DNA of 36,764 bases, from assembly GCA_022564935.1 (NCBI GenBank), contig JADFKM010000013.1, positions 1-36,764 on the forward strand, in the 5' to 3' direction. The stretch is from Candidatus Dadabacteria bacterium. GTDB taxonomy: Bacteria > Desulfobacterota_D > UBA1144 > Nemesobacterales > JADFKM01. The notes under the pieces were generated by a model. That model searched no databases, was not told where the DNA came from, and worked only from the letters and a program-made list of their open reading frames with translations. The position numbers and the translations under genes were made by a program. Of the stretch, positions 1 to 36,764 are shown one piece after another; position 1 is the first letter of the stretch, and every line of letters starts with the position of its first letter.

Positions 1-387
1 CTGCCGGTTTTAAGGCAGGGGCCGGCATCGCAAACACACCACACTGAGCCGCAGCAGATCAGAGGTTTAGCCTTGGAGCGATTTTATATACACCCACTTT
101 AAGAAGCAGGGAGCATGTTCAGTACAAAGGGTCTGCCGGCCGTCTTGGCGGTGCTCGTTACCTTCGGATTCCCGTGAGAGAACGCGGTGCACATAAATCG
201 CTCGCTGTATCGCTATCTTGACACAGCGAAAACGCGGCGGCGCCAAAAGACACAGCTACAGTTTCTCATCTGAAATGCGCCGTCACTTAGCGTTGTTAAC
301 CCACTCGCAAAAAAAACAGAAGCTGATAATACCGTAATTTGTATCAAGCTGACTGTTCAAAGCACCCGATTATTACCGGGGAAATAA
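1..387. other. Gene-poor left edge
   Basis: No convincing gene. A short plus-strand frame from the ATG at 114 encodes a hydrophobic, signal-like start but stops after 20 codons and has no recognisable continuation. No repeat or RNA gene is visible. Confidence 0.5.
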
Positions 388-648
388 TCAGCTCCCTTGC
401 GCAATTTGCTCTAGGGTGGAAATGACATTTCTAAGCTCTTCACGGTTAAGTGAATAAATGCGGTTTTGCTTATCTTTTCGCTCACTGATAAGCCCCGCCT
501 CTTTAAGTGTTTTCAGATGGTTGGAGACGGTAGGCTGTGAAATTTTAAATCTATTCGCTATGTCGCCGGCGGTTTCATCGCTCCGGCTTAGAATAGACAA
601 TATTTCTCGCCTGGTTTCATCTCCTATAGCCTTAAAACAACAACCCAT
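388..648 (-). CDS. ArsR-family winged-helix transcriptional regulator
   Basis: Small DNA-binding regulator of 86 residues. It begins MGCCFKAIGDETRREIL and contains a clear helix-turn-helix (residues about 30-55, with ISQPTVSNHLKTLKEAGLI), followed by a beta-wing (ERKDKQNRIYSLN). The start at 648 is chosen because a strong Shine-Dalgarno sequence (AAGGAG) lies 7 bases upstream. The frame stays open to an ATG at 732, but that would add a lysine/arginine-rich tail unlike the family. Family members repress by binding inverted repeats as dimers. The cysteine pair near the N-terminus could sense a metal or redox state, but the usual ELCVC metal motif is absent, so a non-metal SdpR-like role is equally possible. 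Its target is unknown: neighbouring genes do not include an efflux pump. Confidence 0.85.
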   Translation of the reverse strand: MGCCFKAIGDETRREILSILSRSDETAGDIANRFKISQPTVSNHLKTLKEAGLISERKDKQNRIYSLNREELRNVISTLEQIAQGS

Positions 649-763
649 GTTTTTTCTCCTTTCCTTCTTCTCTTTTTGCCCTGAACGCCAAAACGCCCAT
701 AATGCTTTCATTAACTTGAGCCAGCGTCTCATGATTCAATTCCTTTTGTTATTCCCAATTTCT

Positions 764-779
764 AATTATATATATCATT
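764..779. promoter_or_regulatory. Candidate operator (imperfect palindrome) upstream of the ArsR gene
   Basis: A 16-bp near-palindrome (AATTATATATATCATT) with one mismatched pair lies about 115 bases upstream of the chosen start. ArsR proteins often bind such A+T-rich dyads to control their own gene. The low sequence complexity makes chance occurrence quite possible. Confidence 0.2.
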
Positions 780-902
780 GCAAAAAAGAAAAGACCTGAG
801 GGAAATTTAGGCAGATTAATACTCTGTGTTCACATATACCCCTACAGATTTCTCCGGTAGATTAGAATCGTGCAATGTAATGTTTAGTTTAATAATTGAT
901 AA

Positions 903-1284
903 TCAGTAGCAGTTTCTACGCCTGGCTTCATACCGATCGAAATCACTTTTTATCCGTCTTCTCTCCCGTCTAACCTTGTAGTGCTTTCCCCCTTTTACTA
1001 TCAAAATGATAATGATTATTAGGGCGCCCGCCGCTCCGATGTTTTTGGCGTGTCTGTTTTTGGAAAGTCTTTTTGCGGTCAATACGGCCCTTTCCTGAAA
1101 GGTCTTTTCCATTTCGGTCTCTTTGGAGGATTGCCTGTATCGGGGGGGGGATTTTTTTCGGGTCGTTGGTTATATGCGTAACGCAGTACTCGTCTTTCCA
1201 CTTGTAATATGTCTCCGCAGCCGAATCAGAACCCATGGAGCCGGAGAACAGTAAAACGAAGAAAATGACCGGGTACATACGCAT
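903..1284 (-). pseudogene. DUF4124-type secreted/membrane protein, interrupted by a frameshift at a G9 tract
   Basis: Two overlapping minus-strand frames together make one protein. The first (from 1284) has a signal peptide, then YYKWKDEYCVTHITNDPKKIPP, the usual start of DUF4124-like exported proteins. The second (ending at 903) continues YRQSSKETEMEKTFQERAV, then an isoleucine-rich hydrophobic segment and a basic tail ending in RRRNCY. The frames meet at a run of nine G (1142-1150; C9 in the mRNA) next to a run of seven T. Removing one base would give IPPRYRQ, close to the IPxxYR pattern I expect in this family, and would fuse the frames into about 126 residues. Either the gene is off through tract slippage, or the assembly has one base too many. 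The function is unknown; it is probably an envelope protein. Confidence 0.6.
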
Positions 1285-1403
1285 ACTTATCTCGTCGAAT
1301 TATTTTGGAACTATTATACAATATTTTTGCCCGATCATCTTGAGCAGTTATTTATGGAGAGCCCCACGATAGAGGGCGTATTTGCGTATAGGTTTTTTTG
1401 AGG

Positions 1404-2033
1404 TTAGCAATGTCTCAGGCTTTCCTGCTCTGTGCGGGAGAGTGCCCTGTTCATCTCTGCGCTAAATTTTCTGGCGCCGCCTCTGGCCGGGTGTCTGACG
1501 TAATGGACGGTCTTATTAGGATAGATCTCTTTTAAAGCGGCTTCGGCAACCCGGCCTAGGGCTATGAGCGCCGAGGGCTTGAGGAGTTCATACAGGATTT
1601 CAATAAACCCAAATCCTTCTCTTATTTCGTCTTGAGTCGGTCTCCTGTTGCTCCTGCGCTCGTGGACTTTGTGGGGGTGGAACGGAAAGGCGTTCCACAT
1701 TAACGGCGCCGGCTTATCAACGCCCAAGTACTCCCACACCGCCCGCGCGGTGAACTCCCCCATTTCCTCCCTAAGCTCAATTTCCGCATTGATTGCCCTA
1801 AGCATCTGATGCGGTGATGTATTGAGCACCTGCCCGCTTGTGAAGGGGATGCCCGTGAGGCACGCCCCCCTCCATCCGGGAGCCTCCCCCACGAGCATCA
1901 CCTCGGGTCTTGTGCGGAGGAGGTAATCGAAGTACACACGAACATTGTTGCGGATGAAGCCCTGACGGTAGGGATTGAATACACAATCGGTGGATTGTCT
2001 CTTAGCGAGGGAGGAAATCAGGGATTTGAGCAT
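1404..2033 (-). CDS. Uracil-DNA glycosylase superfamily protein
   Basis: 209 residues. Members excise uracil arising from cytosine deamination or dUTP incorporation, starting base-excision repair. Visible motifs are the active-site loop GEAPG at residues 49-53 with TGIPFTS just after, the beta-strand segment WNAFPFHPH (113-121), and the C-terminal HPARGG (181-186), which corresponds to the leucine-intercalation/HP motif region. The four-cysteine Fe-S cluster signature of family 4 enzymes is not evident, so the protein belongs to a different UDG subfamily. It stands alone, with no operon partner and a gene-poor stretch upstream. Confidence 0.82.
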   Translation of the reverse strand: MLKSLISSLAKRQSTDCVFNPYRQGFIRNNVRVYFDYLLRTRPEVMLVGEAPGWRGACLTGIPFTSGQVLNTSPHQMLRAINAEIELREEMGEFTARAVWEYLGVDKPAPLMWNAFPFHPHKVHERRSNRRPTQDEIREGFGFIEILYELLKPSALIALGRVAEAALKEIYPNKTVHYVRHPARGGARKFSAEMNRALSRTEQESLRHC

Positions 2034-2310
2034 TGCGGCTTTTTAAACATAACATTGGGGATGGCTTATTGCAATGAGATGTAAAGTGATAGAAAAAATG
2101 TATTTTGCATAATCCAGAGGCAGCCGTAGTAATTGCAGGACACTGAAATAAAAAGTCCGGGTGAAGCATTTGCTAAAACTCCCAATATAAAGTCCAATTA
2201 GTATCCTCTTTAAAATGGCGTTCGTTTAAATGGTGTATAGCTATAGCCTCTCGTTTGGATTTATCGGAAAGGACTATATGGCACGGTCAATTCCCAATGG
2301 CGCGTGAGCA

Positions 2311-2529
2311 TTACTTCGCGGCTTCGGCGAACAGGCAGATGTTTTGCTTGTCGAAGTACATCTCGTTGCAGGGAGCCCCGAAGGCGGAGTTCGAGAACAG
2401 ACGGTTCAGGTCTTCTTCGGTGCGGTGGCTTACCTTCCATTCCAGTATGTAGTCCATGAACGCCTTAGCGGGGTTGTTTGGGTGGAGATTTCTTACGATG
2501 ACTTTATTTGTTCTCCGAAGGAAATGCAA
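2311..2529 (-). pseudogene. C-terminal remnant of a SAM-dependent methyltransferase
   Basis: About 60 codons encode HPNNPAKAFMDYILEW, then VSHRTEEDLNRLFSNSAFG and a final beta-strand (NICLFAEAAK). This matches the C-terminal end of class I methyltransferases of the 'NP..fmdYiLdW.l.hRt.edl..L' type. The SAM-binding half (GxGxG) is missing: an in-frame stop lies immediately upstream of the open stretch and no methyltransferase frame is visible nearby. I read this as a decayed gene fragment. The stretch from 2034 to 2310 downstream holds nothing recognisable. Confidence 0.5.
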
Positions 2530-2616
2530 TCATTATGTTAGGCCCTCGAGGATGAGACTTGAAAATTGATTTTACAAATGTAGTATTAGGAAACCTTGAT
2601 AAATAATGGATGAATT

Positions 2617-3573
2617 ATGAGCAGCGCGACAGATATAAAGAACCACTATAAGGTAGCGATAATAGGCTCCGGCCCGGCGGGGCTCACTGCGGCAATTTAT
2701 GCGGGAAGGGCTGACCTGGAGACCATTGTGTTTGAAGGGCTTCAGGCTGGCGGGCAGCTGACCATTACGACCGATGTTGAGAACTACCCTGGGTTTGAAG
2801 ACGGCATAATGGGTCCCGAGTTGATGGACAAATTTAGAAAGCAGGCAGAAAGGTTCGGAGCTCACTGTGTGCTAAGGGAGGTAACTAAGGTAGACATGTC
2901 TGGTAGACCCTTTAAGATCGAGTCAGGAGATATTTCGCTCGAGGCCGAAACGTTGATCATCACTTCGGGGGCTTCCGCAAAGCTGCTCGGTCTGGAATCG
3001 GAAATGAGGCTCATGGGTCACGGCGTGTCGGCTTGCGCCACGTGCGACGGGTTTTTCTTCAAGGACAAGGAGCTTATAGTCGTGGGCGGCGGGGATACCG
3101 CAATGGAAGAGGCGATGTTTCTTACAAAGTTCGCATCCAAAGTCCACGTCGTTCATAGAAGAGATAAGTTAAGGGCTTCTAAAATCATGCAGCAAAAAGC
3201 CTTTAAAAATGAAAAGATCGAGTTCATCTGGGATGTGGTAGTTGAGGAGATAGTCGGAGATAAAGATGGCGGCGTCACCGGGGCGAGACTGAAGAACGTA
3301 AAGACCGGAGAGGTCTGGGAAAAGGATTGCCAGGGGGTGTTTCTCGCCATAGGCCACAGCCCCAACACAGGGCTTTTTGAGGGACAGCTTGAGATGGATA
3401 GGGTTGGATATATCGTTACAAAAGACGGCTCTACCCTGACGAGCGTCGAGGGTGTGTTTGCCGCAGGCGATGTACAGGATTCAAATTACAGGCAGGCCGT
3501 AACCGCTGCAGGCACCGGCTGCATGGCGGCGATGGATGCCGAGAAGTTTCTCGAAGAAAAGGGGATATCTTAA
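2617..3573 (+). CDS. trxB: Thioredoxin reductase (NADPH, FAD-dependent)
   Basis: 318 residues, the normal length for low-molecular-weight bacterial TrxB. It uses NADPH to reduce thioredoxin in the cytoplasm, feeding ribonucleotide reductase, peroxiredoxins and other thiol systems. The FAD-binding GSGPAG is at residues 17-22, the redox-active CATC at 140-143, the NADPH-binding GGGDTAMEE at about 157-165 with the phosphate-binding HRR at 180-182, and the second FAD motif AAGD at 282-285. All key residues are intact. The gene stands alone; its partner here may be the thioredoxin-fold protein at 13930-14469, or nrdJ, which needs thioredoxin-type reductant. The SD before the ATG is weak (GGATG). 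Confidence 0.96.
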
Positions 3574-3656
3574 CAATATAGTTGTTGGTTCCGGTGCGTT
3601 GGCCCTAGTCGGCGCATTTCAACAAAGAAGCGGGTTAGTTTGGAGGCCGGCAGCCA

Positions 3657-5120
3657 TTACTCTCCCCTCACCCTCTTTAGAGCCGGCTTGAGGAGGTTTG
3701 GATGGTATCGGCTCACTTCTTCTGCAAGAGTGGTTATCACGTTTTTGATGTCCCACTGTGCGCCTTCCGATGTGCGTAGATTTATCAGGTGGTAAAGCTC
3801 CCACAGGTCGAAGCTTCCCATGACCCTTCTCAGGTGGGCGTTTGTAACGACGTAGCTTGCAACGGTGTGTAGACTCTCGTTCATCAGTTTTCCGTACAGT
3901 TCCTCGCTATTCTTTACGACTCGGGCTAAAACTTCCTCAAGGCCTGAGCTTACGATGCTCGGCGGAGTGAGGTAGCCGTGTATAACGGTAGGTTCTTGAG
4001 TAATCCACTTGACTTTCCTGTGACGCAGCAGCTGGTGCCAGCATGCCTCGCTCACCACGAACTCGGCCCTGTAATTGACGAGCCTCAGGGCTTCGGCAGG
4101 GTTGTCGAACTTTCCCATTTTCTCGATCGATTGCTTGAATACAGCCGTCAGATGCCCGGGGTCTTTACCTTCAAGAAGCTCCGAAACTTCCCGATGAGAG
4201 AGGTTCGAATATGAAAAAATTACCGAGCTGACTATGACCTCGAGCGCTTCGGTCTCCGGAGTGTCGCTGTGTGCGCCCGTCCAGTCGAGAAGCGTTACGC
4301 CAGTGCTGTTTTTGCCGTGCTCTTGTTTCGTAATATCTTGGCACATGCTCGTGAGCTCTTTGGCTGTTTCCACAATGTATGGACTCGGATTAGCGTACTT
4401 AACAAGGGTCGGAACGGAAAAACTCACTTCGTCTTTGATCTCTTCGGCCCGCAGTCTCGCTTCGGGATAAGGGCTCGAGAGCAGCTTGGACAGTGCGTCC
4501 TCAAGCGCCCTAGCGTTTCCCGTCATTCCAAGGTTCGTGAATGTGCTGAGGCCCAGCGCATACCGGGCGTCCTCGAAAGCCAGTTTTTCAAGCGCCCTGA
4601 AATGGGTTTTTTCTTCCCTTCCTTCCGGCGCTGGGCTTTCTTTCTTGAGCCATTCAAAAAGCCCCTCGTTGAGCTCTGAGTATGCCTCGTAGAGGGAGTC
4701 GTTAAGACGGGTGTATTCGCTCTTTAGAGCCGGCCGGCCGTCCAGTTCGGGGGGTATGAAGAAATCCCCTCTCTGCGGCTTCTGGTACCTCTGTGAATAC
4801 TCGGTGAAGGAGAGGAACTCGTTTGTGAGCTCAAGGAGGGAAGAGAACAGCCTTGAGACCCTCTCGACTCCGACGTGGACCGAGGCGTGCTCGGCCACGG
4901 ATGCATGGCCGTAATGCAGCACCCACTTTTCGTGGAATTTTATCGCCCTCTCCCTGCCGTGCTGCTCCTCTTCTATAACGGTAGAGATGTTATCCCTGAA
5001 GCTCTTGGGACTCCTGCTCACGTAAGCGAATATAACGGCGATTACCTCTTCGGGCAGGTTGCTTACCGTGTAAATGTCCCTGTCTGTATTAGACACGTAT
5101 TTGTTTATATCCGGGGGCAT
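3657..5120 (-). CDS. Tandem ThyX-like (flavin-dependent thymidylate synthase family) protein, non-canonical
   Basis: 487 residues, about twice the usual ThyX length (210-250). Two ThyX-like modules are visible. The N-terminal one has GHASVAEHA (71-79) and a degenerate signature region ending EYSQRY (107-112). The C-terminal one has CWHQLLRHRKVKWITQEP (360-377), where canonical ThyX has RHRxxSxNExSxRY, and ends with ELYHLINLRTSEGAQWDIKN (441-460), which keeps the R...AQ.EI pattern of the dUMP/FAD pocket. ThyX makes dTMP from dUMP using FAD, NADPH and methylene-tetrahydrofolate. Here neither module carries the full signature, so thymidylate synthesis is not assured; another flavin-dependent nucleotide reaction is possible. 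It sits convergently with trxB and downstream of the LLM oxidoreductase on the same strand. Confidence 0.75.
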   Translation of the reverse strand: MPPDINKYVSNTDRDIYTVSNLPEEVIAVIFAYVSRSPKSFRDNISTVIEEEQHGRERAIKFHEKWVLHYGHASVAEHASVHVGVERVSRLFSSLLELTNEFLSFTEYSQRYQKPQRGDFFIPPELDGRPALKSEYTRLNDSLYEAYSELNEGLFEWLKKESPAPEGREEKTHFRALEKLAFEDARYALGLSTFTNLGMTGNARALEDALSKLLSSPYPEARLRAEEIKDEVSFSVPTLVKYANPSPYIVETAKELTSMCQDITKQEHGKNSTGVTLLDWTGAHSDTPETEALEVIVSSVIFSYSNLSHREVSELLEGKDPGHLTAVFKQSIEKMGKFDNPAEALRLVNYRAEFVVSEACWHQLLRHRKVKWITQEPTVIHGYLTPPSIVSSGLEEVLARVVKNSEELYGKLMNESLHTVASYVVTNAHLRRVMGSFDLWELYHLINLRTSEGAQWDIKNVITTLAEEVSRYHPNLLKPALKRVRGE

Positions 5121-5204
5121 ATACGATGTACCGTCACGCGAAATATTTCAATGCAGGTTCTCTTTAGAAGAGATTAAAAGCCCGTTGTTCGGTTATAGGC
5201 TTTG

Positions 5205-6116
5205 TCAGTCCGGACGCAACTGCTCCATTGTATGGAACAGCTTATCTGTTGTAATGCCCGATACAAAATTCAATTCAAATATGATCTCTGTAATGCCCAT
5301 TTCTTCGTATCGTTTCAGGTCGTCTTTAATTTCCTGTGCTGTTCCTATAAGCGGGTCTCGGTTTGCGCCTGGAGATTGATCCGTTAGTTGTGGGTTTCCA
5401 CGGCAAACAAACTCAAGCTTACCGAGACTCCGCCCCGCCGCCTCGGCAGCTTGCTCAAGACCCGTCTTGATTCCAATCATCTGATCGAAGGGCAAAATAA
5501 CTCCATTATAGCCATCCCCTAAAGTAACGGCCCTCTGAAAGGCTCGCGGATTGAAACCTCCAACGGTAATAGGGGGGTGAGGTTTCTGAACAGGTTTAGG
5601 GTTTACCTTGGATTTAGGCACGTTGTAAAACCTGCCGTGAAACTCAGGCTCTTCCTCTGTCCATAATACTTTGAGGCACGTTAAGAATTCATCGGCTCGG
5701 TCTCCACGGTTTTTATATGGCGTATTTGACGCCTCATATTCATCTTCCGACCAACCTAGTCCCAGTCCGCAATCGAAGCGTCCGCCGGATATCACATCGA
5801 GAGTTGTCAACTGCTTTGCCAACATAATTGGTGTGTGGTAGGGCATGATTAAAACGCTTGTGCCGATTCTGATGTTTTGGGTGTTCGCTGCAGCGTAAGT
5901 CAGAAGAACGATAGGGTCTAATACATATTGGTATTGCTCCGGCAAGCTGCCATCCGGGGTAACTGGGTAAGGGCTTTTCGGCTCGAGCGGCCAAAGAAGT
6001 CTTTCCTGCACCCAAAGGGAGTTATAGCCCAACTCTTCGGCCCGTTGAGCAACCTTAACGATGTTCTCGGGTGTAGCCCAATCCCCTATCTGGGGTAATG
6101 CGATCCCAAGTTTCAT
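5205..6116 (-). CDS. LLM-class (luciferase-like) flavin/F420-dependent oxidoreductase
   Basis: 303 residues. It belongs to the luciferase-like monooxygenase superfamily of TIM-barrel enzymes that use F420 or FMN. It opens MKLGIALPQIG, followed by the typical A.RAEELGYNSLWVQE strand/helix. IRIGTSVLIMPYHTPIMLAKQ and the SGGRFDCGLGLGW loop are the standard cofactor-proximal motifs, and KPHPPITVGG is present near residue 180. The pattern best resembles the probable F420-dependent group, but no F420 biosynthesis gene is in the window, so the cofactor is uncertain and the substrate unknown. A strong SD (AGGAGG) precedes the start. It is followed on the same strand by the ThyX-like gene, 84 bases away. 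Confidence 0.88.
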   Translation of the reverse strand: MKLGIALPQIGDWATPENIVKVAQRAEELGYNSLWVQERLLWPLEPKSPYPVTPDGSLPEQYQYVLDPIVLLTYAAANTQNIRIGTSVLIMPYHTPIMLAKQLTTLDVISGGRFDCGLGLGWSEDEYEASNTPYKNRGDRADEFLTCLKVLWTEEEPEFHGRFYNVPKSKVNPKPVQKPHPPITVGGFNPRAFQRAVTLGDGYNGVILPFDQMIGIKTGLEQAAEAAGRSLGKLEFVCRGNPQLTDQSPGANRDPLIGTAQEIKDDLKRYEEMGITEIIFELNFVSGITTDKLFHTMEQLRPD

Positions 6117-6128
6117 AATAGTCCTCCT

Positions 6129-6323
6129 TTATCTTATTTTACTTCTTAATTGTGTTGGCGAATTAGGGGCAGGCACCAGGTTTTTAATAGGTTTTAATGA
6201 TTGGAGGTAGGCAAAAATCGCTCTTAGATCCTTTTCTTTTTGTTCGGTACTCCCTATCTGAAAAGATATAAAAACATATAGCGCTGCTAAGAAAACACTT
6301 GCCGTAAAGAACTTTTTATTCAT
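6129..6323 (-). pseudogene. Internally deleted relic of a monohaem cytochrome c-like exported protein
   Basis: 64 residues. It has an N-terminal signal/anchor (MNKKFFTASVFLAALYVFI), a short linker, then DLRAIFAYLQSLKPIKNLVP, the characteristic C-terminal helix of small monohaem cytochrome c domains. The central part with the CxxCH haem-attachment motif and the distal methionine is absent, while the frame stays open across the junction. That pattern suggests an in-frame deletion. A plausible SD (AAGGGA) precedes the ATG, so a small exported peptide may still be made, but it could not bind haem in the usual way. It lies directly upstream of the LLM oxidoreductase gene on the same strand, 12 bases from its start. 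Confidence 0.55.
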
Positions 6324-6641
6324 GGCACCATCCCTTTGCTTGGGTACTAAATAATATGATATTATGCAAAAACCTTTTATGCTCCTATTATCTCATTAGC
6401 AATAATCCCTTGTCAACAAGAGCTTCCTCCTAGAGGAAAAAGCTGTAAGCTATTCTTTCACTTTTTGGGCGACCTCCTCGTATTGTCGATTTTTCCTGTT
6501 TTTGGTGTCTTCATCTCCCTACCTCCGTGTTATCTTTACCGTTACCACTTGAGTAAAAGGCTTCGGCAAGGGTCGGGGAGATGAGGTTGATAATAAAAAG
6601 CGTTGCAAAATCGCTGAGTTCGAGAAGGAGCGCGCCTTCAT
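6324..6641. other. Gene-poor stretch
   Basis: No supported gene. A small dyad (TTCCTC-CTA-GAGGAA, about 6424-6438) is present but lacks a terminator T-tract. A minus-strand ATG with a good SD near 6508 opens an 18-codon frame that I could not assign. Confidence 0.4.
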
Positions 6642-6884
6642 CTAAATCACTCCGAATAGCGCCCCGGCCGCATATTTTGCAAACTGTACGCTGCTTGCGG
6701 AGCTGAGGGCGTCCCCCTTCTTGCTGTCAAGAGCCCTGTATTCGTCAATCCTGGAGTAGAGGCTGTCGTCCCGAGAGCTGCACTGTTCAATGAAGCCCTC
6801 CATGAAGGTCTGTACCTTCTCAGGGTCGCGTAGATGACCGTTCGTCCTTTCAATCAGCTCAAACTCAGATGGGGAATTGCTCAC
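6642..6884 (-). CDS. Small hypothetical protein
   Basis: 80 residues from a GTG start, with no clear SD. The protein is acidic and helical (FELIERTNGHLRDPEKVQTF, then DDSLYSRIDEYRALDSKKG) and ends in a short hydrophobic stretch (FAKYAAGALFGVI). I do not recognise a family. The reading frame has protein-like amino-acid composition, but the weak start and lack of homology knowledge leave it uncertain. It may be a remnant. Confidence 0.3.
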   Translation of the reverse strand: MSNSPSEFELIERTNGHLRDPEKVQTFMEGFIEQCSSRDDSLYSRIDEYRALDSKKGDALSSASSVQFAKYAAGALFGVI

Positions 6885-7174
6885 GGCGCGCTTAACAAAA
6901 GAATGTGGTTTTTATTTACGATAACAGCAAAGGGGATTTTATTCTACCGTAATTTGTGGTTTGTGATAAACCTTGACGACGGAGCTAGGTCTCATGATAC
7001 GGTTTCAATCGTTAAGACCGGCAAAGGTTGTCACTTGTGGATATTGAAGCGTTGTTTAAACACTGACATCAAGCATTCGGCTGCTCTTCCCCTCGGTTGA
7101 CTTTTTACCCTTCACATTATACAACATACTATTTGAATCATTAAAAACTAAATCTTTGAGAAAAGGAGAAACGA

Positions 7175-7490
7175 ATGGCATTAAAATGTCCAACGGGATT
7201 TGATAAGGAATACCTGCGCGACGAGGTGCGCAAAATGTATGACCGCGTGGCTAGCGAGCCGGACGGGGATTTCCACTTCCACCGCGGCCCGGAATATGCG
7301 GTCGAGTACCTCCGCTACGACCGCGACGAACTCATCTCGCTTCGCAGATGTGGGCAACCCGCACCTCATCGGGGATATAGGGCCGGGTCAGACCGTGCTT
7401 GACCATGCGTGCGGGGCCGGAATGGACCTGCTTCTTGCCGCCCGGAAAGTCGGCCCAGAGGGGCGCGCGTTATTTGAGGAATCGGATTAA
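7175..7490 (+). pseudogene. Frameshifted and truncated ArsM-like SAM methyltransferase
   Basis: The first frame encodes MALKCPTGFDKEYLRDEVRK up to YLRYDRDELISL. The adjacent frame then continues FADVGNPHLIGDIGPGQTVLD, then HACGAGMDLLLAARKVGPEG. Together this reproduces the N-terminal part of arsenite-methyltransferase-like enzymes (Y.RYD..EL...ADVGNPH...GETVLDLGSGAGxDxLLAAR). A frameshift lies near 7340, and the protein stops about 10 residues after the SAM-binding glycine loop, losing the rest of the Rossmann fold. In the glycine loop 'DHACGAG' replaces the usual DLGSGAG/DLGCGTG. A strong SD (AAAGGAG) still precedes the ATG, so the break is probably not ancient. Confidence 0.65.
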
Positions 7491-7558
7491 GAATAGCTAA
7501 GCTATATCAGGCCTGCTTTGCCAATTAGTATGAGCGAACAGCATAAAAGGAGATCGAG

Positions 7559-8056
7559 ATGCTATTAGAAGGCTCATGTCACTGTGGGAAAGTCAGTTTT
7601 TCCGTGGAATCTCATACGCCTTATCCATATATGCAATGCTACTGCTCAATCTGCCGCAAGACCGCGGGAGGAGGAGGCTTCGCCATTAATATAATGGCCG
7701 AAGCGAAGTCGCTGAAGGTTGAGGGAATGGATAATGTAAAGATGTATCAGGCTAAAGTACCCAAGGAAGACAACCCTGAGGAGTTGGAAACGAGCCTTGC
7801 ACGGAGGCATTTCTGCGGCAGTTGCGGAAGCGCCCTTTGGATTGCCGACCCCAGGTGGGAAGAGTGGATTTACCCTTTTGCTTCGGCGATCAATACCACC
7901 CTTCCGAAACCCCCTGAGCGGGTTCATATAATGCTTGAGTTTGCTGCGCCGTGGTGTCGGGTGCCTCAGGGCGAGATGGAGAGTCATTTCCCGGGATATC
8001 CCGATGAGGCTATCGTTGACTGGCACAAGCGCCACGGACTGCACGATGGGTCATAA
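7559..8056 (+). CDS. GFA-family (CENP-V/GFA domain) zinc protein
   Basis: 165 residues. The GFA fold binds two zinc ions. C7 and C9 with C86 and C89 (FCGSCGSALW) match the structural site, and C27-x-C29-x2-C32 (QCYCSICRKT) matches the second, catalytic-type site. The founding member is described as helping glutathione react with formaldehyde, but most homologues have no proven activity, so formaldehyde detoxification should not be assumed. SD AAAGGAG is well placed before the ATG. It follows the broken ArsM-like gene on the same strand by about 70 bases and has no other evident partner. Confidence 0.85.
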   Translation: MLLEGSCHCGKVSFSVESHTPYPYMQCYCSICRKTAGGGGFAINIMAEAKSLKVEGMDNVKMYQAKVPKEDNPEELETSLARRHFCGSCGSALWIADPRWEEWIYPFASAINTTLPKPPERVHIMLEFAAPWCRVPQGEMESHFPGYPDEAIVDWHKRHGLHDGS

Positions 8057-8280
8057 AAGCTGCTTGTTTGATATGCTCGCGGCTTAGCGGGTATGTCGCG
8101 GTACAAAAGACGCTCAATCAACCCCTCTGGTGGTATAGAATGCCTCAATCACACCTCTATAAATTATTAGAAAAGCCGCCGTCCCGGAACACTAAAAAAA
8201 TTCAAAGAGTAGGTCTTAACATTATAGCGTCTGAAGATATAGGGCTTAGTTATATTGCTTAAGCACAATCACGTTTGAGT

Positions 8281-8305
8281 TGGCCGGGTCTGTTTGGTTC
8301 GAAAC
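8281..8305 (-). repeat. Degenerate tRNA-Gln 3'-end copy (second remnant)
   Basis: Aligned without gaps to the 3' end of the tRNA-Gln gene (12040-12064), 18 of 25 bases agree, including the CCA end, part of the acceptor strand and the TTCGAA T-loop core. By itself this is weak. It is supported by position: it sits 27 bases beyond the end of the shared DUF924 block, as the better remnant at 11317-11341 does (29 bases). Confidence 0.4.
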
Positions 8306-8332
8306 TGTAAAAATGGCGACAAAATCTAGTTG

Positions 8333-8431
8333 ACTCTACTGCCCGAAGCTCTTGTGCTCGCCTCGAAGGTACTGCTCTTCTTCCTCGGTAGAGCGGCGTC
8401 CCAGCGCCTTGTTTCTGTGCGGGAACCTGCC
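8333..8431. repeat. 99-bp direct repeat, copy A (3' end of DUF924)
   Basis: Nearly identical to 11371-11469: only two mismatches over 99 bases by eye. Beyond 8431 the two copies diverge quickly although they still encode homologous protein. The pattern suggests recent gene conversion or recombination confined to this end. Confidence 0.85.
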
Positions 8432-8563
8432 AAGCCTCTCGATGATGGCCTTGTGCATCAGCGCCCACTTGAGGCTCGCTTGAACCACATCTTTTTTATC
8501 CGGCGCAACGGCCTGTAGCATCTCTTCGTGCGGCTCGACGCACATAGACCTATCTCCGATATT
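8336..8563 (-). pseudogene. C-terminal fragment of a second DUF924 gene
   Basis: About 75 codons homologous to the last third of the intact DUF924 protein encoded at 11374-11979: NIGDRSMCVEPHEEML here against NLGDQVLCVALHEEML there, and an identical end RGEHKSFGQ. Similarity stops near position 8563, upstream of which the frame has no DUF924 sequence, so the N-terminal two thirds are lost. The fragment lies 68 bases beyond the antiporter stop on the same strand. It is a paralogue relic rather than a new duplicate, because its upper part differs at many residues. Confidence 0.75.
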
Positions 8564-8631
8564 TACCAGGGGGAATACTCGCTTAACGTTTGATTGCCTT
8601 AAATAAGGGGAGCGGTATAAAGGAAGAGTTC

Positions 8632-10620
8632 TTATTTATCCTTGGCAAGGGTTAGTTCCGAGAGGTTGTTTATTTGCTCCGGCGACCCCATCACTATCAG
8701 CACGTCCCCCGCATGGAGCACGGTATCGGCATCGGGGTTTGCAATTGTTTTAGAGTCCCGGTTTATTGCGAGCAAATTCACGCCGTAGTTGCTTCTCAAA
8801 AGTATTTCGGCCGGGGTTTTTCCCGAAACAAAGGAATTCTCACTCACCCTAAGTGAGCAAATCTCCACATCCGAGAGGTGAAGAGAGAGGTCTTTGAGAG
8901 AACTCGTTAACTTCGGAGAACGAAGCATTTCGTATCCCTCAGCCCTAATCATGGTTGAAAATTTCTTAATCTCGTCCCTCGGTATCAGGTATTTAGTAAG
9001 CACCGTGGTAAAGATTTCAATTGAAGCTTCAAATTCCTCGGTTATCACCTCATCGGCCCCTAGTTCCCGGAGCGGTTTTATCTCGTCGTTGAACCTGGTT
9101 CGGGCAATAATATACGCGCTCGGATTTCTACCCCTTACTGCCGATATTACTCTCCTGGACGCCGTGGGATCGGATATTACGATAACGACCACTCTTGCGC
9201 CGCTTATCCCCACATGGTCTAAAGAGGTTTCATACACCGCATCGCCGAAGAAGATAGGCTCTCCCTTTTCCTTTTCGCTTTTCACGGTGTCCACATTCAT
9301 TTCGATGATCGTATACGGAATTTTGGCGACTCGAGCCGCTCTAGCCAGATTTCTGCCTCCGAGACCGAACCCGATTATTACCAGATGGTCTTTCAACACT
9401 TTTGTGACGGACTCAGATTCGATGGGTGCAGCTCCTCCCTTAATGCGCTCTGGAAACGGCAGCGCGGAAACAAAGGTCGAAATTCTCGGAGCCAGGGAGA
9501 TTATGAAGGGCGCCCCTATCATGGTCAGCACCGTTACGCTCAGAAATATCTGGTAGTGGTCACCGGCAAAAAGACCATTCTCAAGGCCTACGCGAGACAG
9601 GATAAACGAGAATTCGCCCACCTGGCTCAATATAATGGCAACGAGGATAGTGGTGCGGATCGGGAGACCCAAGAGCAAGGCGGCTACGCCCGAAGTAAGG
9701 GTTTTCAGCAGCAGGACACAAACCGTGACGGAGAGGATGAGAACCGGAGCGGATACGGCAAACTTCAGGTTGAGAAGCATGCCTATGGAGATAAAAAAGA
9801 AGCTCGTGAACACGTCGCGAAACGGTATTATGTTGCCCAGCGCCCAGTGAGAATATTCCGATTCAGACACGATAAGCCCGGCGAGGAATGCGCCGAGCGC
9901 CAGTGAAAGACCTACGCTGGATGTAATCCAGGCTATAGCAAAGCAAACCGTGAGGATAGCGAGCAGAAACAGCTCGCGGCTTTTGGTTTTGGCTATCTGA
10001 AAGAACAGAACCGGGATTATGAGCCTGGCGCTTACAATGAGCACTATGACCACGACTGCCGCTTTTGCAATGAAGAGTATGGGAGATGATCCTACGGCGC
10101 TCCCGGCGCCGGACATAATTGGGATGAGGAGCATCATGGGCACGATCATGATGTCCTGGAATATGAGAATTGCTAAGGACGTTTTCCCGTGCGGGCTGTC
10201 AACCTCTGCCTTTTCTTGAAGGAGTTTAAGCACAATGACGGTGCTGCTCAGGCTCAATAGGAAGCCCGCGAACACCGCTTGCGCTGTAGTAAGACCTATC
10301 AGTTTTGCTATGCCGAAAGCCGCGATTATGGTCAGGAGTACTTGAAGCGAGCCCCCAAGCAGAACAGACTTTTTGATCCGCAAAATGCTTTCGAGCGAAA
10401 ATTCAATACCGATCGTAAATAGAAGCAGCACGACCCCGATTTCGGCCAATAACTCGACCTCGTGAACCGCGCTTATCAGACCGAAGCCGTGGGGGCCCGC
10501 AAGCACGCCGGTGAGCAAAAAGCCGACAATGGTAGGGATCCTCAGCCGTTGGAACACCATGATAACGACTATTGAAAGGGAGAAAATTACGACAATATCG
10601 GCAAGAAGGGGTATTTCCAT
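8632..10620 (-). CDS. CPA2-family cation:proton antiporter with RCK (TrkA-N/TrkA-C) domains, Kef-type
   Basis: 662 residues. An inner-membrane monovalent cation/proton antiporter or K+ efflux protein. Residues about 5-385 form a 12-13 helix Na+/H+-exchanger domain with FQDIMIVP (154-161), the conserved acidic site of CPA2 carriers. Residues 412-540 form a TrkA-N/RCK domain with the nucleotide loop GFGLGG (417-422) and ribose-binding E440. Residues about 575-655 form a TrkA-C domain (SLRVSENSFVSGKTPAEILL, then ending GDVLIVMGSPE). This architecture is that of KefB/KefC/YbaL and related proteins gated by nucleotide or thiol adducts. No KefF/KefG ancillary gene is adjacent, so gating is unknown. 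The gene lies inside the region bounded by tRNA-Gln 3'-end remnants. Confidence 0.92.
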   Translation of the reverse strand: MEIPLLADIVVIFSLSIVVIMVFQRLRIPTIVGFLLTGVLAGPHGFGLISAVHEVELLAEIGVVLLLFTIGIEFSLESILRIKKSVLLGGSLQVLLTIIAAFGIAKLIGLTTAQAVFAGFLLSLSSTVIVLKLLQEKAEVDSPHGKTSLAILIFQDIMIVPMMLLIPIMSGAGSAVGSSPILFIAKAAVVVIVLIVSARLIIPVLFFQIAKTKSRELFLLAILTVCFAIAWITSSVGLSLALGAFLAGLIVSESEYSHWALGNIIPFRDVFTSFFFISIGMLLNLKFAVSAPVLILSVTVCVLLLKTLTSGVAALLLGLPIRTTILVAIILSQVGEFSFILSRVGLENGLFAGDHYQIFLSVTVLTMIGAPFIISLAPRISTFVSALPFPERIKGGAAPIESESVTKVLKDHLVIIGFGLGGRNLARAARVAKIPYTIIEMNVDTVKSEKEKGEPIFFGDAVYETSLDHVGISGARVVVIVISDPTASRRVISAVRGRNPSAYIIARTRFNDEIKPLRELGADEVITEEFEASIEIFTTVLTKYLIPRDEIKKFSTMIRAEGYEMLRSPKLTSSLKDLSLHLSDVEICSLRVSENSFVSGKTPAEILLRSNYGVNLLAINRDSKTIANPDADTVLHAGDVLIVMGSPEQINNLSELTLAKDK

Positions 10621-10840
10621 AAATGTTATGTCCCATCAGACATTTGTAATATTGTACTAGTTTATGTAAGCATCCCAAAAAGGGGACAGTCCACAGAACT
10701 GCAGCGAGCCTGTATGGCCCGGCTCAAATTAAAATAGTTTTGCGAGAGAACCGTACCCGCCGAAAGTGATTGCAAACTTTATGAATTGATTTGCTGAACT
10801 AAAATGTCAGGAGGGGGAAGATAAGTTTTAGGGGATTTTA

Positions 10841-11227
10841 TTATCTATAACCTCGAATTACCCCGGGAAACTCAGCTTTTCTACCATCGAGGGAAATTAC
10901 CGTTCCTCGGGAACGAAGGGCATATCCATATTCTATTAACACATTAGGATTGGGTGTGGATTTGTTACTGTCTGTCTTACCCACAATAGATAGGTCAGAA
11001 ACAAATATGTTGCAGCCTTTAATTTTTCCTAAAATGATATCCGTTATTGGGGGAGAACCGGGGGTATTTTTAGTATCGTAGTCTAACTCTAACTCATCGA
11101 AATCATCGGAAGATTTGCTTAACTCTTCATTAATTTCTTTGACTACATCTTCTAATGTTTCTCGAATGAAATCCTTATTTGTCTCCGCTGGTAAATCACT
11201 TTGCCAAGCGTAAAAAATTTTCGCCAT
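10841..11227 (-). CDS. Truncated 'WQSD...NVLIEYGYAL' nucleotide-binding/TIR-like protein
   Basis: 128 residues. It begins MAKIFYAWQSDLPAETNKDF, has LDYDTKNTPGSPPITDIILG and GCNIFVSDLSIVG, and then PNPNVLIEYGYALRS. I recognise these as hallmarks of a widespread family of small Rossmann-like proteins, related in layout to TIR/nucleotide-hydrolase folds and found in accessory and defence regions; this assignment is from memory. After EYGYALRS the sequence stops resembling the family and ends 22 residues later, whereas relatives continue considerably further. The gene is therefore probably truncated or frameshifted near 10910. SD AGAGGA is 9 bases upstream of the start. Catalytic competence is doubtful. 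Confidence 0.55.
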   Translation of the reverse strand: MAKIFYAWQSDLPAETNKDFIRETLEDVVKEINEELSKSSDDFDELELDYDTKNTPGSPPITDIILGKIKGCNIFVSDLSIVGKTDSNKSTPNPNVLIEYGYALRSRGTVISLDGRKAEFPGVIRGYR

Positions 11228-11316
11228 GTCATATGTCCTCTTAAAAATACTTACACTTAATTCCGCATTACCAAATTATAGATAATGGCTGCGCTAATTG
11301 ATAGGCTTTTCAAGGA

Positions 11317-11341
11317 TGGCCGGGGCGTGTGGATTCGAACC
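11317..11341 (-). repeat. tRNA-Gln 3'-end copy (first remnant), att-like
   Basis: 23 of 25 bases match the tRNA-Gln 3' end at 12040-12064, covering the T-loop (TTCGAA), the T-stem 3' side, the acceptor strand and the encoded CCA, in the same orientation. The 5' parts of a tRNA are absent. Partial tRNA 3' ends in direct orientation are the classical product of site-specific integration into a tRNA gene. Here the copy bounds the DUF924 gene together with the intact tRNA. Confidence 0.75.
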
Positions 11342-11370
11342 TAAATAATCAGTGGCAAAAGTCCCTGACA

Positions 11371-11469
11371 ACTCTACTGCCCGAAGCTCTTGTGCTCGCC
11401 TCGAAGGTACCGCTCTTCTTCCTCAGTAGAGCGGCGTCCCAGCGCCTTGTTTCTGTGCGGGAACCTGCC
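11371..11469. repeat. 99-bp direct repeat, copy B (3' end of DUF924)
   Basis: Partner of 8333-8431 with two mismatches. It includes the stop codon and the last about 31 codons of the DUF924 gene. Confidence 0.85.
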
Positions 11470-11979
11470 GAATCTCTCAATAGTACCCTTGTGAATAAGC
11501 GCCCAATTGAGACTTTCCCGCACCACTTCTCTTTTATCCGGCGCGACGTCCTGCAGCATTTCTTCATGAAGCGCGACACACAACACCTGGTCGCCTAAGT
11601 TTTCTGAGTGTTCAAGCGGCATGTACAGGAACATCCTCTGGATAGGAGGCAGCGCCTTGTCGTGTCCCAGCTCTATGCCCTCCCTGCAAAGCTCAAGTGC
11701 TTTTTTATCGCCGGAGAAAGCCTCACCGGTTCCCCTGTAGATGTTCCGTGTGAACTGGTCGAGGAGGATGACGAGCGCCAGCCTGCCAGGGGCGCTCTTA
11801 CCCCAATGGTCGAGTGCGTTTCGGGATGCCCGCTCCACAAGGGAGCCGAACCTGGTTTTAATCTGCCTGTCTGTATCCTCATTTGACCCGAACCAGAACG
11901 AGCTCCTATCCTCAACGGTAAACCCGTCTCTAATCTCTCCGAACCAAAAGTCGATAACCTCTTTTATCTCTTGCTCCAT
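11374..11979 (-). CDS. DUF924 family protein
   Basis: 201 residues, full length for the family. It starts MEQEIKEVIDFWFGEIRDG (the family's FWFG motif at 12-15) and has LVILLDQFTRNIYRGTGEAF (about 89-108) and FLYMPLEHSE. The C-terminal third is HEEMLQDVAPDKREVVRESL followed by GRFPHRNKALGRRSTEEEE. The fold is an all-helical TPR-like bundle. The biochemical function is not established to my knowledge; the conserved D/Q/N/R/H residues suggest a small-molecule or phosphate ligand. It lies between tRNA-Gln and a tRNA 3'-end remnant, as a single-gene segment bounded by direct repeats. Confidence 0.9.
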   Translation of the reverse strand: MEQEIKEVIDFWFGEIRDGFTVEDRSSFWFGSNEDTDRQIKTRFGSLVERASRNALDHWGKSAPGRLALVILLDQFTRNIYRGTGEAFSGDKKALELCREGIELGHDKALPPIQRMFLYMPLEHSENLGDQVLCVALHEEMLQDVAPDKREVVRESLNWALIHKGTIERFGRFPHRNKALGRRSTEEEERYLRGEHKSFGQ

Positions 11980-12039
11980 TGGTTGGTGTTGTGGGTAAGC
12001 ATAAATTCCCAGGTTATAAGGGATGCGTCTAGCTTAGAA

Positions 12040-12113
12040 TGGCTGGGGCGGGTGGATTCGAACCACCATAACAGGCTCCAAAGGCCTGTGTCCTGCCATT
12101 AGACGACGCCCCA
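12040..12113 (-). tRNA. tRNA-Gln (anticodon UUG), CCA encoded
   Basis: Full cloverleaf on the minus strand. The acceptor TGGGGCG pairs with CGCCCCA. The anticodon arm CAGGC-CTTTGGA-GCCTG gives anticodon TTG. The T-arm GGTGG-TTCGAAT-CCACC and the D-arm with AATGGCAGG are present, followed by discriminator G and CCA. It begins 47 bases after the ispE stop, so it is probably transcribed with ispE. In many proteobacteria the order is ispE, tRNA-Gln, prs, rplY, pth; here prs is not next. Confidence 0.97.
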
Positions 12114-12159
12114 AGTGAAGATTTTATAGTACCGACAATTAATGCGCCTCGCAAACGGG

Positions 12160-13023
12160 CTAGTACCTGTGCCACCCCTCGATTCCACGTGCCGAGTATA
12201 CCCCTAAAGTCGTGCTGTCCTTGAGGTATTCGTAGGCCTTTTTTGCGTCTCGGCAGACGGTGAACGCCCCGAACATCGTGGGGCCGCTCCCGCTCATAGA
12301 CACCCCATCGGGCTCAAGCCCCTCGAGCAGGCCCCTGAGCGATATTATCTCCGGGAACATCTCAATTGCGGGAGCTTCGAGGGCGTTGTCGAGCGGGATC
12401 TTTCCCTCCTTAAAAAGCGCTATGGTGTCCTCGATAATCGTTGGAGCGGGCGCGCCGCTTGAGATCTCGTCCCAGTGCTCGTACACGTCTTTGGTGGGTA
12501 CTTCGAGGTCGGGGTTGATCAGGACGTAATGAAGCAGAGGGAAGCCGGGCAGGAGCGTAATTTTTTCACCGATGCCCTCGATGAGGCTTGTCCTGGAATG
12601 GATGAAGAACGGTACGTCCGCTCCTATTCGGGCCGAAATGCCGATCAGCTCGTCCTCGCTGAATCTTTTATAGAGCTTATTGAGGCCGACGAGCACCGAG
12701 GCCGCGTTGCCGCTCCCCCCTCCGAGTCCGGCTTCTATGGGGATCCTTTTGTTTATTACTACATTGACTTTGAGCTCCAGGCCGCTTCGGTTTAGAAATT
12801 CTGCCGCGGCTCTGTGTGCCAGGTTTTCGCCGGGGACGGCGATATCAAGGCCCTTGGTTTCAATGTCGATCCCGCTTCCCTCCGTGGCCTCAATCCTAAC
12901 TTCGTCAAACAGGTCTACCGGCTGCATTATCGAGCGGATTTCGTGATAACCGTCCGGTCGTTTGCCCAGAACCTCAAGGGTGAGGTTGAGTTTTGCTGGA
13001 GAGAGTAAAGTTATAGAGTTCAT
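12160..13023 (-). CDS. ispE: 4-diphosphocytidyl-2-C-methyl-D-erythritol kinase
   Basis: 287 residues, normal length. A GHMP kinase that phosphorylates CDP-methylerythritol in the MEP pathway to isoprenoids. PAKLNLTLEVLGKRPDGYHE (9-28) holds catalytic K11. The ATP loop is GLGGGSGNAAS (99-109), D136 in RIGADVPFF is the catalytic aspartate, and MSGSGPT (243-249) is motif III. The ATP loop has GN where most homologues have SD/TD, a minor variation. The tRNA-Gln gene follows directly, matching the common ispE-tRNA-Gln arrangement. Confidence 0.96.
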   Translation of the reverse strand: MNSITLLSPAKLNLTLEVLGKRPDGYHEIRSIMQPVDLFDEVRIEATEGSGIDIETKGLDIAVPGENLAHRAAAEFLNRSGLELKVNVVINKRIPIEAGLGGGSGNAASVLVGLNKLYKRFSEDELIGISARIGADVPFFIHSRTSLIEGIGEKITLLPGFPLLHYVLINPDLEVPTKDVYEHWDEISSGAPAPTIIEDTIALFKEGKIPLDNALEAPAIEMFPEIISLRGLLEGLEPDGVSMSGSGPTMFGAFTVCRDAKKAYEYLKDSTTLGVYSARGIEGWHRY

Positions 13024-13256
13024 TGAAGAAGGTATCGTGTACGCGCCTTCGATATGGCGTTTGCAAGAGCATTGTAATTAAAAACGTATACAAGTCAATT
13101 TTCCTTGAAATGCAGAATAGTTGCGAGTTAAACGCCCTGAGTGTTGAAGGACTGGATAAACAACGAGAGCTGAGTTGTTTAGTAGAGATTTGTGATGGGA
13201 AGTGCTGTGGTATTTATCGGCGATCTGGAATATTTAATTGCAGCCCCGTTATGAAA
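13024..13256. other. Intergenic stretch without a gene
   Basis: The region between divergent ispE and the DUF3568 lipoprotein gene (gap 13024-13392). An open frame from 13023 to 13301 has atypical composition and no SD, so I reject it. The only notable element is the promoter-like pair at 13257-13285. Confidence 0.5.
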
Positions 13257-13285
13257 TTGATTTATATCCCCTGGGTGTATATATT
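13257..13285 (+). promoter_or_regulatory. Candidate sigma-70 type promoter for the DUF3568 lipoprotein gene
   Basis: TTGATT, a 17-bp spacer and TATATT lie about 108 bases upstream of the lipoprotein ATG, in the right orientation. This is a match by eye to the -35/-10 consensus only. Confidence 0.3.
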
Positions 13286-13392
13286 AGGTAGACGAGTTTG
13301 ACAAGTGGGACGCTTCAGAGTTTAGGTGTTGAATGTGTGGAGGGGGCGAGCTGATTTAGGGCTGTTCAAAATTTATTTAAAGGAGATTAAGG

Positions 13393-13791
13393 ATGATCAT
13401 AAGGCGTTCGGTTATAGCTTTAGTACTCATTTTAAGCGCCCCGATGCTAAGCGGCTGCGCAGCCTTAGTGCTTGCAGGAGCAGCCGGAGCGGCGGGCGCC
13501 GGAACCGTTGCGTATATTAAGGGAGAGCTTCAAACTTCTAAGGAGGTCACGCTGGTCAGGGCTTATAACGCAGCCTCCGCCGCAATGAGGGATATGGAGT
13601 TTGCCATTATCGAGCAGGATAAAGACGCCGTTAACGCTAAAGTCGTTGCTATCGGTGTGGATAAAAAGAAGATAAGGATAAACATGAAAAGGGTCAGCGA
13701 TCATTTGACCCAAATTAAGATACGGATCGGCATTCTTGGGAATGAATCGCTCTCCAGGCTCATACTTGAAAGGATGCAGAAGTATTTTTAG
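13393..13791 (+). CDS. DUF3568 family lipoprotein
   Basis: 132 residues. An N-terminal lipoprotein signal ends at LSGC (lipidated C22), followed by an alanine/glycine-rich segment (AALVLAGAAGAAGAGTVAYI) and a soluble domain with ELQTSKEVTLVRAYNAASAA and KKIRINMKRVSDHLTQIKIR. This is the layout of the DUF3568 family of small envelope lipoproteins. The function is unknown; it is probably anchored to the outer or inner membrane and faces the periplasm. SD AAGGAG precedes the ATG at good spacing. It is monocistronic. Confidence 0.85.
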   Translation: MIIRRSVIALVLILSAPMLSGCAALVLAGAAGAAGAGTVAYIKGELQTSKEVTLVRAYNAASAAMRDMEFAIIEQDKDAVNAKVVAIGVDKKKIRINMKRVSDHLTQIKIRIGILGNESLSRLILERMQKYF

Positions 13792-13929
13792 GGTTTTCTT
13801 CCGTTTGCTTCACGCCAACTTCATCGATTCACCTTAATGTCTTGAACAGGGTTCCTGTGTTTAACGTTGGGGGCTTTTTCATAATGCGTTCGAACCAGGG
13901 TTGTAATTGCGGGGCATAATGCGGGGGTG

Positions 13930-14469
13930 TTATCTCTGCCATTTAATGGTGCAGCCGATTGCGTAGGTTTCGGGGTTTTGAACGTCTCCCCCCTCAAGCA
14001 GCTCACTGAGCGCATCGCTGAGGAACCTTTCTCTCACTCTGGACGGATCCCGCCAGTTGTCATCTATCTTTCCCTTGTACCGGAGCTTCCTGCCCCCGTC
14101 GAACACAAAGATCTGCGGGGTGTGAGAAGCCCCGTAGGCGTGGGCAGTCTCCTGCGTTTCGTCTCTTAAGTACGGGTAGTTGAGCCCCTTCTCCTTTGCC
14201 TTTTTTACCATGTTATCGAAGCTGTCTTCTGGGTAGTTTCTATCCTCGTTGGAGTTTATCCCGATGAACTGGACGCCGCGCTCTTTGAATTCGTCCTGAA
14301 GGGCTATTATCCTATCGTCGTACGCCTTAACGTAAGGGCAGTGGTTGCATGTGAAAATTACGACCAGGGCCTTGTACTCTGCGTAGTCTGCGAGGCCGTG
14401 CTGCTTGCCGTCTGTGCCCGGCAGGGTAAAATCCGGGGCGGTGTCTCTGATCTGCAGTTCATGATCCAT
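13930..14469 (-). CDS. Thioredoxin-fold (AhpC/TSA-ResA-like) family protein
   Basis: 179 residues without a signal peptide, so probably cytoplasmic. It opens DTAPDFTLPGTDGKQHGLAD, typical of the AhpC/TSA-redoxin superfamily. The active-site motif is CNHCPYV (C41 and C44), the variant seen in the 'thioredoxin family protein' group related to peroxiredoxins. THTPQIFVFD (about residue 115-124) carries the cis-proline typical of the fold. It may act as a thiol-disulfide reductant or peroxidase supplied by TrxB; the substrate is not predictable. Confidence 0.87.
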   Translation of the reverse strand: MDHELQIRDTAPDFTLPGTDGKQHGLADYAEYKALVVIFTCNHCPYVKAYDDRIIALQDEFKERGVQFIGINSNEDRNYPEDSFDNMVKKAKEKGLNYPYLRDETQETAHAYGASHTPQIFVFDGGRKLRYKGKIDDNWRDPSRVRERFLSDALSELLEGGDVQNPETYAIGCTIKWQR

Positions 14470-14632
14470 GGCTTACCTCCGGGTTTAATCGCTTTTTTTA
14501 CTATTAAGTTACATCGGGGGCATTAATTATCAAGACGCGAATTAAGATGATTTCACGCGCTCAATTTCGGGTTGTGAAACACTACTTCGCCCTGGTAGTG
14601 TGGTAAGTGAGGGGGGCAGTGGTGAGAACTCG

Positions 14633-15565
14633 ATGAGGGAGCGATTGAGGGGTATGCAGTTTACGAGAGACTTTTGCAGGGAGCTTTCACTTGGGGCCGG
14701 AGAGGAGATGTTCGGCACCGCCTCGCGAGTGGACCTGTGGCTGCTTATCGAAAGCCCGGGATCCTGGGTTAAGGACGCGCTCGACCAAAGCCCCGTACCT
14801 AAAAATGTGAAAAACAGGTTGAGCGTTCTTCAGGGCTCGATTCCAAACACCAGGGTTCAGCTTATCAAACACGGTGAGGAGAGCACGGATAAGCTGCGTT
14901 TTTTCGTGGCCGGTTCCCGTGAGTTAAGCCCAATTGTCTTCGAATTTAAACTGAACACATATGGGGATATTCTGGATATCGATGTGCCGGGGATTCTTTC
15001 CTCCCCTGTGGACTATGCGGAGTTCAGAAGGGAAGGGCCGCTGTATCTGGTGTGCACTCACGGAAGGTACGATAGCTGCTGCGCCGGGTGGGGCACTACC
15101 GTGTTCAGGGAAATGTCAGCGATAGCCGGGGACTGCGTGTGGCAGAGCACCCATGTGGGTGGGCACAGGTTCGCAGCCAACGTCGTGTGTCTCCCGCACG
15201 GCATATATTACGGCCGAATTTCGCAGAGCGACGCTGGGAGGGTTGTCGATGCCTACGCCAGTGGTGAGATTGTTCTCGACAAGCTTCGCGGCCGCGCGTG
15301 CTACCCGAAAGAGGCGCAGGCAGCCGAGTATTTCCTCCGCTCAAATACGGGGGTAACGGCGGTGGAGGAATTTAGGCTAGAGGGTGTGGATGCGTTGTCG
15401 GAGAGCAGGTTCCGCGCTGTGTTTGCTTCGAGGAGCGGCGGGCATAGGTATTTAGTTGTTGTGGATAAGGACACTTCAACCGTAGAGACCATAACGAGCT
15501 GCGGCGACCCGGAGCCGTCGCAGCCGCCCCAGTACCGGCTTGTGGAGTGCAAAAGAAGCGATTAG
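14633..15565 (+). CDS. Sucrase/ferredoxin-like protein (Apd1-like thioredoxin-type [2Fe-2S] protein)
   Basis: 310 residues from the ATG at 14633, chosen because GGTGAG sits 6 bases upstream; an upstream GTG at 14600 has no SD. VCTHGRYDSCCAGWG contains C141 and C150 (C-x8-C), and THVGGHRFA contains H174 and H178 (H-x3-H). This is the Cys2His2 [2Fe-2S] arrangement described for Apd1-type proteins of the sucrase/ferredoxin-like family. VCLPHGIYYGRI follows. The name is historical: sucrase activity is not implied. The likely role is redox or iron-sulfur related. C149 next to C150 leaves the exact second ligand open. Confidence 0.85.
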   Translation: MRERLRGMQFTRDFCRELSLGAGEEMFGTASRVDLWLLIESPGSWVKDALDQSPVPKNVKNRLSVLQGSIPNTRVQLIKHGEESTDKLRFFVAGSRELSPIVFEFKLNTYGDILDIDVPGILSSPVDYAEFRREGPLYLVCTHGRYDSCCAGWGTTVFREMSAIAGDCVWQSTHVGGHRFAANVVCLPHGIYYGRISQSDAGRVVDAYASGEIVLDKLRGRACYPKEAQAAEYFLRSNTGVTAVEEFRLEGVDALSESRFRAVFASRSGGHRYLVVVDKDTSTVETITSCGDPEPSQPPQYRLVECKRSD

Positions 15566-15785
15566 TTTTCGCGGGGCTTGCCGCTTAATTTAATACGTTG
15601 CCTAAATCTCCTGAGACTTTCACCCGAGTCTGCATTGACTTTCCTAACATCCCCAGGCCATCCATCAGTACTGGTGGAAGTGCCGCCCGCATGCAAAGCT
15701 CAAGCGGTACGATCTCAATATCAAATTCCAAGCAAAAAGGGGTTTAAATCTGTATCGGTATACCAATTAGAATTTTTACCACAAA

Positions 15786-17054
15786 TTACCCCACCTGCGC
15801 TTGAAACTGCGTTAGCGTCTGCTCCCCCTCCCCCCCTCCTTCCCACTTCTCTATCACGGCAGAGCCTACAGCGTCGCCCCAGACATTCACTGTGGTCCTG
15901 AACCTGTCGAGGAACCAGTCGATCGCCAGGATGAGGCCGATTCCCTCAATCGGGAGGCCCACAGCCTGTAGCACAAGCACCATGGTTATAAGGCCCGCTT
16001 CGGGGATTCCAGCCGCTCCTATTGCCGCGAGCGTTGCCGTGAGGAAAACGGCGATAAGCTCCGTGGGACTAAGGGCGATCCCGTAGCTTTGCGCTATGAA
16101 TATGACGGCCACCGCCTCGTAGAGCGCAGTGCCGTCCATATTAACAGTGGCCCCCATGGGAAGGACGAACCTTGTGATCTTGGGCGAGACACCCGCGTCT
16201 TCCTCAGTGCATTTCATGGTGATGGGAAGCGTTGCCGAAGATGAGGCCGTTCCAAATGCGGTAAGCAGGGCCTTGCTGAGTTGGGAGACGTATATGAACG
16301 GGTTTCTCCTCGTAAAAACGAAAAGGATGACGGGCAGGACGATTAAGCCGTGGATGAGCAGACCCGCCACAACGCTTATGGAGTACTTGCCGAGCTGAAG
16401 CACGAGGTCAGCCACCGCTTCGCCGCCCCCCGCAATTCCGATGCGGTACGAAATCAGGCCCATTATCCCAATTGGGGCGAAGTAGATTATCCATTGCACT
16501 ATTTTCATAATGGCTTTGTTGACCGCTGAGAACAGCTCTTCGATAACGCGCCCCTCGCCGCCCAGCTTTGAGAATGCAGCGCCAAAAAGCACAGACGCCA
16601 CTACGAGGGGGAGTATCTTAAATTCGTTTGCGGCTGATATGATATTGGGAGGAAACAGGCTCAGCAACAGGTCGATGAAGGAAAACCCCTCCTTCGCCCT
16701 TACATTTTCGGGCAGCGCGCCTGCGAATGCCCCTCCCCCCTCACCGGGGTTTATGGTAAGCACCACGACGATGCCGATGAAAACCGCTACGGCAGTGGTA
16801 ATAGTGTAGTAGAAAATGGTCTTCATCCCTACGGAGCCGAAATTGCGGGCGCTCCCGAGCTGTATTATGCTGAGCGTAATAGAAACGACGATGAGCGGGA
16901 GCACTATCATCTTCAGGGCGTTTAAGAACAGCTCGCCCAGGAATCCGAGCTTGACGCCGAGGCCCGGGAGTATCGAACCGATGACCCCGCCGACGATTAC
17001 TCCCAGCACTATGCCCAAAAGTATGAAGTTCTCTTTAAAAAACTTGCTCATCAT
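15786..17054 (-). CDS. Dicarboxylate/amino acid:cation symporter (DAACS, GltP/DctA type)
   Basis: 422 residues, an inner-membrane secondary transporter with eight helices and two re-entrant loops. The substrate-binding signatures are SSSATLP (271-277, hairpin 1), MGATVNMDGTALY (300-312, helix 7) and AIGAAGIPEAG (344-354, hairpin 2). In helix 8, D383, R386, T387 and N390 are arranged as in GltPh, where the arginine favours acidic substrates. Glutamate/aspartate or C4-dicarboxylate uptake coupled to Na+ or H+ is therefore likely. The C-terminal tail (EKWEGGGEGEQTLTQFQAQV) is variable and probably cytoplasmic. Confidence 0.94.
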   Translation of the reverse strand: MMSKFFKENFILLGIVLGVIVGGVIGSILPGLGVKLGFLGELFLNALKMIVLPLIVVSITLSIIQLGSARNFGSVGMKTIFYYTITTAVAVFIGIVVVLTINPGEGGGAFAGALPENVRAKEGFSFIDLLLSLFPPNIISAANEFKILPLVVASVLFGAAFSKLGGEGRVIEELFSAVNKAIMKIVQWIIYFAPIGIMGLISYRIGIAGGGEAVADLVLQLGKYSISVVAGLLIHGLIVLPVILFVFTRRNPFIYVSQLSKALLTAFGTASSSATLPITMKCTEEDAGVSPKITRFVLPMGATVNMDGTALYEAVAVIFIAQSYGIALSPTELIAVFLTATLAAIGAAGIPEAGLITMVLVLQAVGLPIEGIGLILAIDWFLDRFRTTVNVWGDAVGSAVIEKWEGGGEGEQTLTQFQAQVG

Positions 17055-17351
17055 TATCCCCCTCTATTAACGGTTGGGCAGAACCAGTTCCTGCGTGCGT
17101 AATAGTTGTGTTTGGATTCGGCTCGCGCTTATTGCGCCAAAATTGACCATTAACACTAACAACCCCGGTGGAATAATACAACAACCAATCCCCCGTGATC
17201 ACGTTTTGCCCGGGGCCGTCGTGCAGTTAATTGTTCGAGTGAGGGTATGGCGCCGGAATGTAGATTTACCGCACCTCATTGGTATTGAATCGAGAGCAAG
17301 GGCATCGCGCCGTGTGTGGCGGTAAGCTTGCTCAGGGAAGGGGTAAGCGGC
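17055..17351. other. Gene-poor stretch
   Basis: Nothing recognisable on either strand between the symporter start and the receiver-domain relic. Confidence 0.4.
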
Positions 17352-17644
17352 TTATAGCTCGGCTTCTTCGAATTCCTCTTCAAACTCCGCTTCGTTGGGT
17401 ATGTACGTAAGGACGGTGTTCAGCTCTTTCAGGTCATATGGTTTGGCCACAACGCCCTTGAAGCCGTATTTTAATCCGACATTACCGGGTTGGTGACGTA
17501 GCCGCTTGAGACGATCCCCTTTGCCTTCGGATCGATTTTAAGTATCTGAGCCATTGCTTCCTTGCCGCCTATCGCTTCGGGCACAGTCAAGTCCATAATA
17601 ACCACATCAATGGAGTGGTACGGAGCATTCGCCCTTATGGTCAC
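17352..17644 (-). pseudogene. Frameshifted receiver-domain relic (end of a hybrid histidine kinase or response regulator)
   Basis: One frame reads YHSIDVVIMDLTVPEAIGGK followed by EAMAQILKIDPKAKGIVSSG and YVTNPVMSD, then stops. The neighbouring frame continues YGFKGVVAKPYDLKELNTVL and an acidic tail to the TAA at 17352. Joined, this is a textbook receiver domain: phospho-acceptor D in VVIMDLT, S in IVSSGY and K in VAKPY. The DLTxPxxxGGKEA and SSGYxxxPVM signatures are typical of receivers at the C-terminus of large PAS hybrid kinases. No kinase remains upstream: a stop lies just before the domain. The frameshift is near 17470. Confidence 0.75.
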
Positions 17645-17866
17645 CCTGGTATGGCTTTACATCGAGATTTTGAGGCTGCTTACAAAGCTCAGGTCGAGGT
17701 AGCTCAGGCGTTTCGATAACGAGTTTGTACTGGATTTACCGGGTTGAACTCTCTTTTGGGGGAGGCTTGAGGGCGAGGGCAGGAGAGAGGTGAAAAAAAG
17801 TTCGCTTCATAAATTCCCTATTTTATTTGAAATTATAAACTTAAAGTATTTTCTTAAAAAAAGGTC

Positions 17867-17928
17867 TTGACATTTATTGCACCACAATATATTGTGGTAA
17901 GAGAGGGAAGAGCTACTATATAACGGAA
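17867..17928 (+). promoter_or_regulatory. nrdJ promoter with tandem NrdR boxes
   Basis: A -35 element TTGACA is at 17867-17872. Just downstream is the perfect 18-bp palindrome ACCACAATATATTGTGGT (17881-17898), which matches the NrdR consensus acaCwAtATaTwGtgt at 14 of 16 positions and covers the expected -10 region. Exactly 31 bp further (centre to centre) is a half-degenerate box around CTATATA (17913-17928). NrdR boxes normally occur in pairs about three helical turns apart. An ATP/dATP-sensing NrdR repressor should therefore control nrdJ; the nrdR gene itself is not in the window. Confidence 0.85.
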
Positions 17929-17946
17929 ATTCGAATGGAGGGTTTG

Positions 17947-20373
17947 ATGACCTCAGGTAACGGAAACGGAAAAGGACTTGAAGCGGACAAGAACAGCACA
18001 GACGTCACTCTAGAGGTTGAATCTGATGAGATGGTGAAATATAGCGAGGGTGTTATGGACATCCCCCAGGCTACCCTCGACGCCTTTGAAGGCGACGACC
18101 TCCGTGCGCGCGTTTTCTATGAGAAATATGCCCTCAGAGACGATGAGGGAACCATTGTAGAGAAGACCCCCGAGCAGATGTGGCAGAGAGTGGCCAGGGA
18201 GATCGCATCCCCCGAGAGGACTAAAGAGCTTAGGAAGGAGTGGGAGGATAACTTCAAGTGGCTGCTTACCGATTTTAGGTTCGTGCCCGGCGGCAGGATA
18301 CTTTTCGGCGCGGGACAGAAGAGGCGGGCGACGCTTCTTAACTGCTACTACATGCCCATAAAAGAAGATTCCATCGAGGCTATTTTCGATTGGTGCAAGG
18401 AAGCCGCGAGGACGTATTCGTTCGGCGGGGGCGTCGGGACAGACATCTCTATATTGAGGCCGAAGGGGGCGCCCGTGAACAACTCGGCCATATATTCTAC
18501 CGGCGCCGTTTCGTTTATGGACCTCATGTCCACCACGACCGGCACCATAGGCCAGGCAGGCAGGCGGGGCGCACTTATGATAACCATAGACGTAGATCAC
18601 CCGGACGTGATCGACTTTATAGATATTAAGAGCGATGTAGAGCTGAGCAAAGTTAAGTTTGCTAACATATCCATAAGGATCACCGACCAGTTCATGAAAG
18701 CCGTGGAAGACGACGCTGATTTCGAGCTAAAGTTCGAGAACGAAAAGGTAAGTGTTAAAAAGACCGTCCGTGCAAAGATGCTGTGGGAAAAGATCGTGAG
18801 ATCAGCATGGGCGTCAGCCGAGCCGGGGGTCATATTCTGGGACTCGGTCAAGAATTACTCCCCCACCGAGTACAACGAAATGGAGATACGCGGGTTCAAC
18901 CCATGCAGCGAGCAGGCCCTCGAGGACTACGGGAACTGCTGCCTCGGGAATATCAACCTCTCGCTTTTCGTCAAGGACACATTCCAGAGCAACGCTTCTA
19001 TTGATTGGGAGAACCTCGAGCGCGCCCTCACCTACTCTGTGCGCTTCCTGGACAACGTGCTCGACTACAACAAGGAAAAGCACCCTCTTAAGGTGCAGAC
19101 CGAATCCTCGCAGCGCTCGCGCCGCATTGGCGTCGGGTTCACCGGCTTCGGGGATATGCTCGTAAAGCTCAACCTGAAATATGATACCTACGATGCGACT
19201 GAGTTTGCCGATAAGATGTTCGACTTTATTAAGAACGCCGTTTATGAATCGAGCTCTGAGCTTGCGGCCGAGAAGGGGAGTTTTACCGCTTATGATGAGG
19301 ACACCCACCTCTCCAGTCGTTTCATCGAAGGCATCGGGAAAGAAATAAGGGAGAAGATAGTGAAGCAGGGACTCAGAAATTCCTGCATACTCACCGTGCC
19401 GCCGGTCGGAAGCGGCTCTATCCTTGCCGGAACCTCGAGCGGCATCGAGCCGATATTCGCCATCTCTTATTACAGGCGCTCGAAGTCGCTCTCTCAAGAG
19501 GAGTTCAAGGTCTATCACCCCCTCGTAGAGGAGTACATGGACAAGTTCTCAATGGAGGATGAGGAAGACCTGCCCGATTTGTTCGTAACCGCCCACCAGA
19601 TAGAGCCCGAGATGAGGGTGCGGATGCAGGCGGCCATTCAAAAGCACATAGACTCCTGCATATCGAGCACCGTTAACCTGCCCACGGACATCACTCCCGA
19701 AGAGGTGGGCAATGTATATTTCCTCGCATGGAAACTGGGGTGCAAGGGGATAACGGTATACAGAGAAGGCTCCAGAGAGGGGATACTCATTACCGAGGAA
19801 GAGGCTAAAGCGCAGGCTAGGAAAGCGGGCATGGAGCCTGAGGAGCAAATTGAAGAGACCGAAGCCACGGTGATGGAGCTGAAACCTCTTGCGGACTCGG
19901 AGATCGAGCCCCTTAAACGACCTGCTGTCTTGCAGGGCTTCACCGAGGTGGTCAAGACCGGCTACGGCAATCTTTACGTCACTATAAACACACAGGATGA
20001 AAAACCCTTTGAGGTGTTCGTTCAGATAGGGAAATCCGGCTATACGACCATGGCCGACGCCGAGGCAATCGGACGCCTTGTATCACTCGCCCTTCGAAGT
20101 GGGGTGAGCGTGAAGAGCGTTGTGGAGCAGCTTGAGGGAATAGGGGGCTCATCGCCCGTGTATGCCGACGGTAAGTTGATAATGTCCATACCCGATGCTA
20201 TTTCAAACGTGTTGAAGAAGCACTTTCTCGGCGGGGCGGATGAGGCCCCTGCCGGCGCTCCCAAGAAGCAGGACGTCGGTCTTGAGAGGTGTCCCGACTG
20301 CGGGAGCCGGGCCCTGGCGTTTGAGCAGGGCTGCGTTACGTGTAAGGGGTGCGGGTTCTCGAAATGCGACTAG
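17947..20373 (+). CDS. nrdJ: Class II (adenosylcobalamin-dependent) ribonucleoside-diphosphate reductase
   Basis: 808 residues from the ATG at 17947. This start is preferred over the ATG at 17935 because GGAGGG lies 4 bases upstream of it and nothing similar precedes 17935. It makes deoxyribonucleotides from ribonucleotides using a B12-generated thiyl radical, independently of oxygen. Redox C133 (LLNCYYMP), the radical-site motif NPCSEQ (318-323: N318, C320, E322) and CCLGNINLSL (C331/C332) are intact. VPPVGSGSILAGTSSGIEP is the typical phosphate-binding segment. The last about 30 residues form a cysteine-rich tail (CPDCG ... CKGCGFSKCD), probably the swinging thiol arm or zinc ribbon. The gene is regulated by the NrdR boxes upstream and closed by a strong terminator. 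Confidence 0.97.
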   Translation: MTSGNGNGKGLEADKNSTDVTLEVESDEMVKYSEGVMDIPQATLDAFEGDDLRARVFYEKYALRDDEGTIVEKTPEQMWQRVAREIASPERTKELRKEWEDNFKWLLTDFRFVPGGRILFGAGQKRRATLLNCYYMPIKEDSIEAIFDWCKEAARTYSFGGGVGTDISILRPKGAPVNNSAIYSTGAVSFMDLMSTTTGTIGQAGRRGALMITIDVDHPDVIDFIDIKSDVELSKVKFANISIRITDQFMKAVEDDADFELKFENEKVSVKKTVRAKMLWEKIVRSAWASAEPGVIFWDSVKNYSPTEYNEMEIRGFNPCSEQALEDYGNCCLGNINLSLFVKDTFQSNASIDWENLERALTYSVRFLDNVLDYNKEKHPLKVQTESSQRSRRIGVGFTGFGDMLVKLNLKYDTYDATEFADKMFDFIKNAVYESSSELAAEKGSFTAYDEDTHLSSRFIEGIGKEIREKIVKQGLRNSCILTVPPVGSGSILAGTSSGIEPIFAISYYRRSKSLSQEEFKVYHPLVEEYMDKFSMEDEEDLPDLFVTAHQIEPEMRVRMQAAIQKHIDSCISSTVNLPTDITPEEVGNVYFLAWKLGCKGITVYREGSREGILITEEEAKAQARKAGMEPEEQIEETEATVMELKPLADSEIEPLKRPAVLQGFTEVVKTGYGNLYVTINTQDEKPFEVFVQIGKSGYTTMADAEAIGRLVSLALRSGVSVKSVVEQLEGIGGSSPVYADGKLIMSIPDAISNVLKKHFLGGADEAPAGAPKKQDVGLERCPDCGSRALAFEQGCVTCKGCGFSKCD

Positions 20374-20518
20374 TGAAATATTTGATGATGTGGGAGGCAG
20401 AGCGGGCCTGAAATAAAAAAAGGAGGGTAAGTAAAGTTCGGGGCAGGTTGTTGGGACGGCGGATTTGGAAATATTAGAAAAAGGTTTTAAAGACATTCTC
20501 CTCTTCTACTTGAATTGG

Positions 20519-20566
20519 CCCAACCCCCCTTCCTCCATCCCGGGGGGTTGGGTCATTTCTCTTTTA
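20519..20566 (+). terminator. Rho-independent terminator after nrdJ
   Basis: A perfect 11-bp stem, CCCAACCCCCC (20519-20529) with GGGGGGTTGGG (20542-20552), has a 12-base loop and is followed by a T-rich run (tcatttctctttt). It lies about 145 bases beyond the nrdJ stop. Nothing else is visible in the 310-base gap between nrdJ and tag. Confidence 0.85.
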
Positions 20567-20684
20567 GGGCAAGGTTAAGGTAAGATTTAACGACTTTTTT
20601 TGAGCGTACGGGTATGAGCCTGAACGGGCTCTATAATGCGTTGCGGTGTTGGTCGGTTATAGAGGCGAATGAGAGGATTAAATT

Positions 20685-21248
20685 ATGTCGATAACCCGCT
20701 GCGAGTGGTGTTTGGGGAGTGAGCTGATGATGGAATATCACGACAGCGAGTGGGGCGTACCCCTGCATGACGACGCGAAGCTCTTCGAGTTCCTCGTGCT
20801 CGACGCGGCGCAGGCGGGGCTTAGCTGGCTCACGGTGCTCAAGAAGCGCGAGAATTACCGTCGTGCGTTCGATGGGTTTGACCCGGTGAGGGTCGCCGAG
20901 TATAGAGAGCGAGATATCGAGCGGCTGGTCGGTGACAGCGGCATCATAAGGAACCGCCTCAAAGTAAGATCGGCCGTGGAGAACGCAAAGAGATTCCTCG
21001 AGGTACAGGACGAGTTCGGCTCTTTCGACAGGTACATATGGGGGTTTGTGGACGGAAAGCCCGTTAAGAACGGCTTTAAGAAGATGAGCGACCTTCCCGC
21101 CAGCACTCCTCTTTCCGACGCTATGAGCAAAGACCTCAAGAAGCGCGGGTTCAAGTTCGCAGGCACCACGATCTGCTACGCGTTCATGCAGGCCGCGGGT
21201 ATGGTGAACGACCATGTCGTGGGGTGCTTCAGATGGAGCGAGCTGTAG
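20685..21248 (+). CDS. tag: DNA-3-methyladenine glycosylase I
   Basis: 187 residues, matching E. coli Tag in length. It removes 3-methyladenine from alkylated DNA. The zinc-snap ligands C6, H19, H177 and C181 have the same spacing as C4, H17, H175 and C179 of E. coli Tag. Y18 and W48 of the base pocket (Y16 and W46 in E. coli) are conserved, in HDSEWGVPLHDD and AQAGLSWLTVLKKRENYR. The pocket glutamate (E38 in E. coli) is replaced by D40 here, a conservative change that could alter base recognition. The gene has a GAGAGGA-type SD and is convergent with exbD. Confidence 0.95.
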   Translation: MSITRCEWCLGSELMMEYHDSEWGVPLHDDAKLFEFLVLDAAQAGLSWLTVLKKRENYRRAFDGFDPVRVAEYRERDIERLVGDSGIIRNRLKVRSAVENAKRFLEVQDEFGSFDRYIWGFVDGKPVKNGFKKMSDLPASTPLSDAMSKDLKKRGFKFAGTTICYAFMQAAGMVNDHVVGCFRWSEL

Positions 21249-21265
21249 GGCACTTTATGATGACG

Positions 21266-21703
21266 TCAGTTCTCCTCTTCTTCGCGTACAGGAGGCGGGC
21301 CCTTGTCCACAGCGATTGCCAGCTTGTTAAAACCCGACGTTTTTATTATATCCATCATCTGCACGACCCTTCCGTGATGGACCTTGTTGTCCGCCCGGAT
21401 TATCACGAGGGATTGCTTGTCCTGGTTGGCCGAAAGCTCCCTTTTTAGCTCATTGAGTGTTACTGGTCTGTCGTTTAGATAGGTTTTGCCGTCTTTTGTG
21501 AGGTTGATTGTGAATTGCTCGGCTCTTATGGGCTCGGCGGTGCTCGCCTCAGGGAGCTTCACGTTGATACCGCCCGAAGTGGCGGCAAAATTAAGGGACA
21601 CGGCGAAGAATATGAGAAGGTTGAAAACCATATCCACTATCGGCGTAATGTCGAGAGCGGTGCCTAACCCGCCTTTTCTGATATGCTGCTTCCTGAATTT
21701 CAT
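21266..21703 (-). CDS. ExbD/TolR-family biopolymer transport protein
   Basis: 145 residues. One N-terminal membrane helix (residues about 20-40, PIVDMVFNLLIFFAVSLNFA) contains the proton-path aspartate D24. A periplasmic domain with INVKLPEAS and QSLVIIRADNKVHHGRVVQM follows. With the ExbB/TolQ-like protein it forms a proton-driven motor that energises TonB- or Tol-type envelope machinery. Its start overlaps the exbB stop by four bases (ATGA), implying translational coupling. No tonB, tolA or tolB gene is adjacent, so the Exb versus Tol assignment is open. Confidence 0.93.
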   Translation of the reverse strand: MKFRKQHIRKGGLGTALDITPIVDMVFNLLIFFAVSLNFAATSGGINVKLPEASTAEPIRAEQFTINLTKDGKTYLNDRPVTLNELKRELSANQDKQSLVIIRADNKVHHGRVVQMMDIIKTSGFNKLAIAVDKGPPPVREEEEN

Positions 21704-22374
21704 AGAGTTATCCCTGAGGGCGCCTCGTCGGGGCTTAGAGGGGTGAGGTCTCTTGTGGCCAGCACGTCTTCCATGATCTTCCTCCCCTCCAATTCAAGCT
21801 CTGATATGTAGTCGTCGACCTTGCCTGAGAAGAACTTGTATGCGAGGAACACAGGGATGGCAACGGACAGTCCGAACGCCGTGGTATAAAGGGCTTCGGA
21901 AATTCCCCCGGCGAGATTTTGCTGGTTCACGATGATCTCGGTTGCAATTACGTCGAATATCTTTATCATGCCCGATATGGTGCCCAAAAGCCCCAGCAGT
22001 GTGCTCACGTTGCTTATAGCGCCCAGCCCCTCGAGGTAGCGCGAGAGCTCATGGCTCTCCCTTCTCCCGGCCTCTTCGATGTTCTCCCTTAACTCCTCCC
22101 TGTCTTTGTGGTTGCCTGAGAGCGCGGCTAATGCGATTCGGGCTATGGAGGAGTCTTCGCGCATCGACAGGCCCGTGGCTTCTTCGAGTCTGCCCTGGGA
22201 GATGAGGGAGTAGAGGTCTCCGGTGAACACCTTGGGGATGATGCTTTTTGTCCTGAGCGTCCACCACTTCATAAGGATAATGGTAAGAGCGATGATCGAG
22301 ATCATGAGAATGGGGTACATGAATACCCCGCCTTTGTTGAAAAAATTAATTATTAAACCGATGTCAAAGCCCAT
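21700..22374 (-). CDS. MotA/TolQ/ExbB-family proton channel protein
   Basis: 224 residues with three membrane helices: about 12-35 (GVFMYPILMISIIALTIILM), about 112-140 (LGAISNVSTLLGLLGTISGM) and about 155-185 (LYTTAFGLSVAIPVFLAYKF). The segments STLLGLLGTISGMIKIF and ALYTTAFGLSVAIP are the family signatures lining the proton path. The protein forms the pentameric stator around an ExbD/TolR dimer. It is the first gene of a two-gene operon with the ExbD-like gene (4-base overlap), with SD AAGGT upstream of the ATG. Confidence 0.93.
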   Translation of the reverse strand: MGFDIGLIINFFNKGGVFMYPILMISIIALTIILMKWWTLRTKSIIPKVFTGDLYSLISQGRLEEATGLSMREDSSIARIALAALSGNHKDREELRENIEEAGRRESHELSRYLEGLGAISNVSTLLGLLGTISGMIKIFDVIATEIIVNQQNLAGGISEALYTTAFGLSVAIPVFLAYKFFSGKVDDYISELELEGRKIMEDVLATRDLTPLSPDEAPSGITL

Positions 22375-22504
22375 AAATTACCTTTTGGTTGCGGGATGCC
22401 GTGAGTCGGATTGTGATAAATATGATATCAAGCCACATGGGTGTGGTCAACAAATCTCAGCGGCGGTGTTCGCCGTCGTGTGTTATTAATGTAGATGTAT
22501 TCCG

Positions 22505-22528
22505 GGCGGTTTGAGTTTCAAAACCGCC
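22505..22528. terminator. Hairpin between lysA and the exbB gene, possible lysA terminator
   Basis: A perfect 8-bp stem, GGCGGTTT/AAACCGCC, has an 8-base loop, about 130 bases beyond the lysA stop. There is no clear U-tract on the minus strand, so a factor-independent terminator is unproven. The 280-base gap holds nothing else but a smaller CGGCG/CGCCG dyad. Confidence 0.35.
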
Positions 22529-22654
22529 GTAACGATTGCAGGCAGCCGTCCGACTGATTTGTCGCTTTTGCTCTATAGTTGAGACTTATTCCCCCCGTTT
22601 GTTGCGCCGTCGAGAGGTGTCGTGCTCTGCCATAATTCAACGGGGGCCCGTCGC

Positions 22655-23917
22655 TCATTTCAGGAAGTCCGGTATCAGCTCTCCGCGAACGAGGTCATTG
22701 AGGGTTTCCCTTTCCCTGACGATATGGAACTGCTCGCCGTAGACCATTACTTCGCAGGAGCGGGGGCGCGAGTTGTAGTTTGAGGACATCACGAACCCGT
22801 AAGCCCCGGCCGAGAGGATGACCAGCACATCCCCGGCGCCGACATCCGGCAGCTCGGCTTCACTGCTCAGAACGTCAACCGTCTCGCATACAGGGCCAAC
22901 CACTTCTGCGGATTCTACGTCCCCGAAGTTCTCATCGGCGGGCAATATCTGGTGGTAGGCGCCGTAGAGCGCGGGACGCAGCAGGTCGTTCATCCCGGCG
23001 TCGACCACTATGAACTTCTTGGAAGGGGCCTCTTTAATGTAGAGAACCCTCGTGACGAGCACCCCGGCGTTGCCTACCAGGACTCTGCCCGGCTCGAGTA
23101 CGATCTTATAGGGCAGGCCGCTTGTTTCGCGCAGTATTATTTCGGCGTATTCTTTCGGGTGCGGGGGGCTGTCCTCTTCTCTGTAGTTTATTCCAAGCCC
23201 TCCTCCGATATCTATGTATTGTATCTCTATCCCCTCGTTCTTCAGCTCACCGGCAAACTGCGCGAGTTTTCTTATTGTTTGGGTAAAGGGGTCGAGGTCG
23301 AATACCTGCGAGCCGATGTGGGAATCAACGCCCACCACTTCTATGCCCCCCATCTGCGCTGCGCTCCTGTACACCTCCATAGCCGCTTTTATGTCTATGC
23401 CGAACTTGCTCTTCTTAAGACCCGTAGAGATATAGGGATGGGTATTGGGGTCGATATCGGGGTTCACCCTGACAGAAACCGGAGCCTTCTTGCCCATCTT
23501 TTTGGCTACTTCATCGAGCGCGATGAGCTCTTCAAAAGATTCTACGTTGAAAAAAAGGATACCCGCCTCGATGGCTGTCCTCATTTCATCTTTGGTTTTG
23601 CCTACGCCGGAGAACACTATTTTTGCCGGGTCGCCGCCGGCTTGGAGCACGCGGTACAGTTCGCCGCCCGAGACTATGTCGAACCCCACGCCCATTCTGG
23701 CGTACGTCCTCAGGACGGCCAGGTTGGAATTGGCTTTGACCGAGTAGCAAATTATCGGGTCTACATCCTCAAGGGAGTCCTGGAAGACCTCGAAGTCGCC
23801 ATCGAGGGCTGAATTGCTGTAGACGTAGCAGGGCGTGCCGACCTTATCGGCAATATCTTTAACCGGAACGTCTTCCACGCAGTACTGGCCGTCTTTGTAT
23901 TGGAAATCGTACCACAT
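22655..23917 (-). CDS. lysA: Diaminopimelate decarboxylase
   Basis: 420 residues. A PLP enzyme catalysing the last step of lysine synthesis (meso-DAP to lysine plus CO2). PLP lysine K61 lies in CYSVKANSN. HIGSQ is at 200-204, the phosphate-binding GGG at 238-240 and EPGR at 275-278. DAGMNDLLRPALY (307-318) and C344-E345 supply substrate-binding residues from the second subunit, and Y373 lies in AGAYGF. All are conserved. SD AAGGAG is about 10 bases upstream. No other lysine gene is adjacent; it is monocistronic. Confidence 0.97.
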   Translation of the reverse strand: MWYDFQYKDGQYCVEDVPVKDIADKVGTPCYVYSNSALDGDFEVFQDSLEDVDPIICYSVKANSNLAVLRTYARMGVGFDIVSGGELYRVLQAGGDPAKIVFSGVGKTKDEMRTAIEAGILFFNVESFEELIALDEVAKKMGKKAPVSVRVNPDIDPNTHPYISTGLKKSKFGIDIKAAMEVYRSAAQMGGIEVVGVDSHIGSQVFDLDPFTQTIRKLAQFAGELKNEGIEIQYIDIGGGLGINYREEDSPPHPKEYAEIILRETSGLPYKIVLEPGRVLVGNAGVLVTRVLYIKEAPSKKFIVVDAGMNDLLRPALYGAYHQILPADENFGDVESAEVVGPVCETVDVLSSEAELPDVGAGDVLVILSAGAYGFVMSSNYNSRPRSCEVMVYGEQFHIVRERETLNDLVRGELIPDFLK

Positions 23918-23988
23918 TGGCTCTGCTCTCCTTTTTGCGGGTTTAGGATATTTTGAGTAAAGGGACTATGACCTGAAAAAGTGCGTAG

Positions 23989-24191
23989 TTAAAGGTTTCC
24001 TTTTAAATACTCTAATTTAAGTGGAACGTCCACCTGTCCCTTGTTTCCCGTTTCCTTGTGTGCGCCTCCGAGGAGAAAGGGCTTCCACTTAAGCCCGGCC
24101 CCATAAGCCCCGGATAGCCGCTCAATACGAGTGGATGCATGTAGCTGTAAGGGCTGGACAGGTCGTAATAAAATTCGATTGTGAGGCTCAT
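23989..24191 (-). pseudogene. N-terminal relic of a DsbA-family 2-hydroxychromene-2-carboxylate isomerase-like protein
   Basis: From the ATG at 24191 the first frame reads MSLTIEFYYDLSSPYSYMH. The adjacent frame continues ASTRIERLSGAYGAGLKWKP, then FLLGGAHKETGN, and stops at 23989. Together this is the start of HCCA isomerase/DsbA-like oxidoreductases (IEFYFDxSSPYSYxASTRIExLAxxYGAxLxWRPFLLGxxxKxTGN). A frameshift lies near 24135, and the C-terminal two thirds are missing: about 66 codons remain of roughly 200. It could not form the full thioredoxin-like fold with its helical insertion. Confidence 0.7.
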
Positions 24192-24216
24192 TTTTATCTA
24201 TTGGGGACTTCCTCAA

Positions 24217-24936
24217 TTATCCTAACTAAGCTCGGTAGGTTGTGCAAGTTTGTAAGGCATTCTTACAGAGTGTGTCGACAATCTGACACTTTTTAAATCC
24301 CGATACAGCCGTGGGCAGGCATGGAAACCACTATGGGTTTTGTCCGTGTAATCGACAATTCGATTTCCGATTCGATTAAATTTATCTTGTATGTAATGGG
24401 AAATTTTGGAGTGAAAAACCCGAGTTATTTTCTGTTATGCATTGGGGGTAAATTTAGGGCGAAAAGGGTAGTAATACTTTATAAAAGGGTGAAGACCGCT
24501 CAAGGGGCGTACTCCGTTAAGAGAAATGAGCGGTCTTCGGTGGGCTAATCAAGGGGATATGGAAGGCATCGAGAGTATTAGTATTGCTTTTCTATCTACT
24601 GTCTAACCCCGGCATCCCTCTGTAGTCTAATTAAACTAATTATATATAGAGCAACCACTGTGGCAATTAATAGTTGTGTGTACAATGAATGCGATATCGC
24701 CCTATCCCAGTAGTGATATTACCTAGGAATCCTAACTAGTCAAATAGTATTTTTGTTGGTGAGAAAAAGACTTTGTGCCGTTCTCCAGCGCATGATCCCC
24801 GTGGCGAAACCCCGGCTGTTTTTCTTTAGACTTGTTGTTGAATGTGTGGTAATCACAAACGGATAAATAATGATTTGCTGTTTTATTACGTTATTCTCAC
24901 TACCAATATTTTTTGAATATTGTAGGATAATTACAC
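24217..24936. other. 720-base gene-poor, A+T-rich leader region of the restriction-modification island
   Basis: No supported gene on either strand. It contains the long hairpin at 24491-24538 and a weak GTGTC/GACAC dyad followed by five T (24272-24294). Base composition changes here from G+C-richer neighbours to the A+T-richer restriction-modification region. Confidence 0.45.
24491..24538. repeat. 12-bp perfect inverted repeat with 24-base loop
   Basis: GAAGACCGCTCA (24491-24502) pairs perfectly with TGAGCGGTCTTC (24527-24538). There is no T-tract after either arm, so this is not a standard terminator. It lies about 400 bases upstream of the restriction-modification gene. It could be an operator, a structured RNA or a mobile-element end. 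Confidence 0.6.
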
Positions 24937-27900
24937 ATGCATACGCTCAATCTGAAACCCACACACAAAGCTTTAAAATCGTATTACAAAGGCCTTGAAG
25001 ATTACAATACCCTCAATGTCAATTATGAAGAAGCTGTAAAAGTGCCTTTTCAACATCTTCTGGAGCATTGCTCACGCCAGTTCAAATGGATTGTACAACC
25101 TGGTTATAAGATTCATCACCGCAATAATTCATATATCAGCGTAGATGCGGCGCTAATTGACGAATTCAATCTTACGCACGGATTTTGGGAAGCCAAAGAC
25201 ACAGACGACGACCTTGTCAAAGAGATAAAAAAGAAATTTGCTAAAGGTTATCCCAAAGACAATATCCTTTTTCAACAACCCGATAGAGCTATTCTATTTC
25301 AGAACGGCGAAGAGGTGCTTGACAAGGATATAACGAACCCAAGCAATCTCATAGAAATTCTTAAGCAATTCTTTGAGTACGCTCCTCCCGGCATCTGGGA
25401 TTGGAAAGAGGCGGTCTTAGAGTTCCAGGAGCGTGTACCTGAGCTTGCGGCCGGGCTGATTAAGTTAATTGAGGAGCAACGGAAGACTAACCGAGGTTTC
25501 GTAGAGGCTTTTTCAAACTTCATGAGCTTGTGCAGGCAGTCTTTAAATCCCAACCTATCTGAGAATGCGGTAGAAGAAATGTTGATACAGCACCTACTTA
25601 CAGAGCGGATTTTCAGAAGGGTATTCAACAACCCTGACTTTGCCAGACGCAACGTTATAGCAGTAGAGATAGAAAAAGTGATTGATGCGCTGACTTCCCA
25701 GGCATTCAGCCGTAAGGATTTTCTCGGCAATCTTGACCGCTTTTATGTAGCTATCGAGAATGCTGCGGAAACCATCGAGGATTTCTCAACTAAGCAGACA
25801 TTCCTCAACACGGTTTATGAAAAGTTCTTCCAGGGATTTTCAGTGAAAATGGCAGACACGCTCGGCATTATCTATACGCCTCAGCCCATAGTCGATTTTA
25901 TGATTAACAGCGTAGAGGACATACTTGAAAGAGAGTTTGGAAAGACCCTAAGCGACTCCGGCGTGCACATCCTCGACCCGTTCGTGGGGACGGGGAACTT
26001 CATCGTCAACATAATGAGGCGTATTTCTCCCACAAGACTGGAGGAGAAGTACAAAAACGAGCTTCACTGCAACGAGGTTATGCTGCTGCCTTACTACATC
26101 GCCTCAATGAATATCGAGCACGAATACTTCGAGCGAATGGGCAACTACCTGCCGTTTGAAGGCATATGTCTTGTTGATACGTTTGAGCTTGCCGAGCCTG
26201 TTGTTCAGAGAAAATTTGGGTTCATGACCCCTAAGAACACGGAGCGTGTTGAGAGACAGAAGCAAGCCCCGATTTTCGTGATTATTGCAAATCCGCCCTA
26301 CAATATGGGACAGATTAATGAAAACGACAACAATAAAAACCGTCAATATGAGACTATTGATAAGCGAGTTACCGACACTTACGCTGCGGATTCAAAAGCC
26401 CAATTACTAAACAAGCTGCAAGACCCTTATGTGAAGGCCATTCGTTGGGCTACCGATAGGATTGGCAATGAAGGAATAGTGGCTTATGTTACAAATAATA
26501 GTTTTTTAGATAATATCGCCTTTGATGGTATGCGCAGGCATTTGGGTGAGGACTTCTCAAGAATTTATGTTTTAGACCTGGGGGGAAACGTTAGGAAAAA
26601 CCCCAAGTTATCAGGAACTACCCATAATGTATTTGGAATACAAGTAGGAGTAAGTATCAATTTGTTTGTTATGAAGAACGATGCAAATAAACCAGATGAA
26701 GACACGATTTATTATTCACGGGTTGGTGAGTCCTGGCGGAAGGAAGAGAAATATAAATACCTTGAAAAGTCAGGAAATTACGTCCATGTTGATTGGCAGA
26801 CTATAGAACCCGACAAAAATCACACATGGCTTACCGAGGGTCTGCAATCCGACTTTGATGATCTGGTTCCCCTGGGCACAAAAGAAGCGAAAAAAGGAAA
26901 GGATTTGAATGCCGAAACCATCTTCAAGATGTTTAGTCTCGGAGTTTCAACTAATCGTGATCGGGTCGTATATGGTTTCGATAGAGTTTGTTTAAGTGAA
27001 AATGTTAAACACTTTTGTGCGGACTATAATGCTGAAGTTGTCAGATATCAATATGAGGGGAAAGACAAAAACTTGGATGATTTCTTAAATTATGAAAAGG
27101 TCAAATGGAGCGAGAATCTGAAGCGCGATCTTAGGAATAGTAGAAAGTTAAACTTTGATGACTCCTTAATCCGAATCTCACAATATCGTCCATTTAACAA
27201 GCTGTTTCTTTATTTCTCAAAGACTGCTATAGACAGGCTTTCTCATATGAAAAGAATTTTCCCTACACCCGAATCGGAAGAAGAAAACATGATAATATGT
27301 GTACCCAGTATTGGCGCTAGAACAGACTTTTGGTGCTTTTTTTCAAAGATAATTCCTAATTTAACGTTAACATCCCTAGATGGAACACAATGCTTCCCAT
27401 TCTACATCTACGACAAAGACGGTAGCAACTGTCGAGAAAATATAACGGACTGGGCGTTGGATGGATTCCGCTCGCAGTATGAAGACAAGTCCATTTCCAA
27501 ATGGGATATCTTCCACTACACCTATGCAATGCTCCACCATCCGGGCTATCGCGAGCGCTATGCCGCAAACCTGAGGCGCGCTTTACCACGTATCCCCTTT
27601 GCCCCGGTTTTCTGGACATTCGCGGAGGCCGGACAAAAACTCGCTGACTTGCACGTTAACTACGAAGACCAGCCTGAATACGATTTGGACGAGATAGTCA
27701 ACAGAGATGTCAAGTTCACCTGGCGCGTGGAAAAGATGAAGCTCAATAAAGAAAAGACCCACCTTATCTACAATGACTGCCTCACATTAGGCCCGATCCC
27801 GGAGAAGGCGTTTGAATACCGTCTGGGAAACCGCTCAGCGCTTGATTGGGTAATTGAGCAATACCGAGTGAAAACGGATAAAAGAAGCGGTATAACGGAT

Positions 27901-28023
27901 GACCCGAATAATGTGGAAGACGAGCAATATATCTACAAGCTAATCAAAAAAGTTATCGCCGTAAGCCTTGAGACGGTAGATATAGTTAATCCGCTGCATA
28001 AGCTTGATATTTTTCCGAATTAG
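24937..28023 (+). CDS. Single-chain Type ISP-like restriction-modification enzyme without helicase motor
   Basis: 1028 residues combining nuclease and N6-adenine methyltransferase. A PD-(D/E)xK-like nuclease motif is near the N-terminus: D70 in SVDAALIDE, then E85-x-K87 in FWEAKD. A helical linker covers about 100-300. The methyltransferase has SAM-binding motif I DPFVGTGNF (347-355) and catalytic NPPY (452-455), followed by a target-recognition region and the Type ISP C-terminal domain (FRSQYEDKSISKWDIFHYTY; HHPGYRERYAANLRRALPRI). LlaGI/LlaBIII-type enzymes are about 1570 residues because they carry a SF2 helicase between nuclease and methylase; no helicase motifs are visible here. It should methylate one strand and cut unmodified foreign DNA. 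There is no separate specificity gene. It is A+T-richer than its flanks, suggesting acquisition. Confidence 0.88.
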   Translation: MHTLNLKPTHKALKSYYKGLEDYNTLNVNYEEAVKVPFQHLLEHCSRQFKWIVQPGYKIHHRNNSYISVDAALIDEFNLTHGFWEAKDTDDDLVKEIKKKFAKGYPKDNILFQQPDRAILFQNGEEVLDKDITNPSNLIEILKQFFEYAPPGIWDWKEAVLEFQERVPELAAGLIKLIEEQRKTNRGFVEAFSNFMSLCRQSLNPNLSENAVEEMLIQHLLTERIFRRVFNNPDFARRNVIAVEIEKVIDALTSQAFSRKDFLGNLDRFYVAIENAAETIEDFSTKQTFLNTVYEKFFQGFSVKMADTLGIIYTPQPIVDFMINSVEDILEREFGKTLSDSGVHILDPFVGTGNFIVNIMRRISPTRLEEKYKNELHCNEVMLLPYYIASMNIEHEYFERMGNYLPFEGICLVDTFELAEPVVQRKFGFMTPKNTERVERQKQAPIFVIIANPPYNMGQINENDNNKNRQYETIDKRVTDTYAADSKAQLLNKLQDPYVKAIRWATDRIGNEGIVAYVTNNSFLDNIAFDGMRRHLGEDFSRIYVLDLGGNVRKNPKLSGTTHNVFGIQVGVSINLFVMKNDANKPDEDTIYYSRVGESWRKEEKYKYLEKSGNYVHVDWQTIEPDKNHTWLTEGLQSDFDDLVPLGTKEAKKGKDLNAETIFKMFSLGVSTNRDRVVYGFDRVCLSENVKHFCADYNAEVVRYQYEGKDKNLDDFLNYEKVKWSENLKRDLRNSRKLNFDDSLIRISQYRPFNKLFLYFSKTAIDRLSHMKRIFPTPESEEENMIICVPSIGARTDFWCFFSKIIPNLTLTSLDGTQCFPFYIYDKDGSNCRENITDWALDGFRSQYEDKSISKWDIFHYTYAMLHHPGYRERYAANLRRALPRIPFAPVFWTFAEAGQKLADLHVNYEDQPEYDLDEIVNRDVKFTWRVEKMKLNKEKTHLIYNDCLTLGPIPEKAFEYRLGNRSALDWVIEQYRVKTDKRSGITDDPNNVEDEQYIYKLIKKVIAVSLETVDIVNPLHKLDIFPN

Positions 28024-28218
28024 ATCAATTTCGTTAGACCTTATTCTTTATCATCTACCCCCTTCCGAACAGCTGGTGTTGTGGCAAAAGTCGTCTTGGA
28101 GGCCGAGGTCAAGGGGAAGTTAAATTCAATTGACATAAGCACTACGAAAGGTTTATAATCTTATCAGTGGGTTGTAGGTCGAACTTCATTAAATTTAATA
28201 ACTTAAGGGGGTAACAAC

Positions 28219-28899
28219 ATGGGTGATGACATACCCATTGAACGCCTAAAAGAAAAATTGCTTGAAAAGTTATATGATTCATCCTTTATTTACAGCCCGG
28301 TTCCAAAATTTAAATTAGCAAACAAATCAGAATTAAGCCGTTATTATATTGACAGCAAAAATACAACACTGTCACCGGATGGTTTAAGATTAGTCGGCCA
28401 ATTATTTTATCACTATTTATCAGAGCTGGAAGTGGAAGCAATAGGTGGGTTATCCTTCGGAGCGGATCCAATTTCAATTGCCGCCGCTACGGTAGCTAAT
28501 TTGGAAGGTAAAGCAATTAAGGCCTTTAGTGTCAGAAAACAACCCAAGGATTATGGAACACAAAAATGGATCGAGGGGACTGTTGTACGAGGGGAGAAGG
28601 TGTTAATAGTCGATGATGTTGTAACAACCGGCGGTTCGACTCTTGCAGCAATACAAAGGTCAAGAGACGAAGGTTTAGAGGTGCTCAAAGTTATAGTCCT
28701 TGTTGATAGAAAAGAGCGTGATGACACGACAGGTATGTTGGGGATTGACCATGTTAAACAAGAAAGCGGAATAGAAGATGTTCAGTCCGTATTTACAATA
28801 GATCAATTGATGAGAATACACAATGAAAGAGGAAATGATAAAACTGATTCAAAAAGGCATTTATCAGGAGAATCTAGAGAAGTTAATTACCCTGTGTGA
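28219..28899 (+). CDS. pyrE: Orotate phosphoribosyltransferase-like protein
   Basis: 226 residues. PyrE joins orotate and PRPP to form OMP in pyrimidine synthesis. YYIDSKNTTLSPDGL (42-56) and IGGLSFGADPIS (75-86) match PyrE. FSVRKQPKDYGTQKWIEG (103-120) holds the conserved R/K pair and the flexible-loop residues, and the PRPP motif VLIVDDVVTTGGST spans 128-141. The body is canonical, but the last about 30 residues (ERGNDKTDSKRHLSGESREV onward) look unlike PyrE and coincide with an overlapping frame. It lies 195 bases downstream of the restriction-modification gene, shares its low G+C and has SD AAGGGGG. Housekeeping PyrE or an island-specific phosphoribosyltransferase are both possible. Confidence 0.85.
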   Translation: MGDDIPIERLKEKLLEKLYDSSFIYSPVPKFKLANKSELSRYYIDSKNTTLSPDGLRLVGQLFYHYLSELEVEAIGGLSFGADPISIAAATVANLEGKAIKAFSVRKQPKDYGTQKWIEGTVVRGEKVLIVDDVVTTGGSTLAAIQRSRDEGLEVLKVIVLVDRKERDDTTGMLGIDHVKQESGIEDVQSVFTIDQLMRIHNERGNDKTDSKRHLSGESREVNYPV

Positions 28900-29108
28900 C
28901 CGAGCTTTATCCGAGAATCCCACATTATATTTCGTATTAGGATAATTTTTTTTAGGTCTTGGAAAATGAATATGACGACCAAGCTATACCTAGCGAAAGA
29001 TATAGTTTAATCACGTCATTAACAGCACCTCGAATCCTGTCTGTATTGGAAGAGCCTAGAATTGAAAAACTTGACAACCTTATAACTGTTTTCAGTCAAT
29101 TTAAATAA
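28823..29108 (+). pseudogene. Small unknown gene overlapping the pyrE 3' end, apparently broken
   Basis: In the +1 frame relative to pyrE, an ATG at 28823 opens MKEEMIKLIQKGIYQENLEK followed by LITLCDRALSENPTLYFVLG and a stop. About ten bases on, in another frame, LENEYDDQAIPSERYSLITS continues to TVFSQFK and the stop at 29108. Both halves are protein-like and adjacent, with an A+T-rich T-run between them, so they may be one gene of about 90 residues broken by a small indel. No family recognised. It may equally be two unrelated short open frames. Confidence 0.3.
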
Positions 29109-29135
29109 GACTTAGTATATATATGTTCCCCTACC

Positions 29136-29351
29136 TCACGCGATCTTAACCCCCACCGCGCGTTTTTGCTGCTCCAAACTGGTCATCCCTTCAAAAAACA
29201 CGCTGATGAACCTTTCGTCCATTGTGGTGTGGGATCTGCCGTCGATGTATCTAAGGGTAAGCTTGGTCGATTTGTGGTCGTATTCGAAATCGATCACATT
29301 GTCCAGGTTAATGCCTAAAGCTCCCGTTTTAGTTTTGTGGTAAACGAACAC
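29136..29351 (-). CDS. Small conserved-looking hypothetical protein
   Basis: 71 residues from a GTG start. GGAGG lies 7 bases upstream, which fixes the start. The sequence has beta-strand character (VIDFEYDHKSTKLTLRYIDG, then FISVFFEGMTSLEQQKRAVG), compatible with a small beta-barrel or PH-like fold. No signal peptide or membrane segment. No family recognised. It is the first gene on the minus strand past the restriction-modification island, with a 295-base gene-free gap upstream. Confidence 0.55.
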   Translation of the reverse strand: MFVYHKTKTGALGINLDNVIDFEYDHKSTKLTLRYIDGRSHTTMDERFISVFFEGMTSLEQQKRAVGVKIA

Positions 29352-29645
29352 CCTGTCGCCTCCTTAAATTTGTGGGTCATTGCACATTCAAAACTACACC
29401 AGTAGTTACTATATAATAAATTATGCCGTCAATACTCATCGTGGAGGTATTGAAGTCGATTTAATATATGTAGTCGGCGACTCAGCAATATTCGGGGTAA
29501 TTGTACAGACTATTGTCCAATGTCTCAAGTAAGGGTTCGAATGCGCTGTCACCAGAGGTAGGGCGCCTGCGCGGTAAATGGTATATCCGGGTTAAATGCT
29601 CCATGTCTTGTGTTGTAGCAAAGCGGTGAGGGAGACGTCGTGGGT

Positions 29646-30284
29646 TTATTGGCTGCCGGTGTCTTCCGGCCACCCGATTGCCTTTGTGGACAAGGTGCGC
29701 TCGAAGTACGATAGCGTAATCGTGGAATAGCTTTTTAGATCTATGCCGAATCTCAGCTCGATGTGGAGCTGGTCCGTTTTCCATCTCTTCAAGAACGACC
29801 CGATTTCAGGCTCCCCATATTTTCGTGTGAGGTATTTGTCCAGCTCTTCGAACGCCGCCACGGCTTCTTTGTACCGCTTCTTGTACATTAGGGTAGCTTT
29901 TTCGGCGAATAATACCTGCTCTGCGTTAAACATGAACAGGGTGAACCTGTGCTCTGGGAGCTCGAATTTAAAATCGCCCCCGTAGCCGCCCACGACGTAA
30001 GGGTAGATATTCTCAGGCGTGTTCGGGCTCTGCTCGCCTTCGAGCTTAAGGCCGAGAGCGTCCGCCCTTTCAAGCGCCTCAAACAGGCATGAGCCGAGTA
30101 CGAATCCCAGAGCCTCATTGCGTATTGCTACGGGCAGTCCTTTGCAGTCTGGGTTGGGTTCGAGGTCTTGCTCCGTTTTATTGTAGGCATTTTTGCTTTC
30201 CGGGTTTCCGGGGTTATCGCTCCGGTTGCACGAAATCGCGGCCGTAGCGGTCATGAGAACAAGCAACATATATAGGACTCGAAT
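29646..30284 (-). CDS. Putative lipoprotein of unknown function, apparent ATT start
   Basis: 212 residues if translation starts at the ATT codon at 30284-30282. The strong SD GAGGAGGA lies 6 bases upstream of that codon, and the product then begins with a perfect lipoprotein signal (xRVLYMLLVLMTATAAISC, lipid cysteine 19). The next ATG (30269) is about 22 bases from the SD and would remove the positively charged n-region. A TTG at 30329 would add an unlikely 15-residue extension. The mature part has YPYVVGGYGGDFKFELPEHR and a helical stretch (YKEAVAAFEELDKYLTRKYG) ending in beta-strands. No family recognised. It is probably periplasmic and membrane-anchored. Confidence 0.6.
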   Translation of the reverse strand: MRVLYMLLVLMTATAAISCNRSDNPGNPESKNAYNKTEQDLEPNPDCKGLPVAIRNEALGFVLGSCLFEALERADALGLKLEGEQSPNTPENIYPYVVGGYGGDFKFELPEHRFTLFMFNAEQVLFAEKATLMYKKRYKEAVAAFEELDKYLTRKYGEPEIGSFLKRWKTDQLHIELRFGIDLKSYSTITLSYFERTLSTKAIGWPEDTGSQ

Positions 30285-30410
30285 GGGGGGTCCTCCTCGT
30301 GTATCGAAATTAATGATTATTATAACCAATGGGTAAAGTTTCCCGAATGGTTTTTGTGGTATTGCCGCCTTGAATTTATCTTCATACGGAAATTACGGTG
30401 CACGGCCGCT

Positions 30411-30626
30411 CTACAAATCATATCTGACTTCCTTTCTATGCTGCTCTAATACTTCCTCGATGCTTAGAAGCAAGTCGTCTAGAGAGTAAGGTTTTTGCAG
30501 GAAACTGAATCCTCTTTTTCGAATTTCTTGCCGGTGAGATTTTTCATTGGTATATCCGCTGGGAAGCATGATACGAATATCGGACTTGGTGGGGGGGGAT
30601 TTCCCCCTTTTTCCGTTTGGAAGCAC
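30411..30626 (-). pseudogene. C-terminal half of a receiver domain (relic)
   Basis: About 50 codons read SDIRIMLPSGYTNEKSHRQE, then IRKRGFSFLQKPYSLDDLLL and SIEEVLEQH. This is beta4 to alpha5 of a response-regulator receiver (S/T in SGYT, K in QKPYS), as at the end of hybrid sensor kinases. The phospho-acceptor half is missing; upstream the frame enters low-complexity sequence across a G8 tract (30591-30598). The G8-ATTT-C5-T5 segment can also fold into a short hairpin on the plus strand. No intact kinase is nearby. Confidence 0.6.
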
Positions 30627-31028
30627 TCTTAGTTGTATCCTTCCTCAACTTTACTGCTTTGAAATTGAGTAGGGGATTGATATTGCTCTATATCAAACTC
30701 ATGCGGTAGGTCAGTTAATTAGGAATACAGAATGTATAAAGATACCTGAATAAAAAGCACCACCCCAATGTATATGCAAAATATACCTCCTAATAAAAAA
30801 AAATGTCAATCCTGATTGTGTCACGAATAATCCGTTTACTATTTGCGAAATAATATAGTTACACGCTTACATTTCTTTGATACAGGTAATAGTGAGGAGG
30901 GGGGTAGATTTTCTCCTTACGGCATGTACTAGTGTTATTACTAACGAGTTAATAAGTAGGGGTTATCTATAATGAGCCGTTCCATTTATGTGGTTCCAGA
31001 ACAGTACAAAATGAGTAAAGCGGTTGTT
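30627..31028. other. Gene-poor stretch
   Basis: No supported gene. One small dyad, TTGATAT-TGCTCT-ATATCAA (30677-30696), could be a protein-binding site, with no neighbour to tie it to. Confidence 0.4.
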
Positions 31029-32354
31029 TTAATTCCATATGCGCGCTTCCCAATACTCATTATAAGCTTCTCCGGGACATGTATATGTTCCTGATACCGC
31101 CCTACCGTCTTCAGAGAACGTGCCCTTGTATATGCAGTCTACTCCGTCTGTGCCGTGTTTTTTGAAAACCGTGATATTTCTTTCTCCATGGGTCTCGACC
31201 TGGAGTGTGGCCTCTACTCTATGGGAGCCGAGTTCCCACACGGCATAGAACTCGTTCGAGGCTCCTTTCCTTACCCAGGTCCCGGAGGAGCCGGACTGGG
31301 TCTGCGTCCACACTTTTCCCAGCATGTCCTTTCGCAAAGATTTAATTTCGATAGGGCTGGGTTTTGGATCGGAGTCGTGTCTCGGCGACCCGAAGCCCTT
31401 TGTCAAAGTAGAGGCATCCGGCACAACATCTCTCTCCAGGGAAGGAATAATGGTCTTTGTCTGAGATCCCCCAAGGGGTTCTTTATCTTGAGTAGGATGG
31501 CTTCGGGTTCCGCCGACCGTAGCTTTGGTTATTTCCACCTTAGCATATCCTAGATTGGTGCCGCGTATATTTTGGGGTTTTAACATATCGTATTCTGAAA
31601 GCGACCCTGATTGGGTGTTAAACGATTCGGAGCCTGATCTGGTTATGAAGTCCGATGGGATTCCCAGATAGGGGGGAGTGGCGATTTCAAGGCTCTTTTG
31701 AGGGGATGAGGCGCCGGGTGTCTTTACATCTTTTCTTGAAACGCCCTCGGCGTCAATTTCACCGCTGTATTCATTCGTCCGTGCCGCCGTGTTTGTGCCG
31801 GGGGGAGTTCTTGTTCTCGACGCCGGGGTTTGCCGGGAGCGGAGCCGGTTCTTTTCGGGCTCTGGTTTTATTACCGCCCTCGGCACTTTTTCTTCGGAGC
31901 TGCGCGCAGACCTTGAGGGTTTTAGTCTTGACCGCAGGGCATAGATTTTATCGCGTTTAAATTTCATTTCCAATTCGAGGTCGCTCAACAATTTCTTCAG
32001 CCCCGGGAGCGCATCTGATGAGTCGTCAGTGTATTGCGCCAGGATTTCTGCCGCATCCTCTTTGGTCATTTTCCCGGAGTTAACGGCCAGAGCAAGGGAC
32101 TGGGTTACCATCGGTTTGCTAACGAACATGTAGTCTTGCTCGCCAGGGCCGGTTTTGACCCTTAACAGCACTCCGTTATCCAGTCCGTTAATGCAGTAGG
32201 TTAGAAAATTCTTGGTGTCCTTGAGTTCGTGAATTTCGGAGTGCATGTCGTACAAACGGGCTTTAGCGACGTTCTTCGCTGGAGCTTGAGTGGTAAAGAC
32301 CGATAGGAAGGATATGTATATTAAGGCGCTTAAGGCTCCGGTGTATAGTTTCAT
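31029..32354 (-). CDS. Secreted protein with disordered linker and C-terminal beta-domain
   Basis: 441 residues. An N-terminal signal peptide (residues 1 to about 26, ending TTQAPA) leads to a helical N-domain (about 30-150) with VLLRVKTGPGEQDYMFVSKP, then a long Ser/Pro/Thr/Arg/Lys-rich low-complexity linker (about 150-340). A compact C-terminal domain follows (344-441): WTQTQSGSSGTWVRKGASNE, FYAVWELGSHRVEATLQV and an ending YWEARIWN. Two cysteines, C407 and C426, probably form a disulfide. The W..T...SG..GTWxR.G.SN.F.AVW pattern resembles small lipocalin-like beta-domains found at the ends of secreted proteins in several phyla. The function is unknown. No SD precedes the ATG; instead a perfect dyad lies immediately upstream. 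Confidence 0.75.
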   Translation of the reverse strand: MKLYTGALSALIYISFLSVFTTQAPAKNVAKARLYDMHSEIHELKDTKNFLTYCINGLDNGVLLRVKTGPGEQDYMFVSKPMVTQSLALAVNSGKMTKEDAAEILAQYTDDSSDALPGLKKLLSDLELEMKFKRDKIYALRSRLKPSRSARSSEEKVPRAVIKPEPEKNRLRSRQTPASRTRTPPGTNTAARTNEYSGEIDAEGVSRKDVKTPGASSPQKSLEIATPPYLGIPSDFITRSGSESFNTQSGSLSEYDMLKPQNIRGTNLGYAKVEITKATVGGTRSHPTQDKEPLGGSQTKTIIPSLERDVVPDASTLTKGFGSPRHDSDPKPSPIEIKSLRKDMLGKVWTQTQSGSSGTWVRKGASNEFYAVWELGSHRVEATLQVETHGERNITVFKKHGTDGVDCIYKGTFSEDGRAVSGTYTCPGEAYNEYWEARIWN

Positions 32355-32368
32355 CTTGATTCAATGTC

Positions 32369-32388
32369 TGTTCAAGCGGGCTTGAACA
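32369..32388. promoter_or_regulatory. Perfect dyad just upstream of the secreted-protein start codon
   Basis: TGTTCAAG-CGGG-CTTGAACA has 8-bp perfect arms, ending 14 bases before the ATG at 32354. It could be an operator or an RNA hairpin controlling translation. The absence of an SD between hairpin and start fits an unusual initiation mode. Confidence 0.45.
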
Positions 32389-32709
32389 AATTTAAAGTAT
32401 TTACTAAAGAATGTAGCAAAACTACCCGAAAGTCAACAGATATTTATAATTCACTATGAGATATGCGAGTATAAAATTCTGTTTGGTCAGGAGTTGAAAG
32501 CAAGTCACTTCAGAGATTGATCGGTGCTTTTAAATCAATGCGGGAGCCCGATGGGCCTATACTTTAAACCTGTACTTAGGGGGGCTTATTCATTAGGAAT
32601 TAAGGGGGAGTAAAAATGGATGTTTGTACAAAAATTTAATGGTCGAAACTCGAAGTTGAATTGCAGCTACAGGTTTTAAGACCCACGCAGGATTGAGGAG
32701 GTGTAGGAG
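32389..32709. other. Gene-poor stretch
   Basis: Nothing recognisable on either strand. Confidence 0.4.
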
Positions 32710-33063
32710 CTATATTTCATTGAGCTTTCTTTCCAGCTCTTCTCCGATGATTTTCCACTTTTTCAATTCTCGTTTGTTGTTCTCGTGTTCCTGGCGGAAA
32801 TCTATTTGCGCATCAATGTCTCCCACCCTCCTGACGGTGTTGTATCTATCCATTGACCTTCGGGCCTTTTCCCTGTAGTACTCCTCTTTGATCTTCGCTC
32901 TTTGGTATTTGTCATTTAGTGTTTCCTGCGCAAAGGGGCCATCGGGTCTTTTTGTTCCCTTCGCGTTCATGTCGGCTTTTTTCCGTCCCGACCCGTCGCC
33001 CTTATTGTCAACGGTCTCGGTAAACCTGTCATCCCTTACTTCACATGCGACGATATCACCCAT
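32710..33063 (-). CDS. Hypothetical basic/coiled-coil protein
   Basis: 117 residues from the ATG at 33063. A GGAG 12 bases upstream is the only SD candidate; a TTG at 33090 is an alternative. The N-terminal part is polar and lysine-rich (RKKADMNAKGTKRPDGPFAQ). The C-terminal half is a long charged helix (KIKEEYYREKARRSMDRYNT, then QEHENNKRELKKWKIIGEEL) with coiled-coil character. No signal peptide and no recognised family. Confidence 0.45.
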   Translation of the reverse strand: MGDIVACEVRDDRFTETVDNKGDGSGRKKADMNAKGTKRPDGPFAQETLNDKYQRAKIKEEYYREKARRSMDRYNTVRRVGDIDAQIDFRQEHENNKRELKKWKIIGEELERKLNEI

Positions 33064-33178
33064 TTCACAAACATACTCCAGGTGTTCCAAAGAGAAGTTG
33101 TAGTAATTGATTAGAAGGTAAAGATGTGATCCTCCACCATCTCGTTAATACCCACCTCAAGTGAACCTTCCCCCATCC

Positions 33179-33628
33179 CTACCTCTTCTTGAATCCCAGC
33201 GACGGGGACCGTTCTTTAAACGTTATTAACCGGGCGATGCTATCATCGCTCTCTCCTAAGAGGAGGAGTTTTTTTGTGGGTCTGTAGGATGTTTTTGAGA
33301 ACACGAGGTCGTCGAATCTGCTCCCCAGTATCTCTCTTAGCTTCCCTATATCCTCGGGTGTTATCACGGGGTCGTGGTCTATTCGCAGCTTGCATTCGAC
33401 GCTTCCCGAAAAGAAAGTCACCCCTCCGCCGTTTGGGATCCACCTTCTCCCCATGGCTGCGATGGTATTTTTGATCTCGGCCTGGTCCAGCTTGTAGCTC
33501 TTCATCCACAGATTCAGATCGTAGCCCTTCTCGATGGCCTGGCTGAGCTCATCCATCCTTATGAGTTCAGTTCCATGGGGTGTATTTACCTCGATAAGAC
33601 CATCTCGAGTGTTTGCGGCGATGTTCAT
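33179..33628 (-). CDS. Hypothetical protein
   Basis: 149 residues. AAGGAGG lies 8 bases upstream of the ATG, giving a well-defined start. It begins MNIAANTRDGLIEVNTPHGT; the first about 60 residues could be a small alpha/beta module (TELIRMDELSQAIEKGYDLN), followed by MGRRWIPNGGGVTFFSGSVE and a basic end. No signal peptide or membrane helix. No family recognised. The start overlaps the stop of the upstream open frame by four bases (ATGA). Confidence 0.6.
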   Translation of the reverse strand: MNIAANTRDGLIEVNTPHGTELIRMDELSQAIEKGYDLNLWMKSYKLDQAEIKNTIAAMGRRWIPNGGGVTFFSGSVECKLRIDHDPVITPEDIGKLREILGSRFDDLVFSKTSYRPTKKLLLLGESDDSIARLITFKERSPSLGFKKR

Positions 33629-34446
33629 AAAGTTATTTCCTCCTTATGGGTTTGTCTTCTGGAGCAACTCGTTAAAAGGTTCGGAGTATTGAGCGTCACG
33701 TTGTTAGTCTTAGGTTTCGAATTCTGTGTGGCTCCTTCCGCGGGTGCAAATAACTTGAGTATGAGTTTCACCGCACTCATGGGGCATGGCGCTCCGAGTA
33801 ACATGAAAAAAGCAGCGCTTGAGCTGGGGATGGTGAGAAAACAGCGGTGTCCTGTGTGAGGGAGTGAACGGATATAGATGGTTTGAATCTCGTAGGGTTT
33901 TACTCCGGTTTCGATCGTTCCTACCGAGTGTTTTCCGTGGCAAGAGACAGTGTTGGGAGAGGTAGGCTCCCGGGCTGACCGTGTTTGATAAACCTCAGAG
34001 GGTTGAGTTACGCAACTGGGGGTGTTGAAGGAGGAGATGTAGGGGTTGAGGTTTAAAAAATGGGATGATCGGTCAACCCGGGATAGGAGGATAAAGACCA
34101 AATCGATTTTATCGCTTAGCTTGATGTGTATTAATTCTTGGGAATAAAGAGAGATTATATGGTCGGATGGGAGATGTAATTTAACGTAATTTGTTTTATG
34201 TCTGCTCGCATTAGGCGTATAGCTCGCTTCCGACAAAAAAAAGGAAGGGGCAGGTTGGGTTAATTCCTGCCCCAAAGGTGGGTTTAAAGAAGAGTGTTGG
34301 TTGTAAGTAGTAGGGATAGAGTGTAAATCAATATCCCTATTTACAGGTAATGTATTTACTTCTTTAGATGACGGTAAGGGCCTATTGGTTTCAAAATTGT
34401 CCGAAATTTTTTTATACACAGAAAATTTACCGTTATTTGTTTTCAT
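33625..34446 (-). CDS. Uncertain open frame upstream of the 149-residue gene
   Basis: 273 codons from the ATG at 34446 to a TGA that overlaps the next start (ATGA). The composition is odd: rich in Ser, Thr, Pro, His and Asn with scattered Cys, few acidic clusters, no recognisable motif and no SD. The 4-base overlap with a well-supported gene and its length argue for reality; the composition argues against. A competing plus-strand frame in the same DNA encodes a short signal-like sequence ending at 33859. Confidence 0.25.
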   Translation of the reverse strand: MKTNNGKFSVYKKISDNFETNRPLPSSKEVNTLPVNRDIDLHSIPTTYNQHSSLNPPLGQELTQPAPSFFLSEASYTPNASRHKTNYVKLHLPSDHIISLYSQELIHIKLSDKIDLVFILLSRVDRSSHFLNLNPYISSFNTPSCVTQPSEVYQTRSAREPTSPNTVSCHGKHSVGTIETGVKPYEIQTIYIRSLPHTGHRCFLTIPSSSAAFFMLLGAPCPMSAVKLILKLFAPAEGATQNSKPKTNNVTLNTPNLLTSCSRRQTHKEEITL

Positions 34447-34508
34447 GGTCTGTAAATCTGAGTTAAGAAATAATATTTTCAAACTGCCTTTATGCTATAA
34501 AATAATTA

Positions 34509-34733
34509 TCAAACAACTTTTACCCCTTCCTGCAAGTGGCCATCTTTGATAAGGGCTACTATAATCCTTTTTGCGACTTTCCCACCGTTGCAGCCATAGT
34601 ATCCGTGTAAAATCTTAAACACCGTATCCGGTTTAAACCCATGCACCCTTGCCCACCCTGTAACTGTCATACCTGCATTTCGTATTTCTGCAATTGCATT
34701 CCTCAGTGTGGTATTTTTGTGATTTTGCATCAT
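34509..34733 (-). CDS. BcepMu gp16-like phage-associated DNA-binding protein
   Basis: 74 residues. SD AAGGAG is 5 bases upstream of the ATG at 34733; this start is chosen over longer possibilities because of it. TLRNAIAEIRNAGMTVTGWA and RVHGFKPDTVFKILHGYYGC form a helix-turn-helix. GGKVAKRIIVALIKDG completes the pattern of the Mu-like phage BcepMu gp16 family (WAR.HGF....V..vL.G....G...KI.VAL.lkDG). Such proteins are small regulators near the early region of Mu-like phages. No other phage gene is recognisable nearby, so this is an orphan or a prophage remnant. An operator-like promoter region precedes it. Confidence 0.65.
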   Translation of the reverse strand: MMQNHKNTTLRNAIAEIRNAGMTVTGWARVHGFKPDTVFKILHGYYGCNGGKVAKRIIVALIKDGHLQEGVKVV

Positions 34734-34754
34734 GATGACTCCTTGGATATTGAT

Positions 34755-34793
34755 GTATATGGTATATGTATCATATATTATGATGTACGTCAA
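34755..34793 (-). promoter_or_regulatory. Promoter with operator-like repeats for the gp16-like gene
   Basis: On the minus strand, TTGACG (34793-34788) and TACATA (34770-34765) are separated by 17 bases. Between and beside them lie a perfect dyad ATCATA-TAT-TATGAT (plus-strand 34770-34784) and a tandem GTATATG GTATATG (34755-34768). Repeats over the promoter fit autoregulation. Confidence 0.45.
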
Positions 34794-35232
34794 GGGTTTT
34801 TTATCAAAAATATATCGTAGACCGTTAATTCGGGTTTGGGTCGTAAGTAAGACCGTGAGATTTTCTGATAGCGTATTGGATATCGATTTGGTTTTATATA
34901 CTTCTTTTTGACTATCCAAAACGTTTGTGTCCTAAGCCCTCAGAGTTTCCTTCCATACCCGTATCGGCTCTACAAATTCGGTAGTTGGCCTGAGGGGGAA
35001 TAATTGGCCCTATGGGTTGTTAAGGACTCGTGAGTTATGGGTAAGTTAATGGGACGGAGTTAGGAGCGGTTATAAGCAAGAGTTTTTTATGACGTAGTAA
35101 AATAGGCGAGCAAATTTGAGGGATAAGATAAAGCGTTACAACAAAAGGACATCAAAGATGGGACTTGAAGACTAGGGTTGGAAATTATTATGTTTGGTAC
35201 TGTGGAGTTCAGCTCGTCGAATTATATATGGG
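34794..35232. other. Gene-poor A+T-rich stretch
   Basis: No supported gene. The minus-strand frame reaching from the gp16-like gene up to 34919 lacks an SD and is low in complexity. Confidence 0.4.
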
Positions 35233-35520
35233 TTATGCCACGGAGTCCGGGTCATCCTCTTGAGAGTTCTTTTTGTTTTTAATTGCGTCGTTGTTAACGG
35301 AATGAACCACCTTCCCGGCTTGATCAACCATCTCAGCAGCCGTTTTCATAAGTTCTGTAGCGGTTTGACTGACTTTTCTCGCAGTTTCGGATGGGAGCTT
35401 GGATAGGTCTGCTTTCTCGGTTGCCCCGAGCTTAAACTTTAATTCCTCCAGCTCGTGTTTAATAATTTCAAGCTCTTTTTGAATACTCCTCTCGTCCAAA
35501 CTGGAAAGCTTCTTTTTCAT
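35233..35520 (-). CDS. Small coiled-coil/amphipathic-helix protein
   Basis: 95 residues from the ATG at 35520, with a GGGGG-type SD 8 bases upstream. Two long helices are evident: a charged one (SIQKELEIIKHELEELKFKL), probably a coiled coil, and an alanine/threonine/methionine-rich amphipathic one (ETARKVSQTATELMKTAAEM). It ends in an acidic tail (NSQEDDPDSVA). The 11-residue-like periodicity recalls late-embryogenesis-abundant or apolipoprotein-like helices, but I cannot assign a family. No signal peptide. Confidence 0.55.
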   Translation of the reverse strand: MKKKLSSLDERSIQKELEIIKHELEELKFKLGATEKADLSKLPSETARKVSQTATELMKTAAEMVDQAGKVVHSVNNDAIKNKKNSQEDDPDSVA

Positions 35521-35535
35521 ACAGGTGACCCCCAA

Positions 35536-36098
35536 GAACTTTTTGACAACGTTATTATAGCATCTCCATCAAAATTATCTTGCAGATTAAATCATTGCTT
35601 ATTGGAGCCGAAGCCGATTGATCGTTATTATATCGCCGGAGATTTCTTTTGAAACCCCACTTTCTTTAAGAATCAGTATATACCACTGCATTGCGGATTG
35701 GAAGGAATTAATGAGCTGCGCTAAATTTAGACCTACGTTGTTTTTTGAAACCTTGTCCCGGTTGTACATTAAACACAGCCATTGAGGAAAGCCTCTAACA
35801 TTTTGACTTTTGTTGTAGCGGATGGCGGAGAGGATTGAGTATAGAATTTTGATGAAAGCTGTTCTTAGGAATGACTCAACTCATTGGGGTATGTAAAAAG
35901 GCACTTTGTCTTATGGTGCCTCTGTCGACCACAGGGGGCCCCGAGTATATAAGCGGATGAGTTTGTATGTAAGGCCACCGGCGCCGTGGGTTTATCAAGG
36001 CCTTAAGTATTTCACACCCTTCAAATGCTCAGCACTTAAAACCTATCAATACGTTTGAGAACAGATTTTCGCAGGAAATTAAAGTTATGCTTTAAGTA
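35536..36098. other. Gene-poor stretch
   Basis: Part of a 950-base region without a supported gene (35536-36487). Both strands show only short frames. A GGCAC/GTGCC dyad near 35900-35921 has no T-tract. Confidence 0.4.
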
Positions 36099-36127
36099 TT
36101 GACATTTAACTTCATTGTATGAATAAT
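36099..36127 (+). promoter_or_regulatory. Strong sigma-70-like promoter
   Basis: A consensus TTGACA, a 17-bp spacer and AATAAT, about 360 bases upstream of the response-regulator gene and in the same direction. The long transcribed leader would be unusual, or the promoter could serve an unidentified small RNA. Confidence 0.45.
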
Positions 36128-36487
36128 ATTTTAGTAGAGGTGTTAATAAATTTACGCTTAGATCAGTTGGAGATAAATGCTATCGGAGGCTATGGAAGCT
36201 TGTGGGGAAAAGCATGGCTGTGATTTATTGTAGATATGATAAAAGCTTGTTGAGTTGTTTTAAATGTTCCGGAGCAGTTGTACGGCTTTATCATTTCTGG
36301 GTCTAAGGTCGGTTCGTTAGCACCTGGGAGATGCGAACTGACGAGATAGATGATTAAGCCCATTTAGGGTGTTTGATCGTATTAATTTTTACTGAGCTTT
36401 GAGTTTTGAACTTATACTTACTATTGGAAAAGTGGGATGGCATTTATAGGCTCGATAAAGAAATAATGATGTAGAAGGGTTAGACAT

Positions 36488-36764
36488 ATGGAAGAAAAAC
36501 AAAAAATCCTCGTTGTAGAAGACCTTAAACACGAATCTGAATATATTCAACTTAAATTGGGTGCTCTGGGGTATGAAGTTTGCGGCTCCACAACCTTTGG
36601 GGAAGAAGCCGTTGAGCTGGCTCTTAAAACTGCTCCCGACCTGGTACTTATGGACATTATTCTCTCAGGGGACATGGACGGGATTGAAGCGGCAGAGCAT
36701 ATACAGCAAAGCGTGAACATCCCCATAGTTTATTTAACGGCATATGCAGATGAACCGCTCCTGA
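36488..36764 (+). CDS. Response regulator receiver protein (partial, cut by window end)
   Basis: 92 codons are present and the gene continues beyond the window. A receiver domain: MEEKQKILVVEDLKHESEYI holds acidic E11 and D12, LVLMDIILSGDMDGIEAAE holds phospho-acceptor D56, and IPIVYLTAYADE holds T84. The pattern ILVVED..H....I...L..LGYEV.G....GEEAV is typical of receivers paired with PAS/hybrid kinases. The SD is GAAGGG at about 10 bases. Whether an output domain follows cannot be seen. Confidence 0.9.
   Translation, partial: MEEKQKILVVEDLKHESEYIQLKLGALGYEVCGSTTFGEEAVELALKTAPDLVLMDIILSGDMDGIEAAEHIQQSVNIPIVYLTAYADEPLL

What the first reader, a model, noticed from the sequence alone, without database searches (positions are those of the whole stretch)
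8281..12113. Array of segments bounded by tRNA-Gln 3'-end copies, without an integrase
Three same-orientation copies of the tRNA-Gln 3' end (intact at 12040, 23/25 at 11317, about 18/25 at 8281) divide the region into a 0.7-kb unit holding one DUF924 gene and a 3-kb unit holding a truncated TIR-like gene, a CPA2 antiporter and a DUF924 relic. This looks like successive integrations or tandem duplications at one tRNA gene, each leaving a tRNA end behind. The units carry no recombinase, so a mobilisable cassette scheme is possible. The sequence shows the copies; the mechanism is inference.
Basis: partly seen in the sequence, partly recalled or inferred. Interest (0 to 1): 0.68.

Follow-up and report, generated by a model that had tools for sequence, protein, structure and literature searches.

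The report
Decaying tRNA-Gln insertion array, no integrase
Behind one glutamine tRNA gene, a few genes sit between worn copies of that tRNA's tail, most likely scars of mobile DNA that repeatedly inserted there without an enzyme of its own; related bacteria show the same scars and matching untouched sites at their other glutamine tRNA gene, so the pattern is real but of a known kind.

Summary
tRNA-Gln(TTG) at 12040-12113(-) has same-strand copies of its last 25 nt at 11317 (2 mismatches) and 8281 (7 mismatches). At this stringency chance gives none per window. All copies end at CCA. The second and third lie in register within a duplicated DUF924 3' end, so they are one junction duplicated.

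Relatives add the key evidence, at the other tRNA-Gln gene (CTG). G021 carries a 2,355-bp one-gene unit (an orthologue of the window's CPA2 antiporter) ending in a degenerate tRNA-Gln 3' end. Its same-genus relative G007 is empty there, and the flank continues from the CCA. G012 versus G024 shows the same with another gene (1,712 bp). Serine-recombinase relics abut this tRNA in G029, G037, G015 and the window's own genome, and five genomes share an att-like distal motif.

Best reading: accretion of small recombinase-less or decayed integrative units at tRNA-Gln, like CIMEs or module-less Dehalococcoides ssrA islands. At the window locus this remains inference: no recombinase relic or empty site was found, and local tandem duplication with gene conversion is not excluded. 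New member of a known kind.

The parts
12040..12113 (-). Intact tRNA-Gln (anticodon TTG); presumed attachment site of the array
   Evidence: ARAGORN; Rfam tRNA match; ispE-tRNA-Gln order conserved in nine relatives
11374..11979 (-). DUF924 gene, 201 aa, only gene of the 723-bp unit 11317-12039
   Evidence: Pfam PF06041 1e-63. Not sister to the DUF924 of the nearest family (AU p=0.0015) while ispE is (100/98)
11317..11341 (-). Copy 2 of the tRNA-Gln 3' end, 23/25; distal end of the 723-bp unit
   Evidence: second-best match of the tRNA 3' end in its own genome
10841..11227 (-). Truncated TIR-domain gene, first 128 aa only, in an AT-rich stretch
   Evidence: tblastn to plasmid TIR/nucleotide-binding proteins, 37-48%; full-length homologues 357 and 406 aa; weak PF10137 hit; GC 0.42
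8632..10620 (-). CPA2 (KefB/KefC-like) cation:proton antiporter, 662 aa, intact
   Evidence: Pfam and NCBIfam; 55-63% identical to orthologues in the nearest family, best plasmid hit 37%; orthologue in G021 is the sole gene of a tRNA-Gln(CTG)-bounded unit
8336..8566 (-). DUF924 relic, last ~76 codons plus stop
   Evidence: 77% aa identity to the intact gene; last 33 codons nearly identical at third positions (2 of 33 differ vs 23 of 44 upstream, Fisher p=1.5e-5)
8281..8305 (-). Copy 3 of the tRNA-Gln 3' end, 18/25; distal end of the 3036-bp unit
   Evidence: in register with copy 2 relative to the DUF924 3' ends (offset 3036 vs 3038)
12160..13023 (-). ispE, conserved chromosomal neighbour upstream of the tRNA (not part of the array; anchor)

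Best explanation
A decayed accretion array at a tRNA attachment site. Small circular integrative units inserted at the 3' end of tRNA-Gln(TTG) by site-specific recombination. Each insertion kept the tRNA whole and pushed a copy of its 3' end to the far side of the insert. A unit ending in DUF924 came first (copy at 8281), with CPA2 and TIR material joined to it and its DUF924 later cut down. A second DUF924 unit of 723 bp came later (copy at 11317, fresher). The recombinase was either supplied in trans by another element or lost by decay, so what remains works at most like a cis-mobilizable element (CIME). Shown: the copies, their register and end points, the truncations, and, in relatives at the other tRNA-Gln gene, one-gene units with empty sites. 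Inferred: that the same process made the window array, the order of events, and the recombinase.
For: Copies exceed chance and end at CCA. G021 vs G007: 88.7% identity up to the CCA of tRNA-Gln(CTG), then a 2355-bp insert holding only a CPA2 orthologue and ending in a 19/25 tRNA-Gln 3' end, after which the flank matches what follows the tRNA in G007. G012 vs G024: 1712-bp one-gene insert ending in GGGGTTCGAAGTGTATCCAAGAGCCCCAGCCA, flank again homologous. That motif ends the array at tRNA-Gln(CTG) in five genomes with different cargo, and large-serine-recombinase C-terminal relics abut the tRNA in four of them, the own genome included. DUF924 tree discordant with ispE, which fits an acquired gene. 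TIR gene is of a plasmid-borne kind. Own genome has tyrosine integrases next to tRNA-His and tRNA-Ala, so tRNA-targeting elements occur in this lineage.
Against: No recombinase or relic at the TTG locus. No tRNA-end copy behind tRNA-Gln(TTG) in nine relatives. Copies 2 and 3 belong to one duplicated block, so only one independent tRNA-DUF924 junction is proven. The near-identical last ~100 nt of the two DUF924 3' ends points to gene conversion or homologous recombination between copies. CPA2 looks native (63% to the nearest family, where it sits at a fixed non-tRNA locus). DUF924, DUF3568, an SDF symporter and the B12 ribonucleotide reductase are neighbours in some relatives and all lie within 9 kb here, which suggests DUF924 may be a resident gene; the DUF924 tree does not reject order-wide vertical descent (p=0.22).
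Confidence: 0.6

Rival explanations
1. Local tandem duplication. A stretch running from the tRNA-Gln 3' half through DUF924 was duplicated once or more by unequal or illegitimate recombination. The extra copies then decayed, and CPA2 and a TIR fragment arrived by ordinary rearrangement into the middle copy.
For: Copies 2 and 3 share the same DUF924-to-tRNA junction. The relic and gene are 86% alike and probably still exchanged sequence. CPA2 is a lineage gene. G040 shows that partial tRNA duplications around a CPA2 gene can also be of another kind, a 130-nt direct repeat of the tRNA-Leu(TAA) 5' half plus upstream DNA.
Against: The sequence after copy 2 shows no trace of the 60-nt leader or the start of DUF924 that a tandem duplicate should carry (P 0.37). 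All copies stop at CCA. G021/G007 and G012/G024 show precise insertions bounded by tRNA-Gln ends in the same order. DUF924 phylogeny is discordant.
Confidence: 0.25
2. Remains of one larger tRNA-Gln island (integrase-bearing, possibly reaching beyond copy 3) that lost its recombinase, with internal copies from later DUF924 duplication.
For: The tRNA-Gln-uvrD interval varies from 46 bp to over 8.6 kb among relatives and is broken up in this genome. Serine-recombinase relics survive at the other tRNA-Gln gene.
Against: No recombinase trace at this locus. Two internal tRNA ends instead of one distal end. One-gene units exist as such in G021 and G012.
Confidence: 0.1
3. Chance or conserved sequence unrelated to the tRNA, or an assembly artefact.
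For: Copy 3 alone is weak (7 of 25 mismatches), and the genome is a draft in 104 contigs.
Against: No shuffle reached that level. Copy 3 is in register with copy 2. Copies are diverged, so not a short-read misjoin of identical repeats. Independent cases in relatives.
Confidence: 0.03

Closest known systems
ssrA-specific genomic islands of Dehalococcoides (PMC3146451)
   Same: Tandem islands behind one RNA gene, each ended by a ~20-bp copy of its 3' end. A serine recombinase lies next to the gene in about half; 15 of 31 islands lack the integration module and were called possible cis-mobilizable elements. A short conserved motif precedes the repeat and insertion is in the T-loop region.
   Different: There the target is tmRNA and the islands are larger, carrying reductive dehalogenases. 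Here the targets are two tRNA-Gln genes, units are 0.7-3 kb with one or few genes, and in the window no recombinase is left in any unit.
CIMEs and accretion of ICE/IME/CIME (reviewed in PMC5704250; Pavlovic et al. 2004 as cited there)
   Same: att-flanked DNA without integration or transfer genes; arrays built by repeated insertion at the same tRNA-end att site.
   Different: No ICE or IME partner is known at this site; mobility not shown; copy 3 probably too decayed to work.
Additive flexible genomic islands with tRNA-Lys 3'-end repeats in Ca. Methylopumilus (PMC10872708)
   Same: Repeats of the last 20 nt of a tRNA precede islands from 330 bp with a single gene up to 42 kb.
   Different: Different tRNA and phylum; much longer and less decayed arrays.
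Tycheposons (Hackl et al., known to me and cited in PMC10872708; the paper itself was not read)
   Same: tRNA-bounded cargo units, some depending on a helper.
   Different: Carry tyrosine recombinases and are larger; none in the window.

Membership tests
CIME (cis-mobilizable element) | Flanked by attL and attR-like direct repeats | tested here: met
   tRNA 3' end and copy at 11317, 23/25; weaker for the outer unit (18/25)
CIME (cis-mobilizable element) | No recombinase or transfer genes inside | tested here: met
   ORFs and Pfam, recombinase tblastn
CIME (cis-mobilizable element) | Derived from an ICE/IME and still mobilizable by an incoming element | not testable with these tools
   No partner element at this site; no reads or experiments
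tRNA-site integrated element | Precise insertion with empty site in a relative | tested here: inconclusive
   Met at tRNA-Gln(CTG) in G021/G007 and G012/G024; at the window's tRNA-Gln(TTG) no close relative exists in the collection
tRNA-site integrated element | Recombinase gene at the tRNA-proximal end | tested here: not met
   DUF924 starts 60 bp after the tRNA; no recombinase relic at the TTG locus, though relics abut tRNA-Gln(CTG) in four genomes
Tycheposon | Tyrosine recombinase with cargo at a tRNA | tested here: not met
   No tyrosine recombinase in the window units
Integron-like cassette array | attC sites with an integron integrase | not tested
   No attC search was run; the boundaries are tRNA 3' ends, and no integrase was found in the array

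The most novel reading that the evidence does not exclude
In this uncultured order, resident genes (above all one CPA2 antiporter family) are repeatedly captured as single-gene circles and set behind tRNA genes by a recombinase acting in trans, so that tRNA 3' ends serve as cassette boundaries much as attC sites do for integrons. CPA2 orthologues bounded by partial tRNA copies occur at three different tRNA genes: Gln-TTG (window), Gln-CTG (G021) and Leu-TAA (G040, different repeat type).
Probability: 0.1. Interest if true: 0.75.

Novelty: new member of a known kind. Interest (0 to 1): 0.45.

Why it matters
It documents, with empty sites, that very small recombinase-less units (one gene, 1.7-2.4 kb) enter tRNA-Gln genes in an uncultured bacterial order, and that relics of serine recombinases and a shared att-like motif remain next to one of these tRNAs. 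That makes the question of how genes without their own recombinase reach tRNA sites directly testable in these lineages. For the window itself it explains a patchwork of whole and broken genes as an old insertion site rather than a new system.

Tried and rejected
Viral contigs hold no DUF924 relative, and the only exact tRNA-end match there is a tRNA-Asn. Phage records: only two Acinetobacter records match DUF924; no TIR match. Looking for the original right flank through uvrD failed: it lies on contig C64 with no tRNA remnant. DUF924 is not generally tied to tRNAs in relatives. The idea that DUF924 is plainly foreign was not carried: the tree rejects sisterhood with the nearest family but not order-wide vertical descent, and its old neighbours lie close by. 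CPA2 as plasmid-borne cargo was rejected (best plasmid hit 37%). A PADLOC scan of the units gave nothing useful.
Full report
Observation. The window is a whole contig (C88) of a 2.0-Mb draft genome. It has one tRNA gene, tRNA-Gln(TTG) at 12040-12113(-). Its last 25 nt recur on the same strand at 11317 with 2 mismatches and at 8281 with 7. Sixty shuffles of the window gave no match at 7 or fewer mismatches, and the whole genome gives only the tRNA and the 11317 copy at 3 or fewer. All three copies stop at GCCA; the 100 nt after them are not related to each other. Weaker similarity continues from the T-arm towards the anticodon loop in both copies (P 0.003-0.03).

Anatomy. Read on the minus strand: ispE, tRNA-Gln, DUF924 (201 aa), copy 2, a TIR-domain gene cut to 128 aa, an intact CPA2 antiporter, the last ~76 codons of a second DUF924, copy 3. 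TIR homologues are 357 and 406 aa and plasmid-borne, so the gene is broken. The two DUF924 3' ends and the tRNA ends that follow them are one duplicated block (86%, offsets 3036-3038). The two DUF924 sequences differ at 23 of 44 third positions upstream but only 2 of 33 in the last codons (p=1.5e-5), which suggests exchange between the copies. No recombinase or relic of one lies in the units.

Origin of the parts. ispE groups firmly with family f4 of the same order (100/98). CPA2 is closest to f4 orthologues (63%, 60%, 59%); its place in the tree is unresolved among them. In f4 it occupies a conserved spot beside an AMP-binding synthetase, mannose-1-phosphate guanylyltransferase, guanylate kinase and a RelA/SpoT-like gene, all named by eye from the translations. 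DUF924 is not sister to the f4 copies (AU p=0.0015), though order-wide vertical descent is not rejected (p=0.22). DUF924, DUF3568, an SDF-type symporter and the B12 ribonucleotide reductase are neighbours in relatives and lie within 9 kb here, so DUF924 may be an old resident. The evidence on DUF924 is mixed.

The TTG site in relatives. ispE-tRNA-Gln is conserved in nine genomes and usually followed by uvrD, 46 bp to 8.6 kb away. None has tRNA-end copies. In the window's genome uvrD is on contig C64 without a tRNA remnant. No genome of the same family is held, so an empty site for the window array could not be sought.

The CTG site in relatives. tRNA-Gln(CTG) beside a queF-like gene (named by eye) is conserved through most of the order. 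In G021 a CPA2 orthologue is the sole gene of a 2355-bp unit that ends in GGACGGAACCCAAGTGCCCCGGCCA, 19/25 to the tRNA end; no shuffle of that 12-kb stretch reached this. G007 of the same genus lacks the unit. The two genomes are 88.7% identical up to the CCA, and the sequence after the G021 copy aligns with the sequence after the G007 tRNA (local P<0.0005; 82% further out). In G012 a 1712-bp unit with one gene (an exported protein ending in an IPTL-CTERM-like signal, named by eye) ends in GGGGTTCGAAGTGTATCCAAGAGCCCCAGCCA; G024 of the same genus lacks it and the flanks correspond (P<0.0005). The polarity, insertion or precise excision, is open in both cases.

A recombinase for the CTG site. 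The motif GTTCGAAGTGTATnCAAnAgCCCCaGCCA ends the array behind tRNA-Gln(CTG) in G012, G015, G029, G037 and the window's own genome (C36), with different genes in between. C-terminal relics of a large serine recombinase start within 26 bp of the tRNA in G029, G037, G015 and the own genome (tblastn 3e-15 to 2e-178). So the CTG site was entered by serine-recombinase elements, and G012 carries a derivative without the recombinase. Nothing ties that enzyme to the TTG site.

Own-genome survey. With gaps allowed, three of 36 tRNAs have a 3'-end copy above shuffled controls within 8 kb: Gln-TTG (score 21), Arg-TCT (16) and Gln-CTG (12, marginal alone). Two tRNAs (His, Ala) have tyrosine integrases about 115 bp downstream, on contigs that end soon after.

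Conclusion. The best-supported explanation for the window is accretion of small recombinase-less or decayed integrative units at tRNA-Gln(TTG), later eroded. It rests on the anatomy plus the shown cases at the sister tRNA gene. Local tandem duplication is the main rival. The arrangement works like the CIME arrays reviewed in PMC5704250, the module-less ssrA islands of Dehalococcoides (PMC3146451) and the tRNA-Lys-repeat additive islands of Methylopumilus (PMC10872708). Those precedents make it a new member of a known kind; mobility itself was not testable.

Noticed in passing
L144 (G040:C150) 1652-1824 and 4145-4274: A CPA2 orthologue in G040 is flanked by a 130-nt direct repeat (90%) of the tRNA-Leu(TAA) 5' half plus upstream DNA. 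With the window and G021 this makes three CPA2 genes bounded by partial tRNA copies at three different tRNA genes.
   Followed up: partly
L092 (G000:C34) tRNA-Arg(TCT) at 6650-6726 and ~282 nt downstream: A gapped copy of the tRNA-Arg 3' end follows the tRNA in the same genome (score 16 vs shuffled maximum 12); a tyrosine integrase sits by the next tRNA, tRNA-His, on that contig.
   Followed up: no
copy 2, copy 3, G021 copy (L147:1621-1645), G015 copy: These copies read CCCGGCCA where the tRNA genes read CCCAGCCA; the shared A-to-G could be element-encoded att sequence.
   Followed up: no
window 24937-28023: Type ISP / type IIG restriction-modification enzyme (1028 aa) in an AT-rich stretch (GC about 0.42), probably another acquired region.
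   Followed up: no
L199 (G029), L204 (G015), L206 (G012), L201 (G003): Further large serine recombinases lie beside tRNA-His (three genomes) and tRNA-Asn (one) in this order, so tRNA targeting by serine recombinases seems common here.
   Followed up: partly
window 7200-7490: Fragment that reads like the N-terminal part of a methyltransferase with a frameshift (seen by eye only), near the distal end of the array.
   Followed up: no
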